From Bacteroidales bacterium (GTDB taxonomy: Bacteria > Bacteroidota > Bacteroidia > Bacteroidales > Marinilabiliaceae): a stretch of DNA of 64,000 nucleotides. Under the pieces are notes generated by a model. That model was not told where the DNA came from and searched no databases. It saw nothing but the letters and a program-made list of their open reading frames with translations. The stretch is taken from assembly GCA_022768325.1 (NCBI GenBank), contig JALEMI010000044.1:62001-126000 (forward strand), in the 5' to 3' direction. This document shows positions 1 to 64,000 of this stretch, piece by piece. Each line of letters opens with the position of its first letter. Positions within the stretch are counted from its first letter, which is position 1. A program made the position numbers and the translations under genes.

Positions 1-1
1 G

Positions 2-322
2 CCCGATGACGCTCAGCGGGCGAAGGCATTGGAGTGGATGCGGGCGTTCCACTGCGAGGAGCTGGCGGAGCGGTCGTTCTTGAAGGTGTCGTATGGCGAG
101 CAGCGGATAGTGATGCTGACGCGCGTATTCGTGAAGCGGCCATGCCTCGTGATATTGGACGAGCCGTTGCATGGGCTTGACGCGGGTAAGAAGCACCTGG
201 CGAAGCTGATGATAGAGAGCTATTGCGCGGACCCGAGGGTGACGTTGGTGTACGTGACACACTACGTGGAGGAGATACCCGACGAGGTGGAGAAGCGTTT
301 GACGCTCGTCAAGAAGCAGTAA
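2..322 (+). CDS. ABC transporter ATP-binding protein, C-terminal part (5' end outside window)
   Basis: Frame is open from the window edge; signature-like VSYGEQRIVMLTRVFVKRPCLVILDEPLHGLD and TLVYVTHYVEEIP (H-loop). Confidence 0.8.
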   Translation, partial: PDDAQRAKALEWMRAFHCEELAERSFLKVSYGEQRIVMLTRVFVKRPCLVILDEPLHGLDAGKKHLAKLMIESYCADPRVTLVYVTHYVEEIPDEVEKRLTLVKKQ

Positions 323-354
323 CGGATTAAATTACAGATAAAACGATTGAGACC

Positions 355-1086
355 ATGGGAACGATGGGGATAATCAACTTGGTGATAGTAAACATAATCA
401 TCTGGGTCGCGCTGAGTTATTTTTGGAGTTTTTGGACACACAGGTTGTTCAAGCCGTGGCTATGGCTTGAGCTGAAGAAGCGTGGACTGATTTCGAAGAG
501 CGTGGAGCGGCGTGAGCGTGGATATAAGGACAGGGCTCGCTATTACTCGATATTCTTCGCCATGGAGCAGGTGGAGCGGCAGGAGGTGTCGGGTAGCTTC
601 GTGATGGCGGGGGTTGAGGATTCGGACCTTGTGGGTCTGCTTAGGGGTCAGTGTCCCGAGAGGGAGATGTGGGTGATGGGTCCGATGGCGGCTACGGAGG
701 TGGAGATTGAGCACGAGAATTGCCAGGGCGTGGTGTCGAGCGAGAAGGTGAGCATAGACTTTGCCCCGGAGGCGGAGGTGCGGAGGATCATGCCCGCGGG
801 GGAGAAGAACCACGTGATGGTGGGGAGCGTAGGGGAGAGGATTGCGGAGGTTGAGGGGTCTGTGGCGTTGGCTCTTATTGACTGCGTGGAGTATGAGGTT
901 GTGCTGAGGGTTCTTAGGAAGGTATATCCGCTGATGTCGGCTGGGGGGATAATAATAGTCCACAGCTACAATCACAGTTGGGAGGGTGTGAAGCGAGCTG
1001 TGGACCAGTTTGTTGCGGGGATACCGGAGGGTGTGTTGCCTTTGCCGGATATGTATGGGAGTGTGGGGATTGTTAGGGGGAGTTAG
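355..1086 (+). CDS. Membrane-anchored TylF/macrocin O-methyltransferase-like protein
   Basis: N-terminal hydrophobic helix; C-terminal GGIIIVHSYNHSWEGVKRAVDQFV resembles the TylF-family ending. Confidence 0.45.
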   Translation: MGTMGIINLVIVNIIIWVALSYFWSFWTHRLFKPWLWLELKKRGLISKSVERRERGYKDRARYYSIFFAMEQVERQEVSGSFVMAGVEDSDLVGLLRGQCPEREMWVMGPMAATEVEIEHENCQGVVSSEKVSIDFAPEAEVRRIMPAGEKNHVMVGSVGERIAEVEGSVALALIDCVEYEVVLRVLRKVYPLMSAGGIIIVHSYNHSWEGVKRAVDQFVAGIPEGVLPLPDMYGSVGIVRGS

Positions 1087-2216
1087 AGGGCTTCGGAGCC
1101 GTAAATGCCTTTGTTGAGGATTCCCATTGAGAACTCGCGAAGCTCTTCAAGACGGCGGTTTACTCGGTCGTAGTCGATGGGGGTGTTGAGCAATGCCGTT
1201 ACATCCGCAGACTCGTCGACTAAGCGGTCCATCAGATCGAGGGACTTCAGGAGGGAGGTAAAGCGCGCGTTGCCTCGGCCGGCATTGTAGATTGCTACAA
1301 AGGGCTTGTTGAACATGATGGCGAAGCAGGTGCCGTGGAATGAGTCGGTAAAGACGAAGTCGCAATTGGCGAAGTGTCCGACCCACTCGTTGGGGGAGAT
1401 GAAGACAGCTTTCTCGTCGGTCTTTTCGCTGAAATAGTCCGACGCTTGCATTTGCAGAGTTTGGCAGACGGTGTCGAGCATCTTCTGCTTGTTCGGGTTC
1501 TCGTCAAGGACGTAGGAGAAGACTCCCCCTTTGATTTCCAGGTCTTTGAACAATGGTCTGAAGACATCGGGTCCAGCGAGGAGCGTAGGGTCGAGGACGT
1601 GGAATGCCTCCTTGTGGAGGTATTGGCGGCACAGGTCGACACCACTGTCTTCGCGTGTTGAGACGATTGAGAACTCTTGGATGAGCTGGGCGCATCGTTC
1701 CGTTTCTTCTGGAGTGAGTTCCCAATGGTCTACGCCGAATGATGCGGCATAGGCTACTTTGCGGGTTTTGTTCTTGTCGGCAAAGTCGAGGAATGAGTTG
1801 TAGATGTTTGGGGCGTAGGCGCGTCGCCATACTTGATCTGAGCCTGTTATGCAGACTTGAGGTTTGAAGTCGTTGTAGAATTTTTTTAGCTCAGCGGTAG
1901 AATGGAAAACGGGGAGGGCGTTGGGGAAGTGGGTTTGGTAGAAGGAGGAGTAGTTGTAAACGCGGTCTCGTCGCTTCTCTTGCTTCTTAAGCCCAAGCCT
2001 AATTAGGATGGGCATAAGGAACCACTTGATTACTCCCTTAATTTTTCTTTTAGCCCTAACTTTACTTTTAGCCCTAACTTTAAGAGGAGCAACATAGAAA
2101 CGGGTGGAGACTAAGACCTTATGCCCCTGTTTTTCAAGGACTTTGGAGAGGGCGAAGCTTTGGAGGATGCCGCCGTAGTTAGTGTGGAAGGGTAGGGTAT
2201 AGATGGTGATGTTCAT
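1083..2216 (-). CDS. Polysaccharide pyruvyl transferase family protein
   Basis: MNITIYTLPFHTNYGGILQSFALSKVLEKQGHKV, CITGSDQVWR and TDSFHGTCFAIMFNKPFVAI are typical of the family. Confidence 0.9.
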   Translation of the reverse strand: MNITIYTLPFHTNYGGILQSFALSKVLEKQGHKVLVSTRFYVAPLKVRAKSKVRAKRKIKGVIKWFLMPILIRLGLKKQEKRRDRVYNYSSFYQTHFPNALPVFHSTAELKKFYNDFKPQVCITGSDQVWRRAYAPNIYNSFLDFADKNKTRKVAYAASFGVDHWELTPEETERCAQLIQEFSIVSTREDSGVDLCRQYLHKEAFHVLDPTLLAGPDVFRPLFKDLEIKGGVFSYVLDENPNKQKMLDTVCQTLQMQASDYFSEKTDEKAVFISPNEWVGHFANCDFVFTDSFHGTCFAIMFNKPFVAIYNAGRGNARFTSLLKSLDLMDRLVDESADVTALLNTPIDYDRVNRRLEELREFSMGILNKGIYGSEAL

Positions 2217-2261
2217 GGGAGGGGGAAGTTGGAGGAAGAGGGTAAATATCAGAAACTATCA

Positions 2262-4043
2262 CTATCCTTTCAAGAAATCACGCGCCGCACGGATGCGATT
2301 ATCACCAAGTGTTTGACGAACAGCATCTTTCGCTGCGGATTTGAGCGAAGCGAAAATGCCTGAGACTCCATGCTCGCCGACAAAATTTAGCATTAGCTCA
2401 AGGGCATTACTCTCATCTTCTGTTTCGGTGAAGACCTCAAAGAGCATTGGACGGTCAGCAGGCATTGGCGAAAGGAAGCGCTCGACGGCGGAGAGAAAAG
2501 ATTCTTTGTCTTTTGCCGTCAAATATTCAAAGCCAAGATTCTCTGAGAAATTTTTGACTAACAAGTATGATTTATTTCCATAATGACGAGCAGCAGCAAC
2601 ATAATCTTCTGCGTGTTCGCCAAGGGGATAACAGGGGTGGGCATAATTACGGAACTCGTTACCCTTACCGTTGTTCACCAAGAGAATACGGACGTTGTTG
2701 CCCATATGCCGGTTGCCTATGACATTCATATCATAGAAGAAGGCCAAGTCACCAAAAACTCCTACGAAGAGCTTATCGGGATGAGCAAAAGACGCTCCAA
2801 TCATGGAAGAGACACCTCCGTCAATGCCGAAGCCACCGACATTACACTTGGCATGTACACCATCGGGGAGTCGGAAAAAATTGTATGATCTGAGACTATG
2901 GTATATACCCATGTGAAATTCACAACCGGCGGGCAATTTGGAATGCATCACCTGCGCCATCCAAATATTGCTAAATGGCAAATCTGGGATTTTGATTGTC
3001 AGAGCGTCAATCTCAGCATTTAGGGCATCAAGGTATTCAGTATGCCGTATATCGTCATTAGAATATTTGAGGAAGAATTCTTCCTCTGGCATCATAAACA
3101 CCCTACGTAATTTCCCCCATGTGTCACGAAGACAACCATCAGGGCTGACTCGCCAAACGTGGTTGAACTCTGGGAAGAATTGATTACCGCTTACTTCTCC
3201 AATATGAATGAGCAAGTTTACTTTCCGCAACTCTGAATTCCATTTTCGTTGACCAGCACTTAACTGATAGTGCACCTCGTATTTTCCGCGGTAGCCGCTT
3301 GTATGATCGCAGAACACAACGGCATCATGAGTGGCACAAAACCTGTCGATGGCCCATACCTGTTCCTCAGAGAAATTTTGATGCGCACCGACAAAAACGG
3401 CAACTCGGCCCTCATTAGGCAAAGCCGGCAACTCGTCAAACACAGTATGGCGAAAAATTGCGTGGGCAGACGGTAAATGCTTCACAGAAAAATTTCTGCT
3501 GTAACGAGTGTACATATTCATGTGGGCAGGCCCCCCCCCGTTCAGACTAAGGGCAAGAATCGCCTTATTTGCCTCGATTTCACAGTATCGCTCATCATCA
3601 GAATCTTTCACCGTAGGGATAGTGACAGACTCAACAGAGATATCGTTAGGTACATTACGACGATCTATTTGCTGATCAACAAGATGGCCAACACGATGGT
3701 TGCCACGGGTTGAAGTAATAGCCAACACGGGGAGCTTACGATAGAAAGCCTCAGTTAGACCTGGCATATAGTTGCGCGATGCCGTAGCTCCAGTGCAGCT
3801 AAGAACGACCGGGTCGCCTGTTTCTGCGGCCATTCCACAGGCCAAATAGGCCGCAGAACGCTCATCTACAGAAGACCAAAGCTTAAACCACGGATCGTTC
3901 TGAACACTGACAACAAACGTCATATTGGTCGTGCCTGGCGAGGCAATGACCCTACGTATTCCGTGAGCTTTAAGTAGCGCAATAACTATTTGAACATTTC
4001 GTTCGTCTGTATAGTGCAGTTCTTGATTCATGTTTATTTCCAA
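2262..4043 (-). CDS. MenD-like thiamine pyrophosphate-dependent enzyme (start may be 4031)
   Basis: GIRRVIASPGTTNMTFV, SSVDERSAAYLACGMA (Glu region) and VFGDLAFFYDMN (GD...N TPP/Mg motif). Confidence 0.8.
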   Translation of the reverse strand: MEINMNQELHYTDERNVQIVIALLKAHGIRRVIASPGTTNMTFVVSVQNDPWFKLWSSVDERSAAYLACGMAAETGDPVVLSCTGATASRNYMPGLTEAFYRKLPVLAITSTRGNHRVGHLVDQQIDRRNVPNDISVESVTIPTVKDSDDERYCEIEANKAILALSLNGGGPAHMNMYTRYSRNFSVKHLPSAHAIFRHTVFDELPALPNEGRVAVFVGAHQNFSEEQVWAIDRFCATHDAVVFCDHTSGYRGKYEVHYQLSAGQRKWNSELRKVNLLIHIGEVSGNQFFPEFNHVWRVSPDGCLRDTWGKLRRVFMMPEEEFFLKYSNDDIRHTEYLDALNAEIDALTIKIPDLPFSNIWMAQVMHSKLPAGCEFHMGIYHSLRSYNFFRLPDGVHAKCNVGGFGIDGGVSSMIGASFAHPDKLFVGVFGDLAFFYDMNVIGNRHMGNNVRILLVNNGKGNEFRNYAHPCYPLGEHAEDYVAAARHYGNKSYLLVKNFSENLGFEYLTAKDKESFLSAVERFLSPMPADRPMLFEVFTETEDESNALELMLNFVGEHGVSGIFASLKSAAKDAVRQTLGDNRIRAARDFLKG

Positions 4044-4864
4044 CGAGCGTTAATAGTTTGAGCGTTATTACATGTAATGATTTGACCAGAGACACAACCT
4101 GAAGCATCCGACAGGAGGAAACAAGCCATCTCAGCTACTTCGTCAGGAAGATAAAAACGCCCTGTTGCGTAATCTCCCGAGTAGAGACTTCCGTCAGATT
4201 TTATTCCCGTCATATCAGAAGCCGTTATTCCAGGAGCTACTGCATTTACTCGTATTCCTTCTTTTCGGAAAAGATACGCAAGACCTTGCACCATACTATT
4301 TACGGCGGCTTTGGAGAAACCATATGGACGGAAATCCATAGTGTCTCCCGTTTCTGACGAAGTAAAAAGGACAACAGCTTTGTCGGGTCTCGTTCTTACT
4401 AATTTTACGAACTCCTGGGTCAGGAAAAAACTTCCTTTGAGGTTTGTATCTATTTGTGCGTCAAACGTCTCAGGAGTAACGTCAAAGAAAGTCTGTTCGT
4501 GGAGAGATACACCAGCATTGTTAACGATTGCATTAACTCCTCCTAGCATGGCATCTGCTTCTCTCATAAAATCTGCGAATGCTGCAGGCTTAGAAACATC
4601 AAGACAAAGATACTTGCATTTCAGTCTTTCCGCAGTATCCTTAACGCTTTTCTCGGATCTACCCGCAATTAGCACGTCAGCCCCCTCTGCGACAAACTTC
4701 TCTGCCATTGAGGCTCCTAGACCACGACCACCTCCTGTTATGATAATTCTTTTGCCGGATAATCGTTTGTTGGGTTGAAGATAGTTCACCTGAGCGAAAA
4801 CAGGCTTGGGTTCTCCGTGCAAAATTACGGACAAGATATGCAGTATCGACTTCTTTAAAGACAT
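4034..4864 (-). CDS. SDR family NAD(P)-dependent oxidoreductase
   Basis: GKRIIITGGGRGLGASMAEKF, NNAGVS and YGFSKAAVNSMVQGLA motifs. Confidence 0.92.
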   Translation of the reverse strand: MSLKKSILHILSVILHGEPKPVFAQVNYLQPNKRLSGKRIIITGGGRGLGASMAEKFVAEGADVLIAGRSEKSVKDTAERLKCKYLCLDVSKPAAFADFMREADAMLGGVNAIVNNAGVSLHEQTFFDVTPETFDAQIDTNLKGSFFLTQEFVKLVRTRPDKAVVLFTSSETGDTMDFRPYGFSKAAVNSMVQGLAYLFRKEGIRVNAVAPGITASDMTGIKSDGSLYSGDYATGRFYLPDEVAEMACFLLSDASGCVSGQIITCNNAQTINARWK

Positions 4865-4947
4865 TTAAGCTATTAGATTAAAACAGAGTTACCCGAACTT
4901 TAGACTACAGAAAATATGAATATGACTTGCCTAAGCCGCAACTCGTC

Positions 4948-6483
4948 TCAACGCCGAAACTTACCTATCAATTTTTCTTTTTGGCTGAGAACCAACTGCT
5001 TCTCCTGCGGAGAGAGACCGATAGAGTATGCGGCAAGAGCAGTAGAAGCAAAGGAGACAACAACAGTCAAACCCACCCTGAATATTGAGGGCTCTATAAA
5101 GAAAATAATCGCAAAGGGAAGAATTGAGGCGAGAAAAACTACTGCTAAGCAACGGAGAACAACATGACAGGCATAAAAAGCCACATCGAGACCCACCATC
5201 TTGCGAAGCATGAGAGCGCGAGAAGCGAGCTGGACGACAAAGATAGAGGCTTGAACAAGATAAGAAACATAGACGGGAAACCCAAGTCGGTACAGTAACC
5301 ACACTATGGGGAAAATAAACAAAGATTGGCCGCCTACAACAAGATTGTATTCTCGGATATCACCCGTCGCAAGAGCAGCCGTTATTAAAGTGTGAGACAA
5401 GGCGTACACTAACGAACAAACATTCGCTAACCTAAAAAAGAGTACAGCATAGTCTGGGACTTGCACAAGCCATATCCCGAGAATTGTCTCTGCCTCAAAA
5501 AGTACAGGGAGCGAGACGAGTAGCATCAGCATGAACGATAGTTTGGAACCGGAATAGACAAGCTGAAGCATCCGATGGTTGTTCCCCTGGGCGTATTCTT
5601 TTGTAATCTGGGGGTTAAGGGCAGTAGTAAAACTGGACGAGAACTGCCCTACAGCCGTCTCTATTTGCCCAGCAACACCTCTCGCCGCATTAAAAGCTAC
5701 ACCATAAAACATGTTTACAAGGACATTTACTCCTTGAGACATAAGTACACTGCTAACACAACCGAAAGAATTGTAGCCTGCAAAGCTGAGCATCTTGCCC
5801 ATTAGTTCCTTGTCTACCACGAAACGGAAATGCGACTCGGGGAAATGGCGAGAACAATAAGCACCCTGAATAAGACGATCAACGAGACCTAACAAAGCTA
5901 AAAGGGCGGCATAATAAATAAGTTTATCAATGGGAACTAACGCAATAGCGAGGGCAACCAAAAGTCTTGCTATTGCCATAGCAATGCTTATAACAGCAAA
6001 GAAAGAGAACTTCTCATGAGCTGTTATGACTGCAGAGTAAGGGATGCTTACAAGTCCAAGGATAAACGAGACAATCGAGCACTGGTAGACTACATGCGCT
6101 GCAACAATGCGATCTGGCGGTATAACAAGCTGGGTATTTACGAACCAAAGGCCGACCGTCTCGCAAAGTACAAGAATTATAGCAGATAGAATAAACTGGA
6201 TAGTGACTGCAGTTGAGAAAACTCTCTTTAGGGATTCAGCATCTCCACGGCCAAGCTCGAATGTCAAAAAACGACTAATTGCAGCTGCAAGAGAGCCACT
6301 TATCATTGAGAACATGCCGACAAATCCACCAACCACATTATAAACACCAAAATCTTCTACTCCTAATGCAGCAAGGGTGACTCGGCTGGTGTACAAACCA
6401 ACAAGCATATTGAACGCCATCCTGACGTATAAAAGGATGGTGTTCTTCGCAATACGTTTATTGTTTGCTGATGTTGAAGACAC
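4948..6483 (-). CDS. Oligosaccharide flippase / lipopolysaccharide biosynthesis (Wzx-like) membrane protein
   Basis: 511 aa polytopic protein; KNTILLYVRMAFNMLVGLYTSRVTLAALGVEDFGVYNVVGGFV is typical. Confidence 0.85.
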   Translation of the reverse strand: MSSTSANNKRIAKNTILLYVRMAFNMLVGLYTSRVTLAALGVEDFGVYNVVGGFVGMFSMISGSLAAAISRFLTFELGRGDAESLKRVFSTAVTIQFILSAIILVLCETVGLWFVNTQLVIPPDRIVAAHVVYQCSIVSFILGLVSIPYSAVITAHEKFSFFAVISIAMAIARLLVALAIALVPIDKLIYYAALLALLGLVDRLIQGAYCSRHFPESHFRFVVDKELMGKMLSFAGYNSFGCVSSVLMSQGVNVLVNMFYGVAFNAARGVAGQIETAVGQFSSSFTTALNPQITKEYAQGNNHRMLQLVYSGSKLSFMLMLLVSLPVLFEAETILGIWLVQVPDYAVLFFRLANVCSLVYALSHTLITAALATGDIREYNLVVGGQSLFIFPIVWLLYRLGFPVYVSYLVQASIFVVQLASRALMLRKMVGLDVAFYACHVVLRCLAVVFLASILPFAIIFFIEPSIFRVGLTVVVSFASTALAAYSIGLSPQEKQLVLSQKEKLIGKFRR

Positions 6484-6525
6484 TTGGTGTTGACGTTCTC
6501 TGAGGTGTAAATTCTAATGGGCTTG

Positions 6526-6555
6526 CAAAGGTAGGGATTTTCGACTGATTGACAA
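6526..6555 (-). promoter_or_regulatory. Bacteroidota-type promoter upstream of the flippase/polysaccharide genes
   Basis: Minus strand reads TTG-N19-TACCTTTG, matching the -33/-7 consensus. Confidence 0.65.
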
Positions 6556-6636
6556 TGCACTCACTCGACGCCCCTAACCTGTCGAACCACAATGCGCATG
6601 TCTTGATGATGCGGAGGACTCAGGGGTTTATTGGTT

Positions 6637-7564
6637 TCACGCGTTGGCGGACTGGACTTTAGTGGGGCTATGCACTTTCTCGATGAGGCAGTCGTGGTGT
6701 TTTGTTTTCTTGTCGTAGGTGATGCCAACCAAGACTACGTTGCCTTCGTATCGGCTTAGGGCATCCACATATTTCCGGCTCTTTATCTGTTGGATGGCGG
6801 TGGCAGCCTCCTTGTCGTATTTGAGTTCGAGAACGACTGCAGGAGCTTCCGCATTGGAGCGGGGAACCAAAACAATATCAGCGAACCCTTTCCCTGCTGG
6901 CAGCCCGCTGATTATATGGTACTTTGAACGCGCCGAGTAGAACGCAAGGGAGAGTACACACGCCAACGAGTTCTCGTCATTATACCGCAACAGGCTCGTA
7001 TTCGTACTATGAACCATATCCACACATTTTGCCACTTCCTCAGATTTCCCTTCAAGAACACACGTGAGCAGATAGTCCGATTGATTCAGGGCATCGTTCA
7101 CTTCGGTCCACCCCACCTGTTTGGTCGACAATTTTCACCAATAAGTCCATCAGGTCGTCATTGCCCGTCATTGTTACGGGTCCGTACAAGTTGAGCAGCT
7201 CCTCGCAGATGTCGTGATTAATATGGCGAACCAACAACTCGTCATTGCCACCATACTTCGTCAAGAAATCTGTCATGTCGAGATAGATAACCCTATGACA
7301 ATTAAGATGTTCGAGAAAGTCGTCGCATCGGCTGATGGAGAGGCCATTGAATAAAGACTTTGAGTCGCAGGACTGGTCGTAGTACGCGTTGAGCATCTTG
7401 ACAGCCACGGACTTGCCGAACCTACGGGCGCGCGTCACGCAAAGGAAACGGTTTTCGGTGTCCATCACCAAGTTGACCTCCTCAATGAGCATGGTCTTGT
7501 CCACAAACTTGGAGTTGCAGACTGAGGCGAAGCCGTCGTTTCCTTTGTTGATGTATCGTCCCAT
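6637..7564 (-). pseudogene. AAA-ATPase-like / PD-(D/E)XK nuclease (DUF1703-type) gene with internal deletion and frameshift
   Basis: N-terminal ATPase part in ORF 7052..7564 (MGRYINKGNDGFASVCNSKFVDKTMLIEEVN, RARRFGKSVAVKML). C-terminal nuclease part in another frame in ORF 6637..7131 (GKGFADIVLVPR...VVLELKYDKEAATAIQQIKSRKY). The middle ~200 aa are missing. Confidence 0.8.
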
Positions 7565-7595
7565 GCGTGCAAGGGGGGGGGGGGAGGGGCTGCGA

Positions 7596-8177
7596 CTACT
7601 TGCGGACCACCGTGCAGATGGTCATGAAGAAGTGGAAGCCGGGGAGCTCGTCGACGAGGTCGAGGAAGCGGTAGTCGATTTTTTGGCCGGACTTTTTGGC
7701 GACGTCGATGAAGCCGAGGCCGGCGCCACCGCTTTCGGATATTGTGCCTTGCGTGATTTGCTGTTTGTATGCCGCGGAGAGTTGCTGGCGGTCCATGGCG
7801 TTGATGGCGTCGATGCGCTCTTGGAGGGTGGGGACTTTCTCGGACCGGACGAGATTGCCCGTGACGATGGAGTAGGCCTCGTCGCTATGGCTGATAATGA
7901 TTATTCCTCTGCGAATTTCGTCGGGGTCGTCAGTGATGCGGTCGGCGTGGCGGCTTATGTTTTGCATCGTCTCGACCATGACGTTGAAGACCTTGCGCTG
8001 CACGGGGCTTTGCTCGGCGTGGCGCAGGAGGTTCTCCTCGGTCATTATGGTGAAATTGCGCGTTACTTCGCTTGTGACGCCGCCGACGTAGACGAGGTTG
8101 ATCTCTTTTGTCGGCAGTTCCTGATAGAGTTTGTACGCGTATTCGAGGAAACGGTTGCTGGAGAAGGAGTTTTCCAT
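7596..8177 (-). CDS. SiaB family protein kinase (DUF6272-like)
   Basis: Similar to ORF 32596..33168: VYEG/VYVGGVTxEVT, QRKVFNVMVExxQNISRHAD, GGAGLGFIDVAKKSG. Confidence 0.8.
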   Translation of the reverse strand: MENSFSSNRFLEYAYKLYQELPTKEINLVYVGGVTSEVTRNFTIMTEENLLRHAEQSPVQRKVFNVMVETMQNISRHADRITDDPDEIRRGIIIISHSDEAYSIVTGNLVRSEKVPTLQERIDAINAMDRQQLSAAYKQQITQGTISESGGAGLGFIDVAKKSGQKIDYRFLDLVDELPGFHFFMTICTVVRK

Positions 8178-8193
8178 AGCCTACGAGGGGTGA

Positions 8194-10845
8194 TTAGAGT
8201 TCGAGACCTATGAGAAGGACGTCGTCGACTTGCTTATCCACGCCTTTCCAGTCGTAGAATGTCTTGACGAGGTCTTTGGATGTGGAGCTCATGCTTTCGT
8301 CGAGGTTGCGGGCGAGCCATTCTTTGACGCGCCTCGTGAAGAATTTCTTGTGTTCTTCGCCGCCGAGCTGGTCGGGGAGGCCGTCCGAGAAGACGAAGAG
8401 CCTGTCTCCGGGTTCGTATTGGATTACGTTATTGGCAAAAGGTTTCTCGGGGCGCCCCTTTGGCAGAGGCTTACCGCCAATGCCTTTGCGGCTGCCTTCG
8501 ATTTCTTGGAACTTGGCGTTCTCGGGGTCGTCGGGGGAGTCGAAGGCGCCCGTACGGCTCATGTGGAGATAGTAGAGAGGACGGTGGGCACCAGCGAACT
8601 GTAGCTCATGGTTGACGGGGTCAATGCGGAGGAGGCCGAGGTCCATGCCGTCGCCTGCGTTGGCTTCGGACGTCTTCTGCTTAAGGGCATCGCGCACAGC
8701 CTCATGGAGCATATCGAGGATGGTGGATGGCGGGAGGTCGGGGTTGTTGGCGACGATGTTGGAGAGGAGCAGGGAGCCGATGATGGAGAGGAGGGCGCCC
8801 GGGACACCGTGGCCCGTACAGTCGACGACGGCGATGTAGGTGATGTCGCCGTGTGAATAGATCCAAGGGAAGTCGCCGCTGACGATGTTCTTTGGGCGGT
8901 AGAACATGAACGAGCTGGGGAAACGCTGCTGAATCTCGGCCTCTTCGGGGAGGAGGGCGAACTGGATACGCTTGGCGTAGTTGATGGAGCTCATGACGTC
9001 CTCCTTGGCCTTTTGGGCCTCCTGCTCGAGTTGCTTGATTTCGGTGACGTCGTGGATGGTGAAGAGGGTGGAGTCGACGTTGCCGTTGTCTTCAAACTCG
9101 GGGATGGCCCTGACTTCGAGGTATGTCTTTTCCTTCTCGCCGAGTTCGAGTTCTGTGGTGTCTTGCCTCTTTGTCTTGCGAATTGTCCGGAGGGTGTTAG
9201 AGATGAAGTCGCGGAAGCTGTCTTCGGTGACGAGTTCGAGAATCATCTTCTCCTTGGCGAGGTCGCTGGATTCGAGGCCGAGGAACTTGGCGGCGGCGGG
9301 GTTGGAGTAGAGTATTTTGCCTTTGAGGGATGTACGGATGATGACGTCGGGCGAGTTCTCGGAGAGGGACTTCATGCGGCCGGTCTTCTTCTCCTCGTTC
9401 TCACGCATCTTGCGCTCGGTCACGTCGCGAGTGTTGAAGATGAGGCCGCGGATGGCTGGGTCGTGGAGGAGGTTCTTGCCCTGCGTTTCGAGGTAAATCC
9501 TGTCGTTGTTTTTCTTCAAGTATGTGTATTCGATTTTTGTCTCGCCGCCGGGAGTGGCGAGGAGATAATCGAACATGGCGCTGACCTTCTTGAAGCTGTT
9601 CGGCATCATGAGGTCCTCGTCCATGGCGTGGATGTCCTCCTCGGGCGCGTAGCCGAGGATTCGTTTCATTGAGGGGCTCTCGTAGATTACCTCACGGTTG
9701 GCGTCGTAGATGGAGATGAACTCGGACGCGTTGCTGAGCATCGCATCCTGCTTCTTTTGGGCAATCTCAATCTCTTCAATCTTTCGGGCAAGCTCGGAGT
9801 TGGAAATCTCGAGATTCTCCTTTGCCTCGCGCATCTCACGGGCGTTCTCGTTGAGCTTCTCCTCGTTCTCACGGAGGGCGGCTGTCATCTGCTGCGATTC
9901 GCGGAGCAGAGCCTCGGTCTGCTGATTGATTTTGAGGTTGTAGAGGGTGCTGCCGACCATGGAGCCAATCTCCTCGGCGAGGAGCTTGTAGTGGTCGGGC
10001 AGGGATTTTTCGAAGAAAGAGAGCTCAATTACGCCCTGGACATCCTCCTCTTGCTTGAGGGGGATGATGAGGATGGTCTTAGGCTTGCTAACGCCAATGA
10101 GGCCGGAGGAGATGGTGAAATAGTCGTCGGGGATTTCCGTACGATATATTAGCTGACGCTCGTAGGCGGCGGCACCTATGAGGCCTATTCCGACCTTTAT
10201 CTCGTTCTTCTCGAAACGGCGACGGTCGTAGGCGTATTGCGTGACAGTCTTGAGGACATCGCCCTCGAGGATGTAGAAGGCGGCCTGCACGGCACCGGTG
10301 TATGAGATTATGCCTTCGATGGTTGCCTGGGCGAGGTCGTCAATTCGGGTGTGGATACGGAGGATGTCGGATATTTTCTCCTTGCCACGGCTCACCCAGT
10401 TGAAGTTTTGCTCTTTGTCGCGGGTGTTCTTAAGGCTCTTGCCGAGGTTGAGGAGGGTTCGGCCGAGTTCTGAGGAGGCCACGCGGCTGCTGTCTATCTC
10501 ATGTCCTTCGCGGATGTCTTCGGCAATGTCGATGCTGGCGGAGATTATGCCTTTGAGGTTGTCGATGTCGGCATTGAGCTCGGCGAGGCGGAGCCGCTTA
10601 TAATTGGCTACGAAGAGGCAGAGGATGAGCGAGAAGAATGTGAGGAAGTCGAAGAACCAGGTGAAGAGGTAGTGGTGGAGGTAGAGTATGTTGGAGAACG
10701 AGACATTGAAGCCGAGGAGGCTCATGATGCTGGTCCACCCGATGAGCAGGACTACGCCCACGACGATGAGGGCCGAATACCATTGGAGTTCGGAGAAGCC
10801 TTTTGGGGAGAAGTAAGCCCAGGATATTTTGTTTTTTCTCTTCAT
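8194..10845 (-). CDS. Membrane GAF-PAS-PAS-SpoIIE (PP2C-type) phosphatase, SiaA-like
   Basis: N-terminal TM helices; GAF (AYDRRRFEKNEIKVGIGLIG); two PAS segments; C-terminal INYAKRIQFALLPEE...YIAVVDCTGHGVPGALLSIIGS and FVFSDGLPDQLGG. Confidence 0.92.
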   Translation of the reverse strand: MKRKNKISWAYFSPKGFSELQWYSALIVVGVVLLIGWTSIMSLLGFNVSFSNILYLHHYLFTWFFDFLTFFSLILCLFVANYKRLRLAELNADIDNLKGIISASIDIAEDIREGHEIDSSRVASSELGRTLLNLGKSLKNTRDKEQNFNWVSRGKEKISDILRIHTRIDDLAQATIEGIISYTGAVQAAFYILEGDVLKTVTQYAYDRRRFEKNEIKVGIGLIGAAAYERQLIYRTEIPDDYFTISSGLIGVSKPKTILIIPLKQEEDVQGVIELSFFEKSLPDHYKLLAEEIGSMVGSTLYNLKINQQTEALLRESQQMTAALRENEEKLNENAREMREAKENLEISNSELARKIEEIEIAQKKQDAMLSNASEFISIYDANREVIYESPSMKRILGYAPEEDIHAMDEDLMMPNSFKKVSAMFDYLLATPGGETKIEYTYLKKNNDRIYLETQGKNLLHDPAIRGLIFNTRDVTERKMRENEEKKTGRMKSLSENSPDVIIRTSLKGKILYSNPAAAKFLGLESSDLAKEKMILELVTEDSFRDFISNTLRTIRKTKRQDTTELELGEKEKTYLEVRAIPEFEDNGNVDSTLFTIHDVTEIKQLEQEAQKAKEDVMSSINYAKRIQFALLPEEAEIQQRFPSSFMFYRPKNIVSGDFPWIYSHGDITYIAVVDCTGHGVPGALLSIIGSLLLSNIVANNPDLPPSTILDMLHEAVRDALKQKTSEANAGDGMDLGLLRIDPVNHELQFAGAHRPLYYLHMSRTGAFDSPDDPENAKFQEIEGSRKGIGGKPLPKGRPEKPFANNVIQYEPGDRLFVFSDGLPDQLGGEEHKKFFTRRVKEWLARNLDESMSSTSKDLVKTFYDWKGVDKQVDDVLLIGLEL

Positions 10846-10850
10846 TTAGT

Positions 10851-11798
10851 CTAAATGATGTCGCTGAGCTGGCCTTGCACACTTTCCCATTCGGAGACGA
10901 TGGGGAGCTTGGCGAAGCAGGCGACTTCTATTACAGCCTCGACACCTTCGCCATTGGGGGAGGTGAGGGGCAGGGCGTAGACATTGAGGGCGCGGCTCTT
11001 GCCGAGTCCTGAAACAGCTGTCAGGTATTCTTTTGGGACGGAAGGAATCGCGAGCGGTTTTCCGTCAGAAATAACCTGACCGAGGAAACCATCGGTGGAG
11101 TCGATGGTCGTTGTAGGAATCTCTTCGGAGAGGGCGTATTTTCCCGCAAGCTGATACACTTGCGATTCGGGGTCTTGACGCTTGAAGGCAATGATTCCGC
11201 TGACATCGAACACCTTGGATATGGCGTCGACAAGGAATTGGAGGGGGAGGTTTTGGTCGACGGTTGCGGGTTTGAGCTTCAGGGCTGCCTCGACGAGGCG
11301 TGTCGCGCTCTTTTTGGAGGCGTTGGCTCGCCTGGCCTTATTGCGGAACTCGAAGATGTCGGCCTTTAGCTTTGCCAGCTCGGCATCGCGGCGCGTTATC
11401 TCGGCGTTGAGGCTTTCGTTCTCGTCCTTCATCTGCTCGACGGTCTTGTGGGAGAAGAGCGACACGCGGAGCATTGAGATGGTGAGGAGAAGGGCGAGGA
11501 GCAGATTGACGGATATGAACGTGGCCTGCGAGAGCTCGTAGGCGAAGAATTGCCACAGGGCGAAGATGGGGAAGAAGGTGAGGAGGACGAAATAGACCTT
11601 GACGATGAGGGGTGTATCGACAGCGCGGACAAAGAGCCGGCGCACCGTCACGGCGAAACGTCGCAATGCGGACGTGACGACGCCATACGTATAGGTCAGG
11701 GCATCGACGGTTTTCCTCACAGCTTTACGCACGATGCCGTGGAGCAGAGGCGAGATGACCTTTATGGAAGAGGATATGTCGGCAATGACCTTGTTCAT
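10851..11798 (-). CDS. TM + GAF domain protein
   Basis: Start MNKVIADISSS at 11798 overlaps the cheB-like stop (ATGA); the provided longer ORF (to 12011) is an out-of-frame read through the upstream gene. C-terminus resembles the neighbouring GAF domains. Confidence 0.8.
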   Translation of the reverse strand: MNKVIADISSSIKVISPLLHGIVRKAVRKTVDALTYTYGVVTSALRRFAVTVRRLFVRAVDTPLIVKVYFVLLTFFPIFALWQFFAYELSQATFISVNLLLALLLTISMLRVSLFSHKTVEQMKDENESLNAEITRRDAELAKLKADIFEFRNKARRANASKKSATRLVEAALKLKPATVDQNLPLQFLVDAISKVFDVSGIIAFKRQDPESQVYQLAGKYALSEEIPTTTIDSTDGFLGQVISDGKPLAIPSVPKEYLTAVSGLGKSRALNVYALPLTSPNGEGVEAVIEVACFAKLPIVSEWESVQGQLSDII

Positions 11799-12364
11799 TG
11801 AATATTTTTGAGGAAGTCTATGATTCCTTGCGGAGGGAGGACGGCCGAGGGCTGGAGCAGCCTCAGGGCGGCGCGTGGCATTGTGGGTACGTCGGCCGTG
11901 GCGGGGTCTTGCACGATGGTGTAGCCGCCTCGGTCGGCTATGTCTTTGAGGCCTTGGGCCCCGTCTTTGTTGGCACCTGTCAGGATTATGCCAACGAGTT
12001 TCTCTCGCCACGTCTTGGCGGCGGACGAGAGGGTGTGGTCTATCGCGGGGCGGCAGAAGAGATGCGGCTCCTCGATGGAGAGAGAGAGCGTGGCGTCGTA
12101 CTCAACGAAGAGGTGGTAATTGGCCGGCGCGATGTAGACGTTACCACGTTCTACGGGCTGTTTGTCGTAGGGTTCGATGACGTTGAGTTGCGACTTGTCG
12201 TTGAGAGCCTCGACGAAGCCGGCCCTGACGTGCTTGAGCCGGTGCATACATATAACGATGGGGAGGGGGAAGTCGGGAGGGAGAGCCGCGACAATCTTAG
12301 ACACCACGGCATAGCTGCCGGCGGAGCCTCCGATGACGATAGCCTTGTATTGTGACGTTGCCAT
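11795..12364 (-). CDS. Stand-alone CheB methylesterase domain protein
   Basis: VIGGSAGSYAVVSKIVAALPP...ICMHRL...GIILTGANKDGAQGL; Ser/His/Asp triad positions retained; no receiver domain. Confidence 0.88.
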   Translation of the reverse strand: MATSQYKAIVIGGSAGSYAVVSKIVAALPPDFPLPIVICMHRLKHVRAGFVEALNDKSQLNVIEPYDKQPVERGNVYIAPANYHLFVEYDATLSLSIEEPHLFCRPAIDHTLSSAAKTWREKLVGIILTGANKDGAQGLKDIADRGGYTIVQDPATADVPTMPRAALRLLQPSAVLPPQGIIDFLKNIQ

Positions 12365-12384
12365 TGTGTGGTGCCTTGATGTTT

Positions 12385-13182
12385 TTATGCGATTAGTGAA
12401 TATATGCCTACGGCGTTCTCGTCGGGGGCGAAGCGGTCCTCAGAGCCAAGCGGACGCTCAACGACGCCGAGGCAGAGAAGCGCACCGGGACGGGAGAGCG
12501 AGTCGGCGAGATGGGCTACGGCATTATGGTGGAGCTTGAGGTTGTAGGAGATGAGGGTGTCGCGGAGGATGATGAGGTCGAATTGTTGATTCTCGGCGTT
12601 CATGAACCATCCGTTGCGAACCTCCACATTGTCGAGCAGCCCTTCGCGGAGCAGGTAGGAGCCGTCGGGCTGCTGGAGGACGTACTGATCGTAGGCGGCC
12701 TTTGTCTCAAGACGTTGGAAGTTGGACATATCCTGCTGGTCGTCCTTCTTGTTGACGTGGCGCGAGATGATGTTGTTCTTTATTCGCTCGCTGACGACAT
12801 TGGCCACGACGCGCATATCCTCCCTTCGGCCTACGATGTCGAGAATTATGAGGAGACTGTAAAGCTCGTGATAGCTGCCGAGGTCGGGGAGCCATATTGT
12901 CTTGATTTCCTTATCGGCGAGAACCTTCATGAGGTGTCGCCAAAAGCCGGGCGTGCGGAAAAGCTCAGTCTGCGGGAGGGAGAGGTAGAAGGCTATGTCC
13001 TCATACTTCACGAGCGAGGCGAGGGCGTTGTTGAGGTCCTGGGTCCTGTGGAAAGCCATTTTCTCGAACAGATAGGCGATGCGCCGGCGGAGGAAACCGT
13101 CGGCGTAGTTGGTGTAGTCGACCTTAAGCCTTTCGGAGATATTCAGGGCGACCTCTTTCAACTCGCTAATTGTCAGGGCCAT
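12385..13182 (-). CDS. CheR-like protein with degenerate SAM-binding motif
   Basis: CheR-like N-terminus and TELFR retained, but the GCSTGEEPYS region reads LPDLGSYHELYS. Confidence 0.75.
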   Translation of the reverse strand: MALTISELKEVALNISERLKVDYTNYADGFLRRRIAYLFEKMAFHRTQDLNNALASLVKYEDIAFYLSLPQTELFRTPGFWRHLMKVLADKEIKTIWLPDLGSYHELYSLLIILDIVGRREDMRVVANVVSERIKNNIISRHVNKKDDQQDMSNFQRLETKAAYDQYVLQQPDGSYLLREGLLDNVEVRNGWFMNAENQQFDLIILRDTLISYNLKLHHNAVAHLADSLSRPGALLCLGVVERPLGSEDRFAPDENAVGIYSLIA

Positions 13183-13994
13183 GACGATTTGATTTTTTTG
13201 TAAAAAAGACCTTGTCGTAGCAGGATGGCTTTCATGGGTTGCGGGATGTCCTCTTGCTTACCCATGATGAACAGCGCCCCGTCGTGCATCTTTTCGAGAA
13301 CGTTGGAGAGGACGCGCAATTGGAGCTGCTCGTTGAAGTATATCATTACGTTTCGGAGGAAGACGATGTCGACGCGGTAGGCGAAGGGCGCACGGTCTTT
13401 GACGAGGTCTTGCCTGAGGAAACGGGCTTGCTCGCGGAGATGGGGGAGAACCGTAATGGTGTCGGCTGCCTCATCGATGGCGAAATACTTGTCGAAGGGG
13501 ACGTTGAGGTCGAGCGACTTCATGACGGTATTGAAATTCTCGACATAGCACTGGTTGAAGCGATAGGGATAGACACCCTTTGCGGCGTTGTCGAGGACGG
13601 TGGGGTTGATGTCGGTGCCGATGACGCGGCATCGGTCTTTGAGGCCCAGCTCGTTTATCAAGACGAGGTCGGAGTAGACCTCAAGCCCTTTGGAACAGCC
13701 TATGTGCCAAATGGTCGACATGGTCTGCTTGGGGATCTGCCGCGGGAGGACCTTGGCGTAGGCGACCCAGACGGCGGGGTCGCGGAAGAGCTCGGTGGTG
13801 TTGACGGTTATGTCCTCAACAATTGTCTGGACGAGCTTCTTGTCTGCGACGACCATGTTGAGAATCTGCTCAAACGAGAGCCCCATCTCCTCGCATATCT
13901 TGGTAAGTCTGCGAGAGATGGAGTTTGTGGAATAGTCGCTGAAGTCATATCCACAGCGTTTATTGAACTCGTTGAGGAACTCCTTAATATCCAT
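13173..13994 (-). CDS. CheR-like methyltransferase (divergent)
   Basis: NTTELFRDPAVW...IWHIGCSKGLEVYSDLVLINE...DIVFLRNVMIYFNEQLQ. Confidence 0.85.
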   Translation of the reverse strand: MDIKEFLNEFNKRCGYDFSDYSTNSISRRLTKICEEMGLSFEQILNMVVADKKLVQTIVEDITVNTTELFRDPAVWVAYAKVLPRQIPKQTMSTIWHIGCSKGLEVYSDLVLINELGLKDRCRVIGTDINPTVLDNAAKGVYPYRFNQCYVENFNTVMKSLDLNVPFDKYFAIDEAADTITVLPHLREQARFLRQDLVKDRAPFAYRVDIVFLRNVMIYFNEQLQLRVLSNVLEKMHDGALFIMGKQEDIPQPMKAILLRQGLFYKKIKSSWP

Positions 13995-14027
13995 GGCGGC
14001 GTGCAGTGTCTTGTCGCGTCGTGAGCC

Positions 14028-15917
14028 TTAGAAGAGCTCGACCTCGACATTTTGGATGAATGCGGTGAAAGAGTGTTCGCCGTTGACTTCGGCCTCGCAG
14101 AGCAGGACGAGGACGGAGACGCTCTCGCCATACTTGTCCTTGATGGGGACCTCTTTTCGTTCGCCGATTGACTTGGGCATATCGGGTGTGACGAACGCCT
14201 TGATGAAGTCGTTATTTTGGATGTCGCCCTCGGCGAAGAGCATAGAGACGTTTTGTCCGAGCACCTCTTCGCGGGAGTAGCTCCATAGTTTTTCGGCTGC
14301 CTCGTTGAAGAACTCGACAGTTCCCTCTTGGTTTGTGGTGACGATGGCGTCGAGCATACCGTCGAGAGTTTTCTCGTTGCGGACCTTGACGGCCTCGACC
14401 TCTTTGAACTTGGCCTCGACCTCGGCGCGCGTCTCTTGGAGGCGGATGTCGAGCTCCTTTTGGCTGTCTTGCATCTCGCGTTCGAGCTTGACCTGGTCGG
14501 CAATGTTGGTCTCGAGGCTGATGACTTTGAGAATCTCGCCGTCGGAGTCGCGGACAGGCGTATAGGTGGAGAGCAGCCATACCTCTTCGCCGCGTTTGGA
14601 GCGGCGACGGACACGGCCGTTGAAGGTCTCGCCGTTGTTGATGGTATTGAGGAGGTCGTCGAGGGTGTCGCGGTCTTCCTTGAAGAGGAAGATGCTCATG
14701 TTCTGGTCGGCAATCTCCTCGGCCTTGTAGCCGAATGTGTTGAGGAAGTTGTCGTTGACCTTGAGGATTGTGCCGTCGGTTGCGAACTCCATGCTTATGG
14801 AGGCGTGGTCGATGGCGGTGATGAAGCCCTTCATCTCAATCTCCTTACGCTCGTTCTCCTCTTGCGTAGCCCTCATCTCCTCGAGGTTTTGGCGGAGGAC
14901 CTCCTCTTGCTCGCGCATCTTGGCGGCTTGCTGCTGCGTCTCTTGGAGAAGGACGGCTGTCTGCATATTGGTGCGGACGGTGGAGATTGTCATCGCGATG
15001 CTCTCGGCTGTCTTTTCGAGGAACTCAATCTCGTGGCGGAGGAGGGGCTGGAGGGTGGCCATCTCGACGACGCCGTAGACGGTATCGTTGGCTTTGAGGG
15101 GAACGAGGATTATGGCGCCGGGGTCGCCCTCGCCAAGACCGGACGTGACGGTCATGTAGTGGGGCGGAAGCTCGGTCATGTAGATTGTCTTCTGCTCCAT
15201 GGCGCATCGGCCTACGAGGCCTTCGCCCCACTCGATTGTCTTATCGGCATATTTCCGACGGTCGTAGGCCACGAAGGCTGTGAGCTCGAAGAACTTCTTG
15301 CCGTTGTCGCCCTTGTCTTCGCCCGTATGGAGGAGGAAGAAGCCGGCTTGGATGAGATTTACGTAGTCGACAAGATAGCGTATGATGTTGTAGGAAAGCT
15401 CCTGCATATTGTCGTTGTTGCGGCGGAGGATTTCGCCGAACTGTGCGACACCGTTAGTGACCCATGTGCGTTGCTGCTCCTCGTCACGGCGTTTGAGGTC
15501 CTCCTTTTGGTTCTGCTGGAGGTTTCTCTGGAGCTGAACGAGCGAAGAGATGAGGTCGTCGTCCTTGTCGTCGGAATTGATTTTGACGTTGAGCTTTCCG
15601 GCGGAGAGGCTCTCAACGAACTGGAGGACAGAGTCGGAACGCGTCTCTTGCTCTTTGAGGGCTTTCTTCATAGCCTTTATGATTTCGCTCATGCGCCACG
15701 CCATGAGGTAGGCAGCAGCGGCCGTGAGGAAAGGCAGGGCGATGGTGGTCCAGAAAGGAGGGAACGCTTTGATGAAGTCGGCGATTGTCCGCTCGCTGTT
15801 ATGATAGGCGTCGGAATCGGCGGCGAGGAGGAACACTACGAGCGAGATGACGACTCCGAAGAGAAATCCTCGGAGGGCCCATACCCACGCCATTCGCTTA
15901 AGTTTCTTATTTTTCAT
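14028..15917 (-). CDS. Membrane GAF-PAS-PAS sensory protein without recognisable output domain
   Basis: TM helices; GAF (AYDRRKYADKTIEWGEGLVGRCAMEQKTIYMTELPPHY); PAS segments ending at VEVELF. Confidence 0.82.
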   Translation of the reverse strand: MKNKKLKRMAWVWALRGFLFGVVISLVVFLLAADSDAYHNSERTIADFIKAFPPFWTTIALPFLTAAAAYLMAWRMSEIIKAMKKALKEQETRSDSVLQFVESLSAGKLNVKINSDDKDDDLISSLVQLQRNLQQNQKEDLKRRDEEQQRTWVTNGVAQFGEILRRNNDNMQELSYNIIRYLVDYVNLIQAGFFLLHTGEDKGDNGKKFFELTAFVAYDRRKYADKTIEWGEGLVGRCAMEQKTIYMTELPPHYMTVTSGLGEGDPGAIILVPLKANDTVYGVVEMATLQPLLRHEIEFLEKTAESIAMTISTVRTNMQTAVLLQETQQQAAKMREQEEVLRQNLEEMRATQEENERKEIEMKGFITAIDHASISMEFATDGTILKVNDNFLNTFGYKAEEIADQNMSIFLFKEDRDTLDDLLNTINNGETFNGRVRRRSKRGEEVWLLSTYTPVRDSDGEILKVISLETNIADQVKLEREMQDSQKELDIRLQETRAEVEAKFKEVEAVKVRNEKTLDGMLDAIVTTNQEGTVEFFNEAAEKLWSYSREEVLGQNVSMLFAEGDIQNNDFIKAFVTPDMPKSIGERKEVPIKDKYGESVSVLVLLCEAEVNGEHSFTAFIQNVEVELF

Positions 15918-15956
15918 CTATGGAGAAGTGGTGTTGTTCGTGTGAAATAGGAAGGG

Positions 15957-17126
15957 TTAAATCCCCGTTGTGAGAAGCCTTACGAGGTGGTCGTCAATGT
16001 TGTTGAGGCTCACGATGTCGTCTACACCGCCGGCCTTGACGGCCTCTTTGGGCATTCCATAAACTACGCACGACTGTTCATCTTGCGCCACGGTGCGAGC
16101 GCCGGCATCGTGCATCTCTTTCATTCCGCGTGCGCCGTCATTGCCCATTCCCGTAAGGATTACGCCGATGGCGTTGCCGCCGGCGTATCGTGCGGCAGAG
16201 CGGAAGAGGACGTCGACCGACGGGCGGTGGCGGTTGACCAGCGGGCCCTCTTTGACCTCGACGAAATACTCCTTCCCGACGCGCTTCAGGAGCATGTGCT
16301 TATTGCCCGGGGCGATGAGAACGCGGCCGCGGTAGAGCTTGTCGCCATTCTCGGCCTCCTTGACCTCAAGACGGGAAATCTGATTAAGGCTGTTGGAGAA
16401 AGAGCGCGTGAAGCCTTCGGGCATGTGCTGGACAATGGCGATGCCCGGCATATCGGCTGGCATGGAGCTGAGTAGCGTCCGAATGGCCTCTGTTCCGCCC
16501 GTTGAGGAGCCGATGACGATGATTTTTTCTGTCGGGACGACGACGTCGGATGAGTTAGGCCTCTCGAGGATGGCGTCGGCCGTATACTTGGGCGGGACGG
16601 GACCGATGGGGAGGGGGGTGCCTATGGGTTTTCTCGCCGTCAGGGGGATTGGTGCCGGAGCTGGGGCGGGCTTGGTTATTGCGGCGCGTTCCTTGATGTC
16701 GTCGGCTGTGACGCGGCGAATCTTGGACTGCGCTGCGGCCTTGACTACGTCGCAGAGCATGATGTGGCTCTCTTGGAAAAAGACATCGGGGTTCATTGAC
16801 GGTTTGCCAATGACCTCGCTTGCGCCGTATTCAAGGGCTTTCATTGCGGCCTCGGTGCCGCGTGTGGTGAGGGAGGAGATGACGACGACGGGGATAGGCC
16901 GTTGCGCCATAATCTTGCGGAGGAACGTCAAGCCGTCCATACGCGGCATCTCGATGTCGAGCGTTATGACGTCGGGGACCTCCCTTTGTATCTTCTTAAC
17001 GGCAATGATGGGGTCGGCGGCCGTACCCATTACTTCAATTTCCGGGTCGGCCTCCAATATTGCGGAGAGTGACTGTCTGACGACGGCAGAGTCGTCGACG
17101 ACTAAAACTCTGATCTTCTGCTCCAT
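15957..17126 (-). CDS. cheB: Chemotaxis response regulator protein-glutamate methylesterase CheB
   Basis: Receiver domain ([14 protein letters not shown]...[15 protein letters not shown]) plus methylesterase ([15 protein letters not shown]...[10 protein letters not shown]...[15 protein letters not shown]). Confidence 0.97.
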
Positions 17127-17158
17127 GCCGTTATGATTTTTGTCGGTTGATTATGATA

Positions 17159-17635
17159 TCAGAATTGTCTTTTTTCGAGGTACTTGTGTCGGACCTCGCC
17201 CGTGTCGGTGAAGAAGAGGATTTTTCGTCCCCTGTTTCCTCCAACACACGACGCGATGACAGGGATGTTGTTGGCCTCGAGAAGAAGTTTAGCTATTTGG
17301 ATGTTCCTCTCGCCGATTTGCGTAGACGAGGGGCCACCATCGATACCTTTGATGAGCTCACCGCCGCCGAAGACCTTGGCCTGGAGATCTTCGATACGGC
17401 TGCCCATGAATTTCATTTTCTCGATAAGTTTCTCAATGGCAATGTTGCCATATTTGGGCGAGGCGAGGTCGGTACCCATCCATGTGGGTAGCATATAGTG
17501 GTTAATGCCGCCGAAATGTAGTTTTTTGTCCCACAGGCAGACAGCAACGCATGAGCCGAGGACGGTCTTGACGACGTATGGTTCTCGGCTTGCGAAGAAT
17601 GAGGAGGGGTATAGAAAGTGCTGTGAGTACTCCAT
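17159..17635 (-). CDS. cheD: Chemoreceptor glutamine deamidase CheD
   Basis: TVLGSCVAVCLWDKKLHFGGINHYMLP...KVFGGGELI. Confidence 0.93.
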   Translation of the reverse strand: MEYSQHFLYPSSFFASREPYVVKTVLGSCVAVCLWDKKLHFGGINHYMLPTWMGTDLASPKYGNIAIEKLIEKMKFMGSRIEDLQAKVFGGGELIKGIDGGPSSTQIGERNIQIAKLLLEANNIPVIASCVGGNRGRKILFFTDTGEVRHKYLEKRQF

Positions 17636-17644
17636 CTGAGGCTT

Positions 17645-18565
17645 TTAGAAGAGATCGACATCGTCGTCGGAAGCGGCGTCGTCGAAGAACATTCCGTCGT
17701 CGCCACCGAATGGGTCGGTGTTGACAACCTTAAGTCGAGGGATGGAGATTGTGAAGGTGGAGCCTTCGCCCTTGGTACTTTTTATGTCGATCTCGCCTTC
17801 GAGGACATCGAGGAGGGCCTTGGCAATTGAGAGGCCGAGGCCATGGCCCTGGTTGATGGAGTTGATGCCCGTGTCGAGACGTTTGAAACGTTCGAAGATG
17901 ACGCTCTGGTTCTTGTCGGAGATGCCAGTGCCGAAGTCTTGTACGGAAACGTAGAGCAGGTCGTCGTCAATCCAGCACTTGACGATGATTTTGCTGTCCT
18001 TGTAGCTGTATTTGACAGCGTTGTTGAGGATGTTGGAGACAATCTGCTTAAGTTTCTCGGCGTCGGTGTTGAAATAATAGTCCTTGTCGCCGAAGCCGAG
18101 CTGAATCTTATAGTCGAACTGGATGTCGATACCCATCTTGCGTGTGACGATGGAGAAAGAGTCAATGACACCCTGGATAAGCTGGCGGATGTGGACTTTT
18201 TGGACGTTGGGCAGAATCTCGCCGGCCTCGATTTTGGCAGCCGTGAAAATGTTTTTGAGCTGGAAGTCGAGGTTGAACGCCTCATTGTGGATGAGGGCGA
18301 CCATGGAGACTATTTTCTTCCAGTCTTGCTTCTCGACGGAGAGGATGGCCTTTGAGAGGCCGAGAATCGAGGTGAAGGGGTTGACAATCTCGTTGGTCAC
18401 ATTGGATATGAAGTGGCTCTTAAGGGCCTCGGAGTCCTTAAGTCGCTTACCCATTGCCTGATAATCGGCAAGCAGGTCGGCGTATTTTTTCTCAGTTTCT
18501 TGTTTTTGTTTTAGTCTGACCGAGAGTTCTTTGAGGAGTTGCCTGTCAGTGATGTTGTTGTTCAT
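17645..18565 (-). CDS. Histidine-kinase-like protein with intact HATPase but Asn at the H-box position
   Basis: H-box reads FISNVTNEIVNPFTSILG; N/G1/G2 boxes intact (NILNNAVKYS, VQDFGTGI, GHGLGLSIAK). Confidence 0.9.
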   Translation of the reverse strand: MNNNITDRQLLKELSVRLKQKQETEKKYADLLADYQAMGKRLKDSEALKSHFISNVTNEIVNPFTSILGLSKAILSVEKQDWKKIVSMVALIHNEAFNLDFQLKNIFTAAKIEAGEILPNVQKVHIRQLIQGVIDSFSIVTRKMGIDIQFDYKIQLGFGDKDYYFNTDAEKLKQIVSNILNNAVKYSYKDSKIIVKCWIDDDLLYVSVQDFGTGISDKNQSVIFERFKRLDTGINSINQGHGLGLSIAKALLDVLEGEIDIKSTKGEGSTFTISIPRLKVVNTDPFGGDDGMFFDDAASDDDVDLF

Positions 18566-18577
18566 ATCCTGGGGCTT

Positions 18578-19462
18578 TTAGATTCGTTTGAAGATAGTGG
18601 GTTTTATATTGGCGAGTGGCAAATTCATGTTCGAGAGGGACTCGGAGTGACCGATGAAGAGATACCCTCCCGTACGAAGCTTTTCGCATAGTTTCTGAAC
18701 GACACGCTCTTGCGTTTCCCTGTCGAAATAGATTAGGACGTTACGACAGAAGATGATGTCGAATTCATCTTTTATATCGTAAATGCGGTCCATTAGGTTC
18801 AAGTATTTTAGGGAAAAGTTTTTTTGGAGTAGGGGCGCGACGCGTACCGTAGGGTTCTCCCTGTCCTTGCTGCGGAGGAGGTACTTGCGCTTGAGGTCGA
18901 GGGGAATCATTGCGACGGCCTTTTCGGGGTAGACGCCTCGGGCGGCTTTCTCGAGGACATTTTGGGAGATGTCGGAGCCGAGGATTTCGAAGGTCATGCC
19001 GGGGTTGGACTGCACGTACTCGTTGAGAACCATGGCGATGGTGTAGGGTTCTTCGCCGCTGGAGCAAGCGGAGCTCCAGACGGAGATGTGACGATGCCCT
19101 TGCTCCTGAAACTCGGGGAGGGCGGTGCTGGACATGAAATCGAAATGGACGGGCTCGCGGAAGAAATCGGTCTTGTTTGTCGTGACGACGCTGAGGAAGT
19201 TGTAGATTTCCTTTCGCTGGCCCTCAGGGCTGAAGAGGTATTCGCGGTATTGGGTGTAGGACGTCATCTTGAGGTCGCGAATCCTCTTAAGAAGCCTACC
19301 TTGAAGCATGACGCGCTTAACGTCCGGCATCTTGATGCCGAACTGCTCGTAGATGAAGGAGCTGAACTTCCGGAAGTCGTCTTGGCTCAGTTCGGCACGG
19401 AAGGCGTCGAACTCGAGCTCATCGCTTTGAGGGTCTTGTATGTCGTTATTCCCGGGGTTCAT
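18578..19462 (-). CDS. cheR: Chemotaxis protein methyltransferase CheR
   Basis: TDFFREPVHFDFM...VWSSACSSGEEPYTIAMVLNE...FDIIFCRNVLIYFD. Confidence 0.95.
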   Translation of the reverse strand: MNPGNNDIQDPQSDELEFDAFRAELSQDDFRKFSSFIYEQFGIKMPDVKRVMLQGRLLKRIRDLKMTSYTQYREYLFSPEGQRKEIYNFLSVVTTNKTDFFREPVHFDFMSSTALPEFQEQGHRHISVWSSACSSGEEPYTIAMVLNEYVQSNPGMTFEILGSDISQNVLEKAARGVYPEKAVAMIPLDLKRKYLLRSKDRENPTVRVAPLLQKNFSLKYLNLMDRIYDIKDEFDIIFCRNVLIYFDRETQERVVQKLCEKLRTGGYLFIGHSESLSNMNLPLANIKPTIFKRI

Positions 19463-19476
19463 TGTGGGAGGAGATG

Positions 19477-19965
19477 TTACGCGTTGGTTGCTTTGTTGGC
19501 GTCCTTTGTTATTGTGGACATGGAGATGACGTCGGTGTCGGTGAAGATTTTGTCGGGTTGGAGAATCATGGCGAGACCGCCGTCGGTGGGGGCTGCGAAG
19601 GATACGTAGCCCGGCTTGTATGTGGTGTCGATGTCCTTTCGCCCTTCTTGCTCAATCTTTACGACCTCGCGGACCTCGTCGACAGCGAGGGCCACGTCGA
19701 AGGGGTGGCCTTCCTTATCGACTGAGATGATGACAACGTAGGTCTGCTCGGTGATGGTCATAGGCTTCATTCCGAACTTAGCCGCGCTGTCGATTAGGGG
19801 GATTACATCGCCGCGGTGCTTGATGAGCCCGAGCATATATGGGAGCCCGGCGGGCGAAGCGTCCGGGGTGTCGTAGGCTTGGATTTCGACGACGCGTGTT
19901 ACGTGGACTCCGTAGAGCCCGCCGTTGACGGTGAACGTCAGGTATGAGTTGATTGTTTCGTCCAT
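19477..19965 (-). CDS. cheW: CheW-like adaptor protein
   Basis: YLTFTVNGGLYGVHVTRVVEIQ...GLPYMLGLIKHRGDVIPLIDSAAKFG. Confidence 0.93.
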   Translation of the reverse strand: MDETINSYLTFTVNGGLYGVHVTRVVEIQAYDTPDASPAGLPYMLGLIKHRGDVIPLIDSAAKFGMKPMTITEQTYVVIISVDKEGHPFDVALAVDEVREVVKIEQEGRKDIDTTYKPGYVSFAAPTDGGLAMILQPDKIFTDTDVISMSTITKDANKATNA

Positions 19966-19991
19966 TGTCAGAGGCGTTAGTCGTTGTCGGT

Positions 19992-20438
19992 TTAGAGCAT
20001 TGCTGCCGCGAGGTCGTTTGTCTTGAGGAGGCAGACGAAGTTATCGGCTTTTTTGATAGTACCCGCTACGGCGTTGTGGACCTCTGGGGTGAGGTCGAGG
20101 ACGGTATCGGACTTGAAGTCGTCGGGCGAATACTCGAAGACGTCGTCCATCTCGTCGACTTTCAGGCCAACCATCTCTTCCTTGCCGTTCTCCTCGACGC
20201 CGATGATGATGATGCATTGCTCGCGGAGGGTATCGTCGGGCTTGCGGTCGAGAAGTTTGCGCAGGTCGAGAACGGGCATCATCGTTCCGTGGTTATTGAT
20301 AATCCCGGAGACGAAGGGCTTGGTGAGAGGCACGGGCGTGGGGCGGGTGTTCTCCAGTATATGTCGGACAGCCTCAGTATCGATGGCGAAGAGCTGGCCG
20401 TCGACGAAGAAAGAGGTTGCGTATTTGTTTTCTTCCAT
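19992..20438 (-). CDS. cheW: CheW-like adaptor protein
   Basis: FFVDGQLFAIDTEAVRHIL...FVSGIINNHGTMMPVLDLRKLL. Confidence 0.88.
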   Translation of the reverse strand: MEENKYATSFFVDGQLFAIDTEAVRHILENTRPTPVPLTKPFVSGIINNHGTMMPVLDLRKLLDRKPDDTLREQCIIIIGVEENGKEEMVGLKVDEMDDVFEYSPDDFKSDTVLDLTPEVHNAVAGTIKKADNFVCLLKTNDLAAAML

Positions 20439-20453
20439 GGTGAGAACTCGAAT

Positions 20454-22580
20454 TTACTGTTGTTTTCTCCTGAGCTTTTGCTGATTGTAGTAGTTGATGA
20501 GACGGCCCGGGTCAATGATGAGGGAGAGCGAGCCGTCGCCCATGACGGAAGCACCGGAGATCATGTCGATGGAGCGGAGGTATCGTCCGAGGGGCTTGAC
20601 GACAATTTGGAACTCGCCGACTACAGCGTCGACAATCATTCCGACACGCCTTTCGCCTTGCTGGACGATGATTATTTTGGTGTTTTCGAGATCGCTGGGT
20701 TTGTCGTGGAAGATTTTGTTAAGGTCGATTGAGGGGAGTTGCTCACCACCGTAGACGAAGAAGTCGCCGAGCTGATTCTCGGAGATTTTGACTTCGGAAG
20801 GTTGAAGGATTCTCTCGACGTTTGAGAAGGGGAAAACGTATTGCTCGCCGCTGATTCGGGTCAGTAGACCATCGATGATGGAGAGGGTAAGCGGCAGCTC
20901 CATGGAGATTGTTGTGCCTTGGCCGAGGACTGAATCGACTGTTACCTCGCCGCGAATCTCCTGGATTTTGCTTCGGACAACGTCCATGCCGACGCCGCGT
21001 CCGGAGACATCGGAAATCTTCTCGGAAGTGGAGAATCCGCTGGCAAAGATGAGGTTGAGGGTCTCCTTGTCGGAGAGTTTGGTATTGGCGTCTATGAGAC
21101 CTTTCTCAATGGCCTTCTTGCGAATCTTTTCGGGGTCCATACCCTTGCCGTCGTCGGACACTTGGACAATGACCGACGAGCCGGAGTAGAAGGCTTTGAG
21201 CATGATTTTGCCGACAGGGTCCTTGCCGGCCTTGACGCGTTCCTCGGGCGACTCTACGCCGTGGTCGCCGGAATTGCGGATGATGTGGAGGAGAGGGTCC
21301 TTGAGGTGGTCGATGATGTTCTTGTCCAGCTCAATTTCGCCGCCCTCGACAATGAACTCCATTTGCTTACCGAGCTTGATGCAGAGGTCGCGCACGAGGC
21401 GTTGGAACTGCATAATCTCGCCCTGGAGGGGGATAAGCGAGATGGAGAAGGAGTTGTCGCGGAGCTGTCGGGTGATTTTCTCCATTTGCTCGGCGATGGC
21501 GGAGAGGGTGGGGTCGTTGTGTTTGTCCGCCATGAGGTTGAGCTGCGCCTGCATGGTGACGAGTTCACTGACGGCATTGACAAGCTCATCTATTTTGTCT
21601 GAGGAGACCCTGATGCTGGAAATCTTATTGTCTTGCGCCTTTTCGTTTTTCTTGGCGGGCGTGGCGTTTCCAGTTCCACTGGGTTGGGGTTGGGCTTGTG
21701 GCTCGGGCTGTGGCTGTGGCTTGGGCTGTTGCTTGAAGGAGGCGAAATCCTCTACTTTTAGCTCAGTCTGCGTCTCAATGGCCTTGGCAATGATGGGGTC
21801 GAGCTTCTCCTTGTCGGACAAGATGTCGCCATCGGGAAGCTCGGAGACGTCCATTCGGCACTCATCCTCAACGAAGATGAAGACATCCATTATGTCGTTG
21901 ATGTCCTGGTCGGTGGAGAGGATTACTTGCCACTTGACGTAGAGCTTGAGCGGCTCGAAGTTGTCGACACTGGGGACCTGACCCGTGAAGGCTATGGTGC
22001 GATATGAGCCGAGCGCCGTGAGGTCGTCGAGCATGAAGAGCGGGTTCGTACCGTTGTCGAGAAGTGTCTCGAACGGGGCGAAAGTGACGAGGTAATTGCG
22101 TGGGCCTTGGGCCTTTGGGGGCTCTGGGGCGTTGCCTGCTGCTTGCTTAGCGGCGAGTGCGGCCTTCTCGGCACTGCTGAGAGTAAGCGTCTGCCCTTCG
22201 GGGAAGAATTTGGTGATTTTGGCGATGTAGTCCTTTTGGCGCTTGATGTCGTCCGGGTCGGTGAGCGAACCCTCCCCGAGGTCGAGGAGCTGACGGATGT
22301 AGTCGAGGCTCTCGAACGTCAGAGAGATAATGTCCTTGTTGATGCTCAGTTTGCCGTTACGGACGAGGTCGTAGAGAGTCTCGAGGTTGTGCGTAAAGTG
22401 GCTGAGGTCGTTGAATCCGAACATTGCTCCACTACCTTTGATGGTATGCATGGAGCGGAAGAGCCTCTCGATGATTTCGTTATCATCGGGACTCTTCTCC
22501 AGCTCGAAAAGGGCTTCCTCTATGGCCGCGACGTTGTCTTGTGCTTCCTCTACGAACTTAAGTTGAAATTTGTCAAGCAT
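20454..22580 (-). CDS. cheA: Chemotaxis histidine kinase CheA
   Basis: Hpt RSMHTIKGSGAMFGF; P4 HIIRNSGDHGVE, DDGKGMD, GRGVGMDVV; C-terminal CheW-like P5. Confidence 0.97.
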   Translation of the reverse strand: MLDKFQLKFVEEAQDNVAAIEEALFELEKSPDDNEIIERLFRSMHTIKGSGAMFGFNDLSHFTHNLETLYDLVRNGKLSINKDIISLTFESLDYIRQLLDLGEGSLTDPDDIKRQKDYIAKITKFFPEGQTLTLSSAEKAALAAKQAAGNAPEPPKAQGPRNYLVTFAPFETLLDNGTNPLFMLDDLTALGSYRTIAFTGQVPSVDNFEPLKLYVKWQVILSTDQDINDIMDVFIFVEDECRMDVSELPDGDILSDKEKLDPIIAKAIETQTELKVEDFASFKQQPKPQPQPEPQAQPQPSGTGNATPAKKNEKAQDNKISSIRVSSDKIDELVNAVSELVTMQAQLNLMADKHNDPTLSAIAEQMEKITRQLRDNSFSISLIPLQGEIMQFQRLVRDLCIKLGKQMEFIVEGGEIELDKNIIDHLKDPLLHIIRNSGDHGVESPEERVKAGKDPVGKIMLKAFYSGSSVIVQVSDDGKGMDPEKIRKKAIEKGLIDANTKLSDKETLNLIFASGFSTSEKISDVSGRGVGMDVVRSKIQEIRGEVTVDSVLGQGTTISMELPLTLSIIDGLLTRISGEQYVFPFSNVERILQPSEVKISENQLGDFFVYGGEQLPSIDLNKIFHDKPSDLENTKIIIVQQGERRVGMIVDAVVGEFQIVVKPLGRYLRSIDMISGASVMGDGSLSLIIDPGRLINYYNQQKLRRKQQ

Positions 22581-22689
22581 GGCTAAATCGCTTTTACTGG
22601 CCAGGTCTGTAAAGGACCATGCCGGTTCTCAGCCCTGTTGATGAGGCTGACAAGTATGGCGGTGATGCCTAAAGTTGTTCCGCTTGCCC

Positions 22690-23055
22690 TTAGCGAAGGA
22701 CACGCGCGATGGCGCTGAGGAGCTTGGCGGGGACGAAAGGTTTGATAATCCAACCTGTGGCTCCGGCCTCTTTTGCCTCCATCTTCTTCTCGGTCTGGCT
22801 TTCTGTGGTGAGGAAGAGGATGGGGATGTGCTTGTAGGCCTCTATTTCGCGGACCTTGCGGATAAGCCCGAGACCGTCGAGATTAGGCATGTGGAGGTCT
22901 GTGATGACGATGTCGATGGTTCTGCCATCGAGATACTTGAGAGCGTCCTCGCCATCGACGCCGACGAGGACGTCGTAACCCTCGTTGGTAAGGGTGAAGT
23001 TGACAACCTCGCGGATGCTTTCAGAGTCGTCCACTATAAGAACAGTCTTTGCCAT
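22690..23055 (-). CDS. cheY: CheY-like single-domain response regulator
   Basis: TVLIVDDSESIREVV...IDIVITDLHMPNLDGLGLI...GWIIKPF. Confidence 0.95.
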   Translation of the reverse strand: MAKTVLIVDDSESIREVVNFTLTNEGYDVLVGVDGEDALKYLDGRTIDIVITDLHMPNLDGLGLIRKVREIEAYKHIPILFLTTESQTEKKMEAKEAGATGWIIKPFVPAKLLSAIARVLR

Positions 23056-23125
23056 ATTGCTATATGCTGAATGTTATTTGTTTTTGGTAATTATTAGGAG
23101 GGGGAGATTTTAACGTGTGTCTTTT

Positions 23126-23437
23126 TTAGAGGCCAAGAGCCTTGTCGAGGCCGGATTTTTGGATAAGCTCTTTGAGGTCGTCTTTTATTGTGGACTTTAC
23201 CTCGAAAGCCTTACCGCCCTCGGTTGTTTGGCGTCGGATGGCCAAGAGCAGCTGGATGAACGTCATGTCGATGTTTGATGGGTCGCTGACGACGACGACC
23301 GTGTCGGACGGGGACTGGATAGCCTCCTTCACCTCGGCGGCCATCTTGTCGATGTGGTTGATTATGAGGTCGCCACTGAACGTCAGCTGCCTTTTTCCGC
23401 CTTCGTTGGTCACATCGAGAGAGTATACGCTGCTCAT
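23126..23437 (-). CDS. STAS domain protein
   Basis: 103 aa; FSGDLIINHIDKMAAEVKEAI...VVVVSDPSNIDMTFIQLLLAIRRQ. Confidence 0.8.
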   Translation of the reverse strand: MSSVYSLDVTNEGGKRQLTFSGDLIINHIDKMAAEVKEAIQSPSDTVVVVSDPSNIDMTFIQLLLAIRRQTTEGGKAFEVKSTIKDDLKELIQKSGLDKALGL

Positions 23438-23449
23438 TGTTTGTGGAGA

Positions 23450-25201
23450 TTAGAATTTCTCGTAGTTATCGAGGTCGAACTCTTTGGAGCCGAGGTCAAT
23501 CTTTACGCCAGTCCTATGGTTGGAGACGGGAGCGGAATCATCAATCTTGCGGGTCTCGGTTCTTGACGTCTCCTTTTCCTTCTTTGGAGCGACAGGCTCG
23601 GGGTCAACCATCATGTCATCCTCTTCGTCGGCCGACTCATCGATGTCGAGCTTGAACTTGCCGACGGACTCTTTGAGGCTTGCGGCAAGAGTGCTGAGGA
23701 GGACGGAGCTGTTGGTGAGCTCGTCGGAGCTTGAAGCGTTCTCCTGGGTGATGACGTTGAGGTTTTGCATGGCCATGTTAATCTGCTCGGCACCAGTCTT
23801 TTGCTCGATGCTGGCGGCAGAAATCTCCTTGATGAGGACGGTGGTCTTCTCGATGTCGGGGACGAGGGCCTTTGCCTTTTCGCCTGCCATCTGCGTGACC
23901 TTGAGACCTTTGCCTACGAGGGCCACAATCTCATTGGCAGCTTGTTTGCTTCGCTCGGCGAGCTTACGCACCTCGGCTGCGACGACTGCGAAGCCACGCC
24001 CTTGCTCACCAGCACGGACAGCCTCGACGGCCGCGTTGAGAGCGAGGATGTTTGTTTGGAAAGCGATGTCGGAGATGATGGTAATCTTCTCGGCGATGGT
24101 CTTCATGGCCTCGGCTGCCTCGCCGGAGTATTGGCTGGAGAGGTTGACATTCTCAACGGTAGAGGACGTCAGTTTCTCGGTTGCAACAGCGTTCTCGGTG
24201 TTCTGGTCGATGTTGGCAACCATCTGCTCGATGGCAGTGGAGACCTCCTCGGCCGATGCGGCCTGTTCGGATGCGCCCTTGGAGAGTTTTTGTGACGACG
24301 TGTTGAGGGTCTTGCCGGAAGCGACAAGCTCGTTGGCGTTCTTCTCGATGGTGACGACGGTCTTCTTGAGGTTGTCGGCCATGGTCTGCAGCGCCCTTGC
24401 GAGTTGACCGAGCTCGTCATCTTGGGAGACATCGACAGTCGCGGTAAGGTCGCCATTGCCGATGGCCTCAGCGAAAGCGACGCCCTTCTTAAGTGGAGTG
24501 ATGATGCCGAGATAGAGGAGTCGTCCGACAAGGAGCGCGATGCAGAGGACGAGCAAACTCATGAGGATGACTGAGATGAGCTGGAGCATTGAGGTGCGCT
24601 CGATACTATTCTTAATGTCGAGACACCTGTCGGAACAAATCTTGCCGAGAGAGCCGAGATAGGCTTGGAGCTCTTTCTCTCCGAGCTCGATGTCGCCATC
24701 GCTTTGGACGAGCATCTCGCTCTCCATGAGGAGAATAGGGTCGTCGTAGGAATCGAATGTTGAGAGGTTGCTCATGACGGTTCGCTCCATGTCGAAGAAA
24801 GCGTGTGCCTTCTCCTCGACAACGGCGAGGGTGTCGGTGAACTCTTTCTCCCAATCGGCCGTTTTGTTCTTGACCTGAGCGAGTATTTCGTCAAACTCGG
24901 TGTTGACGATGCTGGCGAGCTTTACCTTGTCCGGGGTATTGGGCTGGTGGTCAACAAAGACCCAGTTGACGACGAGGCGTCGGCTCTCGCTGACGGTTCG
25001 CATCAACTCGGTGACATTGGACATGACGGGGAGATACTCCTCGGCCTCAGTCGCCTGAAGACTCCGCGTGTAGAAGTGGATGGAGATGGTCAGGACGGCG
25101 TTGAAGAGAATGAACAAGATAATGACCCCGAAGCCGCCTTTAAGCTTTTGGGCGAGATTTAGCTTCGAGACGTATTCTCTGAAATTAAACTTTGTATTCA
25201 T
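23450..25201 (-). CDS. Methyl-accepting chemotaxis protein
   Basis: Two TM segments, HAMP, signalling hairpin [38 protein letters not shown]; long tail ending NYEKF. Confidence 0.97.
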
Positions 25202-25221
25202 CGAAGGCGGGAGTTAGTTTT

Positions 25222-25752
25222 TTAGAGATTTATTGCCGCGGTCATGTCGGTCAATTTCTGTCCGAACTGGATGTTACCCATTTGGGCGTTAGCTTTGCTC
25301 AGTTCGAAACGAAGACGGCTGTCGCGGACAACGAAGTTTATCATTGACCCTTTTGTCGTCGCACCCTCCTCCTCAGTCATGACGAGAGTGTTCTTGCCAA
25401 CCTTGTCGAGGATTGTGGAGGCATTGCGAGCGAAACTTACATTCTTAGAAACGTAGAGAACTTGGCAGTCCGTAATCTCGTCGATGGACTTGAACTGCTT
25501 GACTACAACCTCTTGGAAACCGAATTTTTTACCTTGCGACTGTGACGTAAGCCACTGCGAGAGCTCTCGGTCGCGGACCACGCCGATGACAAAATCGCCC
25601 TGACGCACAGCGTCATCCCAACCGAGATAACGAATGAAGCTCAAGGTCAGCAGGGCCTTAGGCTTGGCCAGCTGGTCTTGCGCCGATGCATTTATTGAGG
25701 GCGTGATGAGTGTCAATGCGACAGCCAGGACGGTTAATATTCTCCTAATCAT
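25222..25752 (-). CDS. YfiR family periplasmic protein
   Basis: Signal peptide; KALLTLSFIRYLGWDD...FVIGVVRDRELSQWL...VLYVSKN...VLVMTEEEGATTKGSMINFVVRDSRLRFELSKANAQMGNIQFGQKL. Confidence 0.85.
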   Translation of the reverse strand: MIRRILTVLAVALTLITPSINASAQDQLAKPKALLTLSFIRYLGWDDAVRQGDFVIGVVRDRELSQWLTSQSQGKKFGFQEVVVKQFKSIDEITDCQVLYVSKNVSFARNASTILDKVGKNTLVMTEEEGATTKGSMINFVVRDSRLRFELSKANAQMGNIQFGQKLTDMTAAINL

Positions 25753-25901
25753 AACTCGTTCATTAGTGTTTTGTGTTCATACATCCGTTGCGCCGTGTCT
25801 TCGCTTGATTTCTGTCTTATTCTAAGTCGTTTAGGGCTTATAGTCAACCGATGGACAGGCGGGGAAACCCTCCATTTCGAGCGTAAGCATAATCAGCACA
25901 A

Positions 25902-25933
25902 CAAAGATAAAGAATTGTCAACAAATTCCAAAA
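25902..25933 (-). promoter_or_regulatory. Predicted promoter of the chemosensory operon
   Basis: Minus strand TTTTG-N19-TATCTTTG, matching the Bacteroidota -33/-7 consensus, upstream of the yfiR-like first gene. Confidence 0.65.
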
Positions 25934-25972
25934 GTGGGATTAGTACAAAACGAGGGTCCTTATTGTGAAGAA

Positions 25973-26896
25973 TTATAGCGCCTCCTTTGCCGCCTCGACA
26001 TCCACGGCAATTTGGCGCGACAGTTCTTCAAGATTGTCAAACTTCTTCTCGCCCCGTAACCGTGCGACGAAATGGATGGTGGCATGGCCTCCATAGACGT
26101 CGCCAAGGAAATCGAGGACGTGAGCCTCAATGCGGCGGTCGTCGCCGCCAAGAGTGGGCCTCGTGCCGACATTGACGACGGCGTCAAGAGGGGCATTCCC
26201 GTCAAAAGAGACTCGGCATGCGTATACGCCATCTGCGGGAATAAGTTTGTTTTGACTGGCGGGAACTATGTTCGCAGTGCGGAAACCGAGCTTCCGACCT
26301 ATGGCATCGCCATGGACAACGTCGCCCTCGACGGAATAGTCCCGTCCAAGGAGGGCAGAGGCGACCCGGACATCGCCATCGGCAAGAGCGTTGCGGACCT
26401 CTGTGGAGCTGACCTTCACATTTCCCGGGAGAAGGAACGCCTCACCCGTGGCTGTCTCGATGCCGAGCGAGGCGGCAAGCTCCGGATATTGCGACGGAGG
26501 GATGTCGTCTGAGCCGAAGTGATGGTTATAGCCCAAAAGCAAATATTTGGCATTGAGCTTTTCGACAAGGAAATCTTTCAAGAAATCAAGAGCCGTAAGG
26601 TCGGAGAACTCACGCGTGAACGGCACGACGATGAGGTAGTCCACCCCCGTCTGGGCAAAAGCCTCTTCGCGCTCATGGGGCGTGGTGAGCAGACCGACAC
26701 GATCATTCCCCTTGGAGAGGACGATTCGGGGGTGAGGCTCAAAAGTCACGACGACAGAGGCTAACCCTCTGGCCGTGGCATCGCCGATGAGCTTGCCGAT
26801 GAGGGACTGATGGCCAAGATGGACGCCATCGAACACCCCGACGCAGACCGCCGACGGGCAGCCGGGGTAACGGCTTATATCATGAATTGTTTGCAT
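25973..26896 (-). CDS. ribF: Bifunctional riboflavin kinase/FAD synthetase
   Basis: SAVCVGVFDGVHLGHQSLI, VEGDVVHGDAIGRKLGFRTANI, GVYACRVSF, RLRGEKKFDNLEEL. Confidence 0.95.
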   Translation of the reverse strand: MQTIHDISRYPGCPSAVCVGVFDGVHLGHQSLIGKLIGDATARGLASVVVTFEPHPRIVLSKGNDRVGLLTTPHEREEAFAQTGVDYLIVVPFTREFSDLTALDFLKDFLVEKLNAKYLLLGYNHHFGSDDIPPSQYPELAASLGIETATGEAFLLPGNVKVSSTEVRNALADGDVRVASALLGRDYSVEGDVVHGDAIGRKLGFRTANIVPASQNKLIPADGVYACRVSFDGNAPLDAVVNVGTRPTLGGDDRRIEAHVLDFLGDVYGGHATIHFVARLRGEKKFDNLEELSRQIAVDVEAAKEAL

Positions 26897-26943
26897 AGGG
26901 CCGGTATGTATTCGGCAAATTTAGAGAAATTCCGCCGTCTTAC

Positions 26944-27651
26944 TCACTTTAGCTCATCGGCATAATAGCATATACGCCCACCTTCGCCGCCTATGGCAAC
27001 ATTGGCATCGTACCACGAGACGACCTGAAACTTAAAGAATCGAGTGCCATCGGCCGCACGGACGCAATAGGTGTGGAGGGAGAGAGTATACGACGGAGGC
27101 GGGGCGGCAAAGAGGATGGCCTCGGCAAGGACGGGGTTGGCGCTTGCGAGCGTCTCACGCGGTCCGACATTGGGGTCGAACCATGGGTTGGAATCGAAGT
27201 CCAAGCCATTGGCCAGCAGATACTTATTCCAATCGTTTTGAGACATTGTAATCATCACCGTCGAGTCGTTATCCGCCACGAAATCGAGTGTCTCGACGTG
27301 GCTCTTTGCGACCCACGTGTCGTAACCCGCATAGCCGAGGTCTACAGCCCCGCCTTGACCAATGCCGCTCGTGCCGCTATTTGTGCGGAGTTGATGGCCG
27401 CAGAACGCTATGTCCCAATCGAGGGCTATTTCGGCACTGTCGCGTTGGCAACCATCGGCGAAGTCGCGGTTTGGGGCTTCGGCGTTGTAGGTCTTGCCCG
27501 TGCGGAGGTTGATGTAGAGCCAGTCGTTTGTCACGCCCGTGGTGTAGCCCGTCACACGAGGGAGCGTATGACCAGTGAAGGGCTCCGCCTCATATTCTAC
27601 GCAAGACGCGAGGAGGAGCAGGGGACTGAGATACAATAAGATACGTGACAC
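26944..27651 (-). CDS. HmuY family lipoprotein (GTG start)
   Basis: Lipobox LLLLASC; TGVTNDWLYINLRTGKTY...WDIAFCGHQLRTNSGTSGIGQGGAVDLG. Confidence 0.88.
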   Translation of the reverse strand: MSRILLYLSPLLLLASCVEYEAEPFTGHTLPRVTGYTTGVTNDWLYINLRTGKTYNAEAPNRDFADGCQRDSAEIALDWDIAFCGHQLRTNSGTSGIGQGGAVDLGYAGYDTWVAKSHVETLDFVADNDSTVMITMSQNDWNKYLLANGLDFDSNPWFDPNVGPRETLASANPVLAEAILFAAPPPSYTLSLHTYCVRAADGTRFFKFQVVSWYDANVAIGGEGGRICYYADELK

Positions 27652-30020
27652 TACTTTTGTGCTTTTCGGGTTTTGGCCATGCGGACAATCTCGTCGACAA
27701 GCAGCTCGACTTGGACATGGCCACGAGCTCCAGGTGTGGCCGGGACATTGAACATCGTCACGCCCGAGCCGAGCGTCTCCGGCACGTAGTCGAAGATGTT
27801 GTCAACGCCGACCGATAGTTTCCAAAAATTGAAAAAGGTCTGGCTCACCGAGAGGTTGCATATCGCATAAGAGGGGAGGTCCGTGCGGAAATATGCCTCA
27901 CGGCTCACGCCGTCGACCGTCAGACGGTCTTGGATGTCGAACCTCTTGCTCCCCATGAACGAGGCGGACAACGTGACCCCGAGCCCGTACTTCTCGCGAC
28001 GAAGTCGGTAGTCGAGGCTCGCTGTGGCCGCATGAGGCGACGTGGAGCTGACCTGTACTCCGTCGAGCTTGGAGATGTTGACAAACGAGTATGTCGCACT
28101 GAGCGTCAATGGGCTGACAATATGCCACTTGGCTATGGACTCGACCCCAAGGAGCTTCTGCTCCGAGAGGTTCATGTACTCGAAATTGTATTGCATATCG
28201 TAGACGCGCCAGACGCCCTCAATCTTGTCGCTAAATATGTTGGCGTAGGCGTTGACGGAGAAGAAGAGCCGGTCGTTGGAGAACTCCGCGCCGAGGCTGA
28301 AATAGTTATTCTTCTCGGGCCGCATATACTCGTTTCCCTTGATGACGAACATGGCCATGTGGTCCCAATTGAAGAAAAGCTCCTTGATTGACGGGGCGCG
28401 ATAGCCCATTGAATAATTGGCTCTAATGGCCCACACCTCGGAGGGCGACCACTTGGCGGCAACTTTAGGCATGGCCATGAATCCAAACGCCTTGCTGAAA
28501 TTAGTCCGCACGCCGAGCGACAATGTCCATTGCGGCGATATTGCCCATTCGTCTTGCAAGAAACACTCCGTCTCACTCAGCGAGCGGGTCGACATCCGGC
28601 GCGAGGCGTCGCCATTGAAACGGTCGGATGTGAGGTCGTCAGACGTATACTCAACGCCGAGGATGAGGGCATGGCCATCGAAGAAATCTGACGAGATGGT
28701 AAGACGGGGCTGGATAATTTGGCTGTCATAGACCTTTTGGCGCATATCGATGCGCTCATGTCGCTTAAAACGCTCGTAGAAGTCTCCGTGAAAGCTGGCC
28801 GCAATGCGGAACCAATCCCGACACTCATACCGCGCCCTTGCGCCGATGGTGTAGACCTGCGACTGGCTGAACGTCATGTCCTGGATTAGGTCGTAGGCGT
28901 TCATCTTGAACAACACGCCATAGACCTCGGCACTGAATCCGCCGACGTCGTCAAGGTAAAAGCGTTGCTGGGCGGAGACGTACTCCGTGCCCTCAATTCC
29001 CGTTGGCGGACGGGCGGATTCGCTCACCACCGTCATGTCGGAGTCGAGCCACGGGTTGGCCTCAGCGGTGTAGACTTTCTTGTCGCCCTTGGCTTGGTAC
29101 ATATAGAAAGCGTCGGACGAACTATACAGAACGTCGGTCTGCGACGTCACTTTCTTTCCAATCTTCGCGCCTGCCGAGAACCACGTCTGGAGATTGGGGC
29201 GGTCGGCATTTCGCTCGAACATATAATTGAAGTCGGAGGGCGACGCATCGGGGAAGTTGCGCTCGTTGGGTGCGGACCATCGTGCGCCGACCTGAATGTC
29301 GAGAGGGCGCGTGGCTTTTTTTGAAATGAGGTTGACAACGGCCGCCGAGGCACGGCTTCCGTAGAGCGTCGAACTCGCCCCTTTCACCACCTCGACGCGG
29401 TCAATGGCGTGAATGTTAAATCGTTCGTAGTCAATGTTTCCCGCCATCTCGCCAGACATTCGCTCGCCGTCCATGAGGAAGAGCACGTGGCGGGCATCGA
29501 GCCCTTGCATCGAGATCTCGTTTCCGAAGCCGACCTTTTGGATGTTGAGACCTGGTGTCTCCTGTTGCAATGCCTGTTGGAGGGACGCGTAGCCGGCCTC
29601 TACAAGCTGCTTTCCGCCTATGACCTGCGTACTGACGGGACTCAACTTCAGGGGGCGCGCGGCGCGGCTGCCTGTCACGACTACGTCGGAGATGTTCTGG
29701 ACTTCGGGCATCATCTCTACGGCGACCTCTTTAGCCCGTGTGGAAGCCTTGCCCTCCGCGGGGACGAAGCCTATTGACGTGATGCTATACGTGACGGAGT
29801 CGGCTCTCTCGGTTATTGCGAGAGTTGCCCTGCCGTCGACGTCGGTCACGGCGAGATTCTTTTTGAAAGAAGGGGCTGTTGTGTATACGACGTTAGCGGC
29901 AATTATGGGCTGTCCTGTTCCGTGCTCAGTCACGGTGAGCGTCAGCTGCCTTTGTGAGAAAGCCACGACGGACGCGGACATCATGAGGGCGGCAGCAAAA
30001 AGCCTTATGGGGGGCATCAT
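27651..30020 (-). CDS. TonB-dependent receptor (HmuR-like candidate)
   Basis: SDVVVTGSRAARPL plug, VEVVKGASSTLYGSRASAAVVNLIS, YRAPSIKELFF, C-terminal beta-barrel; overlaps the HmuY start. Confidence 0.93.
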   Translation of the reverse strand: MMPPIRLFAAALMMSASVVAFSQRQLTLTVTEHGTGQPIIAANVVYTTAPSFKKNLAVTDVDGRATLAITERADSVTYSITSIGFVPAEGKASTRAKEVAVEMMPEVQNISDVVVTGSRAARPLKLSPVSTQVIGGKQLVEAGYASLQQALQQETPGLNIQKVGFGNEISMQGLDARHVLFLMDGERMSGEMAGNIDYERFNIHAIDRVEVVKGASSTLYGSRASAAVVNLISKKATRPLDIQVGARWSAPNERNFPDASPSDFNYMFERNADRPNLQTWFSAGAKIGKKVTSQTDVLYSSSDAFYMYQAKGDKKVYTAEANPWLDSDMTVVSESARPPTGIEGTEYVSAQQRFYLDDVGGFSAEVYGVLFKMNAYDLIQDMTFSQSQVYTIGARARYECRDWFRIAASFHGDFYERFKRHERIDMRQKVYDSQIIQPRLTISSDFFDGHALILGVEYTSDDLTSDRFNGDASRRMSTRSLSETECFLQDEWAISPQWTLSLGVRTNFSKAFGFMAMPKVAAKWSPSEVWAIRANYSMGYRAPSIKELFFNWDHMAMFVIKGNEYMRPEKNNYFSLGAEFSNDRLFFSVNAYANIFSDKIEGVWRVYDMQYNFEYMNLSEQKLLGVESIAKWHIVSPLTLSATYSFVNISKLDGVQVSSTSPHAATASLDYRLRREKYGLGVTLSASFMGSKRFDIQDRLTVDGVSREAYFRTDLPSYAICNLSVSQTFFNFWKLSVGVDNIFDYVPETLGSGVTMFNVPATPGARGHVQVELLVDEIVRMAKTRKAQK

Positions 30021-30222
30021 CTGAGTTGTGTCGTATTGCGACGCAAAGATAAGAAAAGAAAGGCGTGGGGCGTTCTGTGAGCCGCCTTATTGCGGGAGGC
30101 ATGACGAGAAAGATGCCAAGTGTTGCTTTTTTCTGAGAAATTACAGGGACAAAAATATCGTCGATTTCGCTTAAAATAGCGACTTTTGTACCTGTTGACA
30201 AGAACCACTGGTCCGAAGCATC

Positions 30223-31989
30223 ATGAAGGGATACACTAAAAGACGAATTGGCACCATCGTCCTGGCGCCAAGCGTGACGTTTGTAATCATCGTCAGCATT
30301 GCAGCTATTATTGCTTTTCTCAAATTGTCCGCCGACCTCAACGACGTGGTTGACGAGCACATACACAGCATGATAGACGCGTCGCAAGAACTTTCAACTC
30401 AGAAGGTTACTTCCGCGGAAAAAGCATGCGCAAGCTTCAATAGCGACTACACAACAATCTACGATGCCGTCAGAGATGGCGACAAGCAGACGCTTGTGTC
30501 CGAGCTGGACTGGACCAAAGAGGCAGCCTCAGCTGAAGGCTACATCTTCACCGACATGAACGGGGCAACCCTCGCCAGCTCGTTCCCCGAATCGGCCACA
30601 GCCGAGATGAGCGAAGCCATCAAGTACGTCATTGCAAACGGTCCGTTCAGCGCCAGCGCTTTCGTCGACTCCAAACTCATTCAGTATTCCACAACCGTCG
30701 TGAAGAACAACGAGAGCGAGGAGGTCGGCGTCGTAATCCTCGTCAGCGACATCATCCAGCTCGGCACCAACTCCTCGAAGCACATGGGAATGGACCAGCT
30801 GGTTTTCACGACAGACGGGTGCGCCATGGCCAGCATGACAAACAAGTTCAGCGAGTTGACACTCGACCCGCAAATCGGCAACACCTGCTTCGGCAAGAAA
30901 GAGATGTGGGTGGGCGAGACGTCAATCCTCGACAACGATTGCCTCGCGGCCGCATTCCCTATCGTAGATTTCAAAGGCAATGCCATTGGCGCACATATTT
31001 TTGTGAGCAACACCGCGCGCATCGATTCCATTTTGTCTAACCTGCGGGTCGGGTTGCCTCTGCTTCTTGTTGTCTTCTTCGCCGTCATATCATATATGTT
31101 GTGGAACATCCGCAGAAGGATGATAAAGCCCGTCAATGTCCTCATCGACGAGCTCAACCACATTGCCGATGGCGACCTCACCCGCAGCCTCCAAGTGGGC
31201 GACGCTTGTCACGAGATTGGCCTCATCGCGCAAAGCATCCACAGGGCCGAAGACAAGATTCGCGACCTTTTTGAACCGATACGCCACGCGGCCGACAACC
31301 TTGTCAACGCCGCCACCCAAATGAACAAAGCGGCCGACAATTTGTCCAACGCCGCCAACCGCCAAGCCGCGTCGCTTGAAGAGATTTCAAGCTCAATGGA
31401 AGAGATGGGTGCCAACATCCAGCAGAACACCGACAATTCGATTCAGACCAGCAAGCTGACCGAAGAGATGGCCAACGCCACAACCCGCCTCGGCGTTGTG
31501 AGCAAAGCCTGCAACGACGCCATCATGACCATTGCCGACAGCATCGAGGACATCAACGACCTCGTCTCGCAAACCAACATCCTCGCCCTCAACGCCTCCG
31601 TCGAGGCCGCACGCGCCGGAGAGCAAGGTCAAGGCTTCGGCGTTGTGGCCAAAGAGGTCGGACGACTGGCCGAGCAAACCCACGACACGGCCGACAACAT
31701 TAACGCCACAGCCGAATCGAGCATAGCCGGCGCCGAAGAGGCTTTCAATTACGTCAACGAGCTCACGCCACGTATCGAGAAGATCAACGTCCTCGTCAAA
31801 GGCATCACCACCGCCAGCATCGAGCAGAATACGGGCGTCCAACAGGTCAATACCGCAATCATGGACCTCAACCGCATGACGCAACAGAACGCAGCCGGCG
31901 CAGAGGAGATTGCGGCCAGCACAGCTCAGCTGCAAGACATGGCCCGAAGCCTGAGCGAGGCCCTCGGATCTTTCAAAACAGAAGAGTAG
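30223..31989 (+). CDS. Methyl-accepting chemotaxis protein with periplasmic Cache-like sensor
   Basis: Two TM segments; [38 protein letters not shown]. Confidence 0.96.
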   Translation: MKGYTKRRIGTIVLAPSVTFVIIVSIAAIIAFLKLSADLNDVVDEHIHSMIDASQELSTQKVTSAEKACASFNSDYTTIYDAVRDGDKQTLVSELDWTKEAASAEGYIFTDMNGATLASSFPESATAEMSEAIKYVIANGPFSASAFVDSKLIQYSTTVVKNNESEEVGVVILVSDIIQLGTNSSKHMGMDQLVFTTDGCAMASMTNKFSELTLDPQIGNTCFGKKEMWVGETSILDNDCLAAAFPIVDFKGNAIGAHIFVSNTARIDSILSNLRVGLPLLLVVFFAVISYMLWNIRRRMIKPVNVLIDELNHIADGDLTRSLQVGDACHEIGLIAQSIHRAEDKIRDLFEPIRHAADNLVNAATQMNKAADNLSNAANRQAASLEEISSSMEEMGANIQQNTDNSIQTSKLTEEMANATTRLGVVSKACNDAIMTIADSIEDINDLVSQTNILALNASVEAARAGEQGQGFGVVAKEVGRLAEQTHDTADNINATAESSIAGAEEAFNYVNELTPRIEKINVLVKGITTASIEQNTGVQQVNTAIMDLNRMTQQNAAGAEEIAASTAQLQDMARSLSEALGSFKTEE

Positions 31990-32031
31990 GGGTGAGAACA
32001 CGCCCCCCCTTTTCCATACCTCACGCGCATT

Positions 32032-32071
32032 AGCCGCCAGACTGACAAATCAGCCTGGCGGCTCTCTTTTT
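32032..32071 (+). terminator. Rho-independent terminator downstream of the MCP
   Basis: AGCCGCCAG...CTGGCGGCTCTCTTTTT. Confidence 0.75.
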
Positions 32072-32189
32072 CGCCACTTCTGCCAAAATAGTTTCGTCAC
32101 TTCGTCACACGAAAACGGGGTTTCGTCACAGATTTTGACCCTTTCGTCAAAAACCGCTCTCCGGATGATTGAAATAACAACTACACAGC

Positions 32190-32197
32190 TACCTTTG
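32190..32197 (+). promoter_or_regulatory. TAnnTTTG (-7) motif of the candidate ncRNA
   Basis: TACCTTTG with TTG 18 bp upstream (32169-32171). Confidence 0.5.
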
Positions 32198-32202
32198 AAA
32201 GT

Positions 32203-32468
32203 GCAAATGAGGACATAATCAGCTAATTCCACTCAACATATATGCAGGGGCGATGGTTGCCCAACACCTGATTTAGGTAAACCACACGCATCACGGATGC
32301 TCAATAAAAGTGCCGCCCCTCACCACAATTGAGGACCACACAGTCTGACACCTAAACACGTGAAAAACACCTTAGGAGTCAAACACTCAGCTATCTCCGC
32401 CCAAATTTCCAAACTGAAAATTCACTACGCCGGCCCTTGGTAAACAAGGGTCGGCGTATCGCCTTTTT
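32203..32468 (+). ncRNA. Candidate structured ncRNA / leader upstream of the siaB-siaC operon
   Basis: Promoter-like TACCTTTG; AGGGGCG/CGCCCCT 7-bp closing stem; internal hairpins (ACCTgatttAGGT, GCATCacgGATGC, CCTCA..TGAGG, CCTAA..TTAGG); strong terminator at the 3' end; no supplied ORF of comparable length. Confidence 0.45.
32427..32468 (+). terminator. Rho-independent terminator
   Basis: ACGCCGgCCCTTG-GTAAA-CAAGGGtCGGCGT followed by ATCGCCTTTTT. Confidence 0.75.
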
Positions 32469-32595
32469 AACGCTTCGCAAAAGAAAAGAACACAACAATA
32501 AAACAAGAACGCCGGTTTTACGTAGAAGCGAACAGGGTGAAAACCTATATTAAAAATAATATCGTAACTTTACAGCTATTTAGAAAGGTATACCT

Positions 32596-33168
32596 ATGAC
32601 CAAAATCGGAGCAAATCAAGACTTTTTGGAGTTCGCGTACCAGCTATACCACACCATGCAGGCCAACGAAATCAACTTGGTCTACGAAGGTGTGGTGACC
32701 CAAGAGATCACCAAAACCTTCACCGCCCTCACGGAGAAGAACATGGCCAAGAACGAGGAAACCAGCCAAGTGCAGCGCAAGGTGTTCAACGTCATGGTCG
32801 AGTGTCTCCAAAACATCAGCAAGCATGCCGATACCATGGGCGACGAAGAGGAAGAGGAGCGCAGAGGCATTGTCCTCGTAAGCCATGGCGACAAGTGCTA
32901 CAACGTCATCACGGGCAACGTCATCAAGGCCGAGCGCCGTCCCGGGCTGGAAGCCTCCCTCAATAAAATCAACAGCCTCGACAAGGAAGGCCTCTCCGCC
33001 CTCTACAAACAACAAATCCTTGGCGGAAAAATTTCTGAAAAAGGCGGTGCCGGCCTCGGATTCATCGACATCGCCAAGAAGAGCGGCAACAAGATTGACT
33101 TTCAGTTCAAAGAGCTGAACGACGATTTCTGCTTCTTCATCATCATCACGACTATTTCCCGCAGCTAA
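32596..33168 (+). CDS. SiaB family protein kinase (DUF6272-like)
   Basis: Paralogue of ORF 7596..8177; ANEINLVYEGVVTQEITKTF...GGAGLGFIDIAKKSGNKIDFQF. Confidence 0.82.
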   Translation: MTKIGANQDFLEFAYQLYHTMQANEINLVYEGVVTQEITKTFTALTEKNMAKNEETSQVQRKVFNVMVECLQNISKHADTMGDEEEEERRGIVLVSHGDKCYNVITGNVIKAERRPGLEASLNKINSLDKEGLSALYKQQILGGKISEKGGAGLGFIDIAKKSGNKIDFQFKELNDDFCFFIIITTISRS

Positions 33169-33222
33169 TACGCTGCATTTCAAGATAGTAAGACACTAAG
33201 GTTCAGACCAAATACAACACAA

Positions 33223-33588
33223 ATGGACGTACTAAACATCAAAGGAACCGACGACACCCCAACCGTCAAAATGGACAAGGACGCCAACGTCATCGAGTTC
33301 TCAGGTCGCTCTCTCCCCGAAAATGTCGCCGAGTTCTACAAGCCCGTAATGGACTGGATCGACGAATACGTCACAGACCCTAACGACCACATCGACGTCT
33401 GCTTCAAGCTCGAATACTTCAACACCGCATCCTCTAAAATGCTCCTCGACATCCTCCTCAAGTTCGAGGCCATCCCCGATGCCGTGACCATCAAGTGGTT
33501 CTCGCACGAGGACGAGGAGGACATCGAAGACGCCGGCAAGGAATACGAGGACATCGTCGAGGTCCCATTTGAATTCATCAAATACTAA
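33223..33588 (+). CDS. SiaC family regulatory phosphoprotein (DUF1987-like)
   Basis: YKPVMDWIDEYVTDPNDHIDVCFKLEYFNTASSKMLLDILLKFE. Confidence 0.85.
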   Translation: MDVLNIKGTDDTPTVKMDKDANVIEFSGRSLPENVAEFYKPVMDWIDEYVTDPNDHIDVCFKLEYFNTASSKMLLDILLKFEAIPDAVTIKWFSHEDEEDIEDAGKEYEDIVEVPFEFIKY

Positions 33589-33647
33589 GCACCACACAGC
33601 CCCCCCAGGCATCACACTTACGCACACACCTTTAGACCACACCAGAC

Positions 33648-36600
33648 ATGAGTGAGGAGATTCTTGAGCACCTGATGAACCTGTTCGGCATTCTCGCCAA
33701 ACAGGGAGGCGGAGCCTGCGACGTGGAGGTTAGCTTCCTCCGCAAGTTCCTTAGCGAACAAATTGCTTCCGCCAAGGTGGAGGAGTATCTCGAGAAATTC
33801 AAAGAGAAAGCCAGCGAGAGAGCCCAGTTCGACGAGACGGCAGGACGCATCGTAGTCGACATGAAGGACTCCATGAAGACGCTCAAAATCTGCCGAGCCG
33901 CCAACAAGGCTCTCACTAAAGAGCAGAAGGTCGTCGTTCTCGTCCGTCTTTTCGAGATGGAGAAGGTCTACGACACGGCTTTCGCCGGTCGTAAGGTCAA
34001 CGTAAAAGCCTGGAAAGGAAAAAGCCGCAAGGAAGCAGAAGAGCTCGACGTTGAGGAGAACTCCGAGACAATCATCAAGCTCCGCGAAGAGGTCGTCAAG
34101 ACCGCTGGCGAGACGTTCACACTCGCCAAAGACGAAATCGACAGCATCAAGCTCTTCTGCAATATCAAGTCCGCTGACGGCCCGCAGTCAAGCATCGACA
34201 GGACCGACTTCCTCATTGCCGACGCGCAGCCCGAAGGGACTTACACCAACGCTTGCCACATTGTCGACAACACTCTCGATGGTTGTCTCGCCATTCTCCG
34301 CATAGGCAGCGCAAACCTCTTCTTCCTAAAGTACGACGGACCGAAGGATGTCTCGATTAACGGTCTTACTGTTAATCCCGAGACCATCTACCCCCTCCCG
34401 AGCGGCAGCTTCGTCAAGACGCCCAAAGGCCTCCTCTATTACACCGACATCGCGGCCCGCCTCTCTAAGGAGACCAACGTTCAAAAGGTGTCGTTTGAGG
34501 TCAATCACGTCTGGTTCCGCTTCAAAACGGGCGGCATCGGATTGCGAGACATCAATATGTTCGAGGAGCAGGGTAAGCTGGTCGGCATCATGGGCGCGTC
34601 GGGTGCGGGCAAGACAACCCTCCTCAACGTACTCTGCGGAAATGAAGCCCCCTCCGAGGGCGAGGTCCTCATCAACGGGCTCAACCTCCACACGCAGAAG
34701 GAGCAACTGGAGGGCGTTATCGGTCTCATTCCGCAAGACGACCTCCTCATTGAGGAGCTGACGGTCTATCAAAACCTCTATTACAGCGCAAAGCTCTGCT
34801 TCAAAGGGCTTAGCGAACAAGAAATCGACGCTAAGGTCGAGAAGACGCTCAAAGACCTCGGTCTCTACGAGCGCAAAGACCTCCAAGTCGGCTCGCCGCT
34901 CAACAAAATGATTAGCGGCGGTCAGCGTAAGAGGCTTAACATCGCCCTTGAGCTTATCCGCGAGCCGGGCATCCTCTTCGTCGACGAGCCTACGTCTGGC
35001 CTCTCCAGCCGCGACTCGGAGAACGTCATGAACCTGCTCCGAGAGCTGGCCCTCAAAGGCAAGCTCGTCTTCGTCGTCATCCACCAACCATCGTCGGACA
35101 TCTACAAGATGTTCGACAAGATGTTCATCCTCGATACGGGTGGCTACCCCGTTTATTACGGCAACCCGACGGAGAGCATCATCCACTTCAAGACGGAAGA
35201 CAACCAGACCAATGCCGACGTGGGTCAATGCCCCACCTGCGGTAATGTCAACCCCGAGCTCGTCTTCAACATCCTCGACGCCAGCGAGAAAGACGAGTAC
35301 GGCAACACGACCAACCGACGCAAGAAGAGCGCGGAGGACTGGAATAAAATCTATCAGGAGAAGGTTCTCCCCAAAGTCCCAAGGGTCAAAACAGCAACAG
35401 AAAAGCCGCCCAAGAGTCTCGACATCCCGGGCTGGTTTAAGCAGTTCTGGATTTACACGCAACGCGATTTCTGGGCCAAGATTAGCAACACCCAATACAT
35501 CGCGCTCAACATCATCGAGGCTCCCGTCCTCGGTTTCGTCCTCGCGTATCTCATCCGCTACATTGTCGACCCCGACTCGGATGTCTACATCTTCCGCGAG
35601 AACGCCAATATCCCCATCTACATCTTCATGGGTACGGTCGTCGCCATCTTCTTCGGTCTCATTGTGAGTGCCGAGGAGATTTTCAAAGACGCCAAGATTC
35701 TGAAGAGGGAGAAGTTCCTCAACCTGAGCCGCTCGGCCTACCTCATGTCGAAGATTTGCATCCTCATGGGCCTCTCTGCCATTCAGATGCTCCTCTTCGT
35801 CCTCGTCGGAAACTGGGAAATCTCTTTCAGTGGCATGAACCCCGAGTTCTGGCTCATGCTCTTCTCCGTAGCCGTATCCAGCAACGTCCTCGGCCTTATC
35901 ATCTCCTCGACGTTCAACTCCATCGTCACCATTTACATCATGATTCCTCTTATCATGATTCCGCAGATGGTGCTCGGCGGCGCAATGTTCACGTTCGATA
36001 AGCTCAATAAGGACATCTCGTCTGTTGACAAGGTGCCACTCGTTGCCGAGGTAATCCCGGCGCGATACGCCTACGAGGGCCTCATTGTCTACCAATACAA
36101 GAACAACAAGTTCGAACGCACGTTCTTCGACGACGAGTTCGCCGAGCGTCAGGCCGACTTCAAGACCGTCTACTACCTCCCCAAGATTAAGGACGTGCTC
36201 GAAGACGTTCAGATTGCCCGCAAGAAGAACGAGACCGACAACAAGCAATATCTCATAGACCTCGCCCTCCTCCAAAACGAGCTCGGCAAAGAGGTTCGCC
36301 GCCAACCCGACGTGCCCTTCACTTGCCTCGAAAAACTCAATAAAGAGGATTTCAACGACGAGGTGTACGCCCAAACAGGCGAGTACATCAACGCGCTCAA
36401 CGATGTCTATCAGGCTCAGTTCATGAAAGCCAATAGCACCCGCGAACGCAAGATCAGCTACTATCTCGAAAATCAACGCGATACGTACAACGCCCTCAAA
36501 AACGAGTACTACAACGAGGCCGTGAGCGATGTCGTCACCAAGACTTTCGACAAGAACAAAATCCTCCGCGATGGCGATAGGCTCATCCAAATCAAGGACC

Positions 36601-36893
36601 CTATCTATCAGATGCCCGAACCCGAAGGTATCTTGCGTTTCCGTAGCCATTTCTTCTCTCCGATGAAGTATTTCTTTGGCACGTATATTGAGACGCTTTG
36701 GTTCAACATCCTCGCGGTTTGGCTCATCACGGCCGTACTCTACGCCATCCTCTATTACGACTTGGCTCGTAAGGGCTTCGAGATGTTGGCCGACGTCAAC
36801 TTCAAGAAGCGTCTCGAACCCCTCGGCGCTTTCTTAGCAAAGCTCAAATCGCATAAGAAGGACACCAACGCGAAGGAAAAGGCGAAAGCGTGA
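33648..36893 (+). CDS. ABC transporter ATP-binding protein/permease (ABCG-like) with extra N-terminal domain
   Basis: GASGAGKTTLLNVLCG, MISGGQRKRLNIALELI, LFVDEPTSGLSSRDS and VIHQPSSDIYKMFD, followed by six or more TM segments. Confidence 0.93.
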   Translation: MSEEILEHLMNLFGILAKQGGGACDVEVSFLRKFLSEQIASAKVEEYLEKFKEKASERAQFDETAGRIVVDMKDSMKTLKICRAANKALTKEQKVVVLVRLFEMEKVYDTAFAGRKVNVKAWKGKSRKEAEELDVEENSETIIKLREEVVKTAGETFTLAKDEIDSIKLFCNIKSADGPQSSIDRTDFLIADAQPEGTYTNACHIVDNTLDGCLAILRIGSANLFFLKYDGPKDVSINGLTVNPETIYPLPSGSFVKTPKGLLYYTDIAARLSKETNVQKVSFEVNHVWFRFKTGGIGLRDINMFEEQGKLVGIMGASGAGKTTLLNVLCGNEAPSEGEVLINGLNLHTQKEQLEGVIGLIPQDDLLIEELTVYQNLYYSAKLCFKGLSEQEIDAKVEKTLKDLGLYERKDLQVGSPLNKMISGGQRKRLNIALELIREPGILFVDEPTSGLSSRDSENVMNLLRELALKGKLVFVVIHQPSSDIYKMFDKMFILDTGGYPVYYGNPTESIIHFKTEDNQTNADVGQCPTCGNVNPELVFNILDASEKDEYGNTTNRRKKSAEDWNKIYQEKVLPKVPRVKTATEKPPKSLDIPGWFKQFWIYTQRDFWAKISNTQYIALNIIEAPVLGFVLAYLIRYIVDPDSDVYIFRENANIPIYIFMGTVVAIFFGLIVSAEEIFKDAKILKREKFLNLSRSAYLMSKICILMGLSAIQMLLFVLVGNWEISFSGMNPEFWLMLFSVAVSSNVLGLIISSTFNSIVTIYIMIPLIMIPQMVLGGAMFTFDKLNKDISSVDKVPLVAEVIPARYAYEGLIVYQYKNNKFERTFFDDEFAERQADFKTVYYLPKIKDVLEDVQIARKKNETDNKQYLIDLALLQNELGKEVRRQPDVPFTCLEKLNKEDFNDEVYAQTGEYINALNDVYQAQFMKANSTRERKISYYLENQRDTYNALKNEYYNEAVSDVVTKTFDKNKILRDGDRLIQIKDPIYQMPEPEGILRFRSHFFSPMKYFFGTYIETLWFNILAVWLITAVLYAILYYDLARKGFEMLADVNFKKRLEPLGAFLAKLKSHKKDTNAKEKAKA

Positions 36894-36931
36894 TATTGAC
36901 ATAAAAACTCCAGAAAATAAACGCACTTAAC

Positions 36932-37858
36932 ATGATGAACACTAAATATTTCAGTAACTCGATACGAGCTACGGCAATTGCCGCCGCAACTGTCTTCCTG
37001 ACCTCGTGCACAGGCTCCGGCAATCAACAGACTGCCGGTTTTGAGGACATCCCCGACAGCCTCCAAAGCGCACCTCTCACCCTCTCGGAGAATGTCGTCA
37101 ACGACATGATTCAGAACATCTCCTCGCCCGTCGAGATGGCCAATCAAATCAAGAACAGCGGCGCAGGCTTCGATCAGAGCGTCCTCAACGATGCAGAGAA
37201 GATTAAAGACTACAGCACGAGCTTCAAACGCGCCCTCAACCTCGGCGCTTACAGCGCGGACCTCGGATACATCAACACTTTCAATAAGAACAGCGTCGTC
37301 GTATCCTACCTCCTCGCCGTAAAAGACTTGGCCGACGGCATCAATGTAGGCCAGTTCCTCGACTTCAACACCCTCAGCCGACTCGCCAAGAACAGCACGA
37401 ACCTCGACTCGCTCAAACTTCTCTCCGTTTCCAGCTTCAACGAGATTGACCGTTACCTGCGCGAGCAAAAGAGGTCCAACGTCTCCACGGCCATCGTGGC
37501 TGGCGCATGGATTGAGGGCATCTACATCACGTGCCGCGTAATTGAGCAAACGCATGACGCTGAGCTCATCAACCGCCTCGCTGAGCAAAAAGACATCGCC
37601 TCAATCCTCCTCATCATCCTCAACAATTACAGCAAGGGCGACGCCAATTTCCAAGCCCTCGTAAGCAAGCTCGACGAAATCAAGACCATCTACGACAACG
37701 TCAAGATTACCACCGAGTTTGGCACTCCCGAGACCAAGGAGGTCGACGGCATGCTCATCATCGAGCAAAACGAAATCACGCACGTCGACATCACTGAGGA
37801 ACAAGTAAATCAAATAATCGAGAAGATTAAGGCAACAAGACAGTTCATTGTTGAGTAA
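36932..37858 (+). CDS. Putative lipoprotein, paralogue of 38413..39327
   Basis: Lipobox-like FLTSC; most of the length is alignable with the downstream copy. Confidence 0.85.
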   Translation: MMNTKYFSNSIRATAIAAATVFLTSCTGSGNQQTAGFEDIPDSLQSAPLTLSENVVNDMIQNISSPVEMANQIKNSGAGFDQSVLNDAEKIKDYSTSFKRALNLGAYSADLGYINTFNKNSVVVSYLLAVKDLADGINVGQFLDFNTLSRLAKNSTNLDSLKLLSVSSFNEIDRYLREQKRSNVSTAIVAGAWIEGIYITCRVIEQTHDAELINRLAEQKDIASILLIILNNYSKGDANFQALVSKLDEIKTIYDNVKITTEFGTPETKEVDGMLIIEQNEITHVDITEEQVNQIIEKIKATRQFIVE

Positions 37859-37912
37859 AAAAGCAAAACTCAGAATACCAACCATAAAGATTTCCTTTTA
37901 AAGAACAAAAGC

Positions 37913-38365
37913 ATGAAACACATAATCCTGGCACTTTTGGCAATCGTCTCCCTGATGACCTGCACTACAAATGCGTCCGCTCAATGTGGTGACGAGCTCA
38001 TGAAACAAGCTCTCGGAGCAATGGGTAATTACCAGTACATCAAAGACTTCGACATCAAGCTTGCCGCCGGAACAAGCACCACCGGCACCAAATTCTCCGT
38101 CGTCCTCAACAGCCGTACTCACTACCAAATCAACATCGCCAACGGCTCAACCAACGCAGAGAAGGTCGTTATCCAGATTTTCGACGGCGATAAGCTCATC
38201 GGCACCAACTTCGCCAACGGCAAGACTTTCGAGGCTTTCCAATTCATTTGCAGCAAAACCGGCGCCTACAAGCTCCAAGTATCTTGCTCCGGCGGCTCTG
38301 AGGCCTGCGCTCGCGCCGTCCTCTCCCTCGTAAAGCAATACAGCGAGGCCGAGATGCCCAAATAA
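37913..38365 (+). CDS. Secreted hypothetical protein
   Basis: Signal peptide (ILALLAIVSLMTCTTNASAQ), 150 aa, in-operon spacing. Confidence 0.75.
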   Translation: MKHIILALLAIVSLMTCTTNASAQCGDELMKQALGAMGNYQYIKDFDIKLAAGTSTTGTKFSVVLNSRTHYQINIANGSTNAEKVVIQIFDGDKLIGTNFANGKTFEAFQFICSKTGAYKLQVSCSGGSEACARAVLSLVKQYSEAEMPK

Positions 38366-38412
38366 TCAAGCACTTATAGCGAACTACATTTGTAAAGAGA
38401 TATTACTCTACT

Positions 38413-39327
38413 ATGAAAAAAATATTCAGCACCACTCTTGGCGTAATGGCTTCTGTCGCCGCCATGATTTCGCTCAACTCTTGCTCGTCATGCTCACAGA
38501 GCCAAGGTGAACTCGCCGATTTTGAAGACAAAGACGACACCACCCTCATCGTCAGCGCAGAGGTTGTGGGCGACATGATTCAAAACATCTCCTCTCCTGT
38601 CGAGATGGCTAACGAAATCAAGAACTCCGGTGTCCAATTCTCACAAAGCACCCTCAACGCCGCAGGCCAAGAGGGCAAGTACGAGACCAGCTTCAAGAGG
38701 GCTATCAACCTCGGTGTCTACGCCGCCGACCTCGGTTATATCAACACGTTCGGCAAGAACCTCGTCGTAGTCGACTACCTCTCTTCCATCAAGCGTCTTG
38801 CCGACGGTATCGGTGTTGGTCAGTTCCTCAACTTCTCCCTCCTCAGCCGCATGGCCAAGGACAACACCAACCTCGACTCCCTCAAGCAGCTCTCCGTCTC
38901 CAGCTTCAACGAGATTGACAAATACCTCCGCGAGCAGAAACGCTCCAACGTATCTACCGCCATCGTCGTCGGCACCTGGATTGAGGGTATCCACATCACC
39001 AACTCCGTAATCGAGCAGACCAAGAGCCGCGACCTCATCAACCGCCTCGGCGAGCAAAAGAACATCGTCGAAATCCTCCAAATCGTAATCCACACCTACG
39101 CCCGCTCCGACAGCGATTTCAAGGCTCTCGCCAAAGAAATTGACGAGCTCAAGGCAATCTACGACAACGTGAGGATTACCACCGAGATGGGTCAGCCCGT
39201 GACAAAAGAGGTTGACGGTATGCTCGTCATTGAGCAGAACGAAATCACCACCGTCGAGATCACCGACGAGCAGGTTGCTCAAATCATCGCCAAGATTAAG
39301 GAAATCAGGGCCGGCATAGTCGATTAA
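38413..39327 (+). CDS. Putative lipoprotein, paralogue of 36932..37858
   Basis: MIQNISSPVEMANEIKNSGVQFSQS...FKRAINLGVYAADLGYINTF...REQKRSNVSTAIVVGTWIEGI shared with the upstream copy. Confidence 0.85.
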   Translation: MKKIFSTTLGVMASVAAMISLNSCSSCSQSQGELADFEDKDDTTLIVSAEVVGDMIQNISSPVEMANEIKNSGVQFSQSTLNAAGQEGKYETSFKRAINLGVYAADLGYINTFGKNLVVVDYLSSIKRLADGIGVGQFLNFSLLSRMAKDNTNLDSLKQLSVSSFNEIDKYLREQKRSNVSTAIVVGTWIEGIHITNSVIEQTKSRDLINRLGEQKNIVEILQIVIHTYARSDSDFKALAKEIDELKAIYDNVRITTEMGQPVTKEVDGMLVIEQNEITTVEITDEQVAQIIAKIKEIRAGIVD

Positions 39328-39352
39328 TTCGGCTGCAAGGCTTTCCAAGAAT

Positions 39353-39392
39353 AAACCCGTGGCTCAAATATCAAGAGCCACGGGTTTTGTTT
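39353..39392 (+). terminator. Rho-independent terminator
   Basis: AAACCCGTGGCTC-aaatatcaa-GAGCCACGGGTTTTGTTT. Confidence 0.8.
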
Positions 39393-39692
39393 ATGTTAAC
39401 CACAAATCGGGTTCACAGATGCTGAGAAAACTCGCTTTTCCACCTCAATCCACCTCAGCACTCAAAAACCTCAACCGGCTTACTGCCTTTTGCGTGTTGA
39501 AAGAGAGAGTATCAAAACGGGCATGAGTAGATAACTGTACTATTGCCGCTTCTGCTGACAAGATGCCCGTCTCAAAGATTGTGATTGTGGCGAATAATTA
39601 TGCTGAGCAATGTAGCTTATTCGGTCAGACATCTTTATCGGAACGATTGCCTGCTCAATGTTCGGCTTTTCACTCATGACCGTCGCATACAA

Positions 39693-41231
39693 TCAGTTCC
39701 CCCACGTATCCCTATCGAGCGACCTGTATTGTATCGCCTCGGCAATATGGCGGGACGTTACGGACTCGCTGTTGTCGAGATCGGCAATGGTGCGGGCCAC
39801 TTTCAAGATGCGCTCGTATGCGCGAGCCGAGAGACCAAGACGGTCCATCGCCATCTTCATTATCTGTTGACCCTGAGCATCGGGATGGGCGTAGATGTTG
39901 AGCAACTTCGGGGTCATCTGCGCATTGTTATATACGCCCTTCACACCCGCAAAACGCTTGCTCTGAATGGCACGAGCCGCTATGACGCGCTGGCGTATCA
40001 CGTGGCTCGGCTCGCCCGTAGGGGCTTCGTTGAGCTTGCCAATTGGCACAGGCACAACCTCTACATGGAGGTCAATTCTATCCAACAGCGGGCCGGAGAT
40101 TCTGCCCAAATATTTCCGCACTTGCCCTTCGCCGCACGTGCATTGCCTGTCAGGATGGTTATAATATCCGCAAGGGCATGGGTTCATCGACGCCACGAGC
40201 ATGAACGAGGCGGGGTATTCAACACTGAATTTAGAGCGCGATATGACGATTTTACGGTCTTCCAAGGGTTGGCGCATCACCTCAAGCACAGAACGCTTAA
40301 ATTCGGGCAGCTCATCGAGAAATAGGACGCCATTGTGCGCAAGGCTTATCTCGCCCGGCTGAGGGTATGACCCGCCGCCTACAAGGGCAACGTCCGAAAT
40401 GGTATGATGGGGGCTGCGGAACGGGCGAACCGTCATAAGCCCTCTGTCGCCACCGATATTGCCCGCCACGGAGTGGATCTTAGTGGCTTCGAGGGCCTCG
40501 TCCATGGTCAAGGGCGGCAAGATGCTCGGCAAACGTTTGGCCATCATGCTCTTGCCCGAACCTGGCGAGCCAATGAGCAATATGTTATGCCCACCCGCTG
40601 CCGCAATCTCAAGGGCCCTCTTGACGTTCTCCTGACCCTTTACCTCCGCAAAGTCGAGGGTCTGCTCCATCTCGGCACGACCAAACTCAGCATCGACGTC
40701 AACAATGGCCTGCTGGAGTACGTTCTCGCCCGATAAGAAACCGACGACATCTTTCAACGTCTTGGCCCCATAGACCTTTAGTCCGCTCACCACAGCTGCC
40801 TCTTTGGCGTTGTCTTGCGGCAAGACAAAGCCCTCAAACCCATCCGCCTTAGCTTTAAGAGCCATTGGCAGAACGCCCTTCACGGGACGCAAAGCACCAT
40901 CGAGCTGAAGCTCGCCCATTATCATATACCGGTCGAGCATATCTGTCGGGCATTGCCCCGATGCGGCAAGAACGCCCACGGCGAGAGGCAAGTCGTAGGC
41001 CGAGCCCTCTTTGCGGATGTCGGCGGGAGCCATGTTGATGACGATTTTCTGCATCGGGTATCGCCACTTGTTCTCATGTATCGCACTCTCAATCCTCTGC
41101 TCGCTCTCTTTTACGGCACTGTCGGGCAGTCCGACAATGGAGAAGCGTATGCCGGGCGTTATGTTGACTTCCATCGTTACGACGAGGGCGTCGATGCCGC
41201 TCACAGCGGCGCCAAATGTCTTTACGAGCAT
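39693..41231 (-). CDS. YifB family Mg chelatase-like AAA ATPase (ComM-like)
   Basis: GIRFSIVGLPDSAVKESEQRI, LLIGSPGSGKSMMAKRLPSILPPL, MNPCPCGYY. Confidence 0.95.
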   Translation of the reverse strand: MLVKTFGAAVSGIDALVVTMEVNITPGIRFSIVGLPDSAVKESEQRIESAIHENKWRYPMQKIVINMAPADIRKEGSAYDLPLAVGVLAASGQCPTDMLDRYMIMGELQLDGALRPVKGVLPMALKAKADGFEGFVLPQDNAKEAAVVSGLKVYGAKTLKDVVGFLSGENVLQQAIVDVDAEFGRAEMEQTLDFAEVKGQENVKRALEIAAAGGHNILLIGSPGSGKSMMAKRLPSILPPLTMDEALEATKIHSVAGNIGGDRGLMTVRPFRSPHHTISDVALVGGGSYPQPGEISLAHNGVLFLDELPEFKRSVLEVMRQPLEDRKIVISRSKFSVEYPASFMLVASMNPCPCGYYNHPDRQCTCGEGQVRKYLGRISGPLLDRIDLHVEVVPVPIGKLNEAPTGEPSHVIRQRVIAARAIQSKRFAGVKGVYNNAQMTPKLLNIYAHPDAQGQQIMKMAMDRLGLSARAYERILKVARTIADLDNSESVTSRHIAEAIQYRSLDRDTWGN

Positions 41232-41249
41232 GGGTCTGCGGCCTTGGTG

Positions 41250-42842
41250 CTAATCTATGGGGTAGGTGTCGAGTTTCTTGTTGCGATCGGGGTAGTCGAG
41301 GGTGTAGTGCAGGCCGCGGCTCTCGTGGCGTTTCTGCGCCATCTTGATGATGAGGTAGCCGATGTTTATCTTGTTGCGAAGCTCGCACAGTTTGCGCGAG
41401 ATGTGGCTGCTCTGGTATAGCTCTTCCGTCTCGCGATATATTATTTCGAGGCGGTCGTGAGCCCTCTTCAATCGGGTGTTGCTGCGGACAATGCCGACGT
41501 AGTTTCTCATGATTGTCTCGACCTCCTGGTTGGCCTGGGTGATGAGGACCATCTCCTCGTTGTGCACCGTCCCGTCGTTATTCCATTCGGGGATGTCGTT
41601 GCGCCACTCGGTGTGCTTCATGACCTCGATGGAGTCGGTTGCCGCCACGTCGGCGTAGACAAGGGCTTCGAGCAATGAATTGGATGCCAAGCGGTTTGCG
41701 CCATGAAGACCCGTGCAGCTGCACTCGCCCGCAGCCCAGAGGTGGTTAATTGACGTGCGGCCATTGAGGTCGACTTTTATGCCGCCGCAGAGGTAGTGGG
41801 CGGCGGGTGTTACGGGGATGTATTCTTTGGTGATGTCGATTCCTATGGAAAGGCACTTCTCGTAAATCATCGGGAAATGATGGCGCGTCTGCTCGGGGTC
41901 TTTATGCGTGACGTCGAGATATACGTACTCGTCGCCCGAGATCTTCATCTCGTTGTCTATGGCACGAGCCACAATGTCGCGCGGGGCAAGGCTTCCACGG
42001 CTGTCATATTTCTCCATGAATGTGGAGCCGTCTCGTCGGCGGAGCTGCCCACCATATCCGCGCATGGCCTCGGTAATCAGGAAGCTGGGTCTCTCGCCCG
42101 GGTTGTAGAGGCTCGTGGGGTGGAACTGCACGAACTCCATGCCCTTGATTACGCCCTTGGCGCGGAAGACCATGGCAATGCCGTCGCCCGTGGAGATTGT
42201 CGGGTTTGTCGTTACTTGGTACACGTTGCCAATTCCGCCCGTGGCCATCATGGTCACCTTGGCAAGGAAGGTTATCACCTCGCCCGTGGCCTCGCAAAGC
42301 ACGTACGCGCCGTAGCAGTCGATGTCGGTCATCCACGGCTCGTTGTTGCGGCCTAAGTGATGCTGTGTCAGGATGTTGACGGCGAAGTGGTTCTCGTAGA
42401 CGTCGATGTTAGGATGGCTCTTTATCTGGGATATTAGGGCTCGCTGAATCTCTGCGCCTGTGCTGTCCTCGTGGTGGAGGATTCGGAACTCGGAGTGACC
42501 GCCCTCGCGGTGGAGGTCAAACTCGCCATCGGACTTCTTGTCAAAATCGGTGCCCCATTTCAAAAGCTGCTCAATCTGGGCTGGGGCATGAGTAACGACC
42601 ATTCGGACAACATCGGGGTCGCATATTCCGGCTCCAGCAATGTGCGTATCGTGAATGTGTTTCTCAAAATCGTCAACAGAGCTCGTTACGGCGGCAATGC
42701 CGCCTTGCGCCTTGCTTGTGTTCGTTACGTCGAGAGTTGTCTTAGAAATCAGGGCCACTTTGCCTTGAGACGCCACTTTGAGGGCGTAAGTCAGTCCGGC
42801 GGCGCCGGAGCCGATGACCAGGAAGTCGTATCGCTTGACCAT
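41250..42842 (-). CDS. nadB: L-aspartate oxidase
   Basis: DFLVIGSGAAGLTYALKVA, GGIAAV, HRAREGGHS-like HREGGHS, ECSCTGLHGANRLASNSLLEALV. Confidence 0.95.
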   Translation of the reverse strand: MVKRYDFLVIGSGAAGLTYALKVASQGKVALISKTTLDVTNTSKAQGGIAAVTSSVDDFEKHIHDTHIAGAGICDPDVVRMVVTHAPAQIEQLLKWGTDFDKKSDGEFDLHREGGHSEFRILHHEDSTGAEIQRALISQIKSHPNIDVYENHFAVNILTQHHLGRNNEPWMTDIDCYGAYVLCEATGEVITFLAKVTMMATGGIGNVYQVTTNPTISTGDGIAMVFRAKGVIKGMEFVQFHPTSLYNPGERPSFLITEAMRGYGGQLRRRDGSTFMEKYDSRGSLAPRDIVARAIDNEMKISGDEYVYLDVTHKDPEQTRHHFPMIYEKCLSIGIDITKEYIPVTPAAHYLCGGIKVDLNGRTSINHLWAAGECSCTGLHGANRLASNSLLEALVYADVAATDSIEVMKHTEWRNDIPEWNNDGTVHNEEMVLITQANQEVETIMRNYVGIVRSNTRLKRAHDRLEIIYRETEELYQSSHISRKLCELRNKINIGYLIIKMAQKRHESRGLHYTLDYPDRNKKLDTYPID

Positions 42843-42973
42843 GTTGTTTTTTGTCTTACTAACTCAAATTTAAGCAGTTTTGATGAGATAGGCGGCGTTA
42901 AACAAGGCAAAGAACAAGGGTAAGCGGCGGATTTGAAGAAACAGCCTACACGAGGGGGACACGTGGTCGCCAC

Positions 42974-43010
42974 ACAAAAAAAAGAAGAGACCCCGGCGGA
43001 GGTCTCTTTA
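42974..43010 (-). terminator. Rho-independent terminator of the 180-aa ORF
   Basis: Minus strand AGAGACC-tccgccgg-GGTCTCT followed by TCTTTTTTTT. Confidence 0.65.
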
Positions 43011-43017
43011 TCGATTA

Positions 43018-43560
43018 TCAGGACATCAGGATTTGCGTCTCCGTCGAGATGTTGAGGCTGTCGCCCGCATACTCGGGAGTCCAATGCCCGCGCTCAATAA
43101 GATGTCGTTTGAGGATAAGGAAATAGGTCAGGGGAAACTCGGCGGTCTGCCATTGCTGCTGATAGTTGAGCAGCCCGATGCTCTTGATGAACTTGTCGAG
43201 CTCGGAGACCACGCATCCCACGAAGTCGTCAATATGGCACTTCACGTTGACAATCTCAATGGCCTCGTTGCCAAAGAAATCGCTTGTCTGCAGGGTGCGG
43301 ATGGTCATCATGTCGTCGCTGTGAACATTGAGCGTCCAGTCGTAGGTGTCGCCCTCGGAGTACCACGTGAAGGCCGCAGTGTTGCTCCCCTCCCATATTT
43401 GCGACGGGTTGGTCAGCAGCTGCGCAATTGAGCAAAGCATATCACCAAGGGGGTTGCACACGTTGGTCAGGTAAAATTCTGACTCTACGCCGTTGGCGAT
43501 ATAGGTCGCTACTGCGGTCCCTGGGTCGCCCAGGGCGAAGTGGAACTCCTGATTCTTCAC
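43018..43560 (-). CDS. Hypothetical protein
   Basis: 180-aa ORF with its own terminator; no family recognised. Confidence 0.6.
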   Translation of the reverse strand: MKNQEFHFALGDPGTAVATYIANGVESEFYLTNVCNPLGDMLCSIAQLLTNPSQIWEGSNTAAFTWYSEGDTYDWTLNVHSDDMMTIRTLQTSDFFGNEAIEIVNVKCHIDDFVGCVVSELDKFIKSIGLLNYQQQWQTAEFPLTYFLILKRHLIERGHWTPEYAGDSLNISTETQILMS

Positions 43561-43620
43561 GCCCTAAAATTATTAAAATGTCGCGTTGTTTACGACATGA
43601 CGCAATGTAAAAATTCTCAG

Positions 43621-43995
43621 CTACTTGTTTTCTTTCCTCTCCTTGGTCCTCATTTGCTTAATTCTTGTCGTCAGTTCAACCAGGTAATCAATGTTGGCAT
43701 CGATGGTATCGCTGTTGTTGGCACATATCTCATCGTTGTTCGCTTTTTGCAGACCCTCCACAATGATTCCCACTATGAGGTTCATTATCAGGTAGGCCGC
43801 AATCAGGATATAGCTGACGAAGAATATCCAACAATATGGGTGATTTGGCATCAGCTCACCCATTATCAGACTCCAACTCTCCAGCGTCGTAAGGCTGAAG
43901 ACAGTCAACATGGAGACGTGCAGGCTCTCGAAACGCGGAGAATCGCTGAATAGTTCAACACCCGCCATGGCGTAGAAGAAAACCAGAATGTCCAA
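43621..43995 (-). CDS. Truncated voltage-gated-channel-type ion channel (pore module only, TTG start)
   Basis: FFYAMAGVELF (S5 end)...TVFSLTTLESWSLIMGELM (selectivity filter)...FFVSYILIAAYLIMNLIVGIIVEGL (S6). Confidence 0.7.
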   Translation of the reverse strand: MDILVFFYAMAGVELFSDSPRFESLHVSMLTVFSLTTLESWSLIMGELMPNHPYCWIFFVSYILIAAYLIMNLIVGIIVEGLQKANNDEICANNSDTIDANIDYLVELTTRIKQMRTKERKENK

Positions 43996-44030
43996 GCAAT
44001 TACTGACATAATATACTGAAATACAATTTA

Positions 44031-45197
44031 CTACGCTATCGGTCTCGCATAATCATTTACATCCTTCGCCGTTATCTCGGCCGCTGGGGCGAGTATCGTG
44101 AGGCGTTCCATGACGTTGCGGAACTCGCGGATGTTGCCCGTCCAGTTGATTTTTTTCAAGGCGTCGATGGCTTCGGGGGTGATGCTTTTCTTAGGCGCAT
44201 TGAGTTCCTGCGCCACGATTTGGAGGAAATAGTCGGCCAGGGCTGGGATGTCGTCGGCCCTGTCGTTGAGCGACGGGACGTTGATGATGATGACTGAGAG
44301 GCGGTGATAGAGGTCCTCGCGGAAACGCCCCGCCTTGATTTCCTCGGCCAAGTTCTTGTTCGTCGCCGCCAGGACGCGGACGTCGACCTTAATCTCTTTC
44401 TCGCCGCCTACGCGCGTGATGGTGTTCTCCTGAAGGGCGCGCAGAACCTTGGCCTGCGCCGGGAGGCTCATGTCGCCAATCTCGTCGAGGAAAAGAGTTC
44501 CGCCATCGGCTTGCTCAAAACGGCCAATGCGTTGCTTCACGGCCGACGTGAATGAGCCTTTCTCATGGCCAAAAAGCTCGCTCTCAATAAGCTCGGACGG
44601 TATGGCGGCGCAGTTGACCTCAATGAAAGGGGAGGCAACACGACGACTGCCCTCATGGAGCGCACGAGCCACGAGTTCCTTGCCTGTGCCGTTAGCCCCG
44701 AGGATTAGGACACGCGCGTCGGTCTGAGCCACCTTGTCTATCATCTCGCGGACGCGGGCCATAGGCTCAGAGTCGCCAATCATCTCGTACCTGTGGGCGA
44801 CCTTCTTTTTCAGGGTCTTTGTCTCCGTCACGAGCGCCCCCTTGTCGAGGGCGTTCTTCACCGTTATGAGCAGACGGTTGAGGTCGAGCGGCTTCTGGAT
44901 GAAGTCATACGCCCCGCGCTTGATGCATTCAACGGCGGTGTCTATATCGCCATGTCCGGAAATCATTATGACGGGGCAGTCGGCCTTCGTCTCCATGATT
45001 TTCGCCAAGACCTCCATGCCGTCCATGGCCGGCATCTTGATGTCTGTCAATACGAGGTCTGGCTTCTCCGCCGTGAATGTCTCTACACCCTTTGCGCCGT
45101 CTTCGGCAAGGGATACAGTGTGGCCCTCCATTTCGAGGATGTCTTTGAGGGTAGAGCGGATGGGACGTTGGTCGTCAATAACTAAAATTTTAGCCAT
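44031..45197 (-). CDS. Sigma-54-dependent response regulator (no C-terminal HTH)
   Basis: Receiver VIDDQRPIRSTL...VLTDIKMPAMDG; AAA+ GANGTGKELVARALHEGS, GHEKGSFTSAV; ends right after the AAA+ lid. Confidence 0.92.
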   Translation of the reverse strand: MAKILVIDDQRPIRSTLKDILEMEGHTVSLAEDGAKGVETFTAEKPDLVLTDIKMPAMDGMEVLAKIMETKADCPVIMISGHGDIDTAVECIKRGAYDFIQKPLDLNRLLITVKNALDKGALVTETKTLKKKVAHRYEMIGDSEPMARVREMIDKVAQTDARVLILGANGTGKELVARALHEGSRRVASPFIEVNCAAIPSELIESELFGHEKGSFTSAVKQRIGRFEQADGGTLFLDEIGDMSLPAQAKVLRALQENTITRVGGEKEIKVDVRVLAATNKNLAEEIKAGRFREDLYHRLSVIIINVPSLNDRADDIPALADYFLQIVAQELNAPKKSITPEAIDALKKINWTGNIREFRNVMERLTILAPAAEITAKDVNDYARPIA

Positions 45198-45227
45198 GGT
45201 CTGTTAGCTTTGTTTGATTGTTTGAGT

Positions 45228-46163
45228 TTAGAGGGCGCCGCTTATTATTTGGCTTACCGCCCCCTGTTTTAGTGCGAAGCTGCACTGATAAAGTCTCTCG
45301 ATGCGGGCTTCGGCAATTACAAAGTTTATAAATATGGCACCGGGGACGATTAGGTCAACGCGTGCGGCATCCATGTGTTTCATGGCTGCGCGTTGTTCTC
45401 TCGTGGAGGTGATAATCTTACGATACGATTCTTCAAAGCAGGGTAGTGGAATCTCGTAGCTTGTCGAGAGTTTGACGTTGAGCAAGGGGTGGTTTCGCGC
45501 GGCGACAAGGGCGGCCATGGTGTCAAATGAGCCCGATGTTCCAATAAGCCTGTCGGTGGGGAACTCGCGCAATGCCTCATAAAGGCCCTGCGTCCCACTG
45601 CGGAAATAGGCCTCAATATCGCGTATCTCCTTAGCGGAGATGGGGTCCGAGGGCTTGAACTTGTCCAAGACGCGGCTCATGCCCACCTCGTAGCTATGCC
45701 GCCAAGCAATCCCGTCTTTGTTGGCAATGATAAACTCACAGCTTCCGCCGCCAATGTCGAGAATCAAGACGCGGCTCATGCCGAGAGGCACGACCTGCTT
45801 AACGCCGTCGAACACCATCTGCGCCTCAGCGTCGCCCGATATGATTTTGACGTCAAAACCAAATCTTGACTTCACAGCCGCCACGAACTCGTCGGCATTA
45901 GTGGCCGAGCGCATGGCGGATGTGCCGATGGCCAGGATGCGCTCCACTCCGCCCACCTGGGCAATGGATTTCACATGGTTCTCAATGGCACCGAGACCTC
46001 GCTGGATGGCTTCCGGCGTTATTAGCCCATCGTTTATGCCACCCTTTCCGAGGCGAGCCGTCTCTTTGGTGCTGCATATTATGTTGTACGAGCCGTCGGT
46101 CCGCGTGTCGACAATAAGCAGGTTGATGGTATTTGTCCCGATGTCGATAATTGCTACTCTCAT
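45228..46163 (-). CDS. Ppx/GppA family phosphatase
   Basis: AIIDIGTNTINLLI, LDIGGGSCEFI, GTSGSFDTMAAL. Confidence 0.92.
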   Translation of the reverse strand: MRVAIIDIGTNTINLLIVDTRTDGSYNIICSTKETARLGKGGINDGLITPEAIQRGLGAIENHVKSIAQVGGVERILAIGTSAMRSATNADEFVAAVKSRFGFDVKIISGDAEAQMVFDGVKQVVPLGMSRVLILDIGGGSCEFIIANKDGIAWRHSYEVGMSRVLDKFKPSDPISAKEIRDIEAYFRSGTQGLYEALREFPTDRLIGTSGSFDTMAALVAARNHPLLNVKLSTSYEIPLPCFEESYRKIITSTREQRAAMKHMDAARVDLIVPGAIFINFVIAEARIERLYQCSFALKQGAVSQIISGAL

Positions 46164-46202
46164 CGCAAATACTGGTATTGGTCTATTGTTTTGAAATTTA
46201 GT

Positions 46203-47630
46203 CTATTGGGTCAAGATGTCACGCTCTTGGGTACGTCCCTTCAGGGCTTCGGCCTCGACCTCGGCTGTTGTCACGGGGATTCGCTTTTCGCCGACGAGGC
46301 GGCAACCTTTTTCCGTAATCAGGATTTCGTCCTCAATACGGATGCCGCCGAAGTCTTTATATGATTCGAGCCTCTGGAAGTTGATGAACTCCGCGCAATG
46401 TCCCGCTGCCCTCCATCGGTCGATAAGCTCGGGAATGAAGTAGATTCCCGGCTCATCGGTCACGACGTTACCCGCCACGAGTCGCTTGGCCATACGGAGA
46501 GAGCCAAGGCCGAGCTGGTTGACACGTGGTCCTGTCTCGTCGTCATATCCTACAATGTCCTCGCCATAGTTCTCCATGTCGTGAACGTCAAGGCCGAGGT
46601 TGTGGCCAATGCCATGAGGCATGAAGAGGCCAACAGCTCCGGCATTGAGAGCCGCGTCGGTGTCGCCCGTCATGAGACCAATGGCTTTCAGTCCCTCAAT
46701 CATTACGCGGTTGGCGAGCAGGTGCATATCCTTGTAAAATACGCCCGGCGCGGAGTTGGCAATTACGGCCTCATTTGCGGCCAAGACGATGTCGTAAATC
46801 TCTTTCTGACGCGTCGTGAAGCGTCCACCAACGGGCGTGGTGCGGGTGTTGTCCGTGGCGTAATGGTTGGGGCTTTCGCATCCCGCATCGACGAGGAGGA
46901 GCTTGCCGTTTTGGAGGTCGTGGATGTAGCCGTGGTTGTGGAGCGTCTCGCCATGAATGGTGCAAATGGGAGGGAAAGAGACGGCCCCGCCACCCATCAT
47001 GGACTCGTATTGAACGCGCGACATGATGTCGTTTTCCGAAACTCCCTCATGCGCAAGGCGCATGGCGGCAGTGTGGATGTTGTTGGCAAAGACCATTTGC
47101 TTGTCCAGGTCGTCAATCTCGCACTGCTCTTTCACGATGCGCAACGAGACGAGCGCACGAATCAGGCTTTCCGATGCCGATGGCACAACTTGCGCAGGCT
47201 TAATTCCCAACAGCTCCGCAAAGCGTATCACGGTCTCACCCCTATAAGGCGGCACGTAATGCACCTTACGCCCCGCGGACAGGGCGCGGTTCACGACTTC
47301 GGCAAGTGCCTTGAAGGGCATAGCCCTGTCGATTCCCACAAGGGCGGCGCGTTCCTCAGCCGAGGGCATTGGCCCCGTCCAGACGATGTCTTCCATGCTG
47401 ACGTCGTCTGCAAAGAGGGTCGATGTGCCGTTTGCCGTGTCTATTATTGCCGCAAGACCGGGTGTGTCAAGTCCAAAGAGGTAGAGGAATGTGCTGTCTT
47501 GGCGAAAGCGGTAATCGTTGCTCGGATAGTTGAACGGGGCAATGTCGTTGCCGAGGAAGAGCAGGAGGCTGTCCGGCATGAGGCAGGCAAGCCTCTCCCG
47601 ACGGCTGACGTAGGTCTTTGCGCTAAACAT
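46203..47630 (-). CDS. pepP: Aminopeptidase P family (Xaa-Pro) metallopeptidase
   Basis: LLVDAGCESPNHYATDNTRTTPVGG, MPHGIGHNLGLDVHD, VVTDEPGIYFI. Confidence 0.92.
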   Translation of the reverse strand: MFSAKTYVSRRERLACLMPDSLLLFLGNDIAPFNYPSNDYRFRQDSTFLYLFGLDTPGLAAIIDTANGTSTLFADDVSMEDIVWTGPMPSAEERAALVGIDRAMPFKALAEVVNRALSAGRKVHYVPPYRGETVIRFAELLGIKPAQVVPSASESLIRALVSLRIVKEQCEIDDLDKQMVFANNIHTAAMRLAHEGVSENDIMSRVQYESMMGGGAVSFPPICTIHGETLHNHGYIHDLQNGKLLLVDAGCESPNHYATDNTRTTPVGGRFTTRQKEIYDIVLAANEAVIANSAPGVFYKDMHLLANRVMIEGLKAIGLMTGDTDAALNAGAVGLFMPHGIGHNLGLDVHDMENYGEDIVGYDDETGPRVNQLGLGSLRMAKRLVAGNVVTDEPGIYFIPELIDRWRAAGHCAEFINFQRLESYKDFGGIRIEDEILITEKGCRLVGEKRIPVTTAEVEAEALKGRTQERDILTQ

Positions 47631-47654
47631 GTAGGTAGTGGGATTTTGGGGTGG

Positions 47655-49454
47655 TTATTTTTGTTCTGCGCCGCTTGGGCGTATGTCTTTTATCATGAGT
47701 TGCTCAGCCGCATGACCGCGGAAGGCGTTGCGCTCCATGGTGTAGCAGATGTCGAAAGGCTGCCCCCCGCCGACGACGCTGCTATATTTCGAGCCGAGGC
47801 CAAAACCTATGCCCGAGCGCACGGTGCGGCTGCTTTGGTCAATCATGTCGAGCTTCAAGTGCTGATGGAAATAGCCAAACGTCTTTGAGGTGCTGTAATC
47901 AAATACGCCCTGCGTTACGAATACGGGCCTCGTGTTGCAAGTGCCGAAGGGCTCCATGCGGTCAATCTGTTCGAGCAGCCCTTTGGACATATCGGCGATG
48001 TTGGTTATCAGGTCCACGTCAATTTGCGGACTGCGCTTGGGGTCGGACGCGTGGAGGTTCGCATATTCAATTATTCGCCGTCCAAACTCTTCGACGTTCT
48101 CAATTTTGAGGGTAAGACCCGCAGCGTAGGTGTGGCCACCGAAGTCCTCAAGGAGGTCGGCGCAAGACTCTATGGCCTTGTAGAGGTCGAAGTCGCCAAC
48201 CGACCTGGCACTGCCGGCCGCGAGTGTGGGGTCGGCTTTCGAGCGGGTGAGGATAATCGTCGGGCGGAGGTAGTTCTCGCTAAGGCGTGAGGCGACGATG
48301 CCAATGACGCCCTTGCTCCATTGCGGTTCGTAGAGTACGATGGCGTTGCCACTCAGTAGGGAGGGGTCGGCGGAGAGCTTTCGCAATGCCAGGCGCGTTA
48401 TCTCGCGGTCCAGGTCTTTGCGCTCGTCGTTGCTGTCGTCAATGTCGTGACTTATTGTTTCGGCAATTGCCTTGTCCGCAGTCAAGAGGAGCCGTACGGC
48501 ATCGTTGCCGCTCTTCATGCGGCCGGCGGCGTTGATGCGTGGCCCAATCTTGAAGATGATGTCGGAGATTGTCACGTGACCAGGGGCAACGCCCGCTCTG
48601 GCCATGATGGCGCAGAGACCCATATTGGGGCGGGTGTTGAGGCGTTGAAGGCCGTGATAGGCCAAGACGCGGTTCTCTCCTATCATTGGCACAATGTCCG
48701 AGGCTATGCTGACGACGAGCAGGTCGAGCATATCGTAGAGAACGGTCTTGTCGCGCCCCGTCTTGGAGTAGAGGGCTTCCATGAGCTTAAACCCAACTCC
48801 ACAGCCCGACAGGTTTTTATCGGGATATGGGCAGTCGGGCCTCTTGGCATCGAGGCAAGCGACAACGTCGGGCAATTCGTCGCCCGCTACGTGATGGTCG
48901 CATATTATGAAGTCCACGCCACACTCTCGCGCTTGCCGCATTCTCTCAACGGCCTTGATTCCGCAGTCGAGGGCAATGACGAGCGAGTAGCCGTTTTCAT
49001 AGGCGAAGTCCACACCCTGGCGCGAAATGCCGTACCCTTCGTTAAATCGGTCGGGTATGTAAAAGCCAAGCCGGTCGTCGGAGTCGATAATGTGGCTGAG
49101 AGCCTGGTACACGAGCGACACTGCCGTCACGCCGTCTACGTCATAGTCGCCGTAGATAAGTATTTTCTCGCGCTTTTCGAGGGCTTGCCAGACGCGGTCC
49201 ACTGCGCGGTCCATGTCGCGCATCAAGAACGGGTCGTGAAGTCGTTTTAGGTCGGGGTTGAAAAAGTCAAATGCGGCGGCTGGCGTGTCTATGCCCCTCT
49301 GAATGAGTAGGCTCGCAACGATGGGTGAGATGCCAAGCAACCGGGCCAGCTCGTGGGCTTGGCCGTCATCGGGTTGCTCTTTTATGTTCCAGACTTTTTC
49401 CATCTGTAAGAGAGGGGAGGCCGCACGGGGAGAGGTGCGGACATATATCCGCAC
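47655..49454 (-). CDS. recJ: Single-stranded-DNA-specific exonuclease RecJ
   Basis: ILIYGDYDVDGVTAVSLVY, FIICDHHVAGDELP, GPRINAAGRM, GGHTYAAGLTL. Confidence 0.96.
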   Translation of the reverse strand: MRIYVRTSPRAASPLLQMEKVWNIKEQPDDGQAHELARLLGISPIVASLLIQRGIDTPAAAFDFFNPDLKRLHDPFLMRDMDRAVDRVWQALEKREKILIYGDYDVDGVTAVSLVYQALSHIIDSDDRLGFYIPDRFNEGYGISRQGVDFAYENGYSLVIALDCGIKAVERMRQARECGVDFIICDHHVAGDELPDVVACLDAKRPDCPYPDKNLSGCGVGFKLMEALYSKTGRDKTVLYDMLDLLVVSIASDIVPMIGENRVLAYHGLQRLNTRPNMGLCAIMARAGVAPGHVTISDIIFKIGPRINAAGRMKSGNDAVRLLLTADKAIAETISHDIDDSNDERKDLDREITRLALRKLSADPSLLSGNAIVLYEPQWSKGVIGIVASRLSENYLRPTIILTRSKADPTLAAGSARSVGDFDLYKAIESCADLLEDFGGHTYAAGLTLKIENVEEFGRRIIEYANLHASDPKRSPQIDVDLITNIADMSKGLLEQIDRMEPFGTCNTRPVFVTQGVFDYSTSKTFGYFHQHLKLDMIDQSSRTVRSGIGFGLGSKYSSVVGGGQPFDICYTMERNAFRGHAAEQLMIKDIRPSGAEQK

Positions 49455-49487
49455 ATTGCAATATTACTTAAAAATTGTAATGTGGGC

Positions 49488-49662
49488 AAATCAAAAATCC
49501 CCACTCCATGCATCTCTGCCGGAGTGGGGTGTTTTTGGTTCACTGTAACTAACTAACTGTTGTTTCGAGCCGTTGCTCGGACCTCTGGGTTTCACCGTCA
49601 CGGCTTTCCCACGATAACTTTGAATCTCTATTATGAAAACACTCTATTCTCTTGTCTTTTGA
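49488..49662 (-). ncRNA. Candidate sRNA/leader A (paralogue of candidate B)
   Basis: TACATTTG promoter motif (49675-49668); shared core AGCCGTGACGGT inside a TGGG/CCCA stem; CGAGC-AACG-GCTCG hairpin; terminator CCCCACTCC..GGAGTGGGG-ATTTTT. Confidence 0.55.
49493..49529 (-). terminator. Terminator of unit A
   Basis: 9-bp perfect stem plus T5 on the minus strand. Confidence 0.7.
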
Positions 49663-49667
49663 CATTG

Positions 49668-49675
49668 CAAATGTA
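49668..49675 (-). promoter_or_regulatory. -7 motif TACATTTG of unit A
   Basis: 54 bp downstream (start to start) of TTGACAAAAA, as in unit B. Confidence 0.55.
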
Positions 49676-49912
49676 TTTACGTCGCATGGCGTAGCTAAAT
49701 GTTTTCGACAACCGACGCGTTTTTGTCAACGAAAGTGTCGTCTGGGGCAAAAGGGGTCCCGTTTGGGGTGTTTTTGGTCAAGAACTCCCTAATTGACAAT
49801 GATTTACAGGTTCAAGATGCCCTATTCAGGCCGTTGCGGATGACATACTCTCCTTTCGTTGACAAAAAGCGTACGAACATTGAAAAATGTATTCAGGTGA
49901 ATTGTGATAGTT

Positions 49913-49920
49913 TACCTTTG
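49913..49920 (+). promoter_or_regulatory. -7 motif TACCTTTG of unit B
   Basis: 54 bp downstream (start to start) of TTGACAAAAA (49859-49868). Confidence 0.55.
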
Positions 49921-49925
49921 TATTG

Positions 49926-50090
49926 TCACGAAGAATGAATAGTGATAGTTTTTCATAATGGAGGTTTTTAGTTGCGTTAGCCGTGACGGTCGACGCGGGC
50001 GAAGGACAACGGTCCACGCTCTGTTTGATTGTGATTTTTTCTCATAAACGACCCGTATGGAACATCCACATACGGGTCGTTTGTTTTTTT
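49926..50090 (+). ncRNA. Candidate sRNA B (paralogue of candidate A)
   Basis: Shared GTTTTTCATAATGGAG and AGCCGTGACGGT segments, GCGT/ACGC enclosing stem, GGAC-AACG-GTCC hairpin, 14-bp terminator. Confidence 0.6.
50046..50090 (+). terminator. Terminator of unit B
   Basis: AAACGACCCGTATG-gaacatcca-CATACGGGTCGTTT-g-TTTTTTT; 14-bp perfect stem. Confidence 0.85.
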
Positions 50091-50107
50091 ACCCCATCGG
50101 CATATCC

Positions 50108-50152
50108 ACAAAAAGCAAAGCGGCGCACCATGCCACCCGACATGATGCGCCA
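50108..50152 (-). terminator. Terminator of trxA
   Basis: Minus strand GGCGCA...TGCGCC followed by GCTTTGCTTTTTG. Confidence 0.6.
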
Positions 50153-50178
50153 CCTTTTTCTCGTTGGGCGTGAACAGC

Positions 50179-50493
50179 CTACAAGATGCCGTCCAAGATT
50201 TGAGCCAAGGCCTCTTTGGACTTCAACCCGATGCTCTTCTGAGCGACTTGCCCGTCTTTGAAGAAGAAGATTGACGGAACGGACATTACGCCGCTCTTGG
50301 CCGCAGCATCGCCGCACTCGTCGATGTCGACCTTGTAGAATTTAGCTTTGCCGGCATACTCCTCGGCGAGGGCGTCAAAGTGTGGCGCAAGGGCGCGGCA
50401 TGGTCCACACCATGCGGCACTAAAGTCGACTACAACGACACCGCTTCCTGCTACGGCCGAGTCGAATGTTTCGTCTGTAAGGTTCTCAATCAT
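50179..50493 (-). CDS. trxA: Thioredoxin
   Basis: VVVDFSAAWCGPCRALAPHFDAL; VMSVPSIFFFKDGQ. Confidence 0.96.
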   Translation of the reverse strand: MIENLTDETFDSAVAGSGVVVVDFSAAWCGPCRALAPHFDALAEEYAGKAKFYKVDIDECGDAAAKSGVMSVPSIFFFKDGQVAQKSIGLKSKEALAQILDGIL

Positions 50494-50514
50494 TGTTGTT
50501 TACGTTTTTATGTG

Positions 50515-51369
50515 TTAGAGTTTAGTGCAGACCGCAATGCGGTCTTTTCCCAGGTAGTCTTTCCGTATCTCGACATCAGCAAAACCCATGCCACTGAGCA
50601 TGGCGGACATCTCCGTCCCCAGTGCCTCGTTGATTTCAAAAAACAACGCCCCACCGCGAGCCAATAGCCCACCTCGGCATAGTGTGGCAATTCGGCGGTA
50701 GAAGATTAAAGGGTCGTCGTCTGGCACGAAGAGGGCAAGGCCCGGCTCATAATCCAAGACGTTGGCCTCCATCGCCTCGCGCTCCTTTTGCATCACGTAG
50801 GGCGGGTTGCTCACCACGATGTCATACTCTCCCAATTCGTCAACATTGGCCGTCAAGATGTCCACTTTGCGCAGCTCAACACGCCGCCCACTTACGTTCT
50901 GCCTCGCCACGGCGAGTGCTTCGTCCGATACGTCGACGGCCACAACTTTCGGCTCAACAAGCATCTCCGACAATGAGGCGGCAATGCATCCGCTCCCTGT
51001 TCCGATGTCCATGGCTCTTAGTCCTTTCCGCCCTTCGGTCCACTCAACAACGGCCTCGACCAATTGCTCCGTCTCAGGGCGAGGTATGAGCGCCCCCGGT
51101 GCAGAGGCCATCTCTATACCGCAGAAGTCGCAATGTCCCACAACGTATTGCAGTGGCTCGTGGCGGGCCATTCTGTTGGCCATGTCGAGTATTTGCTCCA
51201 CCCGCTCCTCGTCCACAAGGTCTTGCTGATGGAGGGCAAGGTCGGTAAGCGTCCATCGCCATGCTCCGCAAATCAGGGCTCGCTCTGCCGCAGGCGTCTC
51301 GTCACCCATTGCGGGTTTCAAGATTTCCGCGGCTCTGCGCCTAAGCTCAAGGACGCTAACTTGGCTCAT
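50515..51369 (-). CDS. prmC: Peptide chain release factor N5-glutamine methyltransferase
   Basis: IPRPETEQLVEAVVEW, AMDIGTGSGCIAASLS, YDIVVSNPPYV. Confidence 0.95.
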   Translation of the reverse strand: MSQVSVLELRRRAAEILKPAMGDETPAAERALICGAWRWTLTDLALHQQDLVDEERVEQILDMANRMARHEPLQYVVGHCDFCGIEMASAPGALIPRPETEQLVEAVVEWTEGRKGLRAMDIGTGSGCIAASLSEMLVEPKVVAVDVSDEALAVARQNVSGRRVELRKVDILTANVDELGEYDIVVSNPPYVMQKEREAMEANVLDYEPGLALFVPDDDPLIFYRRIATLCRGGLLARGGALFFEINEALGTEMSAMLSGMGFADVEIRKDYLGKDRIAVCTKL

Positions 51370-51409
51370 TTTTCTATACTTTTACCTCTGTATTAAAGAA
51401 TCGGAAGCA

Positions 51410-52498
51410 ATGGCAAATATAGTCACAATGACGAACCCCGCAAACGACGAACTATTCATGCGTCGCTGTATTCAGCTGGCGCAAAATGCCGAAGGGCGTA
51501 CTTATCCCAACCCCATGGTTGGAGCCGTTGTCGTGTGCGACGGCGTAATAATAGGCGAGGGCTGGCACCACAAGGCCGGCGAGCCACACGCCGAGGTGAA
51601 TGCCATACGCTCAGTGGCGGATTCTCAATTGCTCAGCCGCTCCACCATCTACGTGAGCCTGGAGCCATGCGCTCACCACGGACGTACGCCGCCATGCGCC
51701 GACCTCATCATCCGCTCGCGCATTCCACGCGTCGTAGTCGGTTGTCGCGACTCTTTCGCGCAGGTCGACGGGCGAGGCATTGGCAAGCTTCGCGATGCCG
51801 GTATTGACGTTACCGTGGGTGTCCTGGAGAAGGAGTGCCGATGGCTCAACCGCCGCTTTTTCACCATCCAGGAGAAGAAGCGCCCCTACGTAGTCTTGAA
51901 ATGGGCACAGACAGCCGACGGCTTCATTGGCGACGTTCAGGACGGCATGGCTCGCCAACTATTCATTTCGGGCGCGGAGGCCATGACCATCGAGCATCAC
52001 CGCCGCGCGACGGAGGACGGCATCCTTGTCGGCGCATCGACAGTGCGTGTCGATAACCCGAGCCTCACAACTCGCCGTGTCGATGGCCCGTCTCCTCTGC
52101 GTTTCGTCTTGTCTCCAAGTCTCGGGCTTCCCACCGATGCTAAGCTCTTGACGGATGGGGGGCGAAGCGTGATAATCAACAGGTTAAAGGATGCCGAGGA
52201 GGGTGCGGTTCGCTATGTTAAGCGCGAGCTTAATGGCGACTCTATTGCCGCCGACGCTCTCTCGGTCGTCATGGCGGAAGGTGTTACGTCCGTCATCGTC
52301 GAGGGCGGCGCGCAGACGCTTTCGGCTTTTATAAAGGAGGCGCTGTGGGACGAGGCTTTTGTCTACACTGCCGATGCTCCGCTTGGACATCATGGGGTGA
52401 AAGCACCTGAGATTTTTGGCGAATGCCGTGGCACGGAGCGAGTGGGAACGTGTTCGCTAAGGCATTTGGTGAACGACGGCCTAAAATTCGGAGAGTAA
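51410..52498 (+). CDS. ribD: Bifunctional diaminohydroxyphosphoribosylaminopyrimidine deaminase / uracil reductase
   Basis: NPMVGAVVVCDGVIIGEGWHHKAGEPHAEVNAI, LEPCAHHGRTPPCADLII, GGAQTLSAFIKE. Confidence 0.96.
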   Translation: MANIVTMTNPANDELFMRRCIQLAQNAEGRTYPNPMVGAVVVCDGVIIGEGWHHKAGEPHAEVNAIRSVADSQLLSRSTIYVSLEPCAHHGRTPPCADLIIRSRIPRVVVGCRDSFAQVDGRGIGKLRDAGIDVTVGVLEKECRWLNRRFFTIQEKKRPYVVLKWAQTADGFIGDVQDGMARQLFISGAEAMTIEHHRRATEDGILVGASTVRVDNPSLTTRRVDGPSPLRFVLSPSLGLPTDAKLLTDGGRSVIINRLKDAEEGAVRYVKRELNGDSIAADALSVVMAEGVTSVIVEGGAQTLSAFIKEALWDEAFVYTADAPLGHHGVKAPEIFGECRGTERVGTCSLRHLVNDGLKFGE

Positions 52499-54523
52499 GA
52501 GTATGTCGTTGTTTTTCAACGGCGTAAAGGTGCGATGCATCCATAGAGGACAGTCGAAAACTAAGGACGCCACGTAGAATCTCGTGCTGTCGTTGAGGGG
52601 CGCTTTCTCTACGGCATTGCAATTGACTACGCAGATGTCGCAATCGGGGGCGGCTGTCTCGGGGTCGTTAAGTATCCCGAGGGAATGCCCTCCGAGATGC
52701 GCCACTTCAACGGGTCCCATGGGGCGTAGTTCGCTTACGGTGAGGCCCTTATTGTTTGCCCAGGACTTTACGGCGCGCATCGAGCTGGAGTGGTGAGGGT
52801 CGGAGGTGAGGCATTTGGCTGTCCATCCGTCGGTGACTACGAGGTTTAGTCGTCCCGCCGCACTTATCACGGCCACTTCTGGTTTCCGACCTGCGTCGAC
52901 AATTGAGAAGGCTATTAATGCGCAGCCGAGGGTTGCCATTGTGGCTCGCCGTAGGGCTATTCCGCCGTGGCGGATGTAGAGGACCAGGGTGGTTATGAAT
53001 AGGGCGGAGGCCGTGAGGGTCAGGAGGCTCTTTGGCCCCGTCGTGATGCTTGCGTTTGGCAATTCTGCCGCCCAATGGCAATAGTTGGCAATGAAGCTCA
53101 GCAGGGCGTTGATGATGTCGCCACATACGCCCCCAATGGTGGGTATCACGGCCAATAGGGGGCTGAAAACCGCCGCATTGAATGTCACCCATATTGCGGG
53201 GATTATGACTAAGTTGTTTAGCCAGAAGTAGGTGGGGAATGTCTGGAAGCTGTACAAGATTACGGGTATCGTCGAGACTTGGGCAATGACGCTTACTGCT
53301 ACAGACATGGCGACAATCCGAGCCAGACGGGCCGCTATTCGGGTGAGAAGCCCTGCGCCCTCTTGCGCCCTTATGGTGTTGCTTATCCATCGGTCGGCGG
53401 GCTTAGACAGGGCGCATAGCCCCGCAACGGAGGAGAAGCTGAGCCACAATCCAATGTTGCCCACCGAGTTAGGGTCAAATACAAGGATTAAGGTCAAGGC
53501 CGCCATCAATGAATGAAAGGGCGGCATTTTCCGTCCTCGCCAGTCGTTTATTTGCAAAAAGGTGAACATCGTGGCAGCCCTAACCACCGACGGCCCAAGG
53601 CCTACAATTGTGGCGTACGCCCATAGGGTGATCGTCGTGAGCACAGACGTTGTGCGCCGTCCGCAAAAGGAGGAGAATATCAACGAGGCGACGTATGCGA
53701 GTACGGCCACGTGTAGTCCGCTTACGGCAAGGACATGGCTCGTGCCGCATGCGGCGAAGTCCTCTTTTAGCTGGAATGGCAACTGGCTTCGGTCGGCCAA
53801 TACCAATGCCCGTAGGAAGCCTATGTTTTGGGGTGTTACGCCCATCTTTTTGAGGCAGTCTACGTACCATTCGTTCACTCCTCCCGTTATTGCCGCCAAC
53901 GAGAATTTTTCGTCATTGAGGAGCTCAAGGTTATATGCGTGGGCGGAGAATGATATACCCTGAATTTTAAGGAAATACTTGTAGTCAAAGGTGGTGAATA
54001 AGTCCTGATACGGTTCCATGGTCGTGCCACTGAGGCGCACTCTTTCGCCGCACTTTATGATAGGCAGCCAACTTTTCACGTTATACCGCCCGCTCTCAAT
54101 GTGACCATGCGTTTTATACGGTGTCAAGGCGTTGCCCCCAAAGGCAAGGCTGTCGGTCTCAATGATGAAGTTCAACATCGACGAGTCGCGTCGTATCACG
54201 TTCACGACAGTCCCCGTGAGTTCATACTTTTTGCCCGGTCCAACAAATTCACTCCTCCCTTTCGCCGTATTAAACCCTCCTCCCGCAAATGCGCAATAAC
54301 AGACAAGCACAATAAACACGGTGTCGCGTATTCCAGCCCATTCATGAAGTCTCTTCCTGAAAAATGAGTACGCAATCAAGACCACAAGGCCAATTCCCAA
54401 CATCTCTCCCCACGCCCAATCCATCTCAAGCCCCATTGCCGCACCAATGGCCAAGAACGTCGCCAATGGCAACATGGGCAGCTGACTCAATCCGTCATGC
54501 CTAATCTTGAATTCCTTCTTCAC
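52481..54523 (-). CDS. ComEC/Rec2 family competence membrane protein
   Basis: LRALVLADRSQLPFQLKEDFAACGTSHVLAVSGLHVAVLAYV, GLGPSVVRAATMF. Confidence 0.93.
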   Translation of the reverse strand: MKKEFKIRHDGLSQLPMLPLATFLAIGAAMGLEMDWAWGEMLGIGLVVLIAYSFFRKRLHEWAGIRDTVFIVLVCYCAFAGGGFNTAKGRSEFVGPGKKYELTGTVVNVIRRDSSMLNFIIETDSLAFGGNALTPYKTHGHIESGRYNVKSWLPIIKCGERVRLSGTTMEPYQDLFTTFDYKYFLKIQGISFSAHAYNLELLNDEKFSLAAITGGVNEWYVDCLKKMGVTPQNIGFLRALVLADRSQLPFQLKEDFAACGTSHVLAVSGLHVAVLAYVASLIFSSFCGRRTTSVLTTITLWAYATIVGLGPSVVRAATMFTFLQINDWRGRKMPPFHSLMAALTLILVFDPNSVGNIGLWLSFSSVAGLCALSKPADRWISNTIRAQEGAGLLTRIAARLARIVAMSVAVSVIAQVSTIPVILYSFQTFPTYFWLNNLVIIPAIWVTFNAAVFSPLLAVIPTIGGVCGDIINALLSFIANYCHWAAELPNASITTGPKSLLTLTASALFITTLVLYIRHGGIALRRATMATLGCALIAFSIVDAGRKPEVAVISAAGRLNLVVTDGWTAKCLTSDPHHSSSMRAVKSWANNKGLTVSELRPMGPVEVAHLGGHSLGILNDPETAAPDCDICVVNCNAVEKAPLNDSTRFYVASLVFDCPLWMHRTFTPLKNNDILLLSEF

Positions 54524-54551
54524 AAGATGGATAAGAATCTGATTTTCAACT

Positions 54552-54592
54552 AAAAAAGCAAAGCGACCAGAAACATCAGTTTCCAGTCGCTT
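54552..54592 (-). terminator. Terminator downstream of tRNA-Pro
   Basis: Minus strand AAGCGACTGGAAAC-tgat-GTTTCTGGTCGCTT followed by TGCTTTTTT. Confidence 0.7.
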
Positions 54593-54601
54593 CCATCGCA
54601 G

Positions 54602-54674
54602 TCGGGGTTACGAGACTCGAACTCGTGGCCTCTACGTCCCGAACGTAGCACGCTACCAACTGCGCTAAACCCCG
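54602..54674 (-). tRNA. tRNA-Pro (anticodon CGG)
   Basis: 73-nt cloverleaf: CGGGGTT/AACCCCG acceptor, CTACG-TTCGGGA-CGTAG anticodon arm, ACGAG-TTCGAGT-CTCGT T arm. Confidence 0.95.
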
Positions 54675-54768
54675 ATTTGCCGTCTAAGACACCGCGAATT
54701 TACTTCTTTTGTTCAATTGGACAAAATTCAAAGGTAGTTTAGGGTGTCGTGGGCGTGAATTCGGTTTA

Positions 54769-55386
54769 CTATCTCAACATGGCGGCCGCCGCCTCGTTTC
54801 CGAGCGAGATTGTCACTTCCACTCGCCGATTGCGCTCGCGCCCGTCTATCAGGCGATTGTCGGCAATAGGGTAGTCGTATGAGTAGCCGCGGGGCGTGAT
54901 GCGCATCGAGTCTATGCCTTGGCGAATTAGGAGGCCAGTCACTGCCATGGCCCGCTTAAAGGAGACGGTCATGTTCTCGTCATACGGGCCTACGTTGTCG
55001 GTATGGCCGTCTACGGTGATGTCGGCCGCCGCCCATCGGCCCGTAAGGCTGCGCGTCAGGGTCTGAAGTGCCTCTCGCGTCGCGGCGTTATATCCCGTCA
55101 CGTTGGGCTCGGCGGGCAGTCCTGCGCCGCCAAGTATTATCCTTATGGCCAGCATCCCGTTCACGTCGCGTATGGTCATTACGTCCGCCACTCCAGCCAT
55201 GCTCCTGACGAGGCTGTCGGCTTTGGCCCGCACAATCTTGTCAAGCCGGCGTACGTCTCGCGCGTCAATGCTTATTTTCATCTTCTCGCCAACACTGGGT
55301 GTCTCGCCCCACGTGGCCCAATCAGTGCGTTGCGCCCACGCCAAGGATGGCAACGCCATCAAGATTATCGCCAAAATCTTTTTCAT
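54769..55386 (-). CDS. OmpA family protein
   Basis: ADITVDGHTDNVGPYDENMTVSFKRAMAVTGLLIRQGI...NRRVEVTI. Confidence 0.85.
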   Translation of the reverse strand: MKKILAIILMALPSLAWAQRTDWATWGETPSVGEKMKISIDARDVRRLDKIVRAKADSLVRSMAGVADVMTIRDVNGMLAIRIILGGAGLPAEPNVTGYNAATREALQTLTRSLTGRWAAADITVDGHTDNVGPYDENMTVSFKRAMAVTGLLIRQGIDSMRITPRGYSYDYPIADNRLIDGRERNRRVEVTISLGNEAAAAMLR

Positions 55387-55400
55387 GTCGTGAATTTACT

Positions 55401-55450
55401 AAAAAAGGGAAAGTCCCGCTGCCTTACTTACCGAGGCGGCGGGACTTCCC
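55401..55450 (-). terminator. Terminator of the upstream OmpA-family gene
   Basis: Minus strand GGGAAGTCCCGC...GCGGGACTTTCCC-TTTTTT. Confidence 0.75.
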
Positions 55451-55475
55451 TTATCGTTTATGCTGATTCTGAATC

Positions 55476-56174
55476 TTACTTCTCAGCGTCGGCAATCATC
55501 TCCTTGCTGGCGGTGATGTAGACCTCTACGCGGCGGTTCTTTGCGCGACCAGCTGCGGTGCCGTTGTCAGCTACTGGATACTCGCTCGCAAGACCGCGGG
55601 TAGTGATTTTGGATGAAGGCACGCCCTGCGATTTCAGGTATTCAGCCACGGCTTGAGCGCGTTCTTTTGAAAGCTTCTCGTTGACGGCTACGGAACCGGT
55701 GCTGTCAGTGTGACCTTCGACGGTGATGTCTGCAGCAGACACGTCCTCACCCGTGGTGAGCTTCTTAGCGAAGGCGGCAAGATTGGTCTTTGCGCTCTGG
55801 CTGAGGGTGCTTTTGCCTGTTGCAAACTTGATGCCGTCCTCGCCGAATGTTACCTGGATGGCTTTCAGACCGTTCTGATCCTCAACCTCGTTGACCTGCG
55901 CGTTATTGAGTGCCTCAAGCTCCTTCTTTTTCTTATCCATCTTCTTGCCGATGATGATGCCGGCGGTCGTGCCGACAGCTGCACCTGCGGCTGCGCCAAT
56001 CAGAGCGCCCTTCTTGCGGTTGTTCTTAGCTACGAGTACGCCTACGCCTGCGCCGACAGCTGCGCCAGATGCACCACCAATGATGCCACCCTTCGTTGCG
56101 CTGCTTGCGTTGCAACCGGTCAGGACGATGGCAACGCTCAGGCCTGCCATCAAAACAAGGTTCTTAATTTTCAT
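55476..56174 (-). CDS. OmpA family lipoprotein with glycine-zipper region
   Basis: VLTGCNASS lipobox; GGIIGGASGAAVGAGVGVLVAK; ITVEGHTDSTGSVAVNEKLSKERAQAVAEYL. Confidence 0.92.
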   Translation of the reverse strand: MKIKNLVLMAGLSVAIVLTGCNASSATKGGIIGGASGAAVGAGVGVLVAKNNRKKGALIGAAAGAAVGTTAGIIIGKKMDKKKKELEALNNAQVNEVEDQNGLKAIQVTFGEDGIKFATGKSTLSQSAKTNLAAFAKKLTTGEDVSAADITVEGHTDSTGSVAVNEKLSKERAQAVAEYLKSQGVPSSKITTRGLASEYPVADNGTAAGRAKNRRVEVYITASKEMIADAEK

Positions 56175-56346
56175 TTGTTTCGATTTTTATTAGTTGTAAA
56201 TGTAGAACTCTACCTTTTTGCGTACCTGGTGACGTAATCACCACTTCAAAACTGCCTATTTTTACGGCATCGGGTGCCTATTTGTTTCCCCGCACCACAA
56301 TATTACTAAATTTTTCAGAACGGACGTTTTACGCATAACATTCTGA

Positions 56347-57816
<1,470 letters not shown>

Positions 57817-57837
57817 GCGGACTTACACGTTTAAAAA

Positions 57838-57880
57838 CTGCGGCTCGAAGCGTCATACTTCGAGCCGCGGTTTCTTTTTG
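57838..57880 (+). terminator. Terminator of ahcY
   Basis: GCGGCTCGAAG-cgtcata-CTTCGAGCCGC-ggtttcttttt. Confidence 0.85.
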
Positions 57881-57978
57881 CTTTAAGTAAAGGGGCGGGC
57901 AATACGCAAGTGCGGGCGGGAGCGGCAATCACTGCCACGCCCACCCGCACTGACAATAAAAAAACCAGACTAACAGCT

Positions 57979-59415
57979 CTACTTTTGTGCGGCGTCTTTC
58001 ATGAGCCACTCATGAACGCCTTGCGCTGTCTCACGACCACGGGCTATTGCCCTGACCACGAGGCTTGCGCCCGTTGCGGCATCGCCTGCCGCAAATACGC
58101 CGGGGACGCTCGTCATGCCGTCCGGACCGACTTTGATGTTGCCACGAGCGTCGAGCTCTACACCGAGCTCGTTGACGAGGCCCTCGTGGACTGGGGAGAC
58201 GAAGCCCATGCAAAGGAGGACAAGCTCGGCATCGACGGTGTAGGCCGTATCGGGCTTCTCCGTCATCTGCCAACGTCCGCTGGCGTCCTTTGCCCACTCT
58301 ACTTCAACAAGCTCAACCTTCTTGACCTTGCCGCCCTCGCCAATGAAACGCTTCGTGTTGAGGCACCAACGGCGGTCGCAGCCCTCTTTGTGGCTTGAGG
58401 TGGTCTTGAGGACGTTTGGCCAGTAGGGCCATGGGTTGCCCGGGGCGCGGGTTTCGCCCGGCTTGGGCATAATCTCAATTTGCATTACGGAACGGGCTTT
58501 CTGACGATTGCTGGTGCCGACGCAGTCTGAACCCGTGTCGCCACCGCCAATCACGAGGACGGGCTTACCCGTGGCAAGGATGCGCTGGTCGTCCTTCACA
58601 ACGTCCCCACGGTTCACGTGGTTCTGCTGCTGGAGGAAGTCGAGGGCGAAGTGGATGCCTTCAAGCTCACGACCCTCTACCTTCAAGTCGCGGGGCTGAC
58701 CTGCGCCAATTGTGACGACAATGGCGTCAAAGTCCTTGCGTATCTTGTCCAATTTGGTGTTGACGCCAACCTCGGTGCCCGTCTTGAACGTTATGCCCTC
58801 GGCCTGCATGATGGCCAGACGGCGGTCAATCACCTTCTTGCTGAGTTTGAAGTCAGGTATTCCGTAGCGAAGCAAGCCGCCAATAGCATTGCTCTTCTCG
58901 AAGACGGTCACGGCATGACCAGCCTGGTTGAGCATATCAGCCACAGCCATGCCCGCCGGGCCACCGCCAATCACGGCAACCTTCTTACCCGTGCGCTTTG
59001 ACGGGATTCGAGGTTTGACAATGCCGAGGTTGAAGGCGTGTTCTGCCACTGCGCACTCGTTCTCACGAATTGTCACAGCCTCGTTGTCAATTGCCAAGAC
59101 GCAGCTCTTCTCGCACAAGGCGGGGCAAATGCGTCCCGTGAACTCGGGGAAGTTGCTTGTCGAGTTCAGAATCTTATAGGCCGTCTCCCAGTCGCTGCGC
59201 CATGCCGCGTCTTGCCATTCGGGCGTCTTGTTACCCAGCGGGCAAGCCCAGTGGCAGAAAGGTACGCCGCAGTCCATGCAACGGCTGGCCTGAAGCTGGC
59301 GGTCAGCCTCGCCAAGTGTCTGCTCGACCTCGCTGTAATCTTCTACTCGCTCGGCCAGAGCGCGGTAGCCCCCCTCTTTGCGGGCCACTTTTATGAATCC
59401 TTTTGGATCTCCCAT
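57979..59415 (-). CDS. gltD: Glutamate synthase small subunit
   Basis: CMDCGVPFCHWACPLGNKTPEWQD, VAVIGGGPAGMAVADMLNQAGHAVTVFE, VIGGGDTGSDCVGTS. Confidence 0.97.
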   Translation of the reverse strand: MGDPKGFIKVARKEGGYRALAERVEDYSEVEQTLGEADRQLQASRCMDCGVPFCHWACPLGNKTPEWQDAAWRSDWETAYKILNSTSNFPEFTGRICPALCEKSCVLAIDNEAVTIRENECAVAEHAFNLGIVKPRIPSKRTGKKVAVIGGGPAGMAVADMLNQAGHAVTVFEKSNAIGGLLRYGIPDFKLSKKVIDRRLAIMQAEGITFKTGTEVGVNTKLDKIRKDFDAIVVTIGAGQPRDLKVEGRELEGIHFALDFLQQQNHVNRGDVVKDDQRILATGKPVLVIGGGDTGSDCVGTSNRQKARSVMQIEIMPKPGETRAPGNPWPYWPNVLKTTSSHKEGCDRRWCLNTKRFIGEGGKVKKVELVEVEWAKDASGRWQMTEKPDTAYTVDAELVLLCMGFVSPVHEGLVNELGVELDARGNIKVGPDGMTSVPGVFAAGDAATGASLVVRAIARGRETAQGVHEWLMKDAAQK

Positions 59416-59534
59416 TTCTATTCTATATTGACAATCAGGCTTTTTCTTGTTTGCCCGACTGATGGGTTCATGTTGCGTTCTTTTGTTATTTCACGTTTTT
59501 TGGGGCGTGAGACACCGCCCACCGCGGCTTGCGC

Positions 59535-62500
59535 CTAATTGGTGAGGTGGGGTGCGTCGCTCGTCTCCTTGATTTTCTTCTCCAGTTCTTTGAGCTTCTG
59601 CTCTTCGAGGACTTTCTTGTACTCGAAGGGAATGACTTTTACGAACTTCTGGACGTATTTGCTCCAGTTGGAGAGAACACGACGCGCCTTGGCGGAGTTA
59701 GTGTAGATGAGGTGACGGCTCAGCATATCCTGCAGTTCGAGGATGTCGCCCTTGTCTTCAAGTCTGCACAAGTCGACGAGGCCCTTGTTGCAATAGAAGT
59801 CGAAATCGCCTTCCTCATCAAGTACGTAGGCAATGCCGCCGCTCATGCCGGCCGCAAAGTTTCTGCCCGTCTTGCCCAAGACTACCACACGACCGCCAGT
59901 CATGTACTCGCAACAGTGGTCGCCTACGCCTTCAACAACGGCCGAGGCGCCTGAGTTACGAACCGCGAAGCGTTCACCAGCAACGCCGCGTACACTGACG
60001 AAGCCATTTGTAGCGCCATAGAGGGCGGTGTTGCCAATTATGATGTTGTCTTCGGGTACGAACTTGCTGCCCACAGGCGGTACGACGACAATCTTGCCGC
60101 CCGAGAGGCCTTTGCCGAGGTAGTCGTTGCTCTCGCCCTCAAGACGGAAGCTGACGCCGCGAGTGAGGAATGCGCCAAAGCTCTGACCTGCCGAGCCGAA
60201 GAATGTTCCGTTGATGGTGTCCTCGGGAAGTCCCTCTTCGCCGTAGAGCTTGGAAATCTCGCCAGAGAGCATCGCGCCGACGCTTCGGTCAACGTTGTTG
60301 ATATCCTTGCTTATCCAGACCTTCTGACGGTTATGGAGGGCTGTCTCGCTCTGCTGGATGAGGTCGTAGTCCATCACGCCCTGGAGGTCGTGGCTCTGCT
60401 CACCCGTGTTGTAGATGGCGAAACGCTTGCCCGCCTCCTGGAAGTAGGTGATGCGGCTCATGTCGATGCCATGCGTCTTCCAGTTGCCTACCGTCTTGTC
60501 TTGCTCCAAGAGGTCGCTGCGGCCGATGATGTCGTTGAGCGAACGTGCGCCCATCTCGGCGAGAATCTCGCGTACCTCACGAGCCAAGAATCGGAAATAG
60601 TTGACGAGATATTCGCTCTTGCCGCGGAATCGCTTGCGAAGCTCCTCGTCCTGTGTGGCGATGCCGGTAGGACAGGTGTTGAGGTGGCACTTTCTCATCA
60701 TGACGCAACCCAAGACCACGAGGGCGGCCGTTGCAAAGCCATACTCCTCAGCTCCGAGGCAAGCCATCTTGACGACGTCCATACCGTTCTTAAGCTGACC
60801 GTCGGTCTGAATCTTGACGCGGCCGCGGAGGTTGTTCATGACGAGCGTCTGCTGGGTCTCGGCAAGACCTACCTCAACAGGCATACCTGCGTATTTGATT
60901 GAGCTGGCGGGGCTTGCACCCGTGCCGCCTTCAGCACCGGAGATGACAATCAGGTCAGCCTTTGCCTTTACGACACCTGCGGCAATTGTGCCGACACCGC
61001 TCTCGGAGACGAGCTTGACGCTAATCTTGGCGTGAGGGTTGGGGTTCTTGAGGTCGAAAATGAGCTGCTTGAGGTCCTCGATGGAGTAGATGTCGTGGTG
61101 GGGTGGGGGAGAGATGAGGGTGATGCCCGGGGTGGAGTTACGCATCTTCGCGATGATGCTGTTGACCTTGAAGCCAGGCAGCTGGCCACCCTCGCCAGGC
61201 TTAGCACCTTGGGCAATCTTAATCTGAAGCTCGTCGGCGTTGACAAGGTAGTTGTTCGTCACGCCGAAACGGCCTGAGGCAATCTGCTTGATGGAGCTGC
61301 GCAAGTTGGAGCTGAAACGAGAGGCGTCTTCGCCACCCTCACCCGTGTTGCTGCGTCCGCCAATGCTGTTCATGGCAATGGCCATTGCCTCGTGAGCCTC
61401 TTTGCTGATGGCGCCGAAGCTCATTGCGCCCGTCACGAAGCGACGCATGATGCTCTCCTCGCTCTCTACCTCCTCAATTGGCACGGGCTGTCCCTCGCGC
61501 AGTTTCAGGAAGCCGCGGATGAAGAGGGGCGATGCGTTGTCCCTGTCCACACAGGCGCTGAACTCTTTGAATTTCTTGTAGTCGTTCTGGCTTGTAGCCC
61601 ACTGAAGGAGGGCAATGGAGTCTGGGTTCCAACCGTGCCTCTCGCCATACTTGCGGTATGCGAAACGACCGTCGATGTCGAAGACGTCTGTGTCGCCAAA
61701 CTCTTTCTCGCCAAAGGCGCGTTGGTGGAACATCTGCGCCTCTTTGGCAATCTCCTCAAAACCAAGGCCGCCAATCTTGCTCGACGTGCCGACAAAGCTG
61801 TTGTCGATGACCTCTTGTGAGAGACCGATGGCCTCGAACTGCTGGGCGCCATGATAGCTGAGGAGGGTCGAGATGCCCATCTTACTCATTATCTTGAGGA
61901 TGCCCTTGTCGACGGCGTGGATGTAGTTGTCGCGAGCCGTTACGTAGTCCGTAGTGACCTTACCCTCGCGGATGAGGTGGTCGATGGCAACGAAGCAGAG
62001 ATAGGGGTTGATGAGCGAAGCGCCATAGCCAAGGAGGAGGGCAAAGTGCATAACCTCGCGGGCGTCGCCAGTCTCGACAATCAGACCCACTTGCATACGC
62101 TTCTTGGCACGGATAAGGTGGTGGTGAACAGTTGCGACGGCCAATAGCGAAGGAATAGGAACCATGTCTTCGCTGATGCCCTTGTCGCTCAAGATGATGT
62201 AGTTCTTCTGAGCGTCGACAGCATCCTCGGCTTGGCAGCAAATCTGCGCCAATGCGTTGCGGAGACCAACACCGCCCGAACCCTTCGGGAAGAGGATAGG
62301 TATGGTGACGTGTGTGAATTGGCTGTTCTTGCCGTCCTTAATCTTGGCAAGGTCGGTGTTGGAGACTATTGGGCTGTCGCACTTAATGGTGCGGCACTGG
62401 AGCGGCTCCTCGGCCAGAAGGTTGCCCATGATGGACCCGATGTAGTGGGTCAGGCTCATGACCAGACCCTCGCGGATGGAGTCGATAGGGGGGTTGGTGA

Positions 62501-64000
62501 CCTGAGCGAACGTCTGGCGGAAGTATTGGTAAAGGTTTTGGGGCTTCTCGCTGAATGCGGCTGTCGGCGTGTCGTTACCCATTGAGCTGTTGGGCTCTAC
62601 GCCCGTATTGGCCATTGGGGTAATGGTGAGGTTGAAATCCTCCTTATTGTAGCCGAAGGCTTTGCGGTAGGTCTCGAACTTATCGTCGGGAACAACCTGC
62701 TCGGGCACTTTGAGGTCGGTCTTGATGTCATCGAGGCTGAAACGGTTGTTGCGAAGCCAGTTCTCGTATGGGTGCATACGGGCAATCTGGAGCTTTGCCT
62801 CGTCGTTGGGGATTATGGTGCCGAGCTGAGTGTCTACGAGCAAGAGCTTGCCCGGACGGAGGCGACCCTTCTCCTTGATTTCCTCAGGCTCGAAGATTTG
62901 GACACCAACCTCGGAGCCCATGACGATCATGTCGTTCTTCGTGATGACGTAGCGGCTCGGACGGAGACCGTTACGGTCCAACGTACCGCCAACATAGCGG
63001 CCGTCGGTGAAGACAAGGGCTGCCGGACCGTCCCACGGCTCCATGATTGTGGAGTGGTATTCGTAGTAGGCCTTGAGGCTGTCGGGGATTGGGTTCTTGC
63101 TGTTCCAGCTCTCAGGGACCATCATTGTGAGAGCCTGAGGCATCGTGCGGCCAGCCTGTACGAGGAACTCAAAGACGTTGTCGAAAGACGCGGAGTCGCT
63201 CATGTTGGGCTCGACGATGGGGAACACCTTCTTAAGCTCGTCGCCAAATAGGTCGCTCTGGAGGATACCCTCGCGGGCCTGCATCCAAAGCCTGTTGCCG
63301 CGGATGGTGTTAATCTCGCCGTTGTGAGCCAACATACGGAATGGCTGGGCAAGGTCCCATGTGGGGAATGTGTTTGTTGAGAAACGGGAGTGGACTACCG
63401 CAATGGCACTCTTGACGCGGGGGTCTTTCAGGTCAAGGAAGTACTCGCCAAGCTGCTTTGGCGTAAGCATTCCCTTGTAGATGAAGGTGCGGCTCGAGAG
63501 GGAGACTACGTAATAAGACTCCTTGTCGATGATATTGCTCTGGCGAACACGAATCTCCGCCTGCTTGCGGATCATGTAGAGCTTGCGCTCAAATTTGTCG
63601 GTCTCAAGACCGTGACCGCCTACGAAAATCTGACTGATACGCGGCTCGTTGCGCAAGGCAATCTCACCAACGCAGCTGCTGTCTACTGGCACGTCGCGCA
63701 TGGCAATGACCTGCAGGCCCTCGCTCTCTACGAAGTGCTTGAGCGTCTCGACGCATTTCTTCGCGCCATCCTCGTTCTTCGGGAGGAAGATGAGGCCCGA
63801 CGCATATCGTCCCGCATCGGGAAGGTCGGGTACGAGCGTCTTGAAGAAGTCGTGAGGCATCTGAATCAAGATGCCCGCGCCGTCACCACTCTTGTTGTCG
63901 GCTCCCTCCGCACCGCGGTGGGTCATGTTGACGTTGACCTGAAGTCCGCGGCGGACTATGTCGTTGGTCTTTTCGCCCTTGATGTTGGCGACAAAGCCCA
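59535..64000 (-). CDS. gltB: Glutamate synthase large subunit (5' end outside window)
   Basis: The frame stays open past 63926 to the window end (GFVANIKGEKTNDIVRRGLQVNVNMTHRGAEGAD); CHLNTCPTGIATQ, GGRSNTGEGGED. Confidence 0.97.
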   Translation of the reverse strand, partial: GFVANIKGEKTNDIVRRGLQVNVNMTHRGAEGADNKSGDGAGILIQMPHDFFKTLVPDLPDAGRYASGLIFLPKNEDGAKKCVETLKHFVESEGLQVIAMRDVPVDSSCVGEIALRNEPRISQIFVGGHGLETDKFERKLYMIRKQAEIRVRQSNIIDKESYYVVSLSSRTFIYKGMLTPKQLGEYFLDLKDPRVKSAIAVVHSRFSTNTFPTWDLAQPFRMLAHNGEINTIRGNRLWMQAREGILQSDLFGDELKKVFPIVEPNMSDSASFDNVFEFLVQAGRTMPQALTMMVPESWNSKNPIPDSLKAYYEYHSTIMEPWDGPAALVFTDGRYVGGTLDRNGLRPSRYVITKNDMIVMGSEVGVQIFEPEEIKEKGRLRPGKLLLVDTQLGTIIPNDEAKLQIARMHPYENWLRNNRFSLDDIKTDLKVPEQVVPDDKFETYRKAFGYNKEDFNLTITPMANTGVEPNSSMGNDTPTAAFSEKPQNLYQYFRQTFAQVTNPPIDSIREGLVMSLTHYIGSIMGNLLAEEPLQCRTIKCDSPIVSNTDLAKIKDGKNSQFTHVTIPILFPKGSGGVGLRNALAQICCQAEDAVDAQKNYIILSDKGISEDMVPIPSLLAVATVHHHLIRAKKRMQVGLIVETGDAREVMHFALLLGYGASLINPYLCFVAIDHLIREGKVTTDYVTARDNYIHAVDKGILKIMSKMGISTLLSYHGAQQFEAIGLSQEVIDNSFVGTSSKIGGLGFEEIAKEAQMFHQRAFGEKEFGDTDVFDIDGRFAYRKYGERHGWNPDSIALLQWATSQNDYKKFKEFSACVDRDNASPLFIRGFLKLREGQPVPIEEVESEESIMRRFVTGAMSFGAISKEAHEAMAIAMNSIGGRSNTGEGGEDASRFSSNLRSSIKQIASGRFGVTNNYLVNADELQIKIAQGAKPGEGGQLPGFKVNSIIAKMRNSTPGITLISPPPHHDIYSIEDLKQLIFDLKNPNPHAKISVKLVSESGVGTIAAGVVKAKADLIVISGAEGGTGASPASSIKYAGMPVEVGLAETQQTLVMNNLRGRVKIQTDGQLKNGMDVVKMACLGAEEYGFATAALVVLGCVMMRKCHLNTCPTGIATQDEELRKRFRGKSEYLVNYFRFLAREVREILAEMGARSLNDIIGRSDLLEQDKTVGNWKTHGIDMSRITYFQEAGKRFAIYNTGEQSHDLQGVMDYDLIQQSETALHNRQKVWISKDINNVDRSVGAMLSGEISKLYGEEGLPEDTINGTFFGSAGQSFGAFLTRGVSFRLEGESNDYLGKGLSGGKIVVVPPVGSKFVPEDNIIIGNTALYGATNGFVSVRGVAGERFAVRNSGASAVVEGVGDHCCEYMTGGRVVVLGKTGRNFAAGMSGGIAYVLDEEGDFDFYCNKGLVDLCRLEDKGDILELQDMLSRHLIYTNSAKARRVLSNWSKYVQKFVKVIPFEYKKVLEEQKLKELEKKIKETSDAPHLTN

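Follow-up and report, generated by a model that had tools for sequence, protein, structure and literature searches.

Predicted structured small RNAs in a divergent pair between recJ and trxA: a genus-level family with possible susC start-codon seeds

The region between recJ and trxA in the analysed window, a stretch of 64 000 nucleotides from a Bacteroidales genome, poses the question of what its two non-coding units, which face away from each other, might be and do. A preliminary description made from the sequence had regarded them as a duplicated family of structured small RNAs (sRNAs) of unknown function, and had suggested that the unit nearer to recJ could also act as a leader of that gene.

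Layout of the two units and their upstream element

Units A and B are divergent, paralogous and non-coding, and each has its own −7 box of the Bacteroidota type, TAnnTTTG in both, and its own terminator (Table 1). The arrangement first described is thus confirmed from the sequence, and the motifs quoted for it are all in place, including the TGGG/CCCA and GCGT/ACGC arms and both hairpins with AACG loops. The 12-mer AGCCGTGACGGT forms an inverted match of 12 nt at 100% identity (49594–49605 on the minus strand and 49979–49990 on the plus strand) and occurs in exact form at these two sites only in the 2.72 Mb of the genome. The 5′ arms (49616–49639 and 49950–49973) are 79% complementary over 24 nt. 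The fold of A was calculated at −50.9 kcal/mol (z = −3.85), with 0 of 200 dinucleotide shuffles as good, and that of B at −58.2 kcal/mol (z = −4.24), with 1 of 200 as good. Part of the 5′ arm of B is paired with the 3′ box in its predicted minimum free energy fold, and the seed of B may therefore not be free.

Table 1. Positions of the predicted sRNA units, their parts and the neighbouring genes in the window
Feature	Position	Strand	Basis or remark
recJ	47655..49402	−	ATG at 49402; outside the sRNA unit
recJ −7-like box TAATATTGC	near 49457–49466	−	between the A terminator and recJ
Unit A, predicted sRNA, ~170 nt	49490..49661	−	5′ end inferred from the −7 box, 3′ end at the terminator
A Rho-independent terminator	49495..49535	−	sequence, fold
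A hairpin 2, CGAGC-AACG-GCUCG	49566..49579	−	
A hairpin 1, TGGG / GCC-GUGAC-GGU / CCCA	49586..49611	−	
A 5′ seed GTGTTTTCATAATAGAGATTCAAAG	49618..49642	−	resembles the FopS R1 consensus; shuffle and target tests
A −7 box TACATTTG, sigma-ABfr type TAnnTTTG	49668..49675	−	sequence
A upstream element CTTTCGTTGACAAAAA	49720..49735	−	putative regulator site
B upstream element CTTTCGTTGACAAAAA	49853..49868	+	putative regulator site; spacing to the −7 box as in A
B −7 box TACCTTTG	49913..49920	+	sequence
Unit B, predicted sRNA, ~165 nt	49927..50090	+	sequence, fold, homologues
B 5′ seed TAGTTTTTCATAATGGAGGTTTTTAG	49946..49971	+	target and shuffled-seed tests
B hairpin 1, GCGU / GCC-GUGAC-GGU / ACGC	49974..49996	+	
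B hairpin 2, GGAC-AACG-GUCC	50004..50015	+	
B 3′ box UUUGAUUGUGAUUUUUUCUCAUA	50024..50046	+	retained in several paralogues
B Rho-independent terminator	50043..50090	+	sequence, fold
trxA (thioredoxin)	50179..50493	−	syntenic neighbour of the sRNA locus in five species

A perfect inverted repeat of 16 nt, overlooked in the preliminary description, lies upstream of both promoters. The distance from its core to the −7 box is equal in A, in B and in the A unit of G007, a genome of the same genus, whose B unit has a variant of the core at about the same place. Exact copies of the 14-mer core of CTTTCGTTGACAAAAA were found only at the A and B sites in 463 kb of the genome. Since A and B share this element at the same spacing, and the exact core is nowhere else in those 463 kb, one regulator common to both units is suggested. 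Variants of CGTTTGTTGAAGAAAACG were also seen upstream of copies in G001, G002, G003, G005 and G012 (L311, L261, L260, L312, L262, L288), some of them repeated and with a different spacing to the −7 box; these are possibly sites for a common regulator across the genus.

A and B are absent from Rfam, as neither reaches the cut-off of any family and the sole Rfam match in the window is one tRNA. The 6S RNA and Bacteroidales-1 models gave no match in the window, and a relaxed Rfam search (E up to 10) yielded only matches attributable to chance and, for BTnc231, a weak alignment to A over the full length.

Homologues, synteny and the two-hairpin domain

A blastn search of 100 relatives gave a single convincing match, in G007, where both units are present in the same divergent arrangement. 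A sequence model of four copies (model R1; A and B from here and from G007) found further copies in G002 and G003, and G012 contributed two more. Six copies, with those of G002 and G003 left out, were used for a structured model (model R2), which recovered these held-out copies at 31.3 and 28.3 bits. It also revealed copies in G001 and G005 and, at C103 of the own genome, a third local copy (F0) whose orthologue in G007 lies at C79. Counting the third local copy, the family comprises at least 12 copies from seven species, all of a single uncultured genus of Bacteroidales. With these homologues in related genomes, and with the covarying stems described below, the duplicated structured sRNA family is supported. 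It looks restricted to the genus, since no convincing copy was found outside it among 149 genomes, at the limited sensitivity that the stricter filters of large searches allow; two weak matches outside the genus (E = 0.08 and 0.27) look unrelated. Phage and viral collections gave no match. The model R1 match in G009 (L264) was dropped, as it appears to fall in a tRNA-like stretch, and weak matches of either model (e.g. in G014, G062, G118 and C52 of G004) were dropped because the layout of promoter, hairpins and terminator was not visible. A shorter relative, L289 (G012:C80:49681-49770), keeps the 3′ box UUGAUUGUGAUUUUUCUCAUAGCGGUGAG and has no 5′ seed. In both genomes that carry the third copy (L321 in G000:C103 and L320 in G007:C79), the DNA upstream of it includes, at a similar position, a transposase-like gene whose sequence is of IS3 type.

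The neighbourhood of the copies was informative. In G002, G003 and G005, trxA lies directly upstream of the copy on the same strand, and the minus strand of the window carries both trxA and A, with the reversed copy B between them. The sRNA copy of G005 is followed by ribD and that of G003 is preceded by a methyltransferase fragment resembling prmC; in the window, both prmC and ribD are also near trxA. Since position played no part in the searches, the trxA synteny is independent support for homology. Away from the trxA locus are the G001 copy, next to sufE, the G012 copies, and the third local copy, whose neighbour is a cation efflux gene. Because the copy downstream of trxA lies on the strand as in A in three other species, A probably holds the ancestral position and B is probably an inverted duplicate.

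Two hairpins are kept across the family, one with a GNGA-type loop and one with an invariant AACG loop, and their stems covary. Hairpin 2 has the form NNNC-AACG-GNNN. When eight sequences were aligned without gaps on CAACGG, 32 of 32 cells could pair; one column pair showed five pair types and another four, and the observed values for doubly changed cells and for the covariation score were reached in 0 of 500 shuffles. Copies found later carry the AACG loop on unrelated stems (e.g. CUGUAC/GUACAG and ACGGUC/GACCGU). For hairpin 1, GCC-GNGA-(N)-GGY is kept and the outer stem varies; its count, like that for hairpin 2, favours covariation, and is biased upward by the manual choice of the outer arms, which bridge internal loops that differ in length. 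The compensatory covariation originally proposed is thus carried by the wider family, the pairs in A and B alone being thin evidence, and the 12-mer then called invariant is so within the A/B pair only, relatives having the more general form of hairpin 1.

Similarity of the 5′ arms to known seeds and predicted pairing with susC start regions

FopS is a family of paralogous Bacteroides sRNAs, whose Rfam consensus starts GUGUUUUUCAUgGUAUUAGAUUUAAGGUUAA; the start of BTnc231 is similar. The 5′ arm of A resembles the R1 seed of FopS to a degree reached by 1 of 2000 shuffles, and the likeness of the B arm to this seed was not significant (584 of 2000). Copies in G001 and G005, with UUUUUCAUAAAUAGAGGUUUGAUUU, are intermediate between A/B and FopS.

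Both FopS and GibS are reported to pair with the start-codon regions of their target mRNAs, which for FopS are susC mRNAs (PMC11697453, PMC7366714), and the seeds of each species were therefore scored on their own susC starts. RNAduplex was applied to the start regions (−35 to +25) of susC genes (TIGR04056) and of background genes, the latter being samples of 92–340 genes per genome with the start set by rule at the most upstream ATG. The two groups were compared by one-sided Mann–Whitney tests, the p values for the six seeds being uncorrected. In the own genome a preference for susC was found for B (p = 0.0045) and, marginally, for A (p = 0.039). The strongest cases were members from other species, whose seeds are more FopS-like (G005, p = 0.0003; G001, p = 0.0038); these two results are not fully independent, since some susC genes are common to both. 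The preference was weak in G007 (A, p = 0.26; B, p = 0.066). Of 240 dinucleotide-shuffled seeds in each case, the number that gave a mean energy difference as good was 8 for A and 1 for B in the own genome, 19 (A) and 18 (B) in G007, and 0 in both G005 and G001. With the background limited to ATGAAN/ATGATA starts, B retained its preference (p = 0.03) and A was no longer significant. In the same RNAduplex test the 3′ boxes and hairpins showed no preference for susC as pairing parts, and nor did the third local copy F0, whose seed is degraded.

At individual targets, long predicted helices span the start codon of susC in G005 and G001, and in the own genome a 10-bp pairing site for A lies at a susC start codon and is kept in the G007 orthologue (pair L211/L346). 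The full-seed complement pattern of A and B found no near-perfect start-codon target in the own genome. Of the earlier assessment, an sRNA family of unknown function, the first part stands and the second can be improved on: as the 5′ arms resemble start-codon-pairing seeds, function need not remain open, and they look like GibS/FopS-related seeds aimed at susC mRNAs.

Proposed action, alternatives and relation to known sRNAs

We favour, at a probability of roughly two in three, the reading that A and B are trans-acting sRNAs of a genus-level family that repress SusC-type transporters and contain a new structured middle domain. Transcription of each unit would start at a sigma-ABfr-type promoter of its own and stop at its own terminator, and one shared upstream regulator would probably govern both. 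The 5′ arm (of the form UUUUUCAUAA-n-AGAGGUUU, a relative of the GibS/FopS R1 seed) would pair across the start codon of mRNA for a susC-type TonB-dependent transporter, with the result that its translation would be blocked. The middle domain, which carries the GNGA-type and AACG loops, probably has a role in stability or in binding a protein. The own genome encodes an RRM_1 protein (contig C67) with the same type of domain as the FopS-binding protein RbpB, so an RbpB-like partner for the hairpins is possible. A bolder version, in which a genus-specific family has joined a FopS-like start-codon seed to a new protein-binding module of GNGA and AACG hairpins, and in which the divergent pair is a two-gene switch under one regulator that chooses the glycan transporters made, we put forward only tentatively.

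The weight given to the 5′ arm is the point on which an alternative turns. The two hairpins might be the main active part of the RNAs, capturing a protein and titrating it in the manner of CsrB, with the arm of little importance; the loops are the best-conserved part, F0 retains the hairpins and has lost the seed, and an RRM protein is encoded. However, each RNA has just two such hairpins, and the arm is also conserved in most members and is the sole part with a susC preference, which makes this reading distinctly unlikely. Far less probable is a role for A as a cis-acting recJ leader (an attenuator or a riboswitch), B being a decayed copy. recJ does lie downstream of A and is encoded on its strand, but A ends in a strong terminator of its own, a −7-like box of recJ's own follows behind, B converges on trxA and the homologues are located away from recJ, so the suggestion made at the outset is not supported.

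A small peptide gene is most improbable. B does contain a short reading frame, open for about 29 codons (start ATGGAGGTTTTT), whose first codons (MEVF) recur in the B copy of G007, but no ATG is present at this place in A, and downstream the frame differs between the own-genome and G007 copies of B (B0 and B7), although both keep the RNA hairpin. We attach still less credence to a housekeeping RNA diverged beyond detection by Rfam: size and promoter would fit, but 6S RNA, tracrRNA and SRP RNA gave no match at E up to 10, there are several paralogues per genome, and the folds of A and B are unlike the long hairpin of the 6S type.

Among known sRNAs, FopS (RF04319) shares with A and B a sigma-ABfr-type promoter, the presence of several copies, the R1-like 5′ arm (in A) and susC start-codon targets, which for A and B are predicted in silico. 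In FopS, however, the 5′ single strand leads directly to the terminator, whereas in A and B a pair of conserved hairpins separates the seed from the terminator, and the units are ~165–175 nt long, against 71 positions in the FopS model; RF04319, with a gathering score of 56 bits, matched neither unit at E up to 10. A and B were kept apart from FopS because two of its defining features, the Rfam score and a terminator directly after the 5′ strand, were sought and neither was found. The order of parts, with a 5′ seed, two hairpins, a linear stretch and a terminator, is like that reported for GibS from B. thetaiotaomicron (PMC7366714), a comparison by published description; GibS differs in having promoter motif PM2 and other targets, A and B having TAnnTTTG boxes. 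BTnc231 (RF04180) has a similar 5′ end, UUUUUCAUAGAGAUU, but its weak full-length alignment to A, at 14.5 bits (E = 2.6–3.3), is below the cut-off of 80.4.

In the literature considered, the control that Bacteroidota exert on glycan transporters after transcription has been worked out in a single model species. A second, structurally different family that appears to target the same class of mRNA would suggest that silencing at the susC start codon is a wider strategy in the order. The strongly conserved loops would offer a concrete handle on the RNA-binding partner, and the trxA synteny offers a simple route to more members.

FopS itself is also present in the genus, as L235 (G010:C41:116-182), in a genome of the same genus, is a full match at 76.8 bits. 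The own genome has a FopS-like candidate, L294 (G000:C110:397-477, minus strand), in which the seed GATTTTTCATAGTTTTAGAGTTTTATTTGG is followed by a terminator and which scores 27.5 bits with RF04319, below the cut-off; L248 in G007 is similar to it. Two other candidates, L297 (G006:C10:22916-22963, minus strand) and L298 (G004:C12:5510-5566, minus strand), have a UUUUUCAUA-n-AUAGAGGUUU seed and a terminator, with middle parts that differ.
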